Below are positions 1 through 64,000 of a stretch of DNA of 64,000 nt, piece after piece. The notes beneath the pieces were generated by a model. The model was given only the letters and a program-made list of their open reading frames with translations, was not told where the DNA came from and made no database searches. This stretch comes from an uncultured Sphingorhabdus sp. GTDB taxonomy: Bacteria; Pseudomonadota; Alphaproteobacteria; Sphingomonadales; Sphingomonadaceae. The position numbers were made by a program, and so were the translations under genes. The stretch spans positions 248,001-312,000 of the forward strand of contig CANMXN010000001.1 in NCBI GenBank assembly GCA_947501885.1, written 5' to 3'. Each line of letters starts with the position of its first letter. Positions within the stretch are counted from its first letter, which is position 1.

Positions 1-1257
1 GACAGTGCGACCCTTGCTTTCTATATTATTTTCCTCAAGAGGGTCACTTGTATCACGCATTTCAATACGCCGCGCCATGTCATGTCCAATACGCGCCAAT
101 ATAGGGGTGATAGTGAGGCCAATGGCCGTTGCTATTTGCCAGAAAGCTGCTGTTTCAGAATTAATAAGCTGCGCAGCGCTAGCCGCCGCTAATACGATCA
201 ATGTGGTTTCAGAAGGACTAGACATTAAGACACCAGCCTCGGTCGCTGTTCCCGTTCGTGCTCCGCTTAATTTTAATAGGCTGCCAGTTACCGCAGATTT
301 TACGATGATAATGCCAATAATGGCGGTCAATAAAGACACCCAATTTTCGATTACAAAATATATATCAATCTGCATACCGATACTGATCAAAAATACACCC
401 AATGCTAAGCCCTTAAAAGGCGCAGTCATAACCTCGACTTCACCATGATAGTCGGTTTCTGCGATTAACATACCAGCAATTATGGCTCCTACGATGGGTG
501 ATAGACCTACGGCACCAGTTATTAGACTTGCTATGATTACTACCAATAGGCTGATTGCCAAAAATAACTCGGGGCTTTTGGTGCGGGCCGCTTGACCAAA
601 TAATGGCGGTAATAGAATACGCCCCAATATTAGCATTGCGATAATGACAGCAGCGCCTTGCCATAATATGGTGACAAGATTATCGACGGTGTCATTGGTG
701 GCATAGGGTGCTAATGCGCCCAATATGAAGATGATTGGTACGATAGCAATATCTTCAAATAATAGCATAGCGAGTGCGGATTTCCCTACCGCAGATTTTG
801 TACCAGAAATAGGCAATACCAATGCAGTGGAGGATAAAGCGAGTGCAATACCGAGGCCCATAGAACCTGCAAATGATAGGCCAGCAAAATAATGAATTGC
901 GAGACCAATGATGAAACCGCTGCCAATTAATTCGGCGGCACCTACACCAAACACCAATTTACGCATCGTCCATAGACGCTTGAAACTTAATTCTAACCCA
1001 ATAGTGAATAGCAGTAGAATGATACCATATTCACCAAATGGTTTTATAGACTCTGCATCGGATATAGTGACCCATTCGAGCCATTGATACTGACTTGAAA
1101 GCGCCCCTAAGCCAAAGGGGCCAACCAATATTCCAACCAATATGAAACCAATGATAGGTGTAATGCGAAAGCGTGCAAAGGTTGGGATGATGATACCCGC
1201 AGCACCCAAAATAACGAGCGCATTATTCATACCATCAATTTGTAATTCTCCAGCCAT
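1..1257 (-). CDS. Cation:proton antiporter, CPA2/KefB-like (3' end outside window)
   Basis: Open frame of 419 codons running off the left edge, so the C-terminus is missing. The translation starts MAGELQIDGMNNALVILG and consists almost entirely of hydrophobic segments, with typical CPA2 features: GFILVGILVGPFG near residue 40, LLFTIGLELSF near 82, and LALSSTALVLP followed by FEDIAIVP in the middle (conserved polar residues of the ion path). The family exchanges K+ or Na+ for H+ across the inner membrane. Whether a C-terminal TrkA-N (RCK) domain follows cannot be seen. The ATG is the first in frame; upstream lies only the icd terminator region. The family is secure, the cation is not. Confidence 0.88.
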   Translation of the reverse strand, partial: MAGELQIDGMNNALVILGAAGIIIPTFARFRITPIIGFILVGILVGPFGLGALSSQYQWLEWVTISDAESIKPFGEYGIILLLFTIGLELSFKRLWTMRKLVFGVGAAELIGSGFIIGLAIHYFAGLSFAGSMGLGIALALSSTALVLPISGTKSAVGKSALAMLLFEDIAIVPIIFILGALAPYATNDTVDNLVTILWQGAAVIIAMLILGRILLPPLFGQAARTKSPELFLAISLLVVIIASLITGAVGLSPIVGAIIAGMLIAETDYHGEVEVMTAPFKGLALGVFLISIGMQIDIYFVIENWVSLLTAIIGIIIVKSAVTGSLLKLSGARTGTATEAGVLMSSPSETTLIVLAAASAAQLINSETAAFWQIATAIGLTITPILARIGHDMARRIEMRDTSDPLEENNIESKGRTV

Positions 1258-1331
1258 GAGATGGCATTAATATATTTTAAGAGACTTTGAAATTACTATT
1301 ATGGTTTGAAACAAAATAGTGCAGATAATAC

Positions 1332-1369
1332 ACAAAATAAAACCCCCAACATATTATCTGTTGAGGGTT
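1332..1369 (-). terminator. Rho-independent terminator of icd
   Basis: A 10-bp inverted repeat (1341-1350 with 1360-1369, one G-U pair) with a 9-nt loop lies about 25 nt downstream of the icd stop. On the minus strand it is followed by a TTTTATTTTG tract. Confidence 0.75.
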
Positions 1370-1393
1370 AAATTATTTACAGTCTGTAAGGGT

Positions 1394-2611
1394 TTACCAA
1401 TTGCCCATTGCTGTTTCTAGATTGTTTACAATGGCCTCAAAGAATTGTTCTGTGGTCATCCACGCTTGATCGGGACCAATTAGAATAGCCAAATCTTTGG
1501 TCATTTGGCCATTTTCAACCGTTTCAACGCATACGCGTTCTAATGTTTCGGCAAAGCGTGTGACTTCTGGCGTGTCATCAAATTTACCGCGGTTTTTCAA
1601 ACCACCTGTCCACGCAAAGATTGATGCGATAGGATTGGTAGATGTTGCCTTGCCTTGCTGGTGCTGGCGATAGTGACGTGTAACTGTGCCATGCGCTGCT
1701 TCTGATTCGACTGTTTTGCCATCAGGGCTCATCAACACAGATGTCATGAGACCAAGCGAACCAAACCCTTGTGCCACAGTGTCAGATTGCACGTCGCCAT
1801 CATAATTTTTACAGGCCCAAATGAATTTTCCAGACCATTTAAGCGCACTAGCTACCATGTCATCAATCAAACGATGCTGATACTCAATGCCCAATTCATC
1901 AAATTTTTCTTTAAACTCAGCTTGATAAATTTCTTCAAACAAGTCTTTGAAACGCCCATCATACGCTTTCATGATGGTGTTCTTGGTGGATAAGTAAACT
2001 GGCCATTGGCGCGCAACGCCATAGTTAAGCGATGCACGAGCAAAATCACGAATGCTGTCATCCAGATTATACATAGCCATTGCAACGCCGCTGCTTGGGA
2101 ATTGGAAGACTTCCTCATCGATATTTTGGCCGTCTTCACCTTCGAATATGAGGCGTAATTTACCAGGCCCTGGTACACGAAAGTCTGTTGCGCGATATTG
2201 ATCGCCGAAAGCATGGCGGCCAACAACAATAGGATCGGTCCAACCTGGGACCAATCTTGGTACATTTTGCATGACTATTGGTTCACGAAATACAACACCG
2301 CCGAGAATATTGCGGATTGTTCCATTGGGCGATTTCCACATTTTCTTAAGACCAAATTCTTCGACTCGATCTTCGTCAGGTGTGATTGTTGCACATTTTA
2401 CGCCGACTCCATGTTCCCGAATAGCGTTTGCGGAGTCTACGGTTATCTTATCATTGGTCTCATCACGTTTTTCAATAGAAAGGTCATAATATTTCAAATC
2501 TATATCAAGATAAGGTAGAATTAGTCTCTCTCTAATCCATTGCCAAATAATTCGTGTCATCTCATCGCCGTCAAGTTCAACGACTGGGTTTTTGACTTTA
2601 ATTTTTGCCAT
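1394..2611 (-). CDS. icd: NADP-dependent isocitrate dehydrogenase
   Basis: 405 aa, the usual length of the eukaryotic-like (type II) homodimeric NADP enzyme of alphaproteobacteria. It decarboxylates isocitrate to 2-oxoglutarate in the cytoplasmic TCA cycle. Seen in sequence: KCATITPDE at 72-80, the substrate-binding loop SPNGTIRN at 94-101 with Arg100, further Arg at 109 and 132, and a distal metal-binding region with [10 protein letters not shown]. The start ATG at 2611 gives the standard N-terminus [20 protein letters not shown]. The gene is monocistronic, with its own terminator. Its product 2-oxoglutarate is also the substrate of the KorAB pair encoded near 20-23 kb. Confidence 0.96.
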
Positions 2612-2792
2612 AAAAAACGCTTTCCTAGAGGAGTAATTTGAATAGAAACTTATTATTGTGAAGCGTCCTTAGCAAATTTCTGCCAATGTTCAACTCTTCC
2701 AAGCAATCTATTTGCTGTTAATATTGCACTTATGTAGAATTTAATCGCTCATTCGTGCTTTCTGTCTTGTAACCATAGCTATCAAAGTTTAG

Positions 2793-3536
2793 ATGGAAAA
2801 CATGTCTAGACAAGAATTAACAAATAGGGGTGAGGGGGTCGCAAAATGGTCCTTTCCACCTGTTCATCCAGAAGGCCGTAAATTTGGCTTGATTTCAGCA
2901 GCCATTATGACGGGCTTTGCTATCATGGGTTGGAGCTGGCTTGCGTGGCCGATGGCTGGTATTACTGTTTGGACTCTAGCATTTTTTAGAGATCCGAAAC
3001 GTGCAACCCCCGATGATGATCGTTATATAGTCTCACCAGCAGATGGATTGGTGACTTTAATTCAAGAAGTTACGCCGCCTGCAGAAATATCGGGGCCAGA
3101 GGGTTTAGGGGATGAACCAATGACTCGCGTGTCCGTTTTCATGAGTGTGTTTGATGTTCATATTAATCGTACACCTATCCGTGGTACCGTTAAACATATT
3201 GCTTATATTGCAGGTAAATTTTTAAATGCAGATTTGGATAAAGCCAGTGAAGAAAATGAACGCCAGCACTTTTTAATCGAACGACCAGACGGTCTTCGGG
3301 TGGGCTTTACACAAATTGCTGGGTTAGTTGCGCGTAGGATCGTACCTTTTGTTAAAATAGGTGATACTCTTGGAGTTGGAGAGCGTGTAGGTCTCATTCG
3401 CTTTGGCAGCCGTGTTGATATTTATCTCCCCAAAGGGACTGCTTCGAAGGTTATTAAAGGCCAACGTTGTATCGCGGGTGAAACCATCATTGCAGAAATT
3501 GATGTTAATGAAGATTTACTGGCGATTGCACAATGA
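2793..3536 (+). CDS. psd: Phosphatidylserine decarboxylase proenzyme
   Basis: 247 aa, the short (PSD-B type II) form common in alphaproteobacteria. It converts phosphatidylserine to phosphatidylethanolamine at the inner membrane. A hydrophobic segment spans about 31-65. SPADG at 81-85 and DVHINRTP at 121-128 carry the conserved Asp and His. RFGSR at 203-207 holds the Gly205-Ser206 bond whose self-cleavage makes the pyruvoyl group (short forms have GS here instead of LGST). ATG at 2802 is preceded by GGAAAA and may be the true start, removing three residues. The gene is 68 bp upstream of pssA, which makes its substrate. Confidence 0.93.
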
Positions 3537-3604
3537 TATGCCATTTGGCGATACAGCTTAATTCTAATATATCTATAGCTGATATATACGGAATGCAGAT
3601 TTAA

Positions 3605-4360
3605 ATGTCTGGTATTTCCCTCAGGTCCTTTTTGCCTAATGCCGTCACTGCTATGGCACTTTGTGTTGGTTTTTCTGGGGTATGGTATGCATTATCCGAA
3701 AATTGGCGAGCTGCTGCTGCTGCTATTGTAGTGGCTGGCGTACTGGATGCCTTGGATGGCCGAGTAGCTAGGATGCTTAAGGGAGAGAGTAAATTTGGAG
3801 CTGAGTTGGACTCACTCTCTGATGTTATCGCATTTGGTGTTACCCCTGCGATATTGGTTTATAGTTGGTCGTTACAACATATGGAACGTTTTGGTTGGAC
3901 GATTTGTTTGTTTTTCACGCTTTGTATGGCGCTTCGTCTAGCGCGGTTTAATGCTCAAATTGATAATGACCCGCAGCCACATAAATTGGCGGGTTTTTTA
4001 ACAGGCGTGCCGTCTCCTGCTGCTGCGGGAATGATGTTGGTTCCAATATTATATTGGTTAGAAACGGACAGTGATTGGATAAAGTCGCCAATCATTATAG
4101 CACCATGGATGGTGATTATATCGATTTTGGTGGTTTCCAACGTTGCGACATTCAGTTGGAAATCTATCCGAATTAGACCCAGTTGGCGGTTTATTGGTAT
4201 TGTATTGGTCGGTTTATTTGTATGCGCAATGATAGCAGAGCCTTGGTGGACATTGATTGTTACTGGGGCGGCTTATTTCTTTTTGATACCTATGAGTATG
4301 TTTAGCTATCATAAGGTAAAACGCAGACGTTCCGCAGAAAAGCTTAACAGCGCAGAATAG
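3605..4360 (+). CDS. pssA: CDP-diacylglycerol--serine O-phosphatidyltransferase
   Basis: 251 aa integral membrane enzyme that makes phosphatidylserine from CDP-diacylglycerol and serine. The full CDP-alcohol phosphotransferase signature DGx2ARx8Gx3Dx3D runs from Asp51 to Asp73 and includes both catalytic aspartates. Several hydrophobic segments follow (about 95-115, 135-150, 160-180, 195-235). It lies directly after psd on the same strand, so the two form a phosphatidylethanolamine synthesis unit, as in many alphaproteobacteria. The C-terminus is short and basic. Confidence 0.94.
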   Translation: MSGISLRSFLPNAVTAMALCVGFSGVWYALSENWRAAAAAIVVAGVLDALDGRVARMLKGESKFGAELDSLSDVIAFGVTPAILVYSWSLQHMERFGWTICLFFTLCMALRLARFNAQIDNDPQPHKLAGFLTGVPSPAAAGMMLVPILYWLETDSDWIKSPIIIAPWMVIISILVVSNVATFSWKSIRIRPSWRFIGIVLVGLFVCAMIAEPWWTLIVTGAAYFFLIPMSMFSYHKVKRRRSAEKLNSAE

Positions 4361-4432
4361 CTCAAGCTATTTATCTATCTTGACGCATAAAATATATTCT
4401 CTATGTTCTTATTTCGTTCTTTTGAGGGAAAT

Positions 4433-5761
4433 ATGGAAATATATATTATAATTGCTGCAATTGCGGCTCTACTACTTGGGATCATATTAGGTTGGTATAT
4501 CGGCCAGCGTATTGCTGCTGCAGGTAATGAAACTGTTTCTCAATTACGATCAATGCTCGATGGTGTTTCCGAAGAGCGTGATAATGCCCGGGAACAATTA
4601 GCGCGTTTGGAAGCGAGTAGTGAAGAGAGGGTGAAATCATATGAGCAGCAATTATCATCACTTAAAGAAGCAAAAGAAGCATTAACGCTGCAATTTGAAA
4701 ATGTTGGACAGAAGTTATTGGGCCAAGCGCAATCTTCATTTTTGGATCAAGCTAAACAACGGTTTGATCTTGCGGGTGAAAAAAACCAAGAACAAATTAA
4801 GCAATTGCTGAACCCTGTGGGTGAGAAATTAAGAGCTTATGAAGAACAAGTGACGAAAGTCGAAAAAGAACGCAATGAAGCCTATGGTGACTTAAAAGGG
4901 CTTATTGGCGAGATGAAACAAGGCCAAGAGCGCGTTTCGTCAGAAGCGGCCAAATTGGTGAACAGTTTGCGCAATGCTCCTAAAGCTCGCGGCAGATGGG
5001 GTGAACAACAGCTTAAAAATGTATTGGAAAGCTGCGGTCTTTCTGAACATGTTGATTTTGAGACTGAGGTGAGCGTAGCTGGTGATGAAGGGCAACGTAT
5101 GCGCCCTGATGCTATTTTGCACGTGCCGGGTGGCAGCTCACTAGTAATTGATGCCAAAGTTTCGCTCAATGATTATCAAGATGCTTTTGACAATAATGAT
5201 GATGATGCTCGGATAACGGCTCTATCGCGCCATTGTGCATCGATGAAAAACCATATCGATGGCCTCTCACGCAAAGCTTATTGGGATCAATTTGAAAATA
5301 CACCCGATTATGTAATCATGTTTGTGCCAGGCGAGCATTTCTTAGCTGCGGCATTAGAGCATGATCCGCATCTCTGGGATTTTGCTTTTGAAAAGAAAAT
5401 ATTGCTTGCAACGCCCACTAATTTGGTTGCGATAGCGCGCACTGTTGCTAGCGTTTGGCGGCAAGAGGGGTTGGCTAAAGAAGCCAAACATATCGGGGCC
5501 TTGGGTAAAGAAATGTATGATCGTATTGCCGTTGCTGCGGGACATTTAAAGTCGGTAGGTTCAGGACTTAATAGTGCGGTGAACAATTACAATAAATTTG
5601 TCGGTAGTTTTGAACGTAATGTTATGTCGACTGGCCGTAAATTTGCTGAACTAAATATTGAAACGGGCAAGAAAGAAATTGAAGACATTGCGTCAGTAGA
5701 GGCTTTACCGCGCTATGCATCTGATATGGAGCGTACGTTAATCGAGGATAGTGAAAAATAA
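4433..5761 (+). CDS. rmuC: DNA recombination protein RmuC
   Basis: 442 aa from the ATG at 4433, which has GAGGG five bases upstream. A further in-frame ATG at 4403 has no ribosome site. The order fits RmuC: one N-terminal membrane segment (about 3-21), a long coiled coil rich in Glu, Gln and Lys to about residue 180, then the conserved domain with RGRWGEQQLKNVLE and DAKVSLNDY, which resembles a PD-(D/E)XK nuclease fold. RmuC limits inversions and rearrangements at inverted repeats; its chemistry is poorly known. The stop lies 3 bp from the convergent methyltransferase gene. Confidence 0.93.
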   Translation: MEIYIIIAAIAALLLGIILGWYIGQRIAAAGNETVSQLRSMLDGVSEERDNAREQLARLEASSEERVKSYEQQLSSLKEAKEALTLQFENVGQKLLGQAQSSFLDQAKQRFDLAGEKNQEQIKQLLNPVGEKLRAYEEQVTKVEKERNEAYGDLKGLIGEMKQGQERVSSEAAKLVNSLRNAPKARGRWGEQQLKNVLESCGLSEHVDFETEVSVAGDEGQRMRPDAILHVPGGSSLVIDAKVSLNDYQDAFDNNDDDARITALSRHCASMKNHIDGLSRKAYWDQFENTPDYVIMFVPGEHFLAAALEHDPHLWDFAFEKKILLATPTNLVAIARTVASVWRQEGLAKEAKHIGALGKEMYDRIAVAAGHLKSVGSGLNSAVNNYNKFVGSFERNVMSTGRKFAELNIETGKKEIEDIASVEALPRYASDMERTLIEDSEK

Positions 5762-5764
5762 TAC

Positions 5765-6565
5765 TTATTTTCTTCGGTGCTGATTGAGTATTTCATAACA
5801 TATAACAGCATTTGAAATAGCAGCATTCAAGCTATCTGCTTTTCCCATCATTGGTATCTTTGTTAAGATATCACATGCTTTTTCATAATTTTCGGGCAAT
5901 CCACGGGCTTCATTGCCCGTTAAAACGAATGCAGGCACTGAATAGGTGACATTTTGATAATCATGGTCTGTATTTAAGCTCGTGCCGACCAATTGGCCGT
6001 TCCCACTTCTTAGCCAAGTAATAAATTCTGTCCATGAGCATCGAACAATCTTTTGCGTGAATAGAGCACCCATTGATGCACGTACAGCTTCAACAGAAAA
6101 AGGGTCAGTGCAATCATCGATTAAAAATAAACCGCCGCTACCGACAGCATCTCCCGTGCGCATCATTGTACCCAAATTTCCAGGATCACGCATGTCTTGA
6201 ACCGCCATCCATATATTCGCGCTATCACGGTCAATTTCGCCAATATCTGTATCTATATCGGCGAATATACCAACGGCCATTTGTGCGTTATCTTTGCCTG
6301 TTATCTTGGAAATAATATCACTATTAGTTTTGATAATATCTCCTCCACCTTCCTCTACGGCGCTTATTATTAAATCCGTTAGAGGATGCGAGTTATCTTG
6401 ATCGATAAATAATATTTCGGGGATATAGCCTGCTTCTCTGGCTTCCGTTAATATACGTAAGCCTTCAGCTATAAATTTTTTTTCACGTTTGCGGTGTTTT
6501 TTCTCCCGCAAAGACCTCACTCTTTTTATCAGAGGATTTGAAAAGCCTGTAATCTCTCTGTGCAT
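5765..6565 (-). CDS. TrmH/SpoU-family RNA 2'-O-methyltransferase
   Basis: 266 aa from the ATG at 6565, which has GAGGA upstream and follows the ptsH stop by 1 bp. A start seven codons earlier would overlap ptsH. A basic substrate-binding N-terminus (KKHRKREKKFIAEG) is followed by the SPOUT knot motifs: NLGTMMRTGDAVG, LTGNEARGLPE, and LNAAISNAVICYEIL at the C-terminus. The family methylates ribose 2'-OH groups in rRNA or tRNA using SAM; the exact nucleotide cannot be told from sequence. It is the last gene of the ptsH-containing minus-strand cluster. Confidence 0.9.
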   Translation of the reverse strand: MHREITGFSNPLIKRVRSLREKKHRKREKKFIAEGLRILTEAREAGYIPEILFIDQDNSHPLTDLIISAVEEGGGDIIKTNSDIISKITGKDNAQMAVGIFADIDTDIGEIDRDSANIWMAVQDMRDPGNLGTMMRTGDAVGSGGLFLIDDCTDPFSVEAVRASMGALFTQKIVRCSWTEFITWLRSGNGQLVGTSLNTDHDYQNVTYSVPAFVLTGNEARGLPENYEKACDILTKIPMMGKADSLNAAISNAVICYEILNQHRRK

Positions 6566-6566
6566 G

Positions 6567-6881
6567 CTAATCCTCGCCGAAACCATCCAGAACCAAACCG
6601 ATTAATCGTTTCAATGCCGATTGAGCCTCAGGCTTATCCGTTTCACTATATTCTATGCCTATTTTTATTTCACTGCCTTTGGCGGCGCCCAGCATCATCA
6701 GCCCCATTATCGAATTACCAATGGCCTTATGTTCGCCTTTTGAAACACTGACTAAAAGCTTATTAGGCAAACGGTTGACCATAGTAACGAATTTGGAACT
6801 TGCACGTGCATGCAACCCGCGATCATTGATAATAACCACATTCTCGGAGATCGATCGTTTGCTTTCAGAATGCGCTATCAT
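6567..6881 (-). CDS. ptsH: HPr family phosphocarrier protein
   Basis: 104 aa. The phosphorylatable histidine is His24 in NDRGLHARAS, and the regulatory serine that HPr kinase modifies lies in NSIMG (Ser57). It carries phosphate from enzyme I to the EIIA encoded just upstream. Neither enzyme I nor an EIIB/EIIC pair is in the window, so this belongs to a regulatory PTS. The start overlaps the EIIA stop by 4 bp (ATGA), implying coupled translation. Confidence 0.94.
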   Translation of the reverse strand: MIAHSESKRSISENVVIINDRGLHARASSKFVTMVNRLPNKLLVSVSKGEHKAIGNSIMGLMMLGAAKGSEIKIGIEYSETDKPEAQSALKRLIGLVLDGFGED

Positions 6882-7276
6882 TCTACCAGCAATTCAGAGG
6901 CGACATTTATATATTTTTGCCCAGCTTCTTTTGCTGCATGGATTGCTTGCGTGATATCCATATTTTTACGAGCACTTTCTAATCGGATTAACATTGGTAG
7001 ATTAACGCCCGCGATGACCTCGACTTTCCCGCTTTTCAAAAGAGAAATAGCCAGATTTGAAGGAGTTCCACCAAATAGATCGGTTAGAATGATAACGCCT
7101 TTATCTTGATCAACTTTTTGGATTGCTTTCTCAATATTCTGGCGCTGCTTTTCCATATCATCATGCGGCCCAATACATATAGGCTCCACATATTTTTGAG
7201 GGCCAACCACATGCTCCATGGCTGTTAGAAACTCTTGAGCCAATCCTCCATGTGTAACTATTACCATTCCTATCAT
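6878..7276 (-). CDS. PTS EIIA component, mannose/fructose (EIIA-Man) family
   Basis: 132 aa single-domain protein. The active histidine is His9 in VIVTHGGLAQ, and LTDLFGGTPSN near residue 85 is the typical family loop. With no EIIB, EIIC or EIID beside it, it is probably the terminal phosphoacceptor of a regulatory PTS, as described for alphaproteobacteria where its phosphorylation state feeds into other regulators. It sits between rapZ and ptsH, the conserved order in this class. Confidence 0.92.
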   Translation of the reverse strand: MIGMVIVTHGGLAQEFLTAMEHVVGPQKYVEPICIGPHDDMEKQRQNIEKAIQKVDQDKGVIILTDLFGGTPSNLAISLLKSGKVEVIAGVNLPMLIRLESARKNMDITQAIHAAKEAGQKYINVASELLVE

Positions 7277-7330
7277 AATTGAAATATAAGCCTTTATTCA
7301 TATGCTATAAAGCATGGATATTCATATGTT

Positions 7331-8263
7331 CTATTTATTATCAGGAATACCCTCTAAAGAATCAATAATCCTAGATGATAAATTGCGATGTGATATGTTG
7401 GGAGAAAAGCCTGCTTCTTGCAACAAAGAAGCGAATTTTTCTGTAATATGGACCGATCGATGCCTACCCCCTGTGCACCCAAAAGCTATATTGACATAAG
7501 CTTTCCCCTGTTTCTCATATAATGGTAATATATATTTCAGTAGATCATAAATTTTTGATATGGATGCTTCATATTCGGGATCAGCGCAGACATAATCGGA
7601 AACGCTTTTATCCAATCCTGTAAGCGGCCTTAGCTTATCATCCCAATGTGGATTGCGTAAAAACCGCATATCAAAAACGAGATCTACATTATTGGGAACC
7701 CCTCTTGAGAAACCAAAACTTGTGAGTGAAACGGTCATCCGCGGTGCGCTTGTTAAAGAGAATCTCTGCCTAACTTCGGTTTGCAAGTCATTGACAGACA
7801 TTTTGCTTGTGTCGATAATATTTTCTGCCCATCGCCTGAAAGGGTCTAACAATTGTCTTTCTTGAGCGATACCATCCGAAGCAGGCCGGTCGTGACTCAT
7901 AGGATGACGTCTGCGCGTCTCGGCATAGCGCCGTTCCAATTCATTTCCGCTACAATCAAGAAATAGTGACATGATCTGAAAACGATTATTGCTCGCAAGT
8001 TTCTTTATTTGTTTTATGAGGGCATCAGTTTGTATACCGCGTGTTCGGCTATCAAACCCAAGAGCAAGTGGTGTATTATTGTCGCTATTTATGGATGAAG
8101 GTGTAGCAATTAATCTATCAATAAGACGTATAGGGAAGTTATCAACAGCTTCCCATCCACTATCTTCAAGAGTTTTAAGCGCAGTGGACTTCCCAGCTCC
8201 TGAAAGTCCGGAAACGAGCATTATTATTTGTTTATCGGGTTGGGCATAATTATTCTGTTCCAT
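7331..8263 (-). CDS. rapZ: RNase adapter protein RapZ (YvcJ-type nucleotide-binding protein)
   Basis: 310 aa. P-loop GLSGAGKST at 19-27, then AVDNFP. The second half has FDMRFLRNP and near the end IAFGCTGGRHRSV, the diagnostic C-terminal motif. In Enterobacteria RapZ guides small RNAs that control glucosamine-6-phosphate synthase to RNase E; in Bacillus the relative YvcJ is a GTPase. In alphaproteobacteria it sits with hprK and PTS genes, as here, which suggests a link to cell-wall precursor supply. The molecular role in this organism is unproven. Confidence 0.94.
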   Translation of the reverse strand: MEQNNYAQPDKQIIMLVSGLSGAGKSTALKTLEDSGWEAVDNFPIRLIDRLIATPSSINSDNNTPLALGFDSRTRGIQTDALIKQIKKLASNNRFQIMSLFLDCSGNELERRYAETRRRHPMSHDRPASDGIAQERQLLDPFRRWAENIIDTSKMSVNDLQTEVRQRFSLTSAPRMTVSLTSFGFSRGVPNNVDLVFDMRFLRNPHWDDKLRPLTGLDKSVSDYVCADPEYEASISKIYDLLKYILPLYEKQGKAYVNIAFGCTGGRHRSVHITEKFASLLQEAGFSPNISHRNLSSRIIDSLEGIPDNK

Positions 8264-8318
8264 AAAATTATCATATAGGCAATTTGTATGAATTGCATGC
8301 TTTAAGTGGCAAATAATT

Positions 8319-8759
8319 TTAGATAATATTGGTAATTTGATTTAAATTACGAATGGCCATCTCAATTTTGATAGGAGCAGATGCTTCTTGTGGATTAATT
8401 TTAAGGCTTGGCACAGTATAAATACCGAACTTTATAATTGGCAATGGAGTGGGATGTCGTTCATATTCATTTGATAATTTGATATGTAGTTTTAGCGGTA
8501 TATTATTGATAGTAGAGGTTTTTATAATATCAATGCCTGAAACCTCGATAGCATTTATATGATGCTCACATTGCGATAATATAGGATTGTCAGAAGAACC
8601 AGAAATATTGATTTTATCATCAGCAATTAATATGGCCCCTCTATCAATTAATCTTAGAGCGAGATCTGATTTGCCAGAACCAGATGGTCCCGTGATTATT
8701 ACGCCTATATCATCAATAGCGACAGCCGTTGCATGGGTAGGATAGAGGTTATTGCACAT
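8319..8759 (-). CDS. hprK: HPr kinase/phosphorylase, kinase domain only
   Basis: 146 aa from the ATG at 8759. The reading frame is open further upstream, but that part lies inside chvG and would be about 27 residues of non-homologous sequence. Walker A GPSGSGKSD at 24-32 and the following region with ILIADD match the catalytic domain of HprK. The N-terminal domain of Firmicute HprK (about 130 aa) is absent, as is usual in alphaproteobacteria. It phosphorylates HPr on the seryl site. The first 11 bp overlap the end of chvG, so it is likely translationally coupled to the sensor kinase. Confidence 0.9.
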   Translation of the reverse strand: MCNNLYPTHATAVAIDDIGVIITGPSGSGKSDLALRLIDRGAILIADDKINISGSSDNPILSQCEHHINAIEVSGIDIIKTSTINNIPLKLHIKLSNEYERHPTPLPIIKFGIYTVPSLKINPQEASAPIKIEMAIRNLNQITNII

Positions 8760-10323
8760 TAGGCTTAATCTTGGGTAATTGAATCTCAAAACATGCGCCA
8801 GACTTTTTGTCTGGACGTTGTTTGGCAAATAATTCACCATTATGCGCCTCGATAATTGAACGAGATATTGCTAAACCTAGGCCACTATGCTTACCAAAAT
8901 CTTCTTCTTGAGGCCGCGAAGAATAAAAACGTTGGAATATCTTTTCGTAATGGTTTGCCTCTATGCCAGGGCCATTATCTATAATATTTATAACTACTTT
9001 ATCATTATTTTCTAATATCTTGATGGTAATTTGTTGATTATCTCCATTGAAAGAAATAGCATTATCTATCAAATTTTCCATCACTCTCTCAATGCGAATT
9101 TGCTCGCCCATTATCATGATGGCATTTGTGTAACTATGTTCAAGATTAATAGTGACATTATTGTTAGATTTTAGGTGGTGGTTTTTAATAATTTCCTTAA
9201 TAAGATTAGTGAGGTTGATCATTTCAAACTGAGCGCGAGAAATTTGCGAGTCCACTCTGCCAGCTTCGGCTATGTCGGTGATTAAGCGATCCATTCTTTG
9301 TACATCATTTTGTGCGATCTGCATCAATTGTTTTGATAATTTGGGATCTTTAATATTTTGCAAGCCTTCAAGTGCTGAACGTAGTGAGGCGAGGGGGTTT
9401 TTAATTTCATGAGCAACGTCATCGGCGAATGATTGGGTATGATCAATACGGCGACGAAGTGCTTGACTCATATCTGATAAAGCGCGTGCGAGCATTCCTA
9501 TTTCATCACGACGTTCTGGGAGCCTTGGGATGGTAACTTGTGAAGATCGACCCAAGCGAACTTTAACTGCTGATACAGCTAAGTCTCTAATGGGTCTCAC
9601 TATCGTGCGTGCTAAAAATAATGATAATAATATGGAAATGCAAAGTACTACCAGAAAAAATATGAATATTCTTGCCCGTTCTGCTCTTATCTGTATTCGT
9701 AAGTCATGGGCGTTGACGGTTTCTATTAGAGTATTGTCACCGTCGCTTGTCTTGGCGATTGTCATAATAACAGGGGATAAATCATCAGCATTCATAATGC
9801 TAGAATAAGGGGCATTAGGTGTAACAGAGGCGGCTTCTTTCCAAGAAGAAAGAATATCATTATCTGGTTCTTGAAATGCGCCAATATTTGGTTTTAATAC
9901 TAGAAAATCAAAAGCATAATCCAAATATCGCGCAATGACTTTTTCAAGAGGCTCTTTATCTGGATCCCGTAAAATATAATTAGGTTCTGAAATTATAAAA
10001 TTGTCAATTACCTTATGACCATTTTGATCATAGAGGCGTAACCTAGAATTATTTTTTTTGCCGATCCGTATTAAATATTTGGCTTTTTCGTCATTTGGTA
10101 TAGTTGTTAAAATCTCTGCAATAGAATCTAATTTTATTCTTGATGTCTTGAGACGTTCTTCAAAAAGTCCCGTTCGAAAATTATCAAGTGCGAATAAACC
10201 GAATATCATCAACAATAAAACGAATATATTAACTGCTAAAATGCGCGCTGCCAGAGAAACTCGTTTACTCCAGAAAAGCTTTAAATCGCTGGCTTCATTG
10301 TTCTTTGTTTGCGCATTTCCCAT
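8749..10323 (-). CDS. chvG: Sensor histidine kinase ChvG (ExoS-like)
   Basis: 524 aa membrane kinase. Transmembrane segments at about 28-47 and 218-239 enclose a periplasmic sensor domain of about 170 aa. A HAMP region follows (240-295), then the H-box DDVAHEIKNPLAS with His305, N-box NLIDNAISFN, and G-boxes IDNGPGIEA and GLGLAISRSI. ChvG responds to acid or envelope stress in Agrobacterium, Sinorhizobium and Brucella and phosphorylates ChvI, encoded 4 bp upstream. Co-location with hprK and PTS genes is the classic alphaproteobacterial arrangement. Confidence 0.94.
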   Translation of the reverse strand: MGNAQTKNNEASDLKLFWSKRVSLAARILAVNIFVLLLMIFGLFALDNFRTGLFEERLKTSRIKLDSIAEILTTIPNDEKAKYLIRIGKKNNSRLRLYDQNGHKVIDNFIISEPNYILRDPDKEPLEKVIARYLDYAFDFLVLKPNIGAFQEPDNDILSSWKEAASVTPNAPYSSIMNADDLSPVIMTIAKTSDGDNTLIETVNAHDLRIQIRAERARIFIFFLVVLCISILLSLFLARTIVRPIRDLAVSAVKVRLGRSSQVTIPRLPERRDEIGMLARALSDMSQALRRRIDHTQSFADDVAHEIKNPLASLRSALEGLQNIKDPKLSKQLMQIAQNDVQRMDRLITDIAEAGRVDSQISRAQFEMINLTNLIKEIIKNHHLKSNNNVTINLEHSYTNAIMIMGEQIRIERVMENLIDNAISFNGDNQQITIKILENNDKVVINIIDNGPGIEANHYEKIFQRFYSSRPQEEDFGKHSGLGLAISRSIIEAHNGELFAKQRPDKKSGACFEIQLPKIKPNVQ

Positions 10324-10327
10324 ATCT

Positions 10328-11035
10328 TTAATCTACGGAAAACCGATACCCCGCACCATATAATGTATCTATTGCTGCGAAATCGGGATCATGTTCTTTA
10401 AACTTACGCCTTAGCCTTTTTATATGACTATCTATAGTTCGATCATCGACATAGATATCATCTTGATAGGCCGCATCCATTAGTTGGCTTCTTGTTCTAA
10501 TCACTCCTGGGCGATTGGCGAGAGCTTCTAATATAATAAGCTCGGTTACAGTTAAGGTAACCACCTCGTCTTTCCATTTCACTTGGTGTCTAGCCGTATC
10601 GATTTCCAAATGCCCGCGTACTATGGGTTCTGGTTCATTACTATCATTTGTGTCTGATATATTCTGGATATATTGGGTTCTTCGCAAAATTGCTTTGATT
10701 CTTGCAATCAATAATCGTTGAGAGAATGGCTTGGCAATGTAATCATCCGCTCCCATGGCCAAGCCAAGGGCTTCATCCAATTCATCATCCTTTGATGTTA
10801 GAAAAATAACAGGTGCATTGCTTTTCTCTCGAAAGCGCCTGAGCAATTCTAAACCATCCATTTTGGGCATTTTAATATCAAAAACAGCAAGATCAGGAGG
10901 TATTTCTATAAGAGCATCTAGTGCGACCTCACCATCAGGATATATACGTGTGGCATATCCTTCAGCTTGCAGAGCAATCGATAAAGACGTCAATATATTG
11001 CGGTCATCATCCACAAGAGCAATTGTAGCTGTCAT
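10328..11035 (-). CDS. chvI: Response regulator ChvI (OmpR/PhoB family)
   Basis: 235 aa from the ATG at 11035, which follows AAAGAAAG; the frame is open 21 codons further up, but those residues are not receiver-like. Receiver domain 1-120 with the acidic pair DDD at 9-11, phosphoacceptor Asp53 in VFDIKMP and Lys in YIAKPF. C-terminal winged helix ends with the OmpR-type [17 protein letters not shown] and [10 protein letters not shown]. First gene of the seven-gene minus-strand cluster ending at 5765, so its promoter, in the AT-rich 11036-11224 interval, probably drives the rest. Confidence 0.95.
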
Positions 11036-11224
11036 ACTTTCTTTATAGTCGTGCAATAATAACTGCACAAGAAGCTTTATTTGTAATATTTGTTTCAATA
11101 AATGCTCTAATTACGGTGTGAGAGGTAATTTTACATCACAAGGATTGGGCAATTTGCATAATGATGGTATGGATAGATAACGGGATAAAATATTAGATTC
11201 CGCTAATATAAAAGGAGAATGATT

Positions 11225-11530
11225 ATGGGTTTATTAGATGGATTACTTGGAAATGTAGAGGGTATTGCGGAAAAGCTCGGCGTCGACCCAGATCAAGCTA
11301 AGGATATCGTCGGTTCGCTTGGTGAAAAGTTGAGCGGAGATGGTGATAAGATGGAAGCTTTGAAAGAAGTTGCTGAAGAAAAGGGTATTTCTTTAGACAA
11401 TCTTACTGAGATGGTAAATGGTGAAGAAGGTCTGATGGGCAAATTAGGTGGAATGTTAGACCGTGATGGTGATGGCAACCCGCTTAATGATATTACTGAT
11501 ATGGCAAAAGGTTTTTTCAGCAAAGATTGA
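11225..11530 (+). CDS. Small acidic protein of unknown function
   Basis: About 101 aa starting MGLLDGLLGNVEGIAEKLG. AAAAGGAG at 11211-11218 suits the ATG at 11225 better than the one at 11219. The protein is rich in Gly, Asp and Leu and has no membrane segment or signal peptide. A DRDGDGNPLND stretch near residue 80 resembles an EF-hand calcium loop, but only one loop is present. The leucine/glycine-rich N-terminus recalls DUF937/YidB-type proteins, but I do not assign a family. It has its own promoter region and a strong terminator, so it is a monocistronic, probably well-expressed gene. Confidence 0.75.
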   Translation: MGLLDGLLGNVEGIAEKLGVDPDQAKDIVGSLGEKLSGDGDKMEALKEVAEEKGISLDNLTEMVNGEEGLMGKLGGMLDRDGDGNPLNDITDMAKGFFSKD

Positions 11531-11570
11531 TTTGTTTCGAATATTATAATTACATTCAGAACATATAATG

Positions 11571-11597
11571 AAAGGGCCTAATTATAGGCCCTTTTTT
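11571..11597 (+). terminator. Rho-independent terminator of the small acidic protein gene
   Basis: Perfect 8-bp stem AGGGCCTA/TAGGCCCT (extendable by A-T pairs) with a 4-nt loop, followed by six T, 40 bp after the stop at 11530. Confidence 0.88.
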
Positions 11598-11671
11598 GCG
11601 CTAGTTAATCATATTAGATATGAGGTATTGATGCGATTAATAGGGCTTAGATGCTAAGTATAATCATAATA

Positions 11672-12124
11672 TTATACGGCTTCGACATGAATAATCCCAT
11701 CTCTAACATCGATAATTTTCGCGCTTTTCCCTTTTTTAAGAGCATCTCCACGGGCTGGCCATTCGCTATCTCCGACTTTTACTCTACCGTCATGCTCGCT
11801 TAAGTCCTCTGTAACGATAACAGATTGACCAATCATGCGAGCTGAACGATCATTGAGCATGGGATCTGCAACATCTGCTCCGCGTTCTAAATACCATTTG
11901 CGGCCCAAATAGACCGCTAAAATACAAAGAAGAGCGAAAAGCCCAAATTGAAGTGCTGGGTTAAAACCAATGACAAAGGTTAAAATGCCTGTGATGGCAG
12001 CAGCTGCTGCTATCCATATCAAAAAAACGCCAGGAATAATAATCTCGCCTATACCCAATAGGGCTGCAAATAATAGCCACATATATTCATGCGGCATGTC
12101 TTTAATCTGTTCCCAAAAATCCAT
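11672..12124 (-). CDS. NfeD family membrane protein
   Basis: 150 aa. Three hydrophobic segments in the first 75 residues (about 15-35, 36-52, 53-72) are followed by a soluble OB-fold-like domain with ARMIGQSVIV and DGRVKVGDSEWPARG, the typical short NfeD1b layout. NfeD proteins are encoded beside SPFH/stomatin genes and are thought to act with them in membrane quality control. Here it follows the SPFH gene by 22 bp on the same strand. Confidence 0.9.
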   Translation of the reverse strand: MDFWEQIKDMPHEYMWLLFAALLGIGEIIIPGVFLIWIAAAAAITGILTFVIGFNPALQFGLFALLCILAVYLGRKWYLERGADVADPMLNDRSARMIGQSVIVTEDLSEHDGRVKVGDSEWPARGDALKKGKSAKIIDVRDGIIHVEAV

Positions 12125-12146
12125 AGAATTTACCTCGCTTTTGGCA

Positions 12147-13097
12147 CTATTTTGTGGTTTTTGCTGAAGACTTGTCGTCTAATATACCTTTGGTTAACTC
12201 ACCAATGCCTCCAAGAGTGCCAATTAAATTTGTCGCTTCAACTGGGAATAATATTGTTTTTGCATTTGGTGATGTCGCAAACTTTTCAACGGCTTCCACA
12301 TATTTTTGCGCTACAAAATAATTGATAGCTTGCTTGTCACCGCTAGCAATAGCTTCTGATACCATTGATGTTGCCTTAGCTTCTGCTTCAGCTTCTCTTT
12401 CGCGGGCTTCAGCATCACGATATGCGGCTTCGCGCCTGCCTTCGGCATCTAATATTTGAGATTGCTTTTCACCTTCAGCTTTTAAAATTGCGGCTTCTCT
12501 AAAACCTTCCGCTTCTAAAATATTCGCTCTTTTTTCACGTTCCGCCTTCATTTGACGAGCCATTGCATTGGAAATATCCTGCGGCGGTCGAATGTCTTTA
12601 ATTTCGACGCGCGTAATTTTAACTCCCCATGGTGTAGTTGCATCATCAACTGTTATGAGCAATTTGCCGTTAATTTCATCACGTTTAGATAATGTCTCAT
12701 CTAAATCCATACTGCCCATCACGGTCCGTAAATTGGTGGTGGTGAGGTTCATGATGGCAAGGTAAAGATCATTAACCTCATAAGCTGCTTTTGCCGCGTC
12801 TAATACTTGAAAAAAGACAACACCGTCCGTTGCGATCATAGCATTGTCTTTAGTGATAATTTCTTGCCCCGGAATATCGAGTACTTGCTCCATCATATTC
12901 ACTTTGCGGCCCACGCGATAGAAAAAGGCGGGGTAAAAGTTAAAGCCTGGCATGGCGGTTTGATGATAGCGGCCAAAATATTCTATCGTATAATTAAAAC
13001 CTTGCCGCACAATTTTAATACTAGCAAGCAGATACAATAGTACCAATACTACCAAAAGTAGCATCACAAAAACAAAACCGCCCATAAATCCCTCCAT
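12147..13097 (-). CDS. SPFH/Band 7 protein (QmcA/stomatin-like)
   Basis: 316 aa. One N-terminal membrane anchor (about 5-27), then the Band 7 domain with IKIVRQGFNYTIEYFGRYHQT and GVKITRVEIKDIRPP, followed by a helical Ala/Glu/Arg-rich segment (about 195-250, with repeated EAEGRREA-like units) typical of flotillin and stomatin oligomerisation. These proteins form membrane-bound ring assemblies and often partner NfeD, encoded directly downstream. A substrate or protease partner cannot be inferred from context. Confidence 0.92.
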   Translation of the reverse strand: MEGFMGGFVFVMLLLVVLVLLYLLASIKIVRQGFNYTIEYFGRYHQTAMPGFNFYPAFFYRVGRKVNMMEQVLDIPGQEIITKDNAMIATDGVVFFQVLDAAKAAYEVNDLYLAIMNLTTTNLRTVMGSMDLDETLSKRDEINGKLLITVDDATTPWGVKITRVEIKDIRPPQDISNAMARQMKAEREKRANILEAEGFREAAILKAEGEKQSQILDAEGRREAAYRDAEAREREAEAEAKATSMVSEAIASGDKQAINYFVAQKYVEAVEKFATSPNAKTILFPVEATNLIGTLGGIGELTKGILDDKSSAKTTK

Positions 13098-13156
13098 TTA
13101 GATATATATAGCATCCTATATATTGATAAAAAAGCAAGCGCAAAATAGTGATATAT

Positions 13157-13201
13157 AATTTACCTGTGCACTTTTATGTAATTTACCTGCACACTTTATG
13201 G
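13157..13201. repeat. Two-copy tandem direct repeat upstream of the M28 peptidase gene
   Basis: Two near-identical copies (13157-13178 and 13180-13201; AATTTACCTGTGCACTTTTA against AATTTACCTGCACACTTTA) are spaced 23 bp apart, about two helical turns. They lie about 100 bp upstream of the GTG start at 13298 and 60 bp from the divergent SPFH start, a position that suits a regulator-binding site for either gene. Confidence 0.6.
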
Positions 13202-13297
13202 TCATTCATACTATATTATCGTATGTTCATTGAAAATATTATGATTGCCGATAGAATTTATATAAACTTACCGCAAATTTAATTTTGGGGATATAGT

Positions 13298-14821
13298 GTG
13301 CGTAATTCATATAAAAAAATCATCATTGCTTCTTTAACAGCTTTGGCTTCTTCAACTTTCTTGTCAACTGGTGCCATAGCGCAGCAAATCACAGTGGATG
13401 ATTTGAGGCCCCATATAAAAATATTGGCAAGTGATGAATATGAAGGGCGTTTGCCAGGAACAGAAGGCGGTATTAAAACTGCGGAATATATGGCTCAGCA
13501 ATGGTTTGAGGCTGGTTTGATTGGCGGTGCTAAAGATGGTAGTTTTTATCAGACAGTGCCTCTCATGAACCGAACATCTAATTTTGGAATAGTATCTTAT
13601 CATAATGATAGCCAGCCCTTAGAAGTCCGTAGCAATGAAATTGTTATTAGAGGCCGTGAAGTTTCAGTTAAAGCTTCTGTACCCGCTGTTTTTGGCGGAT
13701 ATGGTGTAAAAAAGGATGGCAGTGTTCTTGATAATGTAAATGGCAAAGCAGTTTATATTTTTCGGACAGACCCTAATTTTATCTCTGGAGAAACGGCCAG
13801 CTTGACTTCACGTATTGAAAAATTGCGTGATGCTGGAGCAAAAGCCATCATTTCAATAATTGATGTAGATGCTCCATGGGAACGTATCAGGCGTTTCGCG
13901 CGAGGTCGCCCTGTATCATTGCAAAGCAGCAATGATGGTGCGGATATTAGCGGTTTTGCAAGCTTATCATATGGTAAGGCTCTAGCCAAAGCGGCAGGTG
14001 TTAATTGGAAAAAATATGTTCAAGCCTCTTCTGATGATAATTTCAATGGCCTAGACTTAGGGCTAACATCATATTGGAATTTACGCAGTAATGTTCGCAA
14101 ATTTAACAGCTATAATGTGATCGCTAAATTACCAGGCAATAACCCTCATGCAGGTGCTGTTGTATTTACGGGACATTGGGACCATACGGGCTTGTGCGGC
14201 CCTGTGGGTGCAAAAGATCGTATCTGTAATGGTGCAATTGACAATGCGAGTGGAATGGCAGCCTTGATTGAAATAGCCAAAAAACTCGGCACGCAAGAAT
14301 TTGACCGTGATATATATTTTGTTGGCACTACTGCGGAAGAAAGCGGTTTATTAGGTGCTTATCATTTTGTCGATAATTCACCTGTCGATATCAAAAAAAT
14401 AGTTGCTGCGTTGAATATTGATACTATTGCTATTGCTCCTAAAGGTGCAAAGGTTGCTATCATTGGACGCGGCACGACTGATTTAGACCCTATTATCGAA
14501 AAGATTGCTGTTGGTTTGGGCCGCGAAATTGAAAGCAGCACCGATGCCAACGCCTTCATCCGTCGCCAAGATGGTTGGGCGCTTGCATCAAAAGGAGTAC
14601 CATCGGTTATGGTTGGCGGGGCTTTTGCTGATTTGGACTTGTTAAACAAATTCTTAGGCAGTGATTATCATACCGTTCGTGACGAATATAGCGAGAAAAC
14701 GGAATTGGGCGGTGCGGCCGAAGATGCGGTATTGCATGTGAAATTGGCAGAGCATTTTGCGAATATAAGCAGCTTTAGCGGAAGCAAAGCAGATGAAAGT
14801 GGAAACAAAGCTGGCGAATAG
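13298..14821 (+). CDS. Secreted M28 family zinc aminopeptidase
   Basis: 507 aa with a GTG start preceded by TTTTGGGG. An N-terminal signal peptide appears to end at ...GAIA before QQITVDDLRPH, so the enzyme is probably periplasmic. A PA-like insert (about 120-250) precedes the peptidase core. Zinc and catalytic residues are visible: GHWDH near 292, Asp in IDNASGMA near 313, Glu-Glu in TAEESGLLGA near 345, Asp in NID, and the final His in SDYHTVRDEY near 456. The family removes N-terminal residues from peptides. It stands alone between the SPFH gene and guaB. Confidence 0.92.
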   Translation: MRNSYKKIIIASLTALASSTFLSTGAIAQQITVDDLRPHIKILASDEYEGRLPGTEGGIKTAEYMAQQWFEAGLIGGAKDGSFYQTVPLMNRTSNFGIVSYHNDSQPLEVRSNEIVIRGREVSVKASVPAVFGGYGVKKDGSVLDNVNGKAVYIFRTDPNFISGETASLTSRIEKLRDAGAKAIISIIDVDAPWERIRRFARGRPVSLQSSNDGADISGFASLSYGKALAKAAGVNWKKYVQASSDDNFNGLDLGLTSYWNLRSNVRKFNSYNVIAKLPGNNPHAGAVVFTGHWDHTGLCGPVGAKDRICNGAIDNASGMAALIEIAKKLGTQEFDRDIYFVGTTAEESGLLGAYHFVDNSPVDIKKIVAALNIDTIAIAPKGAKVAIIGRGTTDLDPIIEKIAVGLGREIESSTDANAFIRRQDGWALASKGVPSVMVGGAFADLDLLNKFLGSDYHTVRDEYSEKTELGGAAEDAVLHVKLAEHFANISSFSGSKADESGNKAGE

Positions 14822-14864
14822 TTGAATTTCTGTTTACATGCGCTGCCACGATTCCTTTTATTAG

Positions 14865-16334
<1,470 letters not shown>

Positions 16335-16355
16335 TATTATTCGCAGGCTTATTAA

Positions 16356-17561
16356 ATGAGGCCCGCAGCACGCGTTCAAGCCGCAATCGAATTGTTGGAT
16401 GAGATCATCATTGCAGCCCGCGATAATGGCAGTGCAGCCGATCAATTGGCCAGTGCGTTTTTTAAAGCTCGGCGTTACGCAGGATCGAAAGATAGGCGCG
16501 CAATAAGAGATTTGGTCTGGCGAGTAATACGGCAATTTGGTGAAAGGCCAGAAACGGGCCGCAGTGCTATGATAACTTTAGCGGATCACGACCATGAATT
16601 GGCGGTTTGTTTTGATGGTTCGCAATATGGTCCCGCAGAAATAACAACGGATGAGCCTCGCGCAAAAGAAGGTATAATTCCTGATTGGATTGATGAAAGA
16701 TTATCTGACAATATTGATCAAGAGGAAAAGCAAGCCTTATTGAGCAGGGCACCTCTTGATCTGCGAGTTAATATATCGCGCGGAAATAGAGCTGATATCA
16801 TGCCATTATTGGATGCTGCTGAACCCATAGGTGAAAATGCGATTAGATTGCCTACTAATAGTGCGATCACAAAATTACCACTTTATCAGGATGGGTTGGC
16901 TGAAATCCAAGATTTTGGTAGCCAATTGATTGTTGATGCTTGCGGCGACGTACGTGATAAAAAAATATTAGATTTATGTGCAGGAGCTGGCGGTAAAACA
17001 TTATCATTATTTGATAGGATATTGAAAAACCAATCAGGAGAAATAATCGCTACGGATGTCAATCGCGCTCGTTTGTCAAAAATAGCAGATCGGCAAGCAC
17101 GATTGATGAATATAGCACAGCACCACAATAGTTTAGACGTTATTCGAAAAATATTACTCAACCCTGGTAAAGAAATTGACATGCTTAGTGAGTTTATTGA
17201 GAGCTTTGATATTGTTTTAGTAGATGCGCCTTGTTCTGGTTCTGGTACTTGGCGCCGCAATCCAGAAACACGTTGGCGGCTTACACCAGAAAGATTAGAA
17301 CAAGTTAAGCGTCAACAAATGAGGGTATTGGATATAGCCGATAAAATGCTTAAAAAAGGTGGTGTATTGGTATATGCTGTCTGTTCCATCCTTGATGAAG
17401 AAGGTGCAACGCAGATATCTAAGTTTCTGGATGATAATAGCAATTATAATGTTGATAATATAAAGCTTGAAAATGGAAGGAATATTGGTGAAGGTGTTTT
17501 GCTAACACCACATCATGACAATTGTGACGGTTTCTTTTTCACAAGATTGGAAAAAATGTGA
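16356..17561 (+). CDS. RsmB/NOP-family RNA (cytosine-5) methyltransferase
   Basis: 401 aa. An N-terminal NusB-like helical region (1-130) precedes a Rossmann methyltransferase. Motif I is LDLCAGAGGKTLS; the two cysteines of the NOL/NSUN mechanism are in VDAPCSGSGTWRRNP (near 293, enzyme release) and YAVCSI (near 342, nucleophile). It probably forms m5C in 16S rRNA like RsmB, but E. coli RsmB is about 430 aa and the target base cannot be fixed from sequence. The stop overlaps a GTG that could extend the next gene. Confidence 0.9.
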   Translation: MRPAARVQAAIELLDEIIIAARDNGSAADQLASAFFKARRYAGSKDRRAIRDLVWRVIRQFGERPETGRSAMITLADHDHELAVCFDGSQYGPAEITTDEPRAKEGIIPDWIDERLSDNIDQEEKQALLSRAPLDLRVNISRGNRADIMPLLDAAEPIGENAIRLPTNSAITKLPLYQDGLAEIQDFGSQLIVDACGDVRDKKILDLCAGAGGKTLSLFDRILKNQSGEIIATDVNRARLSKIADRQARLMNIAQHHNSLDVIRKILLNPGKEIDMLSEFIESFDIVLVDAPCSGSGTWRRNPETRWRLTPERLEQVKRQQMRVLDIADKMLKKGGVLVYAVCSILDEEGATQISKFLDDNSNYNVDNIKLENGRNIGEGVLLTPHHDNCDGFFFTRLEKM

Positions 17562-17635
17562 TTCAACAAAATGGCGACACTATTAAAGATAATATCGTTA
17601 GCCATGATAGTTCGACATATTATTGGAATTTAATT

Positions 17636-18148
17636 ATGCGTTTTTCACCTATTGCGATTATTTTGTCTTTATTCTTTCTGACCGTTTCCAGCGTTGGATA
17701 TACGCAAAACCAAGATGATATTATTGATCCACAAGCAACAATATTTATGAAAAAAGGGGCTGAATCGGTAAAAAATGAACAATGGGATGATGCCATTGGA
17801 TGGTATGAAACCGCTTTGGCTATCCATCCGCGTAATCGCAAAGCCTATATAGCACTAGCCCAGATAGCCGAGAAACAAGAGCTCACAGGAAAAGCCATAA
17901 CGCTCTATAAAGAAGTATTGGAAATAAATCCCAATGATCAAACTGCTCTTGTTGAGCAAGGGCGTCTTTTCGCTGCAAAGGGAGCTGTTAACCGCGCAGA
18001 AGATAATCTAGCCCGTTTAAGACTATTGTGCGGCATTGATTGTTCAGGGAATGATATTCTAAAGATTGCTATTTCTGATGCACAGAAAAAAGGTGAGATT
18101 CTGGCCAGTGATATTAATGTTAAACCAGAATCTCAATCACAAAACTAA
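17636..18148 (+). CDS. Secreted tetratricopeptide-repeat protein
   Basis: About 170 aa from the ATG at 17636, which opens a signal peptide MRFSPIAIILSLFFLTVSS. A GTG at 17558 overlapping the preceding stop would add 26 polar residues ahead of the signal and is less likely. Two to three TPR units cover about 35-115 (QWDDAIGWYETALAIHPRN, AITLYKEVLEINPNDQ). It is probably a periplasmic or membrane-anchored scaffold; its partner is unknown. It is convergent with the DUF481 gene, 3 bp apart. Confidence 0.8.
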   Translation: MRFSPIAIILSLFFLTVSSVGYTQNQDDIIDPQATIFMKKGAESVKNEQWDDAIGWYETALAIHPRNRKAYIALAQIAEKQELTGKAITLYKEVLEINPNDQTALVEQGRLFAAKGAVNRAEDNLARLRLLCGIDCSGNDILKIAISDAQKKGEILASDINVKPESQSQN

Positions 18149-18151
18149 ACT

Positions 18152-19093
18152 TTAAAACCCATATACAAGCGTTATACGTGTTAATGTATCGGTGCCAACG
18201 GCGCCGAGGGGTGGATTGCTGTCATAATCTATCAGATAAGATAAACGAGCAGAGAGAGAAGTTGATAATTTCGCTTCTATTGCCGTTTCAGAGCTTAATG
18301 TAGTATTGGCGGACTCAATATAAGCTGCTGCTGTTTCTGTTAGTTTAAGATTTGGTGAGAGTTGCCACGCAAAATCTAATGCAGCTAAGCCTGCTAGAGA
18401 AGATTGTGAGCCTCCGGTTATGAAATTGGTTTGGCGATAAGCAGGGCCGGCTTTAACGGCCAGTTGCGTTTTTTCCGTATCAATGACTTGATATCCAAGT
18501 CCCCCAGAAACGCTATATCTCGCTGAAAAACCTTGGAAACGATCGCGTTCATATTGACCTAGTCCATAAGCAAACAAGCGATCATTAATCTTATAATTGG
18601 GTTCAATCGCCGCCAAATATTGTTCTTTGGTTGTTACGCCATCGGTACGTTGAAAGTCTGCAACTGCGCGAAAGTTATAACGCCATTTTTTGCCTTCTTT
18701 AGTAAGCTTTACACCCGCTGTTAAGCCTGTGTTACTGCTATTACCTGAAGATCTGAATGCGCCCAATTCGCCATTGCCGCTCCAATTATCAAAAAACCCT
18801 GCATTGGCTAATTTTGCTTCTTCTTCTGCGGCTTTGGTTTTGGCCTCTTCAGCCAACTTAACTTCATAAGCTGCCTTATATTCACTTTCTAAAGACTCAA
18901 TTTCGGCTAAATCATCAGGATTTGTTGCTTTTATAAGTTTAAATGCTGTTTTAATTTCAGCATCATCACCTCCCTCTAAAGCCGCATTTAGTATGGCTTT
19001 TACAGGTTCAGGTAATTTGGCCATAGCGGGGGATGTGAATAAAATTGCGCATCCTAAGATGATCAATGGTTTTGCTGTCATATATTTTATCAT
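18152..19093 (-). CDS. DUF481 outer-membrane beta-barrel protein (YdiY-like)
   Basis: 313 aa. A signal peptide ends near PAMA-KLPEPV. A helical, charged region (about 25-98, Glu/Lys/Ala-rich) precedes a barrel of alternating strands with GELGAFRSSGNSSNTGLTAG and a C-terminal YLIDYDSNPPLGAVGTDTLT ending in GF, a typical outer-membrane terminus. The family is often annotated as a putative salt-induced outer membrane protein; its function is unproven. An alternative start is the ATG at 19081. Confidence 0.86.
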   Translation of the reverse strand: MIKYMTAKPLIILGCAILFTSPAMAKLPEPVKAILNAALEGGDDAEIKTAFKLIKATNPDDLAEIESLESEYKAAYEVKLAEEAKTKAAEEEAKLANAGFFDNWSGNGELGAFRSSGNSSNTGLTAGVKLTKEGKKWRYNFRAVADFQRTDGVTTKEQYLAAIEPNYKINDRLFAYGLGQYERDRFQGFSARYSVSGGLGYQVIDTEKTQLAVKAGPAYRQTNFITGGSQSSLAGLAALDFAWQLSPNLKLTETAAAYIESANTTLSSETAIEAKLSTSLSARLSYLIDYDSNPPLGAVGTDTLTRITLVYGF

Positions 19094-19181
19094 GAAGCAT
19101 TATTAGGAAGTAACATGATGTTTCGCAATTGTACAAATTAAGATTTTGCAATTGTTTAAGAGTTTATAGAATATGAAAAAC

Positions 19182-19676
19182 CTATAAAATTAGACTAAAC
19201 TCCTTAGATAATGCAGTATATATATCGCGCTTAAAAGGAACTATTTGATCTGCTAATACTTTAATATCACTCCATTTCCATTCGCTAAATTCTGGAATTT
19301 CGGTTTCAATGTTAATGTCATTATCATCACCTAATAGGCGCATAAGGAACCAATATTGCCTCTGACCGCGCCACTTACCTTTCCATAATCTGCCGACAAG
19401 CTCCTCGGGTAAATCATAAAAATGTTCGGTTTTACTCTGTGCAATCAGTATCGCTTTATCTCTAGTTACGCTCGTTTCTTCTTCTAACTCTCTAAAAGCG
19501 GCGTTTACTGGTTCCTCTCCTTCATCAATACCGCCTTGAGGCATCTGCCATGTATCGCGCCATTTGCTGTCTTTATTATCTTTGCGTTTAGCAACGAAAA
19601 CTTTATTTTGCTTATTTACCAGCATGATTCCTACACAAGGGCGATAGGGTAGGGCGTCTATTTTAATATTAGGCAT
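19182..19676 (-). CDS. rppH: RNA pyrophosphohydrolase (Nudix)
   Basis: 164 aa. The Nudix box GX5EX7REUXEEXT is clear: GGIDEGEEPVNAAFRELEEE near residues 48-67. The N-terminal PYRPCVGIMLVN and WQMPQGG match the RppH/NudH group, which strips pyrophosphate from mRNA 5' ends to trigger decay, or cleaves dinucleoside polyphosphates. Monocistronic on the minus strand, divergent from korA. Confidence 0.92.
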   Translation of the reverse strand: MPNIKIDALPYRPCVGIMLVNKQNKVFVAKRKDNKDSKWRDTWQMPQGGIDEGEEPVNAAFRELEEETSVTRDKAILIAQSKTEHFYDLPEELVGRLWKGKWRGQRQYWFLMRLLGDDNDINIETEIPEFSEWKWSDIKVLADQIVPFKRDIYTALSKEFSLIL

Positions 19677-19849
19677 AATTATACATTCTCTATTCGAATT
19701 GCATATGGATAGCTTTGAAGCTGTATGAAGATATTAGAGATTCAATAGGGTCTAAACTATCATAATGCTAGGCAACAGTTTTTCTAAATTGCATATTTGC
19801 GATAGGGATTATAGAGAGATATAAGTGATGTAAAAAAATGGAATAATAT

Positions 19850-21706
19850 ATGGCAAGTGCTGCACAAGTTTCAGATGAACAAGCAGTAGACTCAGTTGTA
19901 GTACGCTTCGCAGGCGATAGCGGCGATGGTATGCAGCTTACTGGGGGACAGTTCACCCTCTCGACCGCTCTAGCAGGTAATGATTTAGCTACCTTCCCAG
20001 ATTTCCCAGCAGAAATTCGTGCACCGCAAGGCACATTATTCGGCGTTTCTGCGTTCCAGATTAATTTTGGTTCGCGTGCTATTCATACTGCGGGTGATCA
20101 GCCCGATGTTCTTGTTGCCATGAATCCAGCGGCCTTAAAAGTGAATGTCGAAAGCCTAAAACCCGGCGGACTGATTATCGCGGATAGCGGCGAATTTGGC
20201 AAAAGAAACCTCGATAAAGCCAAATATGAAAATAACCCACTCGAAGATGGCTCATTGGCGAAATGGCAGCTCTTAGCCTTTGATATTTCTGCCTTAACAT
20301 TAGAAGCGGTTAAACCCTTTGGCCTCGGCAATAAAGAGGCTCTTCGGTCCAAAAATATGTGGACGCTGGGCCTTGCGCTTTGGATGTTTGATCGTGATCG
20401 TCAGCCGATTATCGATTGGCTCAATAGCAAATTTGCTAAGAAACCCGAAATTGCGGAGGCTAATATAGCGGCGCTCAATGCGGGGCATGCTTATGGTGAA
20501 ACGGCCGAGCTTTCTGGCCCTGTCAAGCAAGCGGCGCTTCCCGCTGCACCTGCTGATCCAGGCCTATACCGCACGGTGAATGGCGCAGAAGCTCTATCCT
20601 TGGGTCTGGTTGCTGGTGCGCAAATGGCCGATTTGCCGATGTTCTTTGGTGGTTATCCGATAACGCCCGCATCGGCAATTTTGCACCATCTCTCACGCCT
20701 TAAAGAATATGGCGTCACCACATTCCAAGCCGAAGATGAGATCGCGGCCATCGCATCGGCCATTGGCGCAAGCTATGCTGGAACACTAGGCGTTACATCA
20801 TCATCTGGCCCAGGTATCGCCCTTAAAGGTGAGGCGATGGGTCTTGCCATTATGACCGAATTACCATTGGTTATAGTCAATTCACAGCGCGGCGGCCCGT
20901 CAACAGGACTGCCTACAAAAACCGAACAATCGGATCTCTATCAAGCCGTTTACGGCCGCAATGGTGATGCGCCGATGCCCGTGATTTCAGCGCGTTCGCC
21001 ATCCGATGCCTTTGAATGCGCGATAGAGGCGGTGCGCATTGCAACGCAATATATGACGCCCGTTATGTTGCTCACTGATGGTTATATTGCCAATGCCGCC
21101 GAGCCTTGGCTCGTTCCTGATATGGGGGATTACACAGAATTTCCTGTACAGCATATGACGCAGGCGCAAGAAGGCGGCTTTAAGCCCTATGGCCGCGATG
21201 AAAAATTAGCGCGCCCTTGGGTAAAACCTGGAACGCCAGAATTGATGCACCGTATTGGCGGTATCGAAAAAGGTGTGGATACAGGCCATATTGATTATGG
21301 CAGCGAAAACCATCAGGTAATGACCAATATTCGCCGCGACAAAGTGCTTGGCGTTGCGAACAGCATTGGCGATCAACAGGTGGAGCTGGGTGAGGCTGGC
21401 GGTAAATTGGCGCTGATTGGTTGGGGGTCAACCTATGGTCCTATCCATCAAGCGGTGAACCGTTGCCGCGAAAAAGGCATGGATGTGAGCCATATTCATT
21501 TGCGCTATATTTGGCCTATGCCCAAAAATCTGGCCGAATTGCTGAAAAGCTATGACCATGTGATTGTTCCTGAAATGAACACGGGACAGCTTAAAACCGT
21601 GCTGCGCGATCAATATTTGGTCGATGCGAAGCCTTTGAATAAGGTTTCGGGGCAACCCTTCACTATCGCAGAAATTGAAACAGCTATAGCGGAGGCGCTA
21701 GGTTGA
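19850..21706 (+). CDS. korA: 2-oxoglutarate:acceptor oxidoreductase, fused gamma-alpha subunit
   Basis: 618 aa. Gamma-type domain first (about 15-190, VVRFAGDSGDGMQLTGGQF), then the pyrimidine-binding alpha domain (from about 235; FFGGYPITPASAILHHL, AEDEIAAIASAIGASYAG, SSSGPGIALKGE) and a C-terminal transketolase-like domain. With KorB it forms a thiamine-pyrophosphate, ferredoxin-reducing 2-oxoacid oxidoreductase; KorA/KorB homology favours 2-oxoglutarate. In most relatives korB follows directly, but here a 127-codon membrane-protein gene lies between. Codon use is GC-richer than in many neighbours. Confidence 0.93.
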   Translation: MASAAQVSDEQAVDSVVVRFAGDSGDGMQLTGGQFTLSTALAGNDLATFPDFPAEIRAPQGTLFGVSAFQINFGSRAIHTAGDQPDVLVAMNPAALKVNVESLKPGGLIIADSGEFGKRNLDKAKYENNPLEDGSLAKWQLLAFDISALTLEAVKPFGLGNKEALRSKNMWTLGLALWMFDRDRQPIIDWLNSKFAKKPEIAEANIAALNAGHAYGETAELSGPVKQAALPAAPADPGLYRTVNGAEALSLGLVAGAQMADLPMFFGGYPITPASAILHHLSRLKEYGVTTFQAEDEIAAIASAIGASYAGTLGVTSSSGPGIALKGEAMGLAIMTELPLVIVNSQRGGPSTGLPTKTEQSDLYQAVYGRNGDAPMPVISARSPSDAFECAIEAVRIATQYMTPVMLLTDGYIANAAEPWLVPDMGDYTEFPVQHMTQAQEGGFKPYGRDEKLARPWVKPGTPELMHRIGGIEKGVDTGHIDYGSENHQVMTNIRRDKVLGVANSIGDQQVELGEAGGKLALIGWGSTYGPIHQAVNRCREKGMDVSHIHLRYIWPMPKNLAELLKSYDHVIVPEMNTGQLKTVLRDQYLVDAKPLNKVSGQPFTIAEIETAIAEALG

Positions 21707-22086
21707 GTGAAGATCATTTCCAGTATTGGTATCGAAGAAGTTATATATTTGTTGTAACTTACCCAATTGCATTTTCAGCAATAGTATTTGGAATTGATAG
21801 TTTTTTGATTTGCTTGGTTTCTGGACTTATTGGAGGATATATTGAAGGTTTGGTATACGCAAAAACCAAAATATTTTTAGATGGTGGTGAATGGACGTAT
21901 AAAGACTGTTTCTTCAGTTTGTTACTGAGTGTGTTAGGAATTATTTTTTTTCCAATAGTTTACATACTTAACTTAGAAACTACAGAAATTCCTTGGTTGC
22001 TTCTTATAACTGCAATTGCTGGTTATATTGTGGCATTATTATTAAGAGTATACAATCTAATGAAAGTGAAAACTTATCATGAATGA
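21703..22086 (+). CDS. Small integral membrane protein inserted between korA and korB
   Basis: 127 aa with a TTG start overlapping the korA stop (ribosome site GGAGGCG at 21691-21697). The stop overlaps the korB ATG by 8 bp. Four hydrophobic stretches are visible (about 14-30, 32-48, 67-88, 95-114), with GLIGGYIEGLVYAKTKIF in the second loop. I do not recognise a family. The gene is visibly more AT-rich than the korA and korB codons on either side, which suggests a later insertion that kept translational coupling. A role in the oxidoreductase complex is possible but unsupported. Confidence 0.7.
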   Translation: MSEDHFQYWYRRSYIFVVTYPIAFSAIVFGIDSFLICLVSGLIGGYIEGLVYAKTKIFLDGGEWTYKDCFFSLLLSVLGIIFFPIVYILNLETTEIPWLLLITAIAGYIVALLLRVYNLMKVKTYHE

Positions 22087-23110
22087 GATTACGAAAATCG
22101 AAACGACCCTAAAAGACTGGGAAACCGACCAAGAAGTAAGATGGTGCCCAGGGTGCGGTGATTATGCGATTCTAAAGGCCGTGCAGCGTACCATGCCGAT
22201 GATTGGCGGCAGCCCTGCCAATACGGTATTTGTGTCGGGCATTGGCTGTTCTAGCCGCTTTCCCTATTATATGGAGACTTATGGCTTTCATACGATCCAC
22301 GGCCGCGCGCCCGCCGTCGCAACGGGGGTCAAGCTTGCCAATCCTGAATTGGACGTTTGGATTATCACGGGCGATGGCGATGCGCTTTCGATTGGCGGTA
22401 ATCATACAATGCATGTGCTGCGCCGTAACCTAAATTGCCAGATCATGCTGTTTAACAATGAGATATATGGCCTCACCAAAGGACAATATTCGCCAACATC
22501 GCGCGAAGGCACCAACAGTCCATCTACCCCCTATGGTAGCGTCGATCATCCCGCTAGCCCCTGTGCATTTGCGCTGGGATCGGGTGCGCGTTTTGTTGCG
22601 CGCGGGATTGATATTAACAAGAATTTACCCGATGTATTGATGGCGGCTCATGCCCATCAAGGTGCAGCTTTTATTGAAATTTTTCAAAACTGTATCGTTT
22701 ATAACAAAGATGTTTTCGAGGATTTTGCTGCCAAAAAAACCGCCGCCGCAACGCAGCTATGGCTCGCCGATGGTGAACCTATGCTCTTTGAAAAAGGCGA
22801 AAAGGGCATCGCATTAGACCAAGACGCAATGGCATTGAAAGTCGTTGATGTTGTGGATGGCGATTGGGAAGCCGCGGGCGTGTTGCGTCATGACGTCACA
22901 AACCGCAGTGTAGCGCATATGTTGGTGGAATTGCAGTTCGGTGAATTTCCTATGCCGCTTGGTGTAATATATGATGATCCAAAGCCAACCTTTGAAAGCG
23001 CTGTTGTTGCCCAAAATGAAGCCATAGCCGCGAATAAGAAACCTGATTTGCAAGCTTTGGTGAGCAAAGGGCAAACTTGGACGGTTACTGAGGATGGTCC
23101 TGACTTATAA
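22079..23110 (+). CDS. korB: 2-oxoglutarate:acceptor oxidoreductase, beta subunit
   Basis: 343 aa. The thiamine-pyrophosphate motif GDGDALSIGGNH is near residue 100. Cysteines suited to a 4Fe-4S cluster are visible: WCPGCGDYA near 22-30, GIGCSSR near 58, and QNCIVYN near 203. It pairs with KorA to decarboxylate 2-oxoglutarate and reduce ferredoxin. The ATG at 22079 lies inside the 3' end of the small membrane gene with only a weak ribosome site (GAAAGTGAAAA), so its translation may depend on that gene. Confidence 0.94.
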   Translation: MNEITKIETTLKDWETDQEVRWCPGCGDYAILKAVQRTMPMIGGSPANTVFVSGIGCSSRFPYYMETYGFHTIHGRAPAVATGVKLANPELDVWIITGDGDALSIGGNHTMHVLRRNLNCQIMLFNNEIYGLTKGQYSPTSREGTNSPSTPYGSVDHPASPCAFALGSGARFVARGIDINKNLPDVLMAAHAHQGAAFIEIFQNCIVYNKDVFEDFAAKKTAAATQLWLADGEPMLFEKGEKGIALDQDAMALKVVDVVDGDWEAAGVLRHDVTNRSVAHMLVELQFGEFPMPLGVIYDDPKPTFESAVVAQNEAIAANKKPDLQALVSKGQTWTVTEDGPDL

Positions 23111-23124
23111 TGATTTCATTTTAA

Positions 23125-24117
23125 ATGGATAATTTAACACATAGTCTAGCGGGGGCTGTCTTGGGGCAAATGGGCCTTAAGAAAAAAACAGGCCTTGCCA
23201 TGCCCACGCTGATTATTGCGGCTAATATCCCCGATATTGATGCTATCGCTACATTATTTGGTAATCATACATATTTGGGAATTAGGCGCGGGATAACACA
23301 TGGTCCGATCGCTATGTTGCTACTGCCACTCCTATTGTGGGCGTTCATGATTAGTTATGACAGGTGGCAAGGCAAACGTGGTAAACGCCCTGAAAGCCGC
23401 TTGCCTATAGATCGCAAATGGTTGCTTATATTAGCATTTATCGGTACATTAAGCCATCCTGCGCTGGATTGGATGAATAGCTATGGTGTGCGGCTGCTAG
23501 AGCCATTTTCGTCACAATGGTTCTATGGCGATACATTATTCATCATTGATCTGAATATTTGGATCGCGCTCGCGGCGGGTGTTTTTTGGTCTTTGCGTAA
23601 AGAGAAAAAAGGATTGCGTCACTATTACCAGCCAGCGCTTATTTCCTGTGCATTTGTTGTGGCTTATATTAGCGGTAATTTTATATTGAGCCGTCATGTT
23701 GTTGCACTGACAGAGAGTGAGGTTGGGCAAAGTATTGACCGTAATCAGATAAAACAAATTGTCGCAAACCCCGTGCCCTTTGCTTTTTGGAAACGAGAGG
23801 TGATATTGGGCGGTCCGAATGATTATTATCAGGCCAGCTATTCGCTATTTGATGATAGACCAATTTTGGATGACAGTTATCCGATTGAGATTGCACGGCA
23901 CGCGCCAGCCGTTGAAAATTTGCAGGATTTAGCCGTTGAAAACACTGATTTAACTGCCTTTCTTTTTTGGGCGCGTATGCCCTATCATGGTATTATCCGC
24001 GAGGATGGCAACGCTTATGCTATTATTGGCGATGCGCGTTTTACCAGTAGTTATGTTGAAGAGCGTTTCAAGGTGAAGGTGAAACTTGAAAAAGATGTGC
24101 AATTTGTTGCGAAATGA
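23125..24117 (+). CDS. Membrane-bound metal-dependent hydrolase-like protein (YdjM/DUF457 family)
   Basis: 330 aa. The N-terminal MDNLTHSLAGAVLGQMGL and NIPDIDAI carry the His and Asp residues typical of this family, followed by ITHGP and LSHPALDWMNSYG. Four to five membrane segments lie within 1-200; the C-terminal 120 aa are soluble. The family is named as LexA-regulated hydrolases, but activity is unproven. It follows korB by 14 bp and overlaps the photolyase start by 4 bp, so the last two genes are coupled. Confidence 0.85.
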   Translation: MDNLTHSLAGAVLGQMGLKKKTGLAMPTLIIAANIPDIDAIATLFGNHTYLGIRRGITHGPIAMLLLPLLLWAFMISYDRWQGKRGKRPESRLPIDRKWLLILAFIGTLSHPALDWMNSYGVRLLEPFSSQWFYGDTLFIIDLNIWIALAAGVFWSLRKEKKGLRHYYQPALISCAFVVAYISGNFILSRHVVALTESEVGQSIDRNQIKQIVANPVPFAFWKREVILGGPNDYYQASYSLFDDRPILDDSYPIEIARHAPAVENLQDLAVENTDLTAFLFWARMPYHGIIREDGNAYAIIGDARFTSSYVEERFKVKVKLEKDVQFVAK

Positions 24118-25499
24118 GCGCTAAACCCATCATCCTCTGGTTTCGGCGGGATTTACGCCTATCCGATCATGCGGCCTTAAACGCCGCTGTGCAGACGGGT
24201 AGACCGATCATCGCCCTCTATATTTTGGATGATGTGACGCCAAAGCACCGCAAAATGGGCGCAGCATCGCGTTGGTGGTTGTACCATAGCTTGCAATCCT
24301 TGGATGAATCGCTGCAAAAATTAGGATCAAAGCTAATATTACGGCGCGGTGAGAGCGCGAAGATATTAGAGCAAATCACGCAAGAAACGGGTGCAGATGC
24401 TGTTTATGCGATGCATCATTATGAACCATGGTGGCGCAATGCGGAGAGAGCGGTGCGTGAGAAAATGACGCTGCATTTGTTCGATGGTAATTATCTGTTA
24501 CCGCCCGCCACATTGAAAACGGGCAGCGGCGGTTCTTATAAAATATATACACCCTTTTGGAAGGCGCTGCGCGAGCATATGCCGCCCGCACCGCCTTTGC
24601 CGGCACCCGATGCCATCATGACGTCAAAATTACCGCAAAGCGATATTTTTGAGGATTGGGAGCTGCTACCCACAAAACCAGATTGGGCAGGGGGAATGGC
24701 CGGTAAATGGCAACCAGGTGAAGCTGGCGCAGCGCATTGCTCGCGCTTATTTGTTGATAAAGCGGCTTATTATGATGAGCAGCGTAATAGTCCCTCTATA
24801 GCTGGGACGTCTGAATTGTCTGCACATTTGCATTTTGGAGAGATTTCACCGGCGACATTATGGCATATATTTGCGGGTGCTGGCGGCAGTGTAGAGGTGT
24901 TTCTTAAAGAGATTGTCTGGCGCGATTATGCACAAAATGTCATTACCCAATATCCAAAATATGGCAGCGAAAATGCACGCGATAGATTTGATGAACTACC
25001 TTGGCGCGATATGAATGACAGTGCAGTAAAAGCCGATTATGATGCGTGGACACAGGGGCGCACGGGTTATCCGATTGTTGATGCGGGAATGCGTGAATTA
25101 TGGGCTACGGGAATTATGCACAACCGCGTGCGTATGATCGCGGCGAGCTTTCTCATCAAACATTTACTGATTGATTGGCGGTATGGCGAACAATGGTTCT
25201 GGGATACGCTCGTTGATGCCGATTATGCCAGCAATGCGGTGAATTGGCAGTGGGTTGCGGGCACAGGCATAGACAGCAATATGTTTGTGCGGATCATGGC
25301 ACCGCTCTCGCAGTCAGAAAAGTTCAATGCGGGCAATTATATCCGCAAATGGGTGCCTGAATTGTCGGAATTGGATGATCCTTATGTTCATGATCCAGAA
25401 GAATATGGGGTGACGCCCAAATCCTATGTGCGCAAAATTATTGGCCATAAAGAAGCGAGGGCGCGGGCATTAGAAGCCTATCAAATGATTAAAATGTGA
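24114..25499 (+). CDS. phrB: Deoxyribodipyrimidine photolyase, class I
   Basis: 461 aa. The N-terminal antenna domain begins IILWFRRDLRLSDHAALNAA. The C-terminal FAD domain has GRTGYPIVDAGMRELWATG, HNRVRMIAASFL, and NWQWVAGTGIDSNMFVRIM, with the tryptophans of the electron-transfer chain. It splits cyclobutane pyrimidine dimers using blue light. The start ATG overlaps the preceding stop (ATGA). Confidence 0.95.
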   Translation: MSAKPIILWFRRDLRLSDHAALNAAVQTGRPIIALYILDDVTPKHRKMGAASRWWLYHSLQSLDESLQKLGSKLILRRGESAKILEQITQETGADAVYAMHHYEPWWRNAERAVREKMTLHLFDGNYLLPPATLKTGSGGSYKIYTPFWKALREHMPPAPPLPAPDAIMTSKLPQSDIFEDWELLPTKPDWAGGMAGKWQPGEAGAAHCSRLFVDKAAYYDEQRNSPSIAGTSELSAHLHFGEISPATLWHIFAGAGGSVEVFLKEIVWRDYAQNVITQYPKYGSENARDRFDELPWRDMNDSAVKADYDAWTQGRTGYPIVDAGMRELWATGIMHNRVRMIAASFLIKHLLIDWRYGEQWFWDTLVDADYASNAVNWQWVAGTGIDSNMFVRIMAPLSQSEKFNAGNYIRKWVPELSELDDPYVHDPEEYGVTPKSYVRKIIGHKEARARALEAYQMIKM

Positions 25500-25630
25500 T
25501 TGCATTCTAATCCTGAATTGATAATCTGTTAGAAATTAGAGAGAAAGCCAATGAACAAATAAGCATCAAATTTTTGATTTCAGCGCACATATGATTGCTG
25601 CGCCATATGCTATTTGTGAAAGGCTATATC

Positions 25631-26410
25631 ATGCAAAAATTACAGAATAAGAAAGCTCTTATTACGGGCGCAGCGCGCGGTATTGGCCGTGCTATTGCAG
25701 AACGTTTGAAAGAAGAGGGAGCAGATATTGTTATAACCGATATTGATGATGAAGCTCTTCATCAGACAGGATATGAATTGGATTTAGAAACTCATATATT
25801 AGATGTTTCAAAAGAGAGTGATTGGTTGGAAGTTAGCAAAAAATACCCTTATATTGATATTTTGGTCAATAATGCTGGGATAACAGGGTTTGAAAATGGC
25901 ATAAGAGCGCAGGACCCCGAAAATACTTCTCTTGATGATTGGTGTAAAGTTCATGCTGTAAACCTGGACGGAACTTTTATGGGCTGCCGTTATGCCATTG
26001 GTGCCATGAAGGAAAAAGGTACAGGTTCTATCATCAACATATCATCACGCTCTGGCATGGTCGGTATAGCTGGTGCTGCGGCCTATGCATCATCAAAAGC
26101 TGCTATTCGCAATCATAGTAAGAGCGTGGCTTTATATTGTGCACGGCAAGGCTGGAAAATACGCTGCAACAGTATCCATCCAGCCGCCATCATGACCCTA
26201 ATGTGGGATGCAATGCTGCCACAAGGGGAAGGCAGAGAAGCGGCTATTGATGCATTTGTTAAAGACACACCATTGCGGCGTTTCGGTGAGGTATCCGAGG
26301 TTGCGGCTTTGACTGCTATGTTGGCTAATGATGAGAGTGGCTATATTACAGGTGCAGAATTTACCATCGATGGTGGGTTATTGGCTGGTTCTGCTGCTGC
26401 GCCAGGATGA
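25631..26410 (+). CDS. Short-chain dehydrogenase/reductase
   Basis: 259 aa from the ATG at 25631, which has AAAGG eight bases upstream; the frame opens 12 codons earlier without a ribosome site. Classical SDR motifs: cofactor loop TGAARGIG near 12-19, NNAG near 84, catalytic Ser in NISSRSG near 138, YASSK near 152 (Tyr and Lys), and the C-terminal GGLLAGSAAAPG. The Asp-containing VITDIDD after beta-2 favours NAD(H). The substrate is unknown; the sequence resembles cyclopentanol dehydrogenase-type SDRs. Confidence 0.88.
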   Translation: MQKLQNKKALITGAARGIGRAIAERLKEEGADIVITDIDDEALHQTGYELDLETHILDVSKESDWLEVSKKYPYIDILVNNAGITGFENGIRAQDPENTSLDDWCKVHAVNLDGTFMGCRYAIGAMKEKGTGSIINISSRSGMVGIAGAAAYASSKAAIRNHSKSVALYCARQGWKIRCNSIHPAAIMTLMWDAMLPQGEGREAAIDAFVKDTPLRRFGEVSEVAALTAMLANDESGYITGAEFTIDGGLLAGSAAAPG

Positions 26411-26421
26411 GAAAATATGAT

Positions 26422-27129
26422 TTATTTGCCTAAAGCTAAATAATGTCCTGTTTCAAAGTCATTAGAAAGCAAGTTTAAAATTGATTCTGCAACAATAATA
26501 GGCTCTTTCACGCTATTGGGGTCTTCACCAGGATAGGCTTTGGCGCGCATCTCTGTTCTGGTACGCCCTGGATCGACAATGGCGACTTTTATTTTTGATA
26601 AATTGGCGACTTCCTCGGCATAGCTTAATAATAAATTTTCAAATGCTGCCTTTGATGCGCCATAACCACCCCAAAAGGCGCGTGCATTTCTACCAACGCT
26701 GGAGGTTAATCCAATGAGTTTGGCATCCTTAGATTTGCGCAATAATGGATCGAAACTAGCAATTAATGCTTGTTGCGATAAAAGGTTAAGCGTCAGGATT
26801 TGATTAAATTCTTTTGGATCCATTTGTGAGACTGGTCCCAAATTGCCTAGCATTGCTGCGTTTAATATCATCACGTCTATTGTATTCCATCGTTGCTCAA
26901 TCGCATGAGCAAGGCGGATGATGCTATCGCCTTCGGTCAAATCAAGCGGTGCAATGGTTGCGCTGCCGCCAGCCGCAAATATCTCTTCTTCAACGCTTTC
27001 GAGCTTTTTGCTATTTCTTGCACACATGATGACATGATAACCATTAGCAGCCAGTGACTTTGCAGTAGCTGCACCGATACCTTGGCTTGCGCCCGTTACT
27101 AACGCTAATTTTTCTTCATTATCTGCCAT
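26422..27129 (-). CDS. Short-chain dehydrogenase/reductase
   Basis: 235 aa. TGASQGIG cofactor loop near residues 14-21, CARNSKK after beta-2 favouring NADP(H), LNAAMLGN in place of NNAG, catalytic Ser in TSSVGRN and YGASK. It belongs to the YciK-like group of short SDRs. It lies 18 bp after purF on the same strand and is probably cotranscribed with it. The substrate is unknown. Confidence 0.86.
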   Translation of the reverse strand: MADNEEKLALVTGASQGIGAATAKSLAANGYHVIMCARNSKKLESVEEEIFAAGGSATIAPLDLTEGDSIIRLAHAIEQRWNTIDVMILNAAMLGNLGPVSQMDPKEFNQILTLNLLSQQALIASFDPLLRKSKDAKLIGLTSSVGRNARAFWGGYGASKAAFENLLLSYAEEVANLSKIKVAIVDPGRTRTEMRAKAYPGEDPNSVKEPIIVAESILNLLSNDFETGHYLALGK

Positions 27130-27147
27130 TTTTTATCCGTCGCAATG

Positions 27148-28605
27148 TTAACCCACTTTTTCATTGAGCAATATCAATTGATCGGGCTGGGCCATTTCAT
27201 CTTGATCGGTCAAGGTCGTTGGATAATTGCCCGTAAAGCAGGCATCGCAATATTGCGGCGTATTCGTCTCACGTTTATGATAACCCAAAGCACGGTAAAG
27301 CCCATCGATACTGATGAAAGCAAGGCTATCGGCCTGTATGAATTCTCTCATCTCTTCCAAGTCCATGCGGCTTGCCAATAATTTTGAGCGCTCGGGCGTA
27401 TCAACGCCATAGAAACAGCTATGCGATGTGGGAGGGCTGGCAATACGCATATGCACCTCTGCGGCCCCCGCTTCGCGCATCATCTGCACGATTTTAAGGC
27501 TGGTTGTTCCGCGCACAATACTATCATCGACCAATATGATCTTCTTGCCTTCAACCAAAACACGGTTGGCATTATGTTTGAGCTTCACCCCTAAATGCCG
27601 AACACCATCCCCAGGTTGGATAAAGGTTCGCCCGACATAATGCGAGCGAATGATACCCAGTTCAAAGGGTATTTTGGCTTCTTCGGCATAACCTAATGCA
27701 GCAGGGGTTCCGCTGTCTGGCACGGGTATGACATAGTCTGCATCAACGGGAATTTCTTTGGCTAACTCCGCGCCAATGGCTTTGCGAACGCTGTAAACAC
27801 TATTGCCATCGACGATTGAATCTGGGCGCGAGAAATATACATGCTCAAATATGCAAGGCCGCGCCTTTTGCGGTGTGAATGGCTTATGCGAATGTAATTC
27901 ATTGTCGCGCACGATGACAATTTCACCAGGTTCAACCGAACGTACATAGTCTGCACCAACTACGTCTAAGGCAACGGTTTCCGATGCAAATATATAGCTA
28001 TCGCCCAATTTACCAATGACAAGAGGACGAACACCCAGAGGATCGCGGCATGCAATCATACCTTCCGATGTTAGGCAGAGCAGGGAGTAAGCGCCTTCGA
28101 CTTGTTTTAAAGCATCAATAAGACGGTCAATTAATGTTCTATATCCAGATGTTGCAACCAAATGAATTATGACTTCGGTATCTGATGTAGATTGGAATAT
28201 AGAGCCTCGGCGTACCAATTCTTTTTTTAATTTCTCAGCATTGGAAATATTACCATTATGCGCCACTGCAAAACCGCCAGATACTAAATCCGCAAATAGG
28301 GGCTGAACATTACGCAGTGATGTTTCACCGCTGGTTGAGTATCTGACATGACCCACTGCAAAGTTTCCAGCAAGAGGTCCCATTGTATCTTCACTGTCAA
28401 AATTACCAGCAACATGGCCCATAGCGCGATGGGTTTGAAATTCTGACCCATTAAAAGAGGTGATCCCGGCTGCTTCTTGTCCTCTATGTTGTAAAGCATG
28501 GAGGCCCAAGGCCGTCATGGCCGCTGCATCCTCAGCATTGCATGCACCAAAAATACCGCATTCTTCGCGTAATTTGTCATCATCTAATGGGTGTGTTGTC
28601 AACAT
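27148..28605 (-). CDS. purF: Amidophosphoribosyltransferase
   Basis: 485 aa. First committed enzyme of purine synthesis: transfers glutamine ammonia to PRPP. The propeptide ends at Cys16 in REECGIFGA, the N-terminal nucleophile after processing. The glutaminase half has AVGHVRYSTSGE and AHNGNI; the synthase half has the PRPP loop ILVDDSIVRGTTS and VIPVPDSGTPAA. The C-terminus ends YCDACFTGNYP, as in Bacillus-type enzymes with a 4Fe-4S cluster. Confidence 0.95.
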   Translation of the reverse strand: MLTTHPLDDDKLREECGIFGACNAEDAAAMTALGLHALQHRGQEAAGITSFNGSEFQTHRAMGHVAGNFDSEDTMGPLAGNFAVGHVRYSTSGETSLRNVQPLFADLVSGGFAVAHNGNISNAEKLKKELVRRGSIFQSTSDTEVIIHLVATSGYRTLIDRLIDALKQVEGAYSLLCLTSEGMIACRDPLGVRPLVIGKLGDSYIFASETVALDVVGADYVRSVEPGEIVIVRDNELHSHKPFTPQKARPCIFEHVYFSRPDSIVDGNSVYSVRKAIGAELAKEIPVDADYVIPVPDSGTPAALGYAEEAKIPFELGIIRSHYVGRTFIQPGDGVRHLGVKLKHNANRVLVEGKKIILVDDSIVRGTTSLKIVQMMREAGAAEVHMRIASPPTSHSCFYGVDTPERSKLLASRMDLEEMREFIQADSLAFISIDGLYRALGYHKRETNTPQYCDACFTGNYPTTLTDQDEMAQPDQLILLNEKVG

Positions 28606-28757
28606 GGTGGCGAATCCTATGTGGCTGTTCTGTTAGCCATATAGGACAGCAAAATCATTTTGTCTTTAATTTGTCATATAAACATTCGCTTTCTTGATAG
28701 GCCTCATGTAAAAATTGCGCTTATTGCTTTTGATCAGATAAAGAAAGTATTGCAAAA

Positions 28758-29120
28758 ATGGCAGATAGTGACAGAGAGAAAGGCATGACTCTCAACCCAA
28801 AATATGATGATAATGGCCTTATAACCGCTATTGTTACCGATTATAATGATGGCAAACTTCTAATGGTTGCACATATGAATGAAGAAGCCTTGCAGGAGAC
28901 AATCAATAGTAAGGTGGCCCATTTCTTTTCGCGTAGTCGGCAGAGATTGTGGAAGAAAGGTGAGACTAGCGGCAATTTTTTAAATGTCGAAGATATACGG
29001 GTTGATTGTGATCAAGATGCTGTATGGATTATTGCAAAACCCAGCGGGCCAGCTTGTCATACTGGCTCTAAGACTTGTTTTTACCGGCGGGTTGTCGATG
29101 AAGGACTAGAATATTTATGA
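28758..29120 (+). CDS. hisI: Phosphoribosyl-AMP cyclohydrolase
   Basis: 120 aa, monofunctional. It opens the adenine ring in histidine synthesis. [12 protein letters not shown], the metal site DCDQDAVW near 85-92 and the Zn cysteines in [11 protein letters not shown] are all present. An internal ATG at 28785 (MTLNPKYDD) has AGAGAG six bases upstream and gives the more usual length of 111 aa. Overlaps the following lipoprotein gene by 4 bp. Confidence 0.93.
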
Positions 29121-29671
29121 TCAAAAGATTGATACTCTTGGTTTTATTTTTTGCTATTTTGGGGTGCAATAATAGTGAAAATAGAAATCATAAAACTGAA
29201 GAAACGCAATCAAGTAGTGATTTGGATCAAGCAGCTATCGCTGCTGGAATATTACCAGATACCAATAATATTAAATTGGAAGGTCATTTTGAAACCAGAA
29301 ATGACATCGGTACTGATAAATTTTGTGCGATAAGTGATGGAGATAATCGTTATACAATTGGAGTTCTAGCTATTTTTGGTGCAGAGAGCATGTGTGAAGG
29401 CCGTGGAAGCGCATTATTAGATGGCGAAAATGTTATCATTACATTGGATGAGACAGTTAAGAATAAAAATGATGATGATGTGACCTGTGAGTTTACGGCT
29501 AGCTATGACGGCATTACACTTCAATTTCCAGGAGAAATTCCAGAGTCTTGTGCGAAATTTTGCAATAATCGTGCGAGTTTATCTGGTACGGGATATTATT
29601 TGACCGAGGAGGGGAATGAATCAGCCCGTAAGTCTAAAGGACAAAAACTAAAGCCACTGTGCCGCAATTAA
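29117..29671 (+). CDS. Cysteine-rich lipoprotein of unknown function
   Basis: 184 aa. A lipoprotein signal [17 protein letters not shown] ends in the lipobox with Cys17. The mature part has six further cysteines in an asymmetric pattern, suggesting disulfides in the periplasm, and a polar Asn/Glu/Ser-rich linker after the lipid anchor. I do not recognise a family. ATGA overlap with hisI implies coupled translation, but no functional link to histidine synthesis is evident. Confidence 0.75.
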
Positions 29672-29686
29672 GGGTACAATGGCTTT
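29650..29686 (-). terminator. Terminator of the Sel1/SPOR gene, inside the 3' end of the convergent lipoprotein gene
   Basis: An 11-bp stem with one mismatch (29650-29660 with 29676-29686) and 15-nt loop. On the minus strand it is followed by TAGTTTTTGT, and it lies 25 nt after the SPOR gene stop. On the plus strand the T-tract is poor. Confidence 0.6.
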
Positions 29687-29710
29687 AATTATCTTATAAT
29701 ATTAAAAATA

Positions 29711-30790
29711 TTATTTGGTCAGAGAGAAACAACCTTTTCCAGTAGCTTTAATCTTTTCACACATTGCATTGGCCTGCGCGCGTGTTGCAAAAGGACCAGC
29801 TTGCAGACGAGTTACATTGCCTGATGGAACCAAATAAGGTTGAATTGATTGCAATTCACTTACTTGTCCCTCTAATTCATTCCATATATTTTTTGCGCTA
29901 CTTTGTTTGCCAAATGCTCCCAATTGGATACGGAAATTACCGTTGTTAGAAGCAATAGTGCGCACTGGTGCAGATACTGGAGCGGGTACAGGTGCTGCCG
30001 CCACTGGTGCAGAAACAGCTTTTGGCGATGTATTATTCAAAAATGGAGCACCTGGTGCTGATGGTGCTGGTGCTGAAACTGGGGCCTGTTGATTGCGGTT
30101 AATAGCGGCAATTTCTGATGGTGGTAATGTTACAGGCTTTGCAACAGCGGCAGCAGGGGTTGTATCAAGATCAAAACCTGCAAGTTGTTGAGCTTTGATA
30201 CTGCGTTCCTGTTGTTCTAAATTACCAGCTAAGGTTATGCCTTCTTGGCGTTGGCTTAGTGGAATGAAACGATCCATCTGGGCTAAACTGCGCGATGCAG
30301 GGCCTAAACCAGAAGATGAAGCGCGAGTCATTAAAGCGTATGAACGGACCCAATCTTTTTGAACATGGACACCATTAAATAATTCGGTCGCATATAGATA
30401 TTGTGAACGAGGTTCTCCACGTTCCGATGATTGTTTTAAAAATGGAATAGAGTCTTTGACGCGACCTTGATAATGCAAAAGATGGCCATAGCTATCACCA
30501 GCTTGTAAATGACCTTGGTCGGCGGCCTTTTTATACCAATCTAATGCTGTATCGAGGTTGGCTGGAACGCCGCGCCCTAATTTATAAGCTTGACCCAAAT
30601 TAAATTGTGCATCAGCGTCTCCGTTTAAGGCTTCTGGACGCCATTCTTTAACGGCAGTATCATAATCACCACGAGACCAAGCATCGACTCCATCTTTAAC
30701 AGATGCAAAGGTTGCTGGAGACAGCAAGCCTAGGGCAATACTGGAAATTAAACCAATAATGGCAGTTTTTCGATATAGCTTATTTTGCAT
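29711..30790 (-). CDS. Secreted Sel1-repeat protein with C-terminal SPOR domain
   Basis: 359 aa. A signal peptide ends near PATFA. Sel1-like repeats cover about 35-150 (GDADAQFNLGQAYKLGRG is the clearest), followed by a Pro/Ala-rich linker (215-275) and a SPOR domain from about 280 (FRIQLGAFGKQSSAKNIWNEL to the end). SPOR domains bind glycan strands stripped of stem peptides at the division septum, so the protein is probably a periplasmic cell-wall factor. Ribosome site AGGAGC. Divergent from the parA gene. Confidence 0.85.
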   Translation of the reverse strand: MQNKLYRKTAIIGLISSIALGLLSPATFASVKDGVDAWSRGDYDTAVKEWRPEALNGDADAQFNLGQAYKLGRGVPANLDTALDWYKKAADQGHLQAGDSYGHLLHYQGRVKDSIPFLKQSSERGEPRSQYLYATELFNGVHVQKDWVRSYALMTRASSSGLGPASRSLAQMDRFIPLSQRQEGITLAGNLEQQERSIKAQQLAGFDLDTTPAAAVAKPVTLPPSEIAAINRNQQAPVSAPAPSAPGAPFLNNTSPKAVSAPVAAAPVPAPVSAPVRTIASNNGNFRIQLGAFGKQSSAKNIWNELEGQVSELQSIQPYLVPSGNVTRLQAGPFATRAQANAMCEKIKATGKGCFSLTK

Positions 30791-31180
30791 ATTAATGCTC
30801 CTGATATCACATATATAAATATTGTTATGACACTATATATACGCAAATTATGAACAATGGTTTAAAATGACTTAACCTTAATATCTTCACGATCAATTAT
30901 ATAACTTAAAGCTGTATATATAAGAATATAATTTTATTCAAAATGTCACAGATATATATAGTTGTAAAATTCTTGCTTATTATTTTTATTAAATGACGTC
31001 ATGAATGTGTTTTATTAAAAATCATATAATTACAAATACCTAGATATAAAAAGCAAGTCATTATAAATATATGTATGACTTAAAATAGTCTGGTGTGTGA
31101 TAAATATCGTTCAACGTTAACCAGTTAATAACCCTGTTATGGCACATAGTATATCTCAATTTTTAACAAAGGGGATTGAT
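30791..31180. promoter_or_regulatory. Divergent intergenic region between SPOR gene and parA
   Basis: About 390 bp of very AT-rich DNA without a convincing gene. It holds a 10-bp palindrome ATGACGTCAT (30993-31002), a TTAA-N6-TTAAC pair (30862-30876) that is one base short of the CtrA full-site spacing, and TTAACCAG (31117-31124) upstream of parA. It presumably contains promoters for both flanking genes; no -35/-10 pair stands out. Confidence 0.45.
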
Positions 31181-31900
31181 GTGCGCGTTCTCGCTATGGC
31201 ATCACAAAAAGGCGGATCCGGTAAAACAACTTTATCAGGACATTTAGCCGTTCAAGCACAATTGGCCGGAGCAGGTCCAGTTGTCCTTATAGATATCGAT
31301 CCGCAAGGTTCATTAGCCGAATGGTGGAATGAGCGCGAAGCAGATCTTCCAGCTTTTGCACAAACTACTGTTGCAAGGTTGGCAACTGATTTGGCTATGT
31401 TGAGACAGCAAGGTTTTAAACTTGCTGTTATAGATACACCGCCTGCTATCACTATGGCTATTCAAAGTGTTATATCGGTTGCTGAGCTGATCGTCGTTCC
31501 AACACGACCAAGTCCGCATGATTTGCGCGCTGTGGGTGCGACAGTTGATTTATGTGAACGTGCTGGCAAACCACTTATATTTGTAGTAAATGGTGCAACG
31601 CCAAAAGCAAAAATTACATCAGAAGCAGCGGTTGCACTCTCTCAACATGGTACTGTTGCTCCTATTACATTACATCACCGTACTGATTTTGCCGCATCAA
31701 TGATCGATGGTAGAACCGTTATGGAAGTTGATCCAAAGGGCCGAAGTGCTGGTGAAGTACAAGATTTATGGTCTTATGTATCAGATCGATTAGAGAAAAA
31801 TTTCCGCCGCACTGTTTTCAGTGCTCCTGCAGCAGCGCCACAAGCACCAGCTAATCGTCCTATGGGCGGTGGGTTTGGTCGCCGCGTACTTGGTTCTTAA
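31181..31900 (+). CDS. ParA family ATPase
   Basis: 239 aa from a GTG at 31181 with an excellent ribosome site AAAGGGG (31168-31174). An ATG 42 bp earlier has none. The protein then begins (M)RVLAMASQKGGSGKTT with the deviant Walker A motif of ParA/MinD (Lys in KGGSGKTT), Walker A' DIDPQGSLAEWW and Walker B VIDTPP. It is an orphan ParA with no parB or parS visible; the next gene encodes a ribbon-helix-helix protein that may be its partner. A Pro/Ala tail ends the protein. Role inferred: positioning of a cargo other than the chromosome origin. Confidence 0.88.
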   Translation: MRVLAMASQKGGSGKTTLSGHLAVQAQLAGAGPVVLIDIDPQGSLAEWWNEREADLPAFAQTTVARLATDLAMLRQQGFKLAVIDTPPAITMAIQSVISVAELIVVPTRPSPHDLRAVGATVDLCERAGKPLIFVVNGATPKAKITSEAAVALSQHGTVAPITLHHRTDFAASMIDGRTVMEVDPKGRSAGEVQDLWSYVSDRLEKNFRRTVFSAPAAAPQAPANRPMGGGFGRRVLGS

Positions 31901-31916
31901 GCGGAGAGTATGAAAA

Positions 31917-32621
31917 ATGAGCGAAGCTAAACCATTTGCTTCATTGTCATCGGGACTATTAGCACGCAAAGGTGGCGCAAAGCCTGCTATGCGTCGGCCT
32001 AATATTCAAGTCACTCCAAATCACGGATCCGAAAATGGGCAAGATGATTTGGGATGGAATGATATGGGTTATGATGTTGATCCTGATATCTCAAATGAAG
32101 CACCAGCAGAAAAACCATTGTTCAATCCACTTGCTAAGGCAGTTGAAACTCCAAAGCCAGAGGTAAAACAACAGCAAGAGCGCATTGCTGCGCAATTACA
32201 AGCAAAACCGAATGAAGAGGATAGTGATAGTTCACCTGCATCTCTTCATAACATAGACAATAAACCTGTTGCTTTACATCCAACCGTTAATAATCAATCG
32301 GTTGCAGATGATAGTGGTGACACACAGTCAGATATAAGCCCAACGTCATTAAATAATGTAAATAAGCAAATTTCTAAACCAGCTGCGAATCTTCACAAAC
32401 CAGCTGTTAAGAAAAGCAATATAAAGAAGACGGTTACTAAGAAATCTAAAGCGGCGTTTACGCTACGTCTTGATCCTGAGCGCCATCTTAAATTGCGTCT
32501 TGCTTGTGCCATTAACAATATTTCAGCTCAAAAATTTGTGACCGAAGCATTAGACCAAAAATTGAATGAGATGGAAGAAATTAATCAACTTAGCGGTCAA
32601 ATCGCTGAGAAGACATCATGA
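31917..32621 (+). CDS. ParA-associated protein with C-terminal ribbon-helix-helix domain
   Basis: 234 aa. Residues 1-170 are low in complexity (Pro, Asn, Ser, Lys) and probably disordered. A basic patch (KKSNIKKTVTKKSKAA) precedes a short domain at about 178-220, FTLRLDPERHLKLRLACAIN then FVTEALDQKLNEM, which has the strand-helix-helix pattern of CopG/Arc-type proteins. It lies 16 bp after parA. Small RHH proteins serve as ParB-like partners of some ParAs, so an adaptor or DNA-binding role is plausible but unproven. Confidence 0.78.
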   Translation: MSEAKPFASLSSGLLARKGGAKPAMRRPNIQVTPNHGSENGQDDLGWNDMGYDVDPDISNEAPAEKPLFNPLAKAVETPKPEVKQQQERIAAQLQAKPNEEDSDSSPASLHNIDNKPVALHPTVNNQSVADDSGDTQSDISPTSLNNVNKQISKPAANLHKPAVKKSNIKKTVTKKSKAAFTLRLDPERHLKLRLACAINNISAQKFVTEALDQKLNEMEEINQLSGQIAEKTS

Positions 32622-32658
32622 TAGCAACCAGTAGAAATACCAAAATAGAGGTGACGCA

Positions 32659-34065
32659 ATGAAACGCAATACCGTAATTAAATTAGCAGTATCAACAGCT
32701 TTAATTAGCATTCCGACGACAGGGTGTGCGAGTTTTAGTTCGAAGCAAGCAGGAATATCCAAGACTGCTGAGGCTAGCGAAAAGAAAGCAGCAAAATGGG
32801 CTGTGAAAGCTGAAAAATACCTATCTACTGGTGATGTGGATAAGTCTGTGGCTTTTGCAGAAAAAGCAGTTGAAGCGGATTTCCGCAACAGCTCTTATCG
32901 TTCAATCTTAGCAAGGGGTTATATTGCGCAAGGGCGTTATGTTTCTGCTGAACGTACACTGCAAGACGTATTAGACTTGGGTCAAAGCGACCCTCGTACT
33001 GTGATTAGCATGGCTCTACTTCGTACGTCTCAAGGGAAAACGGATAGTGCTATTAGTTTGTTAAACTCATATCGTGATATATTGCCAGCCGGTGACTATG
33101 GTCTAGCATTGGCTGTTTCTGGGGACACTCAAAAAGCAGTTGCAAGCTTAGTAGAATCCGTCAAAAATTCGAATACAAGTCGGGTGCGTCAAAATTTAGC
33201 GATGGCTTATGCATTGAACGGTCAATGGCGTGAGGCACGTATTATGGCATCCCAAGATTTAACTGGTACGCAAGTGAATGAAAATATTACCAAATGGGCA
33301 CAGCTTGCACGCCCTGATGCCTATCAAGAGCGCGTGGCCACTTTGCTTGGAACGAAACCGATTCAAGATGCAGGGCAACCTGTTCGTTTAGCGCTTAATA
33401 GTCGTGGGAACCCTGATGTTAATTTGGCTTCATTGGCTGGAAATGATCAAGAATTAGCCTCAGAGGATCAAGAGTTAGCTGCTATTGGACCAGCGCCTGT
33501 ATCATTAACAGATAAAATTTTTGGTGCCAAGGAAGATGATGTGAAAGTTGCTGTACCAGCAGTGCAAAGTACAAATATTCCAGCATCATCTGCGGATGTT
33601 TCAACACCATCAGCAGATCGGTTTATTGTTGATAAACCTAGCAATGTTATTAAAGCGCCAGTACAACCCGTAAAGGTAGCGGTCAAAAAACCTGCGCAAG
33701 TTGCAAAGCCAGCTAAACTGGCCTTAGCTCCGCAAAAAACTGCAGCACGTAACATATCAAAGAATAGTTATATGGTGCAATTGGGCGCATTTTCTTCTGT
33801 TAAGAATGCAAATGCGGCATGGGGCAGACTCACAGAAGAATTTAATGTATTGGAACCATTTAGATCAACAAATACTGCTGTAAATTCTAAAGGTCGTACA
33901 CTCTATCGTTTGTCGGCAATGGGATTTGCTAATAAAGAAGCTGCCGTTTCAATTTGTGATCGCATTAAATCAAAAGGTGGTAACTGTATTGTTCGTGTAA
34001 ATAGTGTTGGCTCGCCAACGCGATTGGCATCCTCTCAACAAGCAAAGATTGCTTCGCGCAAATAA
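32659..34065 (+). CDS. Lipoprotein with TPR repeats and C-terminal SPOR domain
   Basis: 468 aa. The signal ends in a lipobox-like TTGC with Cys at about 23. TPR units span about 50-215 (DKSVAFAEKAVEADFRNSSY, ASVAERTLQD-like repeats). A long linker rich in Ala, Pro, Val and Lys (about 270-370) leads to a SPOR domain (about 372-455, YMVQLGAFSSVKNANAAWGRL). Probably an outer-membrane lipoprotein reaching septal peptidoglycan. Follows parA and the RHH gene, and mirrors the divergent Sel1/SPOR gene. Confidence 0.85.
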   Translation: MKRNTVIKLAVSTALISIPTTGCASFSSKQAGISKTAEASEKKAAKWAVKAEKYLSTGDVDKSVAFAEKAVEADFRNSSYRSILARGYIAQGRYVSAERTLQDVLDLGQSDPRTVISMALLRTSQGKTDSAISLLNSYRDILPAGDYGLALAVSGDTQKAVASLVESVKNSNTSRVRQNLAMAYALNGQWREARIMASQDLTGTQVNENITKWAQLARPDAYQERVATLLGTKPIQDAGQPVRLALNSRGNPDVNLASLAGNDQELASEDQELAAIGPAPVSLTDKIFGAKEDDVKVAVPAVQSTNIPASSADVSTPSADRFIVDKPSNVIKAPVQPVKVAVKKPAQVAKPAKLALAPQKTAARNISKNSYMVQLGAFSSVKNANAAWGRLTEEFNVLEPFRSTNTAVNSKGRTLYRLSAMGFANKEAAVSICDRIKSKGGNCIVRVNSVGSPTRLASSQQAKIASRK

Positions 34066-34092
34066 TAATTACAATAAAATAGAATGCATGTC

Positions 34093-34131
34093 AGGCGGCA
34101 GATCAATATATGATCTTGCCGCCTTTCATTA
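34093..34131 (+). terminator. Terminator between the SPOR lipoprotein gene and the convergent dihydroorotase-like gene
   Basis: Stem AGGCGGCA/TGCCGCCT (34093-34100 with 34117-34124), with further inner pairing, followed by TTTCATT. It overlaps the last codons of the minus-strand gene and may work in both directions. Confidence 0.65.
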
Positions 34132-35305
34132 TATGGCGTACGCGTCCCTGAACAGGAAGCCCATCAAAAGGCGTATTGGCAGCTTTCCCAGGCATAATCA
34201 TATCATCAACCTGCCATGGTGCATCTGTATCAATCAATATTAAGTCCGCTTCTTTATCAACTTCAATTGACCCTGCATTTATACCAATGATTTTAGCTGG
34301 ATTATAGGCGAGTAGATCAAAGAGTCTTTTTATTGTGATGTGACCATCGCGCACTAAATTTAATGACAATGCTAATAATGTTTCGGCTCCCGCCATACCT
34401 GGTGTGGCTTCTGAAAAAGGCAAGCGTTTTTCTTCGGCTGCTCGCGGATCATGACCAGAGGCAATAACGTCGATTGTCCCATCAGCAACAGCCGCTATAC
34501 ACGCCAATCTATCTTCTTCACTGCGCAAGGGCGGTGATAATCTTGCGAATGTTCTAAATCCATGTATGGCCGTTTCAGAGAGAAATAGGTGCGCTGGTGT
34601 TATACCGCAAGTAACTTTAAGGCCTCTGGCTTTGGCTTCACGAATTAAATCAAGCCCTCTCGCGGTTGTAACTTGACGGTAATGGATATGAACATCGGCT
34701 TCTTCAGCCAAATACATATCACTCGATATAGACATAACTTCTGATAATGCGGGTGCGTTAGAAAGGCCTAATATTGTAGCTGTTTCCCCTTCAGTTGCAA
34801 CGCTATTGCGTGTTAAACCAATATCTTCGCTATGTACAAATAATGGCATATCCAGCGCTGCACAATATTCCATAACACGCAGCATAGTCTCGCTGGCAAT
34901 GATATTATCATGGCCTGTCGCAACGCCAACTGCGCCTGCATCTTTCATCAGCGCAATTTCGGCTAAATGGGTGCCTTCTAGATTTTTGGTGGCGGCGGCT
35001 AGTGGGTGCACCCAAAAATCAGGTTTTCCCTTGGATGCTGCATATTTAATGGTTGCTGGATCATCATGCACAGGTTTTTGATCGGGCATCAGAATAGCGC
35101 GCGTAATACCGCCAAATTTAAAAGCAGGTTTATCGGTACTGAATACACCTAAATCGATAATACCTGGTGCCAATAATAACCCCTTAGCGTCGAAACTTTG
35201 TGCATCATTGTCGATCTTTTGTCCAATAGATGTGATAATTCCGTTTTCGCAGCTTATGCTATCAATATTATCGCCACTAAGCGTTTTAAAATTTTGAATA
35301 TGCAT
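34103..35305 (-). CDS. Dihydroorotase-like protein lacking the HxH metal motif (PyrC'/PyrX type)
   Basis: 400 aa from the ATG at 35305 inside the pyrB stop (TAATG overlap); a TTG three codons earlier is possible. Amidohydrolase fold with LAPGIIDLGVFSTDKP, where active enzymes have DxHxH; both histidines are absent. Other positions remain (LFVHSED, VHIHYRQV, ASGHDPR). In Pseudomonas an inactive PyrC' of this kind holds aspartate carbamoyltransferase in a dodecamer. The overlap with pyrB supports such a structural role; a catalytic PyrC would then be encoded elsewhere. Confidence 0.87.
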   Translation of the reverse strand: MHIQNFKTLSGDNIDSISCENGIITSIGQKIDNDAQSFDAKGLLLAPGIIDLGVFSTDKPAFKFGGITRAILMPDQKPVHDDPATIKYAASKGKPDFWVHPLAAATKNLEGTHLAEIALMKDAGAVGVATGHDNIIASETMLRVMEYCAALDMPLFVHSEDIGLTRNSVATEGETATILGLSNAPALSEVMSISSDMYLAEEADVHIHYRQVTTARGLDLIREAKARGLKVTCGITPAHLFLSETAIHGFRTFARLSPPLRSEEDRLACIAAVADGTIDVIASGHDPRAAEEKRLPFSEATPGMAGAETLLALSLNLVRDGHITIKRLFDLLAYNPAKIIGINAGSIEVDKEADLILIDTDAPWQVDDMIMPGKAANTPFDGLPVQGRVRHIMKGGKIIY

Positions 35306-36300
35306 TATGCCCAACCCTCCACAGCGCGAGTTTTACGCGTCACTATATCCAAACATGCCATGCGCACTGCAACGCCCATTTCAACTTGTTCAGTGATGGC
35401 GGAAATTTCTAAATTGTCGGCAATGCTACTTTCAATCTCAACGCCGCGGTTCATAGGACCAGGGTGCATGACTAGGGCATTATCAGCAGCGATTGCAAGA
35501 CGCTCTTCATTTAGGCCATATAGAAAATTATATTCGCGGGGCGAGGGGATGTAATCGCCTTGCATCCTCTCATTTTGCAAACGCAGCATCATGATAACAT
35601 CACACCCATCCAATGCTTTTTCAAAATTAGTGAAGCGCTGTACGCCAAATGACTCAAGGGTTTTAGGAACCAATGCTGGTGGCCCAACCACGCGCACTTC
35701 TGCACCCAATAATTTTAAGCAATATATATTAGACCTTGCTACACGGCTATGCAAAATATCGCCACATATTGTGACTATTTGACCTTCTATATTACCTTTG
35801 CGGCGCATAATCGTGAGAGCATCTAATAGCGCTTGTGTAGGATGTTCGTTGGTACCATCACCCGCATTTAGGACAGGGCAATCAACTTTATCGGATATTA
35901 ATTGCACCGCACCAGAACTGCCATGACGAATAACGATAGCATCTGCGTGCATAGCATTTAGTGTAACAGCAGTATCGATTAATGTTTCGCCTTTTTTAAG
36001 GCTAGATTGCGCTGCATGCATATTGACGACATCAGCGCCAAGTCTTTTGCCTGCTATTTCAAACGATAGAAGTGTTCGCGTTGAATTTTCAAAAAATGCA
36101 TTGATGATCGTTAAACCAGATAGGCTATTATCATGCTTGGTTGCTGGCGATCTATTTAATGTAACCCATTGATCTGCTTGATCTAATATATAATGAATTT
36201 CCCAAGGCTGTAGCCCAGAAATCCCCAGTAAATGTTTATGTTGGAAAGCGGCAGACCCCTCTGGGAATCTGTCATTGCGAGATGTAATATCTTTTGTCAT
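35305..36300 (-). CDS. pyrB: Aspartate carbamoyltransferase catalytic subunit
   Basis: 331 aa from the ATG at 36300 (a TTG 13 codons upstream is the alternative; neither has a strong ribosome site). The carbamoyl-phosphate loop [12 protein letters not shown], the [10 protein letters not shown] motif, the Lys-containing 80s loop (SSLKKGETL) and MLRLQNERM are all present. It catalyses the first committed step of pyrimidine synthesis. No pyrI is visible; the downstream, overlapping dihydroorotase-like gene is the usual partner in this type of complex. Confidence 0.94.
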
Positions 36301-36354
36301 TAAAGCGATGCTATTAAGCGGTAATTGGCAAAGGTTCAAGCTTTGATTTATCTA

Positions 36355-36822
36355 TTAGTCAACATTGCTTAATGCGTCTATTGCACCTTGCAAGATATAA
36401 GCTGCCGCACCATTATCGATACGCTCTGCACGCTTGCTCCTACTAACATCGGCATCGATCATTGCTCGTTCAACGGCCAATGTAGACCATCGCTCATCCC
36501 ACAATAAGATAGGCAAATCAAAGTCACTAATATTTTTAGCAAAAGCTCGTGAAGATTGGCTTCTCGGGCTTTCACTACCATCCAAATTTAACGGTAAACC
36601 TATTACTAGCGCTCTGGTATCGCGGTTCTGAATGATATTTTGAAGCATAATTTTATCTTTGGTAAATTTGCTTCGTTTTATCAGCATGTGCGGACTAGCA
36701 ATACTCCATCTGTTATCACAAAATGCTGTACCGATAGTTTTGCTACCAACATCAAGGCCAAGCATGATGCCACTGTCTATATGCTGTTTAAAATCAGCAA
36801 TATTGTCATAAATAATGCTCAT
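36355..36822 (-). CDS. ruvX: Pre-16S rRNA nuclease/Holliday junction resolvase-like YqgF
   Basis: 155 aa. RNase H-like fold: first Asp in LGLDVGSKTIGTAFCD, GLPLNLDGSE, Glu in LWDERWST, and the final Asp in ERIDNGAAAYILQG. YqgF proteins mature the 16S rRNA 5' end in E. coli. The ATG overlaps the stop of the upstream DUF3089 gene (TAATG), so both are coupled. Confidence 0.93.
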   Translation of the reverse strand: MSIIYDNIADFKQHIDSGIMLGLDVGSKTIGTAFCDNRWSIASPHMLIKRSKFTKDKIMLQNIIQNRDTRALVIGLPLNLDGSESPRSQSSRAFAKNISDFDLPILLWDERWSTLAVERAMIDADVSRSKRAERIDNGAAAYILQGAIDALSNVD

Positions 36823-37946
36823 TAATTATTATCATTATGAATTAGCAATCGATTCATAACATCTTTGCGAATATTTAGCCAAAATAATGGATAATCATAA
36901 ACATGGTAATTATTCCCTGGCAAAACATAATTCCCCAATTCTGGCGGATCACCAATTAATAAAAAACCATCATCGTTACAGCGTGCTGGCACAGAGGCCT
37001 TGATTAACTCACCGTCGGTTAAATCTTGGTTGGGTACTAATGTGCCCAAATTATCCTGTGCTGATGTTATTGAATTTATTATGCCATCGACTGGATTGGT
37101 ACAAATGATAACAGATCCAGCACGGGATTTACCATCAAAACCAGTGGTTTGTTCATAAAAATATTTGAGTTGGCTATAATCCGCTGGTTCTGCAAAGCTC
37201 TGCCAACTCATGATACAGCCGCTCACATTCGCATCATAACAAGGTTTAAGGCCAAGCGAAGGCAAATCATTTTGCGCGGAAATAGGCCAGCCCACGACAT
37301 AGGCCGCAACAATTCGCTTGCTTAATTCTTTCTCTGCTACGCGATCTTTGAGCAATCCAATAATATGGAGTGAACCTTGACTATGCCCTGCTATCACAAT
37401 TGGGCGCTCATCATCGATATCCGCTATGAAACGATCGAACGCCAATAGGATATCATCATAAGCTGATTTTTGGGCCATTACGCCTTCTGGGGCAGTGGTT
37501 AAAAAAGCACCAAATGCTGCTTGTCTATATCTTGGAGCCCAAATATCACCAACATTGTTAAACACCGATGCCATAGCGCGTAAAAATAAACGCGCTCGTG
37601 ATTGAGACTGCTCGTCATCAAGCGGAGCATTCCATAGGCTTTTTTCAAGATAGGATGTGGGATGGACAAAAAATATAGCAGCATCAGCTTTAGGCGAATC
37701 ATCAACCAGACTATCTGGTTTCCACAATGTAGGATTGTTAGGATATCTAGCGATATCACCCCTTGAAAACCACATCGCATTATCATCATAAATGCTTGGT
37801 TCAAGTTTATCTACTTGTCTAAATTCGCTGTTGGGAACAAATGCAAATTGTGTGAGTTCATTCTGATATAGCCGCAAAATGAAACCACTAGCGATAATAA
37901 ATACCGTTATCACGGCTATAATATATAGAAATTTACGGGCGAGCAT
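36822..37946 (-). CDS. DUF3089 alpha/beta-hydrolase-like protein
   Basis: 374 aa. One N-terminal membrane segment (about 5-25) then a large extracytoplasmic domain. FFVHPTSYLEKSLWNAP near residue 95 is characteristic of DUF3089, and VIAGHSQGSLHI near 195 is a nucleophile elbow with Ser as the likely catalytic residue. Probably a membrane-anchored periplasmic esterase or lipase; the substrate is unknown. Confidence 0.85.
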   Translation of the reverse strand: MLARKFLYIIAVITVFIIASGFILRLYQNELTQFAFVPNSEFRQVDKLEPSIYDDNAMWFSRGDIARYPNNPTLWKPDSLVDDSPKADAAIFFVHPTSYLEKSLWNAPLDDEQSQSRARLFLRAMASVFNNVGDIWAPRYRQAAFGAFLTTAPEGVMAQKSAYDDILLAFDRFIADIDDERPIVIAGHSQGSLHIIGLLKDRVAEKELSKRIVAAYVVGWPISAQNDLPSLGLKPCYDANVSGCIMSWQSFAEPADYSQLKYFYEQTTGFDGKSRAGSVIICTNPVDGIINSITSAQDNLGTLVPNQDLTDGELIKASVPARCNDDGFLLIGDPPELGNYVLPGNNYHVYDYPLFWLNIRKDVMNRLLIHNDNN

Positions 37947-38113
37947 ATCTCTGTCTTTTCTAGAATCTGTTTCGGTATATAGCAGTTAATTAAATTTCAT
38001 CTGCTTTACGCAATCATATTGGCTAAGCCAATGCTAATGTTGCTATATAAATTTTTTGCTATTTTCGGCGCTTCTCTCTTGATCGACTCTATGGGCGATG
38101 CTAGCGGGTTTTC

Positions 38114-38416
38114 ATGTCTGTAGATAAAGAAACTGTCACAAAAATCGCGTCTTTAGCGCGTATTGCTATCAATGATGATGAAGCCGAAGCGCTGGTTCCT
38201 GAACTTAATAATATATTGGGTTGGGTAGAGCAATTGGGCGAGGTTGATTGCAGCGGCGTAGAGCCAATGACTGCCGTTATCCCCAACGAACTGCGTATGC
38301 GAGATGATATTATCAATGCTGATCCTTTAACCGGCGGCGGTGTGCGTGATAAAATATTGGCCAATGCACCTGATGCTGAGGCTGGTTTTTTTGCTGTTCC
38401 GAAAGTTATTGAATGA
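38114..38416 (+). CDS. gatC: Asp-tRNA(Asn)/Glu-tRNA(Gln) amidotransferase subunit C
   Basis: 100 aa. Typical N-terminal [33 protein letters not shown], and the C-terminal MRDDIIN and [11 protein letters not shown]. It stabilises GatA in the GatCAB complex, which makes Gln-tRNA(Gln) (and Asn-tRNA) from mischarged tRNA. GatA follows after a 103-bp gap filled by a palindromic repeat. Confidence 0.94.
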
Positions 38417-38442
38417 AAAAGCGAATATCACCTTATTATCTG

Positions 38443-38507
38443 CCGTTCGTGCTGAGTTTGTCGAAGCATGATCAATATTCTGTTCTTCGACATGCTCAGG
38501 ACAAATG
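38443..38507. repeat. Imperfect palindromic repeat element between gatC and gatA
   Basis: Left arm CCGTTCGTGCTGAGTTTGTC (continuing GAAGCA) and the reverse complement of the right arm, CCATTTGTCCTGAGCATGTC (continuing GAAGAA), match at about 19 of 26 positions around a short centre. The sequence is of the kind I recall as dispersed CGTGCTGAGC-TTGTCGAAG repeats in Sphingomonadales genomes. As RNA it would fold into a long hairpin inside the gat transcript. Confidence 0.7.
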
Positions 38508-38519
38508 GAGTCTATTTGA

Positions 38520-40004
38520 ATGACTGATATAACCGAATTGGGAATAGCGGCTATCCGTGATGGTGTTGCGAGCGGTGAATTTACCGCAGTAGAAGTGGCA
38601 GAAGCCTTTAACTCAAATGTTGCTGCTGCTAGCGCGCTCAATGCCTTTATTGTTGAGACGCCTGAAATAGCACTTAGCATGGCCAAGAGCGTTGATGATG
38701 ATCGCGCTGCGGGCAAAGATCTGGGCAAAATGGCTGGTGTTCCTATTGGGATGAAGGATTTATTCTGTACCGAAGGCACGCAAACCACGGCCGCCAGCAA
38801 CATATTGGGCGGATTTGTCCCGCAATATGAATCGACTGTGTCCGCTAATCTCTGGAAAGCTGGGGCAGGGATGCTGGGTAAATTGAATCTTGATCAATTT
38901 GCGATGGGATCATCTAATGAAACCAGTGCTTTTGGTAATGTCATCTCACCTTGGCGCATAAGCGGCGGCAATAATGCACCATTGGCCCCTGGAGGCTCTT
39001 CGGGTGGCTCATCAACAGCTGTTTCTGCGCGGCTTTGTCCCGCAGCCACGGGTACAGATACGGGCGGCTCTATTCGTCAACCGGCGGCTTTTACTGGAAT
39101 TACAGGAATTAAGCCAACCTATGGCCGCTGTTCGCGTTGGGGTGTGGTGGCTTTTGCTTCTTCGCTCGATCAGGCAGGACCAATGGCACATGATGTCCGC
39201 GATTGTGCGATAATGCTCGAATCAATGGCGGGTTTTGATCCCAAAGACAGCACATCATTGGATTTGCCCGTGCCCGATTGGGAAGCGGCTTTGAATAGCG
39301 ATTTGAAGGGCAAGAAAGTCGGAGTTCCGCGCGAATATCGTATGGATGGCACCGACCAAGATATCCTCGATAGCTGGGACCAAGGCATCGCTTGGCTCAA
39401 AGACGCTGGTGCAGACATAGTGGATATATCCTTGCCGCACACCAAATATGCTTTGCCAGCCTATTATATCATTGCGCCAGCAGAGGCTTCGTCAAACCTA
39501 TCGCGTTATGATGGAGTGCGTTACGGTATGCGTGAATTACCCGAAGGTGCTAACCTACAAGACATGTATGCGGCCACGCGCAGTGAGGGTTTTGGGCCAG
39601 AGGTGAAGCGCCGTATCATGATCGGTACTTATGTGCTGAGCGCTGGTTTCTATGATGCTTATTACACGCAAGCGCAAAAGGTTCGCACGCTTATATCACA
39701 AGATTTTAAAGCGGCCTTCCAACAATGCGATGTGATTTTGGCACCAACCACGCCAACGGCGTCCTTCCCATTGGGTGATAAGGATAAAGACCCGCTATCA
39801 ATGTATCTGAACGATGTTTTTGCTGTTCCTGCCTCTATGGCGGGGTTGCCCGCAATGTCGGTTCCCTGCGGCCTTAATAAAGATGGATTGCCACTTGGGC
39901 TGCAAATCATCGGCAATATGTTTGATGAACAGGGCGTCTTAAATGCGGGACTAGCGATAGAAGAACGGGCAGGCTTTACTGCACGTCCGAACAAATGGTG
40001 GTGA
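38520..40004 (+). CDS. gatA: Asp-tRNA(Asn)/Glu-tRNA(Gln) amidotransferase subunit A
   Basis: 494 aa amidase. The Ser-cisSer-Lys triad regions are visible: Lys in [10 protein letters not shown] near 80, [17 protein letters not shown] near 160 and [14 protein letters not shown] near 182 (nucleophile Ser). It releases ammonia from glutamine for transamidation by GatB. GatB starts 1 bp after its stop. Confidence 0.95.
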
Positions 40005-40005
40005 T

Positions 40006-41508
40006 ATGACACAGAAGTACACAGTGCAGGGCGCAACTGGCGAATTTGAGGTCGTTATCGGCCTAGAGGTTCATGCGCAAATCAGCACGCAATCTAAGCT
40101 TTTTTCAGGATCATCGACCGAATTTGGCGCTGAGCCTAACAGCCAAGTATCGCTGATTGATGCGGCTATGCCGGGAATGCTGCCCGTTCCTAATATGGAA
40201 TGTATGCGTCAAGCAGTGCGCACGGGCATGGCATTGGGGGCGCAAATCAACAAATATTCGCGCTTTGACCGTAAAAATTACTTTTATGCCGATTTACCGC
40301 AAGGTTACCAAATATCACAGCTCTATCACCCGATAGTTGGTGAGGGCGAGATTGAGGTCACCTTGGATGAGAAAGACCCAGATAGCGCCACCAAGAAAAT
40401 AGGCGTGGAACGCATTCATGTGGAGCAAGATGCAGGTAAATTAATGCATGATCAGCATCCTACTATGAGCTATGTTGATTTGAACAGATGCGGCGTTGCA
40501 TTAATGGAAATTGTCTCAAAACCTGACATGACATCACCAAGAGAAGCAGGTGCTTATGTTAAAAAGCTAAGATCAATCCTGCGTTATGTTGGCTCGTGCG
40601 ATGGTAATATGGAACAAGGCTCTATGCGTGCTGATGTGAACGTAAGTGTGCGCCGCCCTGGTGAAGAATTGGGTACGCGGACCGAAACCAAAAATGTCAA
40701 TTCGATTCGTTTTTTGATGCAGGTTGTCGAGATTGAAGCGAGGCGTCAGGTTGATCTGATCGAAGATGGCGGTGAAGTGGTACAGGAAACCCGGCTATTT
40801 GATCCCAATCGTATGGAAACGCGCTCTATGCGCTCCAAAGAAGATGCGCATGATTATCGCTATTTCCCAGACCCTGATTTGCTGCCCGTGGAATTGGACG
40901 ATGCTTTTTTGGAAGAATGCCGCTCTAGCCTACCTGAATTGCCCGATGAAAAGCGCTTACGCTATGAGAATGAACTTGGTCTTACCGCTTATAATGCGGC
41001 GGTTTTGACGGCGGAATCGGAAACGTCTTATTGGTTTGAAGAATTGCTCGCACAAAGCGTTGAGCGCACGGGTAAATCCGATAAAGATTTGGCGAAGCAA
41101 TGCGCAAACTGGCTCTTGTCAGAGCTTTTTGGCGCGCTCAATAAGCTTGGTGTGACATTAGAGGAAAGCCCAGTTTCGCCTTCGCAAGGTGCGGAATTAC
41201 TATCTTTGGTGGCGGACGGAACTATCTCTGGTAAAATAGCCAAAGATGTATTTGAAATTATGCTAGAAACCAAACAAGGCGCAGAGCAAATTGTCGAAGA
41301 AAAGAGCTTGAAACAAGTCTCTGATACGGGCGCAATCGAAGCGGCTATCAACGATATAATCGCGGCCAATGAAGATAAGGTCGCACAATATCGCGGCGGT
41401 AATGAGCGCCTATTAGGCTTTTTTGTAGGCCAAACAATGAAAGCGATGCAAGGCAAAGCCAATCCACAGATTGTAAATGAAATTTTGAAGAAAATACTTG
41501 ATAATTAA
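40006..41508 (+). CDS. gatB: Asp-tRNA(Asn)/Glu-tRNA(Gln) amidotransferase subunit B
   Basis: 500 aa. [15 protein letters not shown] near the N-terminus, [42 protein letters not shown] and [12 protein letters not shown] are hallmarks. The C-terminal 150 aa form the helical and YqeY-like tail that binds tRNA. Completes the gatCAB operon. Confidence 0.96.
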
Positions 41509-41532
41509 ATATAACCTTGCTTTCTTTGAGTT

Positions 41533-42756
41533 GTGATCAATTTTGCATCTATATTAAAATATGTGTCAGTTTTTTTGCCAGTCATTTTTGCGGCAGATGT
41601 GCAGGCGAATGCGCAAGAAGCAGATAGCAAACCCCTATATGATTTTTCGCAAGATATTACCTCTGATTACAAACCGATAACTGAAGAAGAAAAAGAACTT
41701 TGGGAAGCCGCCGATAAGATAGAGGCCAAATTTTTAGAAAATTCATCATCCAAAATTATCGATGATCCCGCATTAAATGCTTATGTTAAAGGCATATTAT
41801 GTAAGGTTATTGGTGATGAACGCTGCGCTCCGATTAGGCTGTACTTGGTGCGTACCACTCGGTTTAACGCACTTATGGCGCCCAATGGGATGATGCAGAT
41901 TTGGTCTGGCCTGTTGATCCGAATGGAAAATGAGGCGCAACTGGCATCCATATTGGCCCATGAATATGCCCATTATGTACGCCGCCATAGTTTGCAGACA
42001 CTGAAATTGGCGAAAAATTTGGAATGGTCCTCCTCTGTGCCTTATGTTGGTTTAATAACGAGCGTGGGTGCTGTCGGTTCAATATTATCATATAGACGTG
42101 AAATGGAGAGCGAAGCTGATAAGTTGGCACTTAATTATATTTATGAAGCAGGATATGATCCAAGAGAATCCTCTGAAGTTTGGCGACGATTATTAGCGGA
42201 ATTTGAAGTGACAAAACCTAAGCGTGAAGAAAGTATATTAGGCACATTTTTCTCAACGCACCCTAGCAGTGAAAAACGTTTGCTAACATTAACGCAAGCG
42301 GCTCTGGGCAAGGGTGATCTAACAAATAGTAAGACTAACACAGATATTTATAAAGATGCGCTAGGCGATTGGCGATCAAGTTTTATTAATGATCAATTAG
42401 CAGCTAAAGATTATAAAACAGGAGAATATCTGGTCAACCAATTGGCCGAAAATGGTTGGGATAATGATTTATATTATGCCAAGGCTGAATTGTACCGAAA
42501 ACGTGGAAGAAAGGGCGATTTTGCGCTCGCTGCGCAACAATATCAAAAGGCGATAGATAATGGCTCTGAGAAAGCTGAAAACTGGCGCGGATTAGGCCTT
42601 TCTCTCATGCGTGATAATAAACGAGATGATGGTGCGCATGCTCTTCGTGAATATTTAAAAAGATTGCCCGATGCAGTTGATAAAAGTTTGATCCAATTAT
42701 TGGTACGGACTATTCCGAAAAAAGAGAGTGTTGATGATAGTGAAGAGAGTTTATGA
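41533..42756 (+). CDS. Secreted M48 family metalloprotease with TPR tail (BepA-like)
   Basis: 407 aa with a GTG start and a signal peptide ending near VQANA. The zinc motif is HEYAH in LAHEYAHYVRR near residue 145; the downstream zinc Glu lies in MESEADKLAL. The C-terminal third (about 275-390) is helical with TPR-like units. BepA-type proteases degrade or assist misassembled outer-membrane proteins such as LptD. Follows gatB by 24 bp and may be cotranscribed. Confidence 0.88.
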   Translation: MINFASILKYVSVFLPVIFAADVQANAQEADSKPLYDFSQDITSDYKPITEEEKELWEAADKIEAKFLENSSSKIIDDPALNAYVKGILCKVIGDERCAPIRLYLVRTTRFNALMAPNGMMQIWSGLLIRMENEAQLASILAHEYAHYVRRHSLQTLKLAKNLEWSSSVPYVGLITSVGAVGSILSYRREMESEADKLALNYIYEAGYDPRESSEVWRRLLAEFEVTKPKREESILGTFFSTHPSSEKRLLTLTQAALGKGDLTNSKTNTDIYKDALGDWRSSFINDQLAAKDYKTGEYLVNQLAENGWDNDLYYAKAELYRKRGRKGDFALAAQQYQKAIDNGSEKAENWRGLGLSLMRDNKRDDGAHALREYLKRLPDAVDKSLIQLLVRTIPKKESVDDSEESL

Positions 42757-42902
42757 CAGAGACTGGCTTATTATGTTGGTGCACGGAAAACTTAGGTTTT
42801 TTGATAAAATTTAAAATTATTTCATTTTTACAGCTATAATTGCACAGGATAGGCTTGCCCTTTGCCTCAAGCTTGTATAGACGCGCCTCTGAATTAACAC
42901 AT

Positions 42903-42987
42903 GCGGGCGTGGCGGAATTGGTAGACGCGCCAGATTTAGGTTCTGGTATCGCAAGGTGTGGGGGTTCGAGTCCCTTCGCCCGCACCA
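42903..42987 (+). tRNA. tRNA-Leu (anticodon TAG)
   Basis: 85 nt with encoded CCA at 42985-42987. Acceptor GCGGGCG pairs with CGCCCGC. The anticodon stem CCAGA/TCTGG encloses TTTAGGT, with anticodon TAG reading CUA and other CUN codons. The long variable arm and T-arm GGGGGTTCGAGTCCCTT confirm a class II leucine tRNA. Confidence 0.97.
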
Positions 42988-43066
42988 TTGGTAAGCTTTA
43001 TGATCTTGCAAATTATGCGAGATAAGCTTTTTGATGGTATTTTTAAGTTTATAGAGAGCAATTATC

Positions 43067-44635
43067 ATGCAAAGTGTTGAAACGCTAAACGACGGTTTAA
43101 AAAGAGCCTATAAAATCACTATAGCAGCTAAGGATATTGACGCGCGCGTTGATGCTGAAGTGAAGAAAATTGCTCCTCAAGTAAAAATGCCTGGTTTTAG
43201 ACCCGGTAAAGTGCCTGCTAATTTGGTTCGCAAAATGCATGGTGATGCCTTGCAACAAGAAGCGCTTAATGGCACCATTCAAGAAAGCGTTGATAAAGCA
43301 ATTGCTGAGAATAAATTGCGCCCTGCAGTACAACCGCAGGTAAAATTAAATGAAGATTATGCGCCAGGCAAAGACGTGCTTCTTGAAATGGAATTAGAAG
43401 TTTTACCTGAAATTGAAACTCCCGAGATTGAGGGATTAGAATTAGAACGCCTTACTGTTGAAGTTGATGATGATGCCGTTGATGCTGCGCTTGAGAAACT
43501 ATCTGAAGGCCAAAAAAGCTTTGAAACGGCTGCTAAATCATACAAAGCAGCAGCTGGCGATCAGGTGATTATTGATTTTGAAGGTAAAGTTGATGGCATC
43601 CCATTCGATGGCGGCAAAGGCGAGTCTATGGCTGTAGAAATTGGCTCTGGTCAATTAATTCCTGGCTTTGAAGATCAGTTGATCGGTTTAAAGGCAAATG
43701 ATGACACGATAATCAATGTGACCTTCCCAGAAGATTATAATGCGGAAAACCTTAAAGGCAAAGATGCGACTTTTGATATTGTGGTTGGAGAGGTTAAAAA
43801 GCCAGTAGACACCAAAATTGATGATGACATGGCCAAAAACTTTGGTTTGCAAGATTTAGAACAACTCAAAGGCCTTCTTAAAACGCAGGTTGAACAAGAA
43901 ATGAATGGTTTGACGCGTACTTATATGAAGCGCCAATTGCTTGATACGCTTGCTGCTGACCATGATTTCGAAGTGCCGCCTTCTATGGCCGAGACGGAAT
44001 TTAATCAAATCTGGCAGCAATTAGAGCAAGAAGCGCAGCGTGAAGAAGACCCAGAAAAGGCCAAAGCAGAAATGGAAAAAGATCGTGAAGAATATCGCGA
44101 TATTGCTGTTCGCCGCGTTCGTTTAGGTTTGCTTTTGTCTGATATTGGTCATGCGCAAGGCGTTGAAGTGTCTCAACAAGAGATGCAAATGCTCATTACG
44201 CAAGCTGCGCAACAATATGGTCCTGAAGACCGTGAAAAATTTACGCAATATATTCAAAATACACCACTTGCAGCGGCGCAATTGCGGGCGCCTATGTTTG
44301 AAGACAAGGTTGTTGATGTGTTGTTCGAAAAAGCGAAAGTTACGGATAAAACAGTAACACGCGAAGCATTGGAAGCTGCGATTGAGGCAGATCCTGTGGA
44401 GACAAAGAAGGCACCAAAGAAAAAGGCCGCCGCCAAAAAAGACACTGGTAAAAAAGCAGCTGTAGATAAAGGCGATAGCAAGAAAGCTGCGCCAAAGAAG
44501 GCTGCTGCTAAAAAGACAAATACGAAAGAAGATGCAAAAAAAGCACCAGCAAAGAAAGCTACAGCTAAAAAAACTGCGGCTAAAAAAGCACCAGCGAAAA
44601 AGGCTGTGACGAAAAAAGCTGCCGCAAAAAAATAA
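43067..44635 (+). CDS. tig: Trigger factor with lysine/alanine-rich C-terminal tail
   Basis: 522 aa. The ribosome-binding signature appears as MPGFRPGKVP near 43-52. The PPIase domain (about 150-245) contains GDQVIIDFEGKVDGIPFDGG, and the chaperone arms follow. Ordinary trigger factors end near 430-450 aa. Here about 78 residues (445-522) are added, made of AAAKK, APKK and PAKK units with hardly any other residue, resembling histone H1-like tails. The tail is expected to be disordered and polycationic. The ribosome site GAGAG precedes the ATG. clpP and clpX follow, the usual order. Confidence 0.95.
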   Translation: MQSVETLNDGLKRAYKITIAAKDIDARVDAEVKKIAPQVKMPGFRPGKVPANLVRKMHGDALQQEALNGTIQESVDKAIAENKLRPAVQPQVKLNEDYAPGKDVLLEMELEVLPEIETPEIEGLELERLTVEVDDDAVDAALEKLSEGQKSFETAAKSYKAAAGDQVIIDFEGKVDGIPFDGGKGESMAVEIGSGQLIPGFEDQLIGLKANDDTIINVTFPEDYNAENLKGKDATFDIVVGEVKKPVDTKIDDDMAKNFGLQDLEQLKGLLKTQVEQEMNGLTRTYMKRQLLDTLAADHDFEVPPSMAETEFNQIWQQLEQEAQREEDPEKAKAEMEKDREEYRDIAVRRVRLGLLLSDIGHAQGVEVSQQEMQMLITQAAQQYGPEDREKFTQYIQNTPLAAAQLRAPMFEDKVVDVLFEKAKVTDKTVTREALEAAIEADPVETKKAPKKKAAAKKDTGKKAAVDKGDSKKAAPKKAAAKKTNTKEDAKKAPAKKATAKKTAAKKAPAKKAVTKKAAAKK

Positions 44636-44645
44636 TATCAAATTA

Positions 44646-44697
44646 ATGGCGCAATATTACGGTCTTATCGATCATAATTTTGCGCCATAAATTTATT
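44646..44697 (+). terminator. Probable terminator of tig
   Basis: Perfect 9-bp inverted repeat ATGGCGCAA/TTGCGCCAT (44646-44654 with 44680-44688) with a 25-nt loop, followed by AAATTTATTTAT. The large loop and weak T-tract leave some doubt. Confidence 0.5.
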
Positions 44698-44789
44698 TAT
44701 AGTCTTAGATCATTTTTTGCCTTGAAACTATTGACTATAAAACAGATATAAAGACTATCGCCAATTAATCCTAATAAGGGGCAAATTTA

Positions 44790-45407
44790 ATGTTAGATCC
44801 AGATCTCGTTACCAAGAACATCATGGTTGGTATGCAATCAGCACGCGACCAATCATTTTTTGATATTTTCTCTGCTCTTTTGCAAGAGCGTATCATATTT
44901 GTGACGGGGCCTGTTGAAGATAATATGGCTGCAATGATTTCGGCACAATTGCTATATCTAGAATCGAGTAATCCGAAAAAAGATATTTGGATGTATATTA
45001 ATTCACCGGGCGGTGTTGTCACTGCGGGTATGGCGATCCATGATACGATGCAATATATCCGTCCTAAAGTTGGTACAGTCTGTATTGGCCAAGCGGCCTC
45101 TATGGGTAGTTTCCTGCTTGCCGCTGGTGAAAAAGGCATGCGTTATGCCATGACAAATGCGCGTATAATGGTGCATCAACCCTCTGGCGGTGCGCAGGGC
45201 ATGGCCTCTGATATTGAAATCCAGGCCAAAGAAATTTTGCGTATTAAAAAGAGCATGAATAATCTTTATGCGGGTTATACAGGTAAGCCTTTGAAAGACA
45301 TAGAAAAGGCAATGGACAGAGATACATTTTTGGAAGCCGATGAAGCCAAAAAATTTGGTTTGATTGACGAAGTTTTCTCAAAACGTCCAGAAAGCAAAGA
45401 TGAATAA
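44790..45407 (+). CDS. clpP: ATP-dependent Clp protease proteolytic subunit
   Basis: 205 aa serine protease. Catalytic Ser104 lies in [11 protein letters not shown], His129 in MVHQPSGG and Asp near 178 in [16 protein letters not shown] forms the oxyanion-side strand. It forms the tetradecamer that degrades substrates fed by ClpX, encoded next. Ribosome site AAGGGG eight bases from the ATG. CTTGAAA at 44721 resembles a sigma-32 -35 box, but no matching -10 is clear. Confidence 0.96.
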
Positions 45408-45578
45408 TCATTAGGATTGTTTTATTGGAGCAAAAAAGAAGCTGTAAAGTAGTTTTTAACCAATAAAATTATAAGCCTGATTAATATGCTAAACTATATA
45501 GTTTACGCTATTGCCAAAACCTGTGCTCGCATTACGATAGAGGGAATCAGGTAATAATATTCGTATTTAAGGATTTGT

Positions 45579-46853
45579 ATGACGAAATTGAGCGATTCAG
45601 ACGGTAAAAGCACATTATATTGCTCATTCTGCGGAAAGTCTCAGCATGAAGTGCGTAAACTTATTGCAGGGCCTACCGTCTTCATATGCGATGAATGCGT
45701 TGAATTATGTAATGATATCATCAGAGAAGAAATAAAAGGCGCTGGTACTGTTCGCAAAGATGGCGAAGTTCCGAGTCCTCAAGAGATTTGTGATTTATTG
45801 GACGATTATGTCATTGGACAAGCGCAAGCGAAACGAGTCTTATCCGTTGCTGTTCATAATCATTATAAGCGCCTCAATCACGCCGAAAAAAATAAGGATG
45901 TTGAACTAGCTAAATCTAATATCTTGCTTGTTGGCCCAACGGGGTGCGGTAAAACATTACTTGCGCAAACATTGGCGAAAACATTTGATGTTCCCTTCAC
46001 TATGGCCGATGCAACGACTTTAACCGAAGCGGGTTATGTCGGTGAAGATGTTGAGAATATTATTTTAAAACTTCTACAAGCTTCTGATTATAATGTGGAA
46101 AAGGCCCAGCGCGGTATTGTTTATATTGATGAGATCGACAAAATCACCCGTAAAACTGAGAACCCATCTATTACGCGCGATGTATCGGGTGAGGGGGTTC
46201 AGCAAGCCCTTCTAAAACTTATGGAAGGCACAACTGCCTCTGTTCCTCCGCAAGGTGGCCGTAAGCATCCTCAACAAGAATTTCTTCAGGTCGATACCAC
46301 CAATATATTATTCATAGCTGGCGGTGCCTTCGCTGGCTTAGAAAAGATTATTAGCAATCGCCTTGAAGGCAAATCTATCGGCTTTGGTGCTAATGTTGCG
46401 GACCCTGATGAACGGCGTACGGGTGAAATCCTTAAACAAACCGAACCCGAAGATATGCTAAAATTTGGTTTAATCCCTGAATTTGTTGGGCGTTTACCAG
46501 TATTTGCTACCTTAGAGGATTTGGATATTTCTGCATTGGTGCAAATATTGTCTGAGCCCAAAAATGCTCTGACCAAACAATATGCGAAACTTTTTGCAAT
46601 GGAAGATACAGTGCTCACGTTCAAACATGATGCATTGGAAGCCGTTGCGAAAAAAGCGATCGAACGCAAAACAGGGGCACGTGGTTTGCGCTCTATTTTA
46701 GAAGCAATTTTGCTTGATACAATGTTTGAATTGCCTAGCCTTGATGGCGTTACGGAAATAGTGGTTGATAAAGATGTGGTCGAAGGCCGCAAAGAACCAA
46801 TACGTGTTTTTGAAAAGAAGAAAAAGCAATCTCAAAAAGAAAATGCGGCTTAA
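45579..46853 (+). CDS. clpX: ATP-dependent Clp protease ATP-binding subunit ClpX
   Basis: 424 aa. The zinc-binding domain has Cys15, Cys18, Cys37 and Cys40. Walker A is GPTGCGKT, Walker B VYIDEIDK, followed by the sensor and arginine-finger region. The C-terminal part has [14 protein letters not shown]. It unfolds tagged proteins for ClpP; in alphaproteobacteria ClpXP also degrades CtrA, relevant to the CtrA sites at 50-54 kb. Starts 171 bp after clpP. Confidence 0.97.
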
Positions 46854-46887
46854 AAGCCAATCTTAATTATATAAGTAAATCAGTTAC

Positions 46888-47580
46888 CTAATAGATACAT
46901 GCGTCTAATTTATCGCGCCTGACGGTGATTATTCTTGCAGTGATAGTGCGGCCATAGCGGCGAGTAAAGCCGCTAGGAGCGATAACAGCGCGTTTCTTGG
47001 GTAAAGGCAGAGCTGCGGCGATTTTCGCGGCTTCCAATGCAGTTAAATTTTGCGCTGATTTTCCATAATATCGCTGCGATGCTGCTTCAACACCATAGGT
47101 TCCGATACCAGTTTCGGCTATGTTGAGATAAACCTCCATAATGCGTTGTTTATCCCAAATATTTTCAATTAAAAATGTGAAATATGCTTCTAAACCTTTA
47201 CGGAAATAACCTCCTCCTTGCCAGAGGAAGGCGTTTTTTGCGACTTGTTGACTAATGGTGGAACCACCACGCAATTTTTTACCTTGGCGATTATTATCAT
47301 ATGCTCTTTTTATGGCATCTCGGTCGAAACCATCATGCGAGCAAAATTTACTATCTTCTGCGGCGATTATGGCGCGATGCATATCATCATCAATTTTTGA
47401 GAGAGGTACCCACTCGCGCTTGGCACCATTTTCATCCATCATCATTGTTGCTGTAATTGGAACTTGAATATATTTATAAAGAAACACCCATAATATGCTG
47501 AATAACAATAAATATATAGATATTTTGATTATGAATAATATAAGACGAAGGATGACAGAGCGTTTTTTTGCTTCAGCCAT
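46888..47580 (-). CDS. mtgA: Monofunctional peptidoglycan glycosyltransferase
   Basis: 230 aa. One N-terminal membrane anchor (about 10-32) and a GT51 domain: AIIAAEDSKFCSHDGFD carries the first catalytic Glu, then GGSTISQQVAKNAFL and KQRIMEVYLNIAETG. It polymerises lipid II into glycan strands without a transpeptidase domain. It starts 15 bp after the rpoH stop on the same strand and may be read from the rpoH promoter. Confidence 0.94.
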   Translation of the reverse strand: MAEAKKRSVILRLILFIIKISIYLLLFSILWVFLYKYIQVPITATMMMDENGAKREWVPLSKIDDDMHRAIIAAEDSKFCSHDGFDRDAIKRAYDNNRQGKKLRGGSTISQQVAKNAFLWQGGGYFRKGLEAYFTFLIENIWDKQRIMEVYLNIAETGIGTYGVEAASQRYYGKSAQNLTALEAAKIAAALPLPKKRAVIAPSGFTRRYGRTITARIITVRRDKLDACIY

Positions 47581-47595
47581 CCTTATTATCTTATG

Positions 47596-48513
47596 TTACG
47601 CCAATGCGCCGTTGCCGATAATATTTTTATCGGTAGCAATACGCAGCATTGCCTTTTGTAATTTCTCGAACGAACGGGCCTCGATTTGGCGGATACGTTC
47701 ACGGCTCACTGAATAGATTTTGCTCAATTCTTCCAGAGTTTTAGGCGAATCTACCAAACGGCGCTCGGTTAAAATATGTTTTTCTCGATCATTAAGATCA
47801 TCCATCGCCTCAGATAGCATCTCATGGCGTTGATGCGCTTCTTGCTTATCAGCAATAGCCTTGTCTTGAAGCGGCTCTTGGTCTTCGAGCCAATCTTGCA
47901 CTTGACCTTCGCCATCTTCATTCATTGGCATATTGAGCGAACTATCGCCGCCGCGAGCCATACGCCGATCCATATTGACGACTTCGGTTTCACTGACGCC
48001 TAAGTCCGTAGAAATTGTTTTAATATCATCTGGGCTTAACTCACCATCTTCGAAGGATTGTAAGTTATTTTTCATACGGCGTAGATTAAAAAATAATTTC
48101 TTTTGTGCTGCAGTGGTCCCAATTTTTACGAGGCTCCAGCTACGCAAGATAAATTCTTGCATGGAAGCTCTGATCCACCACATAGCATAAGTTGCTAGGC
48201 GAAAACCGCGATCGGGATCAAATTTTTTAACCCCTTGCATGAGGCCAATATTACCTTCGGAAATAAGATCGCTAACGGGCAATCCATATCCGCGATAGCC
48301 CATAGCTATTTTGGCAACTAAGCGTAAATGTGAGGTTACTAATTGTGCCGCTGCATCGCTATCTTCGTGTTTTTGATAGCGTTTTGCGAGCATAAATTCT
48401 TGATCTGGTGTTAGAACAGGGTATTTTTTAACTTCTGTTAGATACTGATTAAGGCTTGTGTCCCCCCCTAAGGCTGGGATTGTGGCCGGAACATTCTTCT
48501 TAGACATATTCAC
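47596..48513 (-). CDS. rpoH: RNA polymerase heat-shock sigma factor (sigma-32)
   Basis: 305 aa. Region 2 includes DLISEGNIGLMQGVKKFDPD and RLATYAMWWIRASMQEF. The RpoH box QKKLFFNLRRMK (near residue 138) distinguishes it from other sigma factors. Region 4 has the SRERIRQIEARSFEKLQ helix-turn-helix. It directs transcription of chaperone and protease genes. Alphaproteobacteria often carry two rpoH genes; only this copy is in the window. Confidence 0.95.
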   Translation of the reverse strand: MNMSKKNVPATIPALGGDTSLNQYLTEVKKYPVLTPDQEFMLAKRYQKHEDSDAAAQLVTSHLRLVAKIAMGYRGYGLPVSDLISEGNIGLMQGVKKFDPDRGFRLATYAMWWIRASMQEFILRSWSLVKIGTTAAQKKLFFNLRRMKNNLQSFEDGELSPDDIKTISTDLGVSETEVVNMDRRMARGGDSSLNMPMNEDGEGQVQDWLEDQEPLQDKAIADKQEAHQRHEMLSEAMDDLNDREKHILTERRLVDSPKTLEELSKIYSVSRERIRQIEARSFEKLQKAMLRIATDKNIIGNGALA

Positions 48514-48581
48514 TTCTTCCTTATATTATGCTGCCTTTGGGCCTCATCAAGCACCCATTGGTTCAGCGATTTACTGGTAAC

Positions 48582-49517
48582 TTATAACATAAGCTCCCTT
48601 AACAATTCCTGCATATCTGCTGGAAGGTTACTCTCAAAATAAATTTTTTTACCAGTTATAGGATGAATAAACCCTAGAACTGCTGCGTGCAAGGCTTGTC
48701 TGTCGAAATTTGTGTAAATTGGTCGAGTTTTTATCGACTTTTGTCGAACATTATAGACTTTGTCTCCAATCAAGGGGTGTCCTATATGTTTCATATGAAC
48801 ACGAATTTGATGAGTGCGGCCTGTTTCCAGTGTACAGCGCACCAAAGCAGCGTGATGCAAATATTGTTCAGCATGATAATGAGTAATGGCATGTTTGCCC
48901 TTTTCAACCACGGCCATTTTTTTGCGATCATATGGTGATCTACCAATATATGTTTTGATAGTGGCTTTGGTTTCTTTCGGATGGCCCGTTACAATGGCTA
49001 GATATTGCCGATTAATATCATGCGCTGCAAATAATGCACTTAAACCTATATGCGTTTTATCATTTTTAGCTGCTACGATTAACCCCGATGTATCTCGGTC
49101 AATGCGGTGCACAATGCCAGGGCGCTCTATACCGCCAATACCCGACAGGGCGCCTTTGCAATGATGAAGTAAGGCATTGACCAAAGTTCCATCTGCATGA
49201 CCCGCCGATGGGTGGACAACCAATCCCGCTGGCTTGTTAACGATTATCAAATGTTCATCTTCGAAAACTATGTCTAATGCTATGTCTTGCGCTATAGCAA
49301 TATCAGGACGGGGTTCTGGAATTGTGAGCGAAAAAGCCTTGCCAGCAAATTTTTTGCTAGATGCCGAAGTAATAATCTGACCATCAATTTCTAAGGCGTT
49401 ATTAAGAATGAGACTTTTTATCCGCTCACGTGATAAATCGGGGAGGGCGCCGCTTAAAGCTTGATCAAGCCTACCGATTCCTATTATACCTTCTTTGATA
49501 GATTTTTCCCCATTCAT
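48582..49517 (-). CDS. rluD: 23S rRNA pseudouridine synthase, RluD family
   Basis: 311 aa. N-terminal S4 domain (about 17-75, RLDQALSGALPDLSRERIKS), then the synthase with the catalytic Asp in VHRIDRDTSGLIVAAK near residue 140 and LETGRTHQIRVHMKHIGHP. RluD modifies helix 69 of 23S rRNA. The ATG lies only 16 bp from the divergent JAMM gene start, so the promoters must overlap the coding regions or one start is downstream. Confidence 0.92.
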   Translation of the reverse strand: MNGEKSIKEGIIGIGRLDQALSGALPDLSRERIKSLILNNALEIDGQIITSASSKKFAGKAFSLTIPEPRPDIAIAQDIALDIVFEDEHLIIVNKPAGLVVHPSAGHADGTLVNALLHHCKGALSGIGGIERPGIVHRIDRDTSGLIVAAKNDKTHIGLSALFAAHDINRQYLAIVTGHPKETKATIKTYIGRSPYDRKKMAVVEKGKHAITHYHAEQYLHHAALVRCTLETGRTHQIRVHMKHIGHPLIGDKVYNVRQKSIKTRPIYTNFDRQALHAAVLGFIHPITGKKIYFESNLPADMQELLRELML

Positions 49518-49533
49518 CTCATAGATATGTGCA

Positions 49534-49956
49534 ATGCTATTATGTTTATCAAGACATGATTATGATCAATTGCTTCTATGGGCACAAAATGCCCATCCCT
49601 CTGAGTGCTGCGGCTTAATTTGGGGGCATATCGATAGGAATAATGATTATCGGACAGAATCTCTCGAATGGACAGAGAATGTTGCTGAGGATCCGTCTCA
49701 ATATTTTGAGATTGACCCAAAAGCATTAATCCTGGCCGCTAAAAAAGAACGAATGGGTCAAAAACAATTGCTTGGTTATTTTCATTCGCATCCCAATGGT
49801 GTGTTAATGCCTTCATCATATGATGCAGAAATGGCTGATATCATTGGAATGATTTGGGTTATTATAGCGGATGGAGAGATAACCGCCTGGTTACGCCAAG
49901 ATGGTAGCGGACTTCATAAAGCATTTAAGGGCATAGATATTGAAATAATGGCTTGA
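49534..49956 (+). CDS. JAMM/Mov34 family metalloprotease (M67)
   Basis: 140 aa single-domain protein. The JAMM residues are visible: Glu in HPSECCGLIWG near residue 23 and HSHPNGVLMPSSYDAEMAD near 86-104 (His-x-His, Ser, Asp). Bacterial stand-alone members remove C-terminal extensions, for example in sulfur-carrier or cysteine synthesis pathways; no such partner gene is adjacent, although sufE is 8 kb away. Confidence 0.88.
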   Translation: MLLCLSRHDYDQLLLWAQNAHPSECCGLIWGHIDRNNDYRTESLEWTENVAEDPSQYFEIDPKALILAAKKERMGQKQLLGYFHSHPNGVLMPSSYDAEMADIIGMIWVIIADGEITAWLRQDGSGLHKAFKGIDIEIMA

Positions 49957-50070
49957 AACTGATGATGACAAAGGCCAATGAATCGCATAATATCGCCGAG
50001 CGTTAATTATGATCACAACGCTATATTTGCCTATATTTAATTTGACTATCTTTACAGAGGAATTGCAATC

Positions 50071-50715
50071 ATGACCGACCATAATGTTGATTTAGCGAGC
50101 CTATTATGCTCGCGCCTATGTCATGATCTGCTTAGCCCAGTTGGTGCTATGAATAATGGTTTAGAACTTTTAGCCGATGAAAATGATCCTGAAATGCAAA
50201 AAAGATGTATGGAATTATTGGCAGAAAGCGCAACTTCTGCTGCTAATAAGTTAAAATTTTTCAGACTAGCCTTCGGTGCAGCTGGTGGATTTGGGCCGAG
50301 TGTTGACCCCAAGGAAGCAAAGGCTGTAATCGGATCGATGCTCCGCAAAGACCGAACAGAATTGCAATGGGCAGTGCCTGATGGGCTGATGCCCAAAAAT
50401 GCTGTTAAAATATTACTCAATATCGCTTTGATTTCCAATGAAGCCATGGTTCGCGGTGGTACGTTGCAAATTGGTGCGGAGGTTAGAGAGGGTGAATGTG
50501 AAATTGTTATCGGTGGAACGGGGCCTAAAGTGATTTTCGATGAATCTATTAAAATGGCATTGTTGGGCGAATTGGACTCATCAAAAATAGATAGCCGTAC
50601 TGCTGCGGCTTGGATGGTGCATGATCTTGCTAAGCAAGGTGGAGGAATGGTGCAATTTAATCAGAGCGATGCTGAGAATTTTGTGATCGGGGCAATCGCG
50701 AAAATATCTGCCTAA
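50071..50715 (+). CDS. chpT: Histidine phosphotransferase ChpT
   Basis: 214 aa. LLCSRLCHDLLSPVGAMNNG carries the phosphoryl-accepting His18, in the same context as Caulobacter ChpT. The rest resembles a degenerate histidine-kinase ATPase domain without nucleotide-binding boxes. ChpT relays phosphate from the hybrid kinase CckA to CtrA and CpdR. Ribosome site AGAGGA. It stands 115 bp upstream of cheA, with a CtrA site in between; adjacency to a chemotaxis operon is notable. Confidence 0.9.
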   Translation: MTDHNVDLASLLCSRLCHDLLSPVGAMNNGLELLADENDPEMQKRCMELLAESATSAANKLKFFRLAFGAAGGFGPSVDPKEAKAVIGSMLRKDRTELQWAVPDGLMPKNAVKILLNIALISNEAMVRGGTLQIGAEVREGECEIVIGGTGPKVIFDESIKMALLGELDSSKIDSRTAAAWMVHDLAKQGGGMVQFNQSDAENFVIGAIAKISA

Positions 50716-50753
50716 AACTTAAGCGCAGAAGTTTTACCATTTATAATTATATT

Positions 50754-50769
50754 TTAAAAAATTATTAAC
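50754..50769 (+). promoter_or_regulatory. CtrA full binding site upstream of cheA
   Basis: Perfect match to the CtrA consensus TTAA-N7-TTAAC (TTAA at 50754-50757, TTAAC at 50765-50769), followed by CAT as in extended half sites. It lies about 62 bp upstream of the cheA start and just after the chpT stop. Confidence 0.72.
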
Positions 50770-50830
50770 CATCTTACTTCATATCATTTGATGCAATATC
50801 TAGCCTGCCGATTGGCCATGCATCAGGAAT

Positions 50831-53272
50831 ATGATTATGATGGACGAATTACTTAATGATTTTGTGTCTGAAACCAGAGACAATTTAGAAGCTTTGACTT
50901 CGCATTTGCTTGATTGGGAAAAAAACCCCAGTGATAGCCAGTCTGTCGATAGTATTTTTCGTTTTGTTCATACGGTTAAAGGCAGTTGCGGTTTCTTAGA
51001 ACTACCGCGATTATTAGAGCTTAGCCATGCTGCTGAAGATGTTATGTCCGAAGCAAGAGAAGGCAAAATTTTACCAACGTCAGCATTGGTATCTACCGTG
51101 TTAGATGTGGTTGATCAGATTGGATTATTAGCAGAATCTATTGAGAATAAAATTGATGTCGCCAATAATGATAATGCATTGGTTGATGCCATGTATGATG
51201 AGCTTAAGAAAGCACGTATCACAAATAAAACTGATAAAGACTCTATTGCCCTAGATATTGATAATATCAAAGAAGACGGCAATGCTAGCAATAGTGAAAT
51301 AGTAGGTAATGATAATCAAACCTATAATGATATTAATAGCAATCGGACGATTAGAGTTTCGTTAAAAGTGCTGGATAATTTGATGTCGGGTGTGTCAGAT
51401 TTGGTATTAGCCAGAAATGAAGTTTCTCGCAAATTACGTGATGTACTCGATACAGGCGAAGTTGATTCTGCTTTTGGTCGATTGTCGACATCGGTTGCTG
51501 AAATGCGAGATGCCGTTGGTTTGATGCGGATGCAAAATATTGATCGCTTATTTTCATCGCTGCCTAGACTTTTAAGAGATATTAATAAAGAGCTTAATAA
51601 AAATATTGAACTGCATATAGATGGCAGTGAGGTAGAGATAGACCGCGAAATGGTTGAAGCTCTGAGAGATCCTTTGACGCATATCATTCGTAATGCTGCT
51701 GATCATGGTATTGAATCTACGGAAGATCGCTTGGCTGCGGGTAAAAGCGCAACTGGCAATATTCAAATTAACGCGCGTCAATCTGGCAACCAGATATTGA
51801 TTGAGATTATTGATGATGGAGCTGGAATTGACATTAATAAATTGCGTCAGAAAGTTATTGCATCCAAATTAATGTCTGCGGCCAAATGGGAAGGTTTGTC
51901 TGAGAAAGCCAAGCTAGATATGATTTTTGCACCAGGTCTATCAACCGCAGATACTATAACATCAATATCGGGTCGCGGTGTTGGTATGGATGTTGTACGG
52001 AATAATATTAATCGTATTAGCGGTTCTATAGATGTTGAGAATTTTGAAGGTGAAGGTTTAAAAATAACATTAAGCCTGCCTCTAACATTGTCAATTATAG
52101 CAGGCCTTTCAATACGTTGCGGAAATCAGATGTTTGCTATCTCTCGTTCGGCGGTGCAAGAATTAGTGTTACACACGAACAAAAATGTAATCATTGAAGA
52201 AATTGGCGGAACGCAAGTTGCTTGTATTAGAGGCGAGCGTTTGGCGTATATTAAATTATCAGACCTTGTTGCTATGGATGAAACAGATGATAATCTGAAT
52301 AATGATGTAATTCATAATAGCAGAACATTGGTTGTTATTAAGCCAGCAATAGGCAAAAATTATGTTATGGATGTCGATGCTGTTTTAGACAATGAAGAGT
52401 TGGTGGTAAAACCTGGCGCGCCTTTATTGATGGCGTCAGGGCTCTATGCAGGAACATCATTACCAGATAATGGTATGCCATTATTATTATTAGATGCAAA
52501 TGCAATCGCCAATCGTATCGGTGTTGTTAATGAAGAAGAATATCAAGATAATGACAATGAAAACGAAGCCAATGCAATAAAACGTAAATCAGCTTTATTA
52601 TTTGAAACATTAGATGGCACTCAAAAGGCAATCCGCCTAGCAGTTCTGGACCGTTTAGAAGAAGTCGAAGCTCATAAAATTGGTGACAGTGGCGGAATTA
52701 AACGTGTTAAAGTTCAAGATAGCTTATATGAGATATTTGGTCTTGAAGATGTTCCAGAAAATGGGATGGTTCGTATGCTTAGACTATCTGATGGAGAACA
52801 ATTGAAGTTCTTGGTAGTTAAAGAAGTATTAGATATATTCAAATTGGACGATAATATTGCTCCAAGCCGTCACCCCGAGAGAGTTGAAGGCGTTTTATCC
52901 ATATTTGATAAACAGGTTGAATTGCTCAACCCTTATCAATTCTTTGAGCACGGTGCCGCAGTGCAGATTTCTCATGAGCATAAACCATTATGCTATATTC
53001 GTTCTGGTGAGAATGATGAATGGGGTAATAAAATGCTCCTGCCGCTTCTAAATGCAGCGGGATACCGCGTGAGTACAGATGAGAAAGATGCCGAAAATGC
53101 TGATGTAATATTAGCGATGGATGCTGATGATGTTAAATCAGAAGAAGTCCCTAATAATCAGGTTAATTTGAGACAGAATATGGCGGCGAATGAAAATATA
53201 CCAAATAGTATATACCGTTATGATCGATTAAGCTTATTAGCTGCGATTGAATCAAAGATATCAAAGGGATAA
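50831..53272 (+). CDS. cheA: Chemotaxis histidine kinase CheA with two CheW-like domains and a receiver-like tail
   Basis: 813 aa; ATGs at 50837 and 50840 are alternative starts. Hpt domain 1-105 with phosphoacceptor His47 in FRFVHTVKGSCGF. A short acidic linker replaces a recognisable P2 domain. Dimerisation at about 170-245, kinase domain with LTHIIRNAADHG (N-box), IDDGAGID and ISGRGVGMDVV (G-boxes), then a CheW-like domain (about 425-565). A second, CheW-like region covers about 585-700. The last 100 aa resemble a receiver domain but lack a clear phosphoacceptor triad. An SRHPERVEGV segment near 679-688 looks like a translated repeat. Confidence 0.92.
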   Translation: MIMMDELLNDFVSETRDNLEALTSHLLDWEKNPSDSQSVDSIFRFVHTVKGSCGFLELPRLLELSHAAEDVMSEAREGKILPTSALVSTVLDVVDQIGLLAESIENKIDVANNDNALVDAMYDELKKARITNKTDKDSIALDIDNIKEDGNASNSEIVGNDNQTYNDINSNRTIRVSLKVLDNLMSGVSDLVLARNEVSRKLRDVLDTGEVDSAFGRLSTSVAEMRDAVGLMRMQNIDRLFSSLPRLLRDINKELNKNIELHIDGSEVEIDREMVEALRDPLTHIIRNAADHGIESTEDRLAAGKSATGNIQINARQSGNQILIEIIDDGAGIDINKLRQKVIASKLMSAAKWEGLSEKAKLDMIFAPGLSTADTITSISGRGVGMDVVRNNINRISGSIDVENFEGEGLKITLSLPLTLSIIAGLSIRCGNQMFAISRSAVQELVLHTNKNVIIEEIGGTQVACIRGERLAYIKLSDLVAMDETDDNLNNDVIHNSRTLVVIKPAIGKNYVMDVDAVLDNEELVVKPGAPLLMASGLYAGTSLPDNGMPLLLLDANAIANRIGVVNEEEYQDNDNENEANAIKRKSALLFETLDGTQKAIRLAVLDRLEEVEAHKIGDSGGIKRVKVQDSLYEIFGLEDVPENGMVRMLRLSDGEQLKFLVVKEVLDIFKLDDNIAPSRHPERVEGVLSIFDKQVELLNPYQFFEHGAAVQISHEHKPLCYIRSGENDEWGNKMLLPLLNAAGYRVSTDEKDAENADVILAMDADDVKSEEVPNNQVNLRQNMAANENIPNSIYRYDRLSLLAAIESKISKG

Positions 53273-53276
53273 TGAT

Positions 53277-53708
53277 ATGGAAGGTTTATTTTTAGTAGCA
53301 AAAATTGCTGGTGAGCGTGTCGCAATACCAAGCAATGAAGTTGAATCCGTGGTACGTGTTAGAAACTATGTTCCTGTTCCCGGTGTAAGTCCAGTTATCT
53401 CAGGGTTATTTGCTCTGCGCAGCCGTGTACTTACATTGATTGATACTCAATATCATATTAGCGGGAAAAGTGGTTCTATTGAGAATGGTGCATTTTGTGT
53501 TGTTACTGAAATTGATGGTCATCCATATGGATTGATCGTTGATACAGTTGAGGATGTTGTAACAGTTAATGAAGATGCATTGGATAATATTGGTTTTGCA
53601 AATGGGAAGTGGCGATCTTTATGCAAAGGTATGATCACACATGACAATAAATTGTTATTATTGCTTAATACATATGCATTGATTGATATTAAAAATATAG
53701 CTGCATAA
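53277..53708 (+). CDS. cheW: Chemotaxis coupling protein CheW
   Basis: 143 aa from the ATG at 53277 (AAGGGA upstream). An earlier ATG at 53247 lies inside cheA and adds ten polar residues. Begins MEGLFLVAKIAGERVAIPS and contains VPGVSPVISGLFALRSRVLT and YGLIVDTVEDVV, the typical beta-barrel pattern. Links CheA to receptors, none of which is encoded in the window. Confidence 0.92.
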   Translation: MEGLFLVAKIAGERVAIPSNEVESVVRVRNYVPVPGVSPVISGLFALRSRVLTLIDTQYHISGKSGSIENGAFCVVTEIDGHPYGLIVDTVEDVVTVNEDALDNIGFANGKWRSLCKGMITHDNKLLLLLNTYALIDIKNIAA

Positions 53709-53719
53709 AAACATATATT

Positions 53720-53727
53720 TTAACCAT
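53720..53727 (+). promoter_or_regulatory. CtrA half site (TTAACCAT) between cheW and cheY
   Basis: TTAACCAT, the extended half site used by CtrA in several alphaproteobacteria, lies about 54 bp upstream of the cheY start. It repeats the TTAACCAT seen at the cheA site. Confidence 0.5.
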
Positions 53728-53780
53728 TCGCTAAGACAATTTGGTTACCACTAAATCTTGAAACATAAGTGGGGCAGAAA

Positions 53781-54140
53781 ATGAAATCTTGTTTGATAGT
53801 TGATGATAGTAAAGTTATCCGAAAAGTTGCACGCCATATTTTAGAAGCAATGGAATTTAATGTTTCAGAAGCAAGCGATGGGCAAGAAGCTCTGATAAGC
53901 TGTAATGATAATGATCATGATGTTATTTTGCTTGATTGGAATATGCCTGTGATGAGCGGAATGGATTTTCTTAAGAAATATAGACAGACAGACGGTACTG
54001 CAAAAGTTATTTTTTGCACAACCGAGAATGGCGTTGGTCATATACAAGCCGCCATTTCTGCTGGTGCTGACGAATATGTTATGAAGCCGTTTGACCGCAC
54101 GACACTGGAAAGTAAGTTACAGATTGTGGGTTGCTCATAA
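53781..54140 (+). CDS. cheY: Chemotaxis response regulator CheY
   Basis: 119 aa single receiver domain from the ATG at 53781, with GGGGCAG seven bases upstream. Acidic pair DDS at 8-10, phosphoacceptor Asp52 in ILLDWNMPVMSG, Thr in FCTTEN and Lys in YVMKPFD. Receives phosphate from CheA. With no flagellar genes here, its output may be a motor elsewhere or another process. Confidence 0.93.
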   Translation: MKSCLIVDDSKVIRKVARHILEAMEFNVSEASDGQEALISCNDNDHDVILLDWNMPVMSGMDFLKKYRQTDGTAKVIFCTTENGVGHIQAAISAGADEYVMKPFDRTTLESKLQIVGCS

Positions 54141-54153
54141 ATAGGGCGCTCAC

Positions 54154-55221
54154 ATGACATATCAAGCCCAACCTAAATTTTATTCTGAACGTCAAGAACA
54201 AGGCAAGATTAAAGTTGTTTTGGTCGATGATAGCAATGTTGCGCGTTCAATATTTGAACGTGTATTATTATCTAGCGGTCATATAGAAATAGTTGGATGT
54301 GCACAAAGCGCCAGCGAAGCTATTGAATTGCTAGATATTGTTAAAGCTGATATTATTTTATTAGATATAGAAATGCCAAATCGAACAGGTTTGGAGGCTT
54401 TACCCGAAATTATTGAAAAAGCAGATGGCGGTAAAGTCATCATCGTTAGCTCTTTCGTTGACACAAACGGTCCTGCCGCAATTAAAGCGCTCTCGCTTGG
54501 CGCGTGTGATACTTTATCAAAGCCAGGTAAATCTGGGGTACGTGGGGATTTTTCTAAGCAATTAGTCGATATGGTTATGCGTTTAGGTGGTAAGAGAAAA
54601 CACATAAGCAACATTCCTAATCTGCCGATAACTTTACCAGAAATAGAAAAACCTAAGGCGATATTTATTGGAGCTTCAACGGGCGGGATACCATCAATCG
54701 AAGAATTTTTAAAAAATATATCGAAAAATGTAACGGCTCCTATTTTTATTGCTCAACATTTACCTGATGTATTCATTAGCTATTTTGCTAGGCAATTATA
54801 TCTTATGTCAAAACGTAAGATTATCTCAATATATGAGAAAACAAAAATAACTGACGGTAATATATATTTGGCACCGGGCAATGGACATATGGTTGTTGAG
54901 AAAACACGGTCCAATATATTTGTTAATAAGATCGATGAATATGATGATAGCTATTATACACCGAGTGTTGATGCATTATTTCATTCCGCAGCCAATGCCT
55001 ATGGTTCTGATGCCTTAGCAATGATCCTAAGCGGCATGGGGCAAGATGGTTGTAAGGGAGCCAAAAGCTTAGCAAATAGTAATTCAACCATTTGGTCACA
55101 AGATCAAGAGAGTTGTGTCGTTTGGGGAATGCCAGGAAGTGCTGTTAAAGATGGTACAAGCAGTGCGCAATTAAAACCACAAGATATGGCTGAAGCTGTA
55201 AATAAGGCTTTTTCATCATGA
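54154..55221 (+). CDS. cheB: Chemotaxis protein-glutamate methylesterase CheB
   Basis: 355 aa. Receiver domain 18-140 with Asp71 in ILLDIEMPNRTG, linker, then the methylesterase domain with the Ser in IGASTGGIPS near 173, His in IAQHLPDVF near 200 and Asp in LSGMGQDG near 296. It demethylates receptors when phosphorylated by CheA. Starts 13 bp after cheY. Confidence 0.94.
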   Translation: MTYQAQPKFYSERQEQGKIKVVLVDDSNVARSIFERVLLSSGHIEIVGCAQSASEAIELLDIVKADIILLDIEMPNRTGLEALPEIIEKADGGKVIIVSSFVDTNGPAAIKALSLGACDTLSKPGKSGVRGDFSKQLVDMVMRLGGKRKHISNIPNLPITLPEIEKPKAIFIGASTGGIPSIEEFLKNISKNVTAPIFIAQHLPDVFISYFARQLYLMSKRKIISIYEKTKITDGNIYLAPGNGHMVVEKTRSNIFVNKIDEYDDSYYTPSVDALFHSAANAYGSDALAMILSGMGQDGCKGAKSLANSNSTIWSQDQESCVVWGMPGSAVKDGTSSAQLKPQDMAEAVNKAFSS

Positions 55222-56051
55222 ATACGCAGGCTAATTCTTATTCTTTTAGGGCCCTGTCCGAAATTCTTGAAGAAAGAACGGGACAAACATTATTGCCTAA
55301 TCGGCATTTCCGTATTCAATCATCCTTGCAACCAATAATGCGGCAACATGGAATTCCTGATCTGGATGCGCTTGTATCCGTTATCAAAAGCGCGGCTAAT
55401 CGAGAATTAGAGACAAGTTGTCTGGAAGCAATTTTGAACAATGAAACTTGTTTTTTCCGAGATCAAGCCAACTTCGCATTATTAACAGGACCAGTGCTGG
55501 ATAATATTCGAGAAAAACGTGAAAAAGAACGAAAAATCCGTATATGGTCTTCAGCAAGTTCTTATGGGCAAGAAACATTGTCATTGGCTATCTCATTCGC
55601 AGAGAACCATCATAAATGGGTTGGTTGGGATATTGAAATTATCGGAACAGATGTTTCTCATTATGCATTAAATAGAGCCAAAAAGGGGCGATATAGTCAA
55701 TTTGAAGTGCAGCGCGGTTTGCCTATTGGATTATTACTGAAATATTTCAAACAAATCGATGAAGATTGGCAGGTCGAGAATAGAATATTGGATATGATCC
55801 AATATAGGCATTTTAATATGGTCAATGACAGCTGGTTAATGGGTAAATTTGATTTAATATTATGTCGAAATATGTTGATGTATTTGGGTGATAAAAATAA
55901 AAAAATAGCGTTTGCAAACTTGGAGCAAGCAATTAGTCCTCATGGTTATTTGATGCTGGGTGCGTCTGAAACTGTAAGTGGTTTTAGCAATAATTTGACA
56001 AGTTGCACGGAGTTCCGAGGGTTTTATAAACATAAAAACCCTCTCACTTAA
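55218..56051 (+). CDS. cheR: Chemotaxis protein methyltransferase CheR
   Basis: 277 aa. N-terminal helical domain, then SAM-dependent domain with FRDQANFALL, IRIWSSASSYGQETLS, FDLILCRNMLMYL and MLGASETV. It methylates receptor glutamates, opposing CheB. Overlaps cheB by 4 bp (ATGA). The final codons form an inverted repeat (GAGGGTTTT at 56017-56025 with AAAACCCTC at 56035-56043) that may act as a weak terminator, though no T-tract follows. Confidence 0.93.
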   Translation: MNTQANSYSFRALSEILEERTGQTLLPNRHFRIQSSLQPIMRQHGIPDLDALVSVIKSAANRELETSCLEAILNNETCFFRDQANFALLTGPVLDNIREKREKERKIRIWSSASSYGQETLSLAISFAENHHKWVGWDIEIIGTDVSHYALNRAKKGRYSQFEVQRGLPIGLLLKYFKQIDEDWQVENRILDMIQYRHFNMVNDSWLMGKFDLILCRNMLMYLGDKNKKIAFANLEQAISPHGYLMLGASETVSGFSNNLTSCTEFRGFYKHKNPLT

Positions 56052-56120
56052 TGTTTATAATCTCATAAAACCATATTCATCTTTATTTGCAAAATCATCT
56101 CTATCGCCTAATGATAGAAT

Positions 56121-56792
56121 ATGATTTGGACACCTTCGCCTAATTTTGGATTGCGTAAATTGCCGATTTCCATACTTGTTTTGCATTATACTGGCATGCA
56201 AGATGGACCTTCTGCAATCAATTGGCTTGCCAATCCAAAATCTGGTGTCTCTGCCCATTATGTTGTCGAAGAAGATGGGCAGATCATACATATGGTTAAA
56301 GAAGAAGATCGCGCCCATCATGCTGGTGTGTCTCATTGGCGCGGCATTACAGACGTAAATAGCGCGAGTATTGGCATAGAAATTGTTAATCCTGGGCATG
56401 AATGGGGCTATAGGCCTTTTCCAAAAGAACAAATGCTTTCGGTTAAAAAACTCTGTAAACTCATTATCAAGAGTCATGATATTGTTTTACAGAATGTGAT
56501 TGGTCATAGCGATATTGCGCCTGATCGTAAATCGGACCCAGGTGAGCTTTTTGATTGGGATGATTTGGCGAATGAGGGCCTGGCCATTCAAACACCGAGA
56601 GAGAAATTAATTGATCCAGCGTGGGATCATGAAGCTGTGATACGGAATTTACGGCGTTATGGTTATGAAGCAGATGATGATGAAAAAATGATCACTGCAT
56701 TTCAACGCCGTTTTCGCCGTGATAAAGTCGATGGTAAAATGGACGGTGAGTGCCGTTCTATTTTGCGATCATTATTGTTGGAAACAGCTTAA
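56121..56792 (+). CDS. N-acetylmuramoyl-L-alanine amidase (AmpD/AmiD type)
   Basis: 223 aa. Amidase_2 fold: zinc His in ILVLHYTGM, AHYVVEEDGQIIHMV, then HSDIAPDRKSDPGELFDW with the second His and the Asp ligand. C-terminal 60 aa resemble a peptidoglycan-binding three-helix domain (MITAFQRRFRRDKVDGKMD). No signal peptide, so it may be a cytosolic AmpD-like recycling enzyme or a protein exported by other means. It ends 21 bp before rnpB. Confidence 0.9.
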   Translation: MIWTPSPNFGLRKLPISILVLHYTGMQDGPSAINWLANPKSGVSAHYVVEEDGQIIHMVKEEDRAHHAGVSHWRGITDVNSASIGIEIVNPGHEWGYRPFPKEQMLSVKKLCKLIIKSHDIVLQNVIGHSDIAPDRKSDPGELFDWDDLANEGLAIQTPREKLIDPAWDHEAVIRNLRRYGYEADDDEKMITAFQRRFRRDKVDGKMDGECRSILRSLLLETA

Positions 56793-56813
56793 AATCCTGC
56801 TAAGCGATCATTA

Positions 56814-57180
56814 TCAGAGGGCTGGGCGGCCGCGTGATAGCTTTGCTTGAACGAGGAAAGTCCGGGCTCCATGGAATGAAAGTGCCGGTTAATGGCCGGC
56901 GAGGGTAACCTCAGGGAAAGTGCAACAGAGAGAAGACCTCATATCTTTGATATGTGAATTTGAAAGGGTGCGGTAAGAGCGCACCGCATGATTGGTAACA
57001 ATCATGGCATGGTAAACCCCACTTGGAGCAAAACCAAATAGGAACGATCGGGCCTCGGTCCAACTTTATTCCAAAGTTCGTTCGGGTTGGTTGCTTGAGG
57101 GTAGAAGCAATTTTACTCCTAGATGAATGGTCGCACAGGCGCACTGCGCTAGACAGAACCCGGCTTATAGGCCCTCTGAT
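56814..57180 (+). ncRNA. rnpB: RNase P RNA, class A
   Basis: About 367 nt. The 5' and 3' ends pair (TCAGAGGGC with GCCCTCTGA). The conserved core is clear: GAACGAGGAAAGTCCGGGCT near 56850, GAGGGTAACCTCAGGGAAAG, and AGACAGAACCCGGCTTATAG near the 3' end. It is the ribozyme that processes tRNA 5' ends. Exact ends are estimates from pairing. Confidence 0.95.
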
Positions 57181-57245
57181 ATTATTTTACCAATATGATA
57201 ACGAACTGTTGGCAAAATGATATTTATAACGCTAATAGTCGAACC

Positions 57246-57779
57246 ATGGCTGGAAATAGAAGAAAAGATAATTGGGGTTTCCCTCGTTGGGGAAGTTATG
57301 AAGGAGGGCGTGAAGCGCAGACTGTTAAGCTTTGTGATCGCCATAATTGTAATGAAGCGGGAACATGTCCCGCGCCAAAATCTCCTAATAATCCAGACCG
57401 TTGGCTATTTTGTGAAAAACATGCTGCCGAATATAATAGAGGTTGGGATTATTTCGAAGGATTAGATAAAGAAGAAGCCGCCGCCCGTGAAGCACAAGAA
57501 AAAAGCGATTATTCAGGTTATAAAGAAACCGCGCATTATGGGTGGATGGGAAGTGGCGATGGCAGCCGCAGCCGTGATGAAATGACGGCGCTTGATTTTT
57601 TCGATCTTGATAGCGATGCATCGATGGAAGATATTAAATTGGCATGGCGTAAAATAGCCAAAGAAACCCATCCCGATGTTAATCCTGGTAATGAAGAAGC
57701 TGCGACTAAGTTTCAGCAAGGCCAAGCAGCCTTTGATGTTCTGAAAATGGCAGAAGAACAACGTATCTGGAAAGGTTGA
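57246..57779 (+). CDS. J-domain protein
   Basis: 177 aa from the ATG at 57246 (MAGNRRKDNWG). Four cysteines in CDRHNCNEAGTCPAP and WLFCEKHA (about residues 30-65) could bind zinc. The C-terminal J domain (about 115-175) has TALDFFDLDSDASMEDIKLA and the essential HPD in ETHPDVNPG. It is a DnaK co-chaperone of a non-DnaJ type; the client is unknown. Starts 66 bp after rnpB and abuts the next gene. Confidence 0.87.
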   Translation: MAGNRRKDNWGFPRWGSYEGGREAQTVKLCDRHNCNEAGTCPAPKSPNNPDRWLFCEKHAAEYNRGWDYFEGLDKEEAAAREAQEKSDYSGYKETAHYGWMGSGDGSRSRDEMTALDFFDLDSDASMEDIKLAWRKIAKETHPDVNPGNEEAATKFQQGQAAFDVLKMAEEQRIWKG

Positions 57780-58319
57780 ATGAGGTTGTTTCCTAAAGCT
57801 ATATTCTCTTTCTTGTTACTATCCTTTAGCTCTCCATCGATAGCTTATGAACAAAGCTTGGAAAAATCTGAAATAGCAGAAAAAACTCCTGAATATGTAG
57901 CGATGGAAAAATTAAATTTCTTAGTAGGGAATTGGGCAGGTGAGGGGGTTTCTTATTCTTCGGATGGTATGGTTTCTGAATATTATGATGAAGAATTTGT
58001 TCGCTATGACCTTGATGGACAAATTTTATTAATCAATGCTCGCGGTAGCCGAGATGGTATAACCAGTTATCAGCTTCATACCGTCATATATTTTGACAGC
58101 AAAGCAGGGCATTATATATATTCGCCCTATAGTGCCAAAGGCACAAGACCATTTACTTGCGATCTAATAGAGCAGCAATTTATCTGTTATACACAGAGCA
58201 GAGACTTCAGACTCATTTTTCAACGCTTACCTAATGGAAAATGGAATGAATATGGTGAGCGTAAAAATGGTGATATATGGCGCAAAACATTTGAAACCAA
58301 ATTATCTGCGGTTCCATAA
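57780..58319 (+). CDS. Secreted protein of unknown function (beta-barrel/DUF1579-like)
   Basis: 179 aa. Signal peptide MRLFPKAIFSFLLLSFSS ending near SIAYEQ. MEKLNFLVGNWAGEGVSYSS near residue 42 resembles the opening of small lipocalin-like domains (DUF1579 type), and the remainder is mostly beta-strand. The ATG follows the J-domain stop with no gap. The family call is tentative. Confidence 0.72.
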   Translation: MRLFPKAIFSFLLLSFSSPSIAYEQSLEKSEIAEKTPEYVAMEKLNFLVGNWAGEGVSYSSDGMVSEYYDEEFVRYDLDGQILLINARGSRDGITSYQLHTVIYFDSKAGHYIYSPYSAKGTRPFTCDLIEQQFICYTQSRDFRLIFQRLPNGKWNEYGERKNGDIWRKTFETKLSAVP

Positions 58320-58337
58320 TATATTTATTGTGAATGC

Positions 58338-58742
58338 TTACATATAACGCTGTGCGGTTTCTTGAATAAGCGCAATCATATTGGGTATACCCTGTGTGCG
58401 GTTGGATGATAATTGCGCTGTCAGGTTAAATGGGATAAGTTTTTCTGTGATATTTATCTTACTAATATCACTTGCGGACTTGCCTTGAACGCTAAGCAAA
58501 ACAAGTGCGATAATACCTTTGGTTATGGATGCATTGCTATCAGCTAGAAAGTTTAGGCCACCATCGTCATTTTGTGTCGGATAAACCCATACCGATGCGC
58601 TGCATCCGCGCACCAGTGTCGCATCATTTTTGAGTGCGTCAGGCATTTCGGGTAATTCACGGCCCAAATCGATTAGCAATCGATAACGATCATCCGCATC
58701 AAGAAAGTCATATTCTTCATATATCTCATCTAGCCTATTCAT
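58338..58742 (-). CDS. sufE: SufE-family cysteine desulfurase sulfur acceptor
   Basis: 134 aa. The sulfur-accepting Cys lies in LVRGCSASVWV near 47-48, the diagnostic motif. DRYRLLIDLGRELPEMP precedes it, and RTQGIPNMIALIQ closes the fold. It takes persulfide from SufS for Fe-S cluster assembly; no other suf gene is near. It lies 80 bp beyond the last psp-array gene on the same strand. Confidence 0.9.
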   Translation of the reverse strand: MNRLDEIYEEYDFLDADDRYRLLIDLGRELPEMPDALKNDATLVRGCSASVWVYPTQNDDGGLNFLADSNASITKGIIALVLLSVQGKSASDISKINITEKLIPFNLTAQLSSNRTQGIPNMIALIQETAQRYM

Positions 58743-58822
58743 GGAGGCGCAGCTAGCATTATTAACCTAATGAGTCATCCCAAAATCACGGGAAATAACT
58801 GTCTTGGTAAAACCATACTGCC

Positions 58823-59068
58823 TTAAAGATCAATTCCTGCCGCAATTGCTTCTAATTTGCGCACTCTTTCTTTAAGGTCTGCGACTTCAATGCGCGACAT
58901 GGTCGATGGCTGCGCAGGATTGTTGTCATCTTTTAAGTGCTGCTGCAACTCTTCGCGTTTAAATGCCATCCATTCATTCCAGATTCGCATAGCGCTATAT
59001 GCCAAAATTGTCATGGTCATAAGAGCGAGGCTGGCGATCATAATATAAAATTGACTATCTTGGTTCAT
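58823..59068 (-). CDS. Small membrane/coiled-coil protein, fifth accessory gene of the psp operon
   Basis: 81 aa. One membrane segment (about 8-28), an amphipathic WNEWMAFKREELQQ like that of the 59378-59653 protein, and a C-terminal coiled coil DLKERVRKLEAIAAG that matches the shared tail but lacks the final EIExLR. The ribosome site is AAGGAG, and the gap to the preceding gene is 24 bp. PspB-like in layout (short anchor plus coiled coil). Confidence 0.8.
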   Translation of the reverse strand: MNQDSQFYIMIASLALMTMTILAYSAMRIWNEWMAFKREELQQHLKDDNNPAQPSTMSRIEVADLKERVRKLEAIAAGIDL

Positions 59069-59092
59069 CTCAGCTCCTTCTCCTGATCGGGA

Positions 59093-59359
59093 TTATTTGC
59101 TTCTTAATTGTTCAATTTCTCTGTCTAAATCGATTGCTTTGTTGTTATCAGTGGCAATACGTTCCAATGTTTGGACACGTTGTTTTAATTCTTTTACTTC
59201 CAAAAGCTGTTGCTTATTGTCATGAGAATTCAGTGGTTTTTTATTACCATCTTTATCTTCTATAATACCACTATCCGCCATATATTTATATTTAGCGCGT
59301 AATACGATGGTAATACAGCATGCTATAACTATTGCAGCGACCATTTCGTACGAATTCAT
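59093..59359 (-). CDS. Small membrane/coiled-coil protein, fourth accessory gene of the psp operon
   Basis: 88 aa. Hydrophobic segment 6-20, a short polar stretch, then a coiled coil with LKQRVQTLERIATDNNKA and REIEQLRSK at the end, a clear version of the shared tail. Ribosome site GAGGAA; 18 bp after the preceding gene. I do not recognise a named family beyond PspB-like. Confidence 0.82.
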   Translation of the reverse strand: MNSYEMVAAIVIACCITIVLRAKYKYMADSGIIEDKDGNKKPLNSHDNKQQLLEVKELKQRVQTLERIATDNNKAIDLDREIEQLRSK

Positions 59360-59377
59360 ATTTGTTTCCTCTTTATC

Positions 59378-59653
59378 TTAATTCAGTGGTTCATCACGCA
59401 GATCTTCTATTTCTTCTGCTAGATAGGTTGCTTTGTCGGTTACCAAACGTTCCAAAACTTGAACGCGCTTTTCTAAATAATCTGTTTTTGCGGTATATTG
59501 AGCAGATTTTTCTGCTGTTAATTGGGTTTGCACCTGCAATTGCTCACGCTTATATTGTATCCAAGGTTTTACGAAGACATGCCCTACAACGGCTACAAAT
59601 CCTAGGGATATGCCTAATGTAATAGCCAATATAGGTATTAATATGGGGTCCAT
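59378..59653 (-). CDS. Small membrane/coiled-coil protein, third accessory gene of the psp operon
   Basis: 91 aa. Membrane segment about 4-26, then PWIQYKREQLQVQ (paralogous to the last gene's segment) and a coiled coil with LEKRVQVLERLVTDKATYL and EEIEDLRDE. Ribosome site AAGGAAA; 9 bp after the preceding gene. Confidence 0.84.
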   Translation of the reverse strand: MDPILIPILAITLGISLGFVAVVGHVFVKPWIQYKREQLQVQTQLTAEKSAQYTAKTDYLEKRVQVLERLVTDKATYLAEEIEDLRDEPLN

Positions 59654-59662
59654 GATATTTCC

Positions 59663-60001
59663 TTAATGTTTGTCTATTGTACGCAAAGATTCAATCTCTG
59701 TACTAAGATGACGGGTGTCTTCGACAATGATCTTTTCAACATTGGCAAGCCTGTCTTTGAAAGATCCCAATTCGGCGCGTAATTGTGCATTTTCTTGACT
59801 TAATAATTTCACGCGTTCAACAGCCTCTTGATCTGTCTTGGGGTAAACCGTCTGTCCCCAAGCACCATCCAATGGATAGCCATTTTTGATGCGTAATCGG
59901 GTGGTGTAAACCCATCCTGCTACGCTTGCTGCGCCAATTGCTAATGCTCCAAAAATTATGGCTGGAACATAAGGTAAGATTTCTGCTGCTGCGGGTGTCA
60001 T
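59663..60001 (-). CDS. Small membrane/coiled-coil protein, second accessory gene of the psp operon
   Basis: 112 aa. Membrane segment about 10-32, then LRIKNGYPLDGAWGQ, a motif shared with the 60014-60304 protein, KTDQEAVERVKLLSQENAQL, and the tail RLANVEKIIVEDTRHLSTEI ending ESLR. The two proteins are clear paralogues along their whole length. Ribosome site AGGAAA. Confidence 0.85.
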   Translation of the reverse strand: MTPAAAEILPYVPAIIFGALAIGAASVAGWVYTTRLRIKNGYPLDGAWGQTVYPKTDQEAVERVKLLSQENAQLRAELGSFKDRLANVEKIIVEDTRHLSTEIESLRTIDKH

Positions 60002-60013
60002 TATTTTTTCCTA

Positions 60014-60304
60014 TTATCTTAAATTTTCTATTTCTTCAGAAAGGCGCGTTGATTTATCGGTCGCAATACGTTCCAATACGGCTATTCTTTCTTCTAAATG
60101 GGTTATTTTCCCAGTAAGATTTTCATTTTCATTGCTAAGAAGTTCAATCTTGCGGTTTGCCTCTTGGTCAGAGGGTTTGGTTTTCCCGCCCCATTCATCT
60201 TCTAGGTCATATCCATGCCTTGCTCGCAACCAGTTGTTAATTACCCAACCGCCTGTGGAGATGGCAATAATCGCGATTACAAAAAACGGACTCCCCCAAC
60301 TCAT
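60014..60304 (-). CDS. Small membrane/coiled-coil protein, first accessory gene of the psp operon
   Basis: 96 aa. Membrane segment about 5-24, LRARHGYDLEDEWGG, PSDQEANRKIELLSNENENL and the tail RIAVLERIATDKSTRLSEEI ending ENLR. Strong ribosome site AGGAGGAA; 24 bp after pspC. The tail resembles E. coli PspB (its region around RIQALESIL), so this may be a divergent PspB. Confidence 0.87.
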   Translation of the reverse strand: MSWGSPFFVIAIIAISTGGWVINNWLRARHGYDLEDEWGGKTKPSDQEANRKIELLSNENENLTGKITHLEERIAVLERIATDKSTRLSEEIENLR

Positions 60305-60328
60305 ATATTCCTCCTGTTAAATTCTAAC

Positions 60329-60709
60329 TTATTTTAGGCTATCGATTTCATCTGCCAGCTGTTTATTATTGCTAGTATAATAAATCTCCAGATCGGCCAA
60401 ACGATGATCGATATCACGAAATTGTGATTTTAATTCACGTGTTGTGCGGGCGGGTGATTGCCGCACACCCTGCCAAAATTTTTGTTGTTCACTATTTTCA
60501 TACATATGCAGCGGTTTTTTATCAGCAACCACAGCCGCGACAACATAAGCAATGGGAATTAAGGGACCGCCAACCATGAAAGTTAGCATAACAGCGCCTA
60601 TTCTAATCCATGCAGAATCTATACCAGTATAATCAGCAATTCCTGCGCAAACGCCTTTGATTTTGGCATTTTGTTTATCGAGGTAAAACTTGGTTCTATC
60701 GCTAGGCAT
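60329..60709 (-). CDS. pspC: Phage shock protein C (PspC domain)
   Basis: 126 aa. PspC domain at about 7-70: FYLDKQNAKIKGVCAGIADY, WIRIGAVMLTFMVGGPLIPI, with one membrane segment and VVADKKP after it. In Enterobacteria PspC with PspB senses inner-membrane stress and releases PspF by binding PspA. Unusually, the C-terminus DHRLADLEIYYTSNNKQLAD then EIDSLK has the same pattern as the tails of the accessory proteins. Starts 2 bp after pspB. Confidence 0.92.
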   Translation of the reverse strand: MPSDRTKFYLDKQNAKIKGVCAGIADYTGIDSAWIRIGAVMLTFMVGGPLIPIAYVVAAVVADKKPLHMYENSEQQKFWQGVRQSPARTTRELKSQFRDIDHRLADLEIYYTSNNKQLADEIDSLK

Positions 60710-60711
60710 TT

Positions 60712-61002
60712 TCAGTTTCTCCCTTCGAACTGATCATCATTTTTGGTTAAATATTTGGTACTATTTTCATCACTAAGGCGCCGCGGAGACCATTCGGGAT
60801 TATCCTGAGCTGTTAAGCGTTCAACGGTTTCTAGGCGTTCTTCGAGACGGCGGCCTAATGCATTCATTTCATCAAGTATTCGTTCATCATCATTGGTGAG
60901 CGTCGCTGCTGTTTTCCATTTGGTAACATAATGAAATATCATCCAGGGTAGACCGAGGAAAATTGTGGGAACTACCACGATGGGGACAATGATATCTTCC
61001 AT
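60712..61002 (-). CDS. pspB: Phage shock protein B
   Basis: 96 aa. Membrane segment 5-25 (VPIVVVPTIFLGLPWMIFHY), then the PspB helix with ALGRRLEERLETVERLTAQD and NPEWSPRRL, which aligns with the ...ALESILDAEHPNW region of E. coli PspB. The C-terminal 20 aa are an extra polar tail. Starts 3 bp after pspA. Confidence 0.92.
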   Translation of the reverse strand: MEDIIVPIVVVPTIFLGLPWMIFHYVTKWKTAATLTNDDERILDEMNALGRRLEERLETVERLTAQDNPEWSPRRLSDENSTKYLTKNDDQFEGRN

Positions 61003-61005
61003 ATT

Positions 61006-61683
61006 TTAAACTTCTTTCTTTGTATCTAATGCTTTTTTCATGGCTTCTAATTCTTCATCAATTTCATCAACCGATTCCAAAGCGGCGATTTCATCACCTA
61101 GAGACTGTGGAGCTTCACTGCCCATACCCATGGCATCAGCACGTCCTTCTGTATAATCAACTTCACGTTCCAAAACATCAAAACGAGAGAAAGCTTCTTG
61201 AACTTTATCGCCATTATACATGGTGCGTAATTTCACTCTATTCTCTGCGCTTTCTAGGCGGGTCATCAGACCATTTTGACGGGAACGCGCATCGGCTAGT
61301 TTCTTTTGCAGCATGGCAATATCTTTTTCATTGGCTCTTAAAGCATCGCTTAATACTTTAACCTCTGCACTTAATTGAAAATGCATTTCACTGGCCTTGC
61401 GTTTCTCAACAAGCGCTGCTTTTGCCAAATCTTCACGTCCTTTTGATAGCGCTAATTGCGCTTTCTCAGTCCAATCATTCTGCAAAGCATCCAATTTATC
61501 AATATGCCGCTGTAATTCTTTTTTGTCTGCAATGGTTCTGGCAGCAGAAGCACGAACTTCAACCAATGTTTCTTCCATCTCTAAAATGATCATGCGGATC
61601 ATCTTCATCGGGTCTTCCGATTTGTCGAGCATGTCGGCAAAATTGGCAGCAACTATGTCGCGTGTTCGTGAAAATATACCCAT
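61006..61683 (-). CDS. pspA: Phage shock protein A
   Basis: 225 aa from the ATG at 61683, with GGAG seven bases upstream, giving the canonical MGIFSRTRDIVAANFADMLD and MEETLVEVRASAARTIADKK. The entire protein is helical coiled coil, as expected for this ESCRT-III-like membrane-remodelling factor, which also inhibits PspF. The frame remains open a further 70-80 codons upstream (see the separate entry), so a longer form is possible. Confidence 0.95.
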   Translation of the reverse strand: MGIFSRTRDIVAANFADMLDKSEDPMKMIRMIILEMEETLVEVRASAARTIADKKELQRHIDKLDALQNDWTEKAQLALSKGREDLAKAALVEKRKASEMHFQLSAEVKVLSDALRANEKDIAMLQKKLADARSRQNGLMTRLESAENRVKLRTMYNGDKVQEAFSRFDVLEREVDYTEGRADAMGMGSEAPQSLGDEIAALESVDEIDEELEAMKKALDTKKEV

Positions 61684-61893
61684 AGGGAAACTCCGTTTTG
61701 TTTGTAGGTATTGGCGAGAAGATTCTATTGTTTCATTTCTTGTATAGAGAGCAGCGATCGGAGCCAAGGCTTTTTGAGGTGAGAGGTCCTCATTTGGGGG
61801 AATTGGAGCAAGCTCCGATCGCATCGCTGGGTCGCTTGCTGGAGTTCTGGGAGGATTTCCATTATTTGACCCTGGAGAGAGATTATTGTTCAT
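61684..61893 (-). other. pspA leader: in-frame upstream extension and inverted repeat
   Basis: From ATG 61893 (TAGGA eight bases upstream) 70 codons run without a stop into the pspA start, encoding a Pro/Asn/Ser-rich, disordered-looking segment beginning MNNNLSPGSNNGNPP. The same stretch contains a perfect 11-bp inverted repeat (GCGATCGGAGC 61754-61764, GCTCCGATCGC 61812-61822) with a 47-nt interval. Either a long PspA isoform, a leader peptide, or a structured 5' UTR. Frames on the other strand look like shadows. Confidence 0.5.
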
Positions 61894-61946
61894 TTTATAA
61901 TTCCTATGATGAAACTCCATCATTTATTACTGTTTGGTTATTACTA

Positions 61947-61962
61947 AGCATGAAGTATGCCA
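61947..61962 (-). promoter_or_regulatory. Sigma-54 promoter of the psp operon
   Basis: On the minus strand TGGCATACTTCATGCT matches the -24/-12 consensus TGGCAYRNNNNTTGCW at all but one defined position. It predicts a start near 61936, about 250 nt upstream of pspA. The divergent gene encodes the matching sigma-54 activator. Confidence 0.8.
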
Positions 61963-62023
61963 ATTTTTAAGCTATTGATAAAATTATATATTCTAAAATA
62001 ATAATAATTACAGCATAGTATAT

Positions 62024-62062
62024 ATTGCCAACAATCTGAATTTAATGCTAATGTTTGGCAAT
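62024..62062. promoter_or_regulatory. Inverted repeat overlapping the pspF start
   Basis: ATTGCCAACA (62024-62033) and TGTTTGGCAAT (62052-62062) are reverse complements apart from one extra A, and the right half covers the pspF ATG. It lies 60-115 bp upstream of the sigma-54 promoter, in reach of a PspF upstream activating site; it could also serve autoregulation. Confidence 0.5.
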
Positions 62063-63134
62063 GGAAAGATCGAGTCAATTCATCGGACAATCTACAGCAT
62101 TTCTTGATGCTTTAGACCGTGCTAGTCAAGCTGCTGTATTAGAGCGTCCTGTTTTGGTTGTGGGTGAGCGTGGTACAGGCAAAGAGCTGATAGCGGAACG
62201 TTTGCATCGCCTGAGTTTGCGCTGGGATGGACCGCTAGTAACTATGAATTGTGCAGCTTTGCCAGAAACTCTTATAGAAGCGGAATTATTCGGTCATGAA
62301 GCTGGCGCTTTTACTGGTGCTACCAAAGCACGGGCAGGGCGATTTGAAGAAGCAGATGGCGGTACCTTATTTCTTGATGAATTAGGAACGCTTAGCATGG
62401 GTGCGCAAGAGAGATTGTTGCGCGCCGTTGAATATGGCGAGATAAATCGTATTGGTTCCTCAAATCCAATAACCGTAGATGTGCGTATAGTAGGAGCTAC
62501 TAATGAAAATCTACCTTTAATGGTTGATAATCACAAATTTAGAGCTGATTTGCTCGATCGCCTATCTTTTGAGGTTATCACCTTACCTCCATTGCGCGCG
62601 CGTGAGGGAGATGTTGAGGTTTTGGCGGAACATTTTGGCAGAAGAATGGCGGCCGAACTGAGTTGGGATAGTTGGCCTGGCTTTGATGATATGGCCAAAA
62701 AAGAGCTAGATGAATATGCATGGCCTGGCAATGTAAGGGAATTGCGCAATGTGGTGGAACGGGCTGTATATCGCTCCGGCAATGCGAATGTTGCTATAAA
62801 CCGCGTTGAATTTGATCCTTTTGAATCGATTTGGACACCAAGCGGTGCCAACTCTTCATCGCTGTCAGCGGGCATAGAAAATGATAATAAAGAAGTAGAG
62901 GTTAGGGATGCAACCTCTTTAGAGGTTGATCAACCCATAGAGGTTGAACAAGAACAATATTTGCCATCTATAGAAATTGATGACTTTAGAAAAGCTTCTG
63001 AAAATTATGAAAAAATGATATTAGAAGCGGCTATGGAGAAGCACCGCTATAATCAGAGGCAAACGGCAGCTTCGCTTAACCTAAGTTATGATCAACTTCG
63101 CCATTGCTTAAAAAAATATGATATGTTGGGATAA
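62061..63134 (+). CDS. pspF: Sigma-54-dependent transcriptional activator PspF
   Basis: 357 aa from the ATG at 62061; a TTG two codons earlier is possible. No N-terminal receiver: the AAA+ domain starts at once, as in PspF. Walker A GERGTGKE, GAFTGATK (sigma-54 contact loop), Walker B GGTLFLDELG, and arginine-finger region follow. A Glu/Val-rich linker (about 265-310) precedes a Fis-type helix-turn-helix (RQTAASLNLSYDQLRHCLKK). Divergent from pspA. The linker is longer than in E. coli PspF. Confidence 0.94.
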   Translation: MERSSQFIGQSTAFLDALDRASQAAVLERPVLVVGERGTGKELIAERLHRLSLRWDGPLVTMNCAALPETLIEAELFGHEAGAFTGATKARAGRFEEADGGTLFLDELGTLSMGAQERLLRAVEYGEINRIGSSNPITVDVRIVGATNENLPLMVDNHKFRADLLDRLSFEVITLPPLRAREGDVEVLAEHFGRRMAAELSWDSWPGFDDMAKKELDEYAWPGNVRELRNVVERAVYRSGNANVAINRVEFDPFESIWTPSGANSSSLSAGIENDNKEVEVRDATSLEVDQPIEVEQEQYLPSIEIDDFRKASENYEKMILEAAMEKHRYNQRQTAASLNLSYDQLRHCLKKYDMLG

Positions 63135-63209
63135 TTTTATCATAGGGGCATGACATTTGCCCTACATATAGCTAAAGAGACTTAAATTTAACATGATAGA
63201 GGACGCAGC

Positions 63210-63830
63210 ATGACATTCATTCTTCCCGATTTACCATATGCAAAAGATAGTTTTGGCGATATTATTTCAGCCGAAACATTTGATTATCATCATGGCAAAC
63301 ATCATAATGCCTATGTAGGTAAAACCAATGATTTTGTCGCGGCTGACAGCTCATTATCTGGAGCAAGCCTCTCAAATGTAGTAAGAAAAGCAAAAGAAAC
63401 GGGCAATGCAGGTCTTTTCAACAATAGTGCGCAAATCTGGAATCACAGCTTTTACTGGCTCGGCCTTTCTCCAGAAAAACAAGCGCCTACAGGCAAATTA
63501 AAAGATATGATCGATGAAGCATTTGGTTCTACCGATGGCTTTTTGGAGCAGTTTAAAACCGAAGCCGTTGGCCATTTTGCGAGTGGTTGGGCTTGGCTCA
63601 TTCTCAATAATGGCAAATTGGAAATCACATCATTGCATGATGCCGATACGCCAATCACACATGGTATGACACCGCTGTTAACACTCGATGTTTGGGAACA
63701 TGCCTATTATGTGGATTATCGCAATGCACGTCCAAATTATGTTGATGCTTTGCTCCAAAACAGCATCAATTGGGACTTTGTAGCACAAAATCTTGATGGC
63801 AACGGCGTATCACGCGCAGACCAAGGCTGA
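63210..63830 (+). CDS. sodB: Superoxide dismutase, Fe (or Fe/Mn) type
   Basis: 206 aa. Metal ligands by alignment: His27 in YHHGKHHNAYV, His79 in QIWNHSFYWLG, Asp160 and His164 in LDVWEHAYY. The FYWLGLSP sequence and the overall length favour the iron form. Ribosome site GAGGA; monocistronic with its own terminator. Detoxifies superoxide in the cytoplasm. Confidence 0.95.
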   Translation: MTFILPDLPYAKDSFGDIISAETFDYHHGKHHNAYVGKTNDFVAADSSLSGASLSNVVRKAKETGNAGLFNNSAQIWNHSFYWLGLSPEKQAPTGKLKDMIDEAFGSTDGFLEQFKTEAVGHFASGWAWLILNNGKLEITSLHDADTPITHGMTPLLTLDVWEHAYYVDYRNARPNYVDALLQNSINWDFVAQNLDGNGVSRADQG

Positions 63831-63848
63831 AATTAAGATAAATTATAG

Positions 63849-63884
63849 AGCCTCAAAACCTGAAATATGGTTTTGGGGCTTTTC
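63849..63884 (+). terminator. Rho-independent terminator of sodB
   Basis: 12-bp stem AGCCTCAAAACC/GGTTTTGGGGCT (one wobble pair) with an 8-nt loop, followed by TTTTC, 19 bp after the stop. Confidence 0.85.
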
Positions 63885-63983
63885 TATGTCCGCAATTTTG
63901 TTAAGAAGATATGAGGGCGGAGCCGAAACTGACGGTGGAATAATATTACCGTGAAAATAGGGCCATTAGTAGGGGAGCATATT

Positions 63984-64000
63984 GTGACAAGTGCAACGGT
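63984..64000 (+). CDS. Possible start of a further gene, cut by the window edge
   Basis: A GTG at 63984 is preceded by AGGGGAG (63971-63977) at good spacing and opens a frame reading MTSAT. Only six codons are visible, so the call rests on the ribosome site alone. Confidence 0.3.

Follow-up and report, generated by a model that had tools for sequence, protein, structure and literature searches.

How PspC changes partners, from PspB to PspA and back, is a key problem in the phage-shock (Psp) field, and the locus described here raises a further question: what are the five small genes that follow pspA, pspB and pspC in an uncultured Sphingorhabdus sp., and could they take part in that switch? 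An earlier note on this DNA had read them as a duplicated PspB-like unit. We analyzed the genes, here named X1 to X5, in the whole stretch of 64,000 nucleotides (the window), in related genomes and in the literature.

The psp locus and the proteins X1 to X5

On the minus strand the gene order is pspA, pspB, pspC, X1, X2, X3, X4, X5, sufE. The open reading frames, lengths, coordinates and short gaps of five tandem small genes, as given in the earlier note, were all confirmed, and its description of an expanded psp operon stands, with pspA, pspB and pspC recognized by PF06667 or TIGR profiles directly upstream of the five X genes. The features are as follows:

62055..63134, plus strand: pspF-like activator, divergent; open reading frame and GAFTGA motif read by eye
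61947..61962, minus strand: possible sigma-54 site TGGCATACTTCATGCT upstream of pspA, GG-N10-GC; weak
61006..61923, minus strand: pspA (TIGR02977, E 1e-79, match beginning at residue 81)
60712..61002, minus strand: pspB (PF06667, E 1e-20), with the first half of the tail described below
60329..60709, minus strand: pspC (TIGR02978, E 4.3e-37), with a C-terminal tail resembling the X tails
60014..60304, minus strand: X1, 96 aa; transmembrane (TM) helix, HGYDLEDEWGG linker, long helix, full PspC-type tail
59663..60001, minus strand: X2, 112 aa; NGYPLDGAWGQ linker, full tail; closest paralogue X1
59378..59653, minus strand: X3, 91 aa; TM plus helix, full tail
59093..59359, minus strand: X4, 88 aa; TM plus helix, full tail
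58823..59068, minus strand: X5, 81 aa; TM plus helix, first tail half only (LKERVRKLEAIAAGIDL)
58338..58742, minus strand: sufE (PF02657, E 2e-32), first gene after X5

The canonical start of pspA is probably the ATG at 61683, which is preceded by GGAG as read from the sequence, and the 80-aa extension upstream of it is probably a leader. At the other end, sufE is probably a neighbour of the psp/X operon and not part of it. The intergenic gaps from pspC through X1, X2, X3 and X4 to X5 measure 24, 12, 9, 18 and 24 bp; across loci, the medians between successive X genes are 11-31 bp, which are lower bounds, as each start was placed at the first start codon. pspC and the X genes are likely co-transcribed.

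The possible sigma-54 site has three mismatches to the consensus, and sigma-54-like patterns are not enriched in the window (106 found vs 105 expected). The 320 bp upstream of pspA were compared in 118 regions, with some genomes counted twice: 30 of these have 11 or 12 of 12 sigma-54 matches, compared with about 0.1 regions expected from mononucleotide shuffles, and 29 are without any sigma-54 site.

The earlier note had assigned one N-terminal membrane segment and a coiled coil to each X protein. Hydropathy agrees for all five, each having a single hydrophobic N-terminal segment, and a predicted fold agrees for X1, whose AlphaFold model (mean pLDDT 78) consists of helices 6-30 (TM) and 47-95 with a loose linker bearing the GYxLEDEWGG motif between them. 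The predicted fold of PspC was unusable (pLDDT 49). None of X1-X5 has a K or R before the TM segment, and the 15 residues after it hold 2-3 K/R and 0-4 D/E; on this weak charge evidence, the X tails are likely cytoplasmic. At odds with an exclusively cytoplasmic tail, the excerpted text of PMC3068692 describes E. coli PspC as having its C-terminal part in the periplasm or in two topologies.

Scans of Pfam and NCBIfam gave no match above cut-off for X1-X5, and the PspC domain PF04024 had no match in any of the five in the Pfam scan. Below the cut-offs, X1-X4 matched PspB or PspC amid unrelated coiled-coil families, and X5 had no such match to either in the two libraries. The search of solved structures returned generic coiled coils for X1 and nothing useful for PspB or PspC. 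The defence and phage libraries gave two hits in all, X3 to a type I specificity subunit (E 0.037) and X1 to an unnamed phage family (E 0.006), both taken as coiled-coil noise.

A C-terminal tail shared with PspC

The C-terminal helix of X1-X4, about 37 residues long, reads LE.R...LERI.TD....L..EI..LR or close to it. All of it can be aligned with the end of PspC, and its first half with PspB and X5. The statement of the earlier note that most of the five genes end in this pattern therefore holds for X1-X4, while X5 stops after the first half. In one alignment, R73, E78 and L88 (X1 numbering) are identical in all seven proteins, PspB, PspC and X1-X5.

A tail profile was built from 31 rows of X0-X4 tails (X0 being a sixth type found in relatives), four of them from this window, so that X1-X4 match it by construction. 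When it was run against the window's own genome, 29 candidates passed the prefilter and were scored; at E<=10 the matches were X1, X3, X2 and X4 (E 7e-19 to 5e-14, the 6.8e-19 of X1 being obtained with its own row in the profile) and, beyond these, only PspB (0.04) and PspC (0.16). Comparison of profiles by hhalign gave the tail a probability of 94% with PspC, 28% with PspB, 4% with PspA and 0.1% with SufE. By family, the values against PspC were 76% for X1, 90% for X2, 49% for X3, 29% for X4 and 0.2% for X5, for which neither PspB nor PspC gave a profile match. When the cytoplasmic columns of PspC or PspB were shuffled, 0 of 100 shuffles reached the observed score with each of three query profiles. 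These searches bear out the claim that the X genes share a tail with PspC and, in part, with PspB; the match to PspC covers a coiled-coil stretch of only some 35 residues. With the two E. coli proteins as sole targets, the profile gave E 0.012 for PspB and E 11 for PspC (Z 4000); E. coli PspC ends in RLREMERYVTSDTFTLRSRFRQL, which by eye fits the tail pattern. As for PspB as a whole, X1 reached 30% by hhalign and X3 65% over 64 columns including the TM segment, the latter falling to 14% with other settings.

The motif R[ILVM]xx[ILVM]E was present in 34/35 PspB, 34/34 PspC, 6/6 X0, 33/33 X1, 24/24 X2, 18/18 X3, 30/31 X4 and 32/33 X5, and in 0/45 SufE, but also in 49/53 PspA. Motifs of the RhxxhE type are linked to trimers. 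A trimer code in the tails was considered and rejected.

Distribution with and without psp

PspB was found in 55 of 61 genomes (that of the window and 60 relatives), and neighbourhoods were taken from 53 of the other 54 PspB genomes, G014 being omitted and one of two places in G010 being used. In the genus of the window, all 35 psp loci (selected by PspB, the window among them) have at least one X gene: X1 occurs in 33, X2 in 24, X3 in 18, X4 in 31, X5 in 33 and X0 in 6, with some of these loci truncated by contig ends. A scan of named loci found 271 encoded relatives, of which the best 80, chosen by X1, were kept; this choice makes them uninformative on the weaker 191. The best 80 come from Sphingorhabdus, Sphingomonas, Sphingobium, Sphingopyxis, Blastomonas, Parasphingopyxis, Parasphingorhabdus and Novosphingobium, together with unnamed sphingomonads and two 'Proteobacteria' MAGs. 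pspB, pspC and X1 are present in 80/80 (with a weak match for one PspB and for one PspC), pspA in 78, X2 in 62, X3 in 57, X4 in 75, X5 in 78 and sufE in 67, with 2-7 X genes per locus when contig-cut loci are included. Some of the loci scored for sufE are cut by contig ends. The X gene set is old and occurs in several sphingomonad genera.

The tail and PspB are also kept or missing together. Among 199 genomes of the family, the tail profile matched 182 and PspB 184; both were found in 179, neither in 12, PspB only in 5 and the tail only in 3 (Fisher p 4.5e-13, uncorrected for kinship). The 12 genomes with neither belong to 7 genera, a few being incomplete, and PspA had no match in any of them when the 17 tail-negative genomes were examined. 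In G516 and G556, two of the eight discordant genomes, X5 is present, a type outside the coverage of the tail profile. Four more (G537, G628, G507 and G523) have loci truncated by the end of a contig; in G628 a partial tail gene with a weak match remains after pspC. The remaining two are clean exceptions: G491 has pspABC followed by sufE without any X gene, and G483, which lacks PspB, has pspA and a tail-less PspC with two tail genes behind it. Linkage of the X genes to psp across the family is thus supported by the X1-chosen named loci, by the loci of the genus and by the survey of 199 genomes.

The picture differs outside the family. In a sample of 246 genomes of the order, 57 genomes of other families have one or two tail genes. 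In those inspected, the tail gene lies away from psp, for example beside rpoD-like or GAF-domain-like genes (by eye), and 17 of 19 psp loci outside the family have no tail gene nearby, the other two belonging to the family f8. The earlier note had named the finding of the genes apart from psp in relatives as evidence against its reading; such separation is absent inside the family and present outside it, where the use of the tail need not be tied to Psp. The protein encoded by these solo genes has one TM segment plus the tail by alignment; it belongs to no curated family and matches PspB or PspC profiles only below cut-off in the 7 of 7 proteins scanned. By hhalign, X4 reaches 99% with this solo family, as does X1; the solo family itself gives 60% with PspC, 40% with PspA and 12% with PspB, showing that a generic coiled-coil likeness exists. 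At the level of the class, the tail profile matched only 7 of 385 genomes at E<=0.001, of which 5 belong to the same family, with the window's own among them; at the level of the phylum, the solo profile matched 49 of 398 genomes at E<=1e-4, of which 22 lie outside the class and are, we guess, Gammaproteobacteria.

In f8, PspC was found in 24 of the 27 genomes examined, and 15 genomes carry a second, tail-less PspC that stops at the end of the PspC domain. A tail gene directly follows it in 13 of these genomes, the exceptions being G665 and G646, whereas none of the 8 genomes with a single full PspC has a tail gene beside it (Fisher p 9e-5; G677, cut by a contig end, was dropped). All eight single-PspC genomes are g17 and none of the 15 is, so the pattern may go back to one event.

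The types of X gene were compared in a tree of 83 proteins and 79 columns, which came from the window, L074, 11 named loci and 13 solo genes. A supported branch sets each of X2, X3 and X5 apart across genera (SH-aLRT 97, 99 and 100), X1 is nearly set apart and X4 is scattered; with so few columns the tree gives no firm deep order, and the solo family is only a candidate source. Of the two pairs of sub-paralogues that the earlier note proposed, X1 with X2 is well supported, and X3 with X5 is not: X3 is not paired with X5 in the tree, and X5 has 90% with X4 vs 82% with X3 by hhalign. Separate types kept across genera make it unlikely that X1-X5 are interchangeable copies. The N-terminal half and the tail belong to one family in 498 of 513 classified proteins, some genomes being in the set twice; 15 are mixed, 8 of them clearly, which is too few to give weight to module swapping between X families. 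By eye, X4 of L074 and of L077 has a foreign N-terminus.

A candidate role in the PspB-PspC-PspA switch

According to the excerpts of PMC5596341, PspA is bound in the on state by the cytoplasmic C-terminal domain of Yersinia PspC; the title of a 2016 paper cited there states that cytoplasmic contacts between PspB and PspC silence the response. In E. coli, a leucine zipper at residues 77-98 of PspC is required for the interaction with PspA, and PspG contacts PspC (PMC3068692, in excerpt); the zipper, which that paper assigns to the periplasm with other topologies possible, lies mostly just before the tail, for which the profile match covers residues 95-109. The R...LE...T...L..E...L helix of the PspC tail (TIGR02978), which in Yersinia, as excerpted, belongs to the PspA-binding domain, is found in X1-X4 as well; the X proteins differ from PspC in lacking the PF04024 domain and in having a different single TM segment. 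With PspB (PF06667, TIGR02976) they have in common the size, the one TM segment, the first half of the tail and the operon; they differ in scoring below the cut-offs and lacking D..P.W, and X1-X4 in having the second tail half in full. The psp regulon of enterobacteria also includes small proteins, PspD and PspG.

Within the open-licence literature, the search found no paper on this gene set, the nearest being Ravi et al. 2024 (PMC11237479), whose excerpted text describes 'PspB duplicates' in psp operons, e.g. AOL22920.1, which may be a locus of the X kind, and a PspC fused to a divergent PspB. Extra PspB-like genes in psp operons were therefore already known; compared with those excerpts, the shared tail, the family-wide set, the co-loss and the solo family are added here. 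The main text of the survey PMC9239133 contains neither 'alphaproteobacteria' nor 'sphingomonad'.

Taking topology, binding, co-transcription and function as we infer them, we give a probability of about 0.6 to the reading that X1-X5 are accessory membrane proteins and that a PspC-type contact helix, carried by X1-X4, feeds the PspB-PspC-PspA switch. They would be accessory inner-membrane components of the Sphingomonadaceae Psp system, each with a short N-terminus, one TM helix and a variable linker, to which X1-X4 add a copy of the helical tail of PspC. X1-X4 would thereby raise the number of contact helices at the membrane, and their tails may join or compete in the contacts among PspB, PspC and PspA; the extra helices could set the threshold of the switch and its capacity to hold PspA, and the differing N-terminal parts may supply different inputs or locations. 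X5, which like PspB has half of the tail, may act more like PspB. The hetero-oligomeric membrane complex suggested in the earlier note stays a hypothesis. The sequences suggest that the control part of Psp has been multiplied in sphingomonads.

If X1-X5 were instead duplicated PspB, acting as extra PspB and each pairing with PspC, their size and layout (one TM segment, then a helix), the 65% of X3 with PspB over 64 columns and the PspB duplicates reported by Ravi et al. would be accounted for, as would the sub-threshold PspB matches of X3 and X4 in Pfam, of X1, X3 and X4 in NCBIfam, and of the solo family. The HMM comparison with PF06667 that the earlier note proposed placed all five below the curated cut-off, the best X scores being 15.8 bits vs 25.6 for PF06667 and 14.2 vs 51.7 for TIGR02976. 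After the R...E motif, moreover, X1-X4 do not run into the D..P.W ending of PspB but into the second tail half of PspC, TD....L..EI..LR or a near variant. The tail profile matches PspC better than PspB (94 vs 28%), X1-X4 are closer to a separate solo family away from psp, and a recognizable PspB is present as well in all of the best 80 of 271 loci. Duplication of PspB is thus only partly right as a description, and as a full account of X1-X5 we regard it as unlikely. A role as effectors, in which the X proteins would be membrane anchors that recruit and spread PspA at the damaged membrane in the manner of PspD or PspG, fits genes that follow pspC as E. coli pspD does, a copy number that suits dosage and a tail that is that of a PspA-binding partner; X2, X3 and X5 are kept as separate types across genera, beyond what a bulk anchor would need, and we consider this role possible but doubtful.

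The tail likeness could also be that of a convergent coiled coil, with the X genes as passengers of a conserved operon. The helical region is short, the solo family scores 40% with PspA, and sufE too accompanies the operon in 67 of the best 80 loci. Against this stand the specificity within the own genome, the column shuffles (0/100), the PspA control (4%), the joint absence with psp in 7 genera and the pairing with a tail-less PspC in f8 and G483; we judge this explanation highly improbable. Beyond the role of X1-X5 as accessory proteins of the switch, we tentatively raise a broader and rather speculative idea, in which the PspC tail would be a detachable and exchangeable output module. In sphingomonads it would be borne by several membrane proteins whose sensing ends differ and which report distinct kinds of membrane damage to one PspA pool; in f8 and G483, a PspC lacking the tail would depend on a separate tail protein, as a split PspC.

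Extra contact helices, and a tail-less PspC beside a tail gene, provide natural variants for testing the PspC switch. They also point to a small-protein family without a curated name, which is present in 182 of 199 genomes of the family and in some outside the class, mostly with 1-2 genes. Zymomonas, which we take to be placed among the sphingomonads, has psp genes that respond to ethanol, xylose and temperature according to excerpted reports, in which no X gene is named.

PspC proteins without the tail

The helical C-terminal tail common to PspC and X1-X4 is lacking from a PspC at the loci listed here; small genes that bear the tail are called tail genes.

L279:2622-2888 (genome G483), PspC without the tail, then two tail genes; pspB is absent from the psp locus
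L290, L292, L296-L299, L301-L303, L305-L310 (family f8, same order), second PspC, tail-less, directly 3' of pspC
L070:5243-5461 (genome G044), tail-less PspC of 72 aa, with pspA on one side and pspB on the other

In f8, a tail gene comes after the second, tail-less PspC in 13 of the 15 genomes.

Solo tail genes away from psp

Solo tail genes were also found away from psp. At L170 (G243) and L224 (G651) they form tandem pairs, with no psp genes in the 3 kb seen nearby. Outside Alphaproteobacteria they occur at L244, L251, L253, L256, L258, L260 and L266, at one or two per genome; their neighbours were viewed in part, and in one such genome, G1066, no psp match was found in 7 kb.

The pspA start and the sufE neighbour

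window 61684-61923, minus strand, in-frame upstream extension of pspA, 80 aa

Since the family match of pspA begins at residue 81, and the ATG of that residue is preceded by GGAG in the window sequence, the longest reading frame probably overstates the length of the protein, and the extension is probably a leader.

At the 3' end, the psp-X operon adjoins sufE (window 58338-58742, minus strand), as in 67 of the 80 named loci (the best 80 of 271 relatives).
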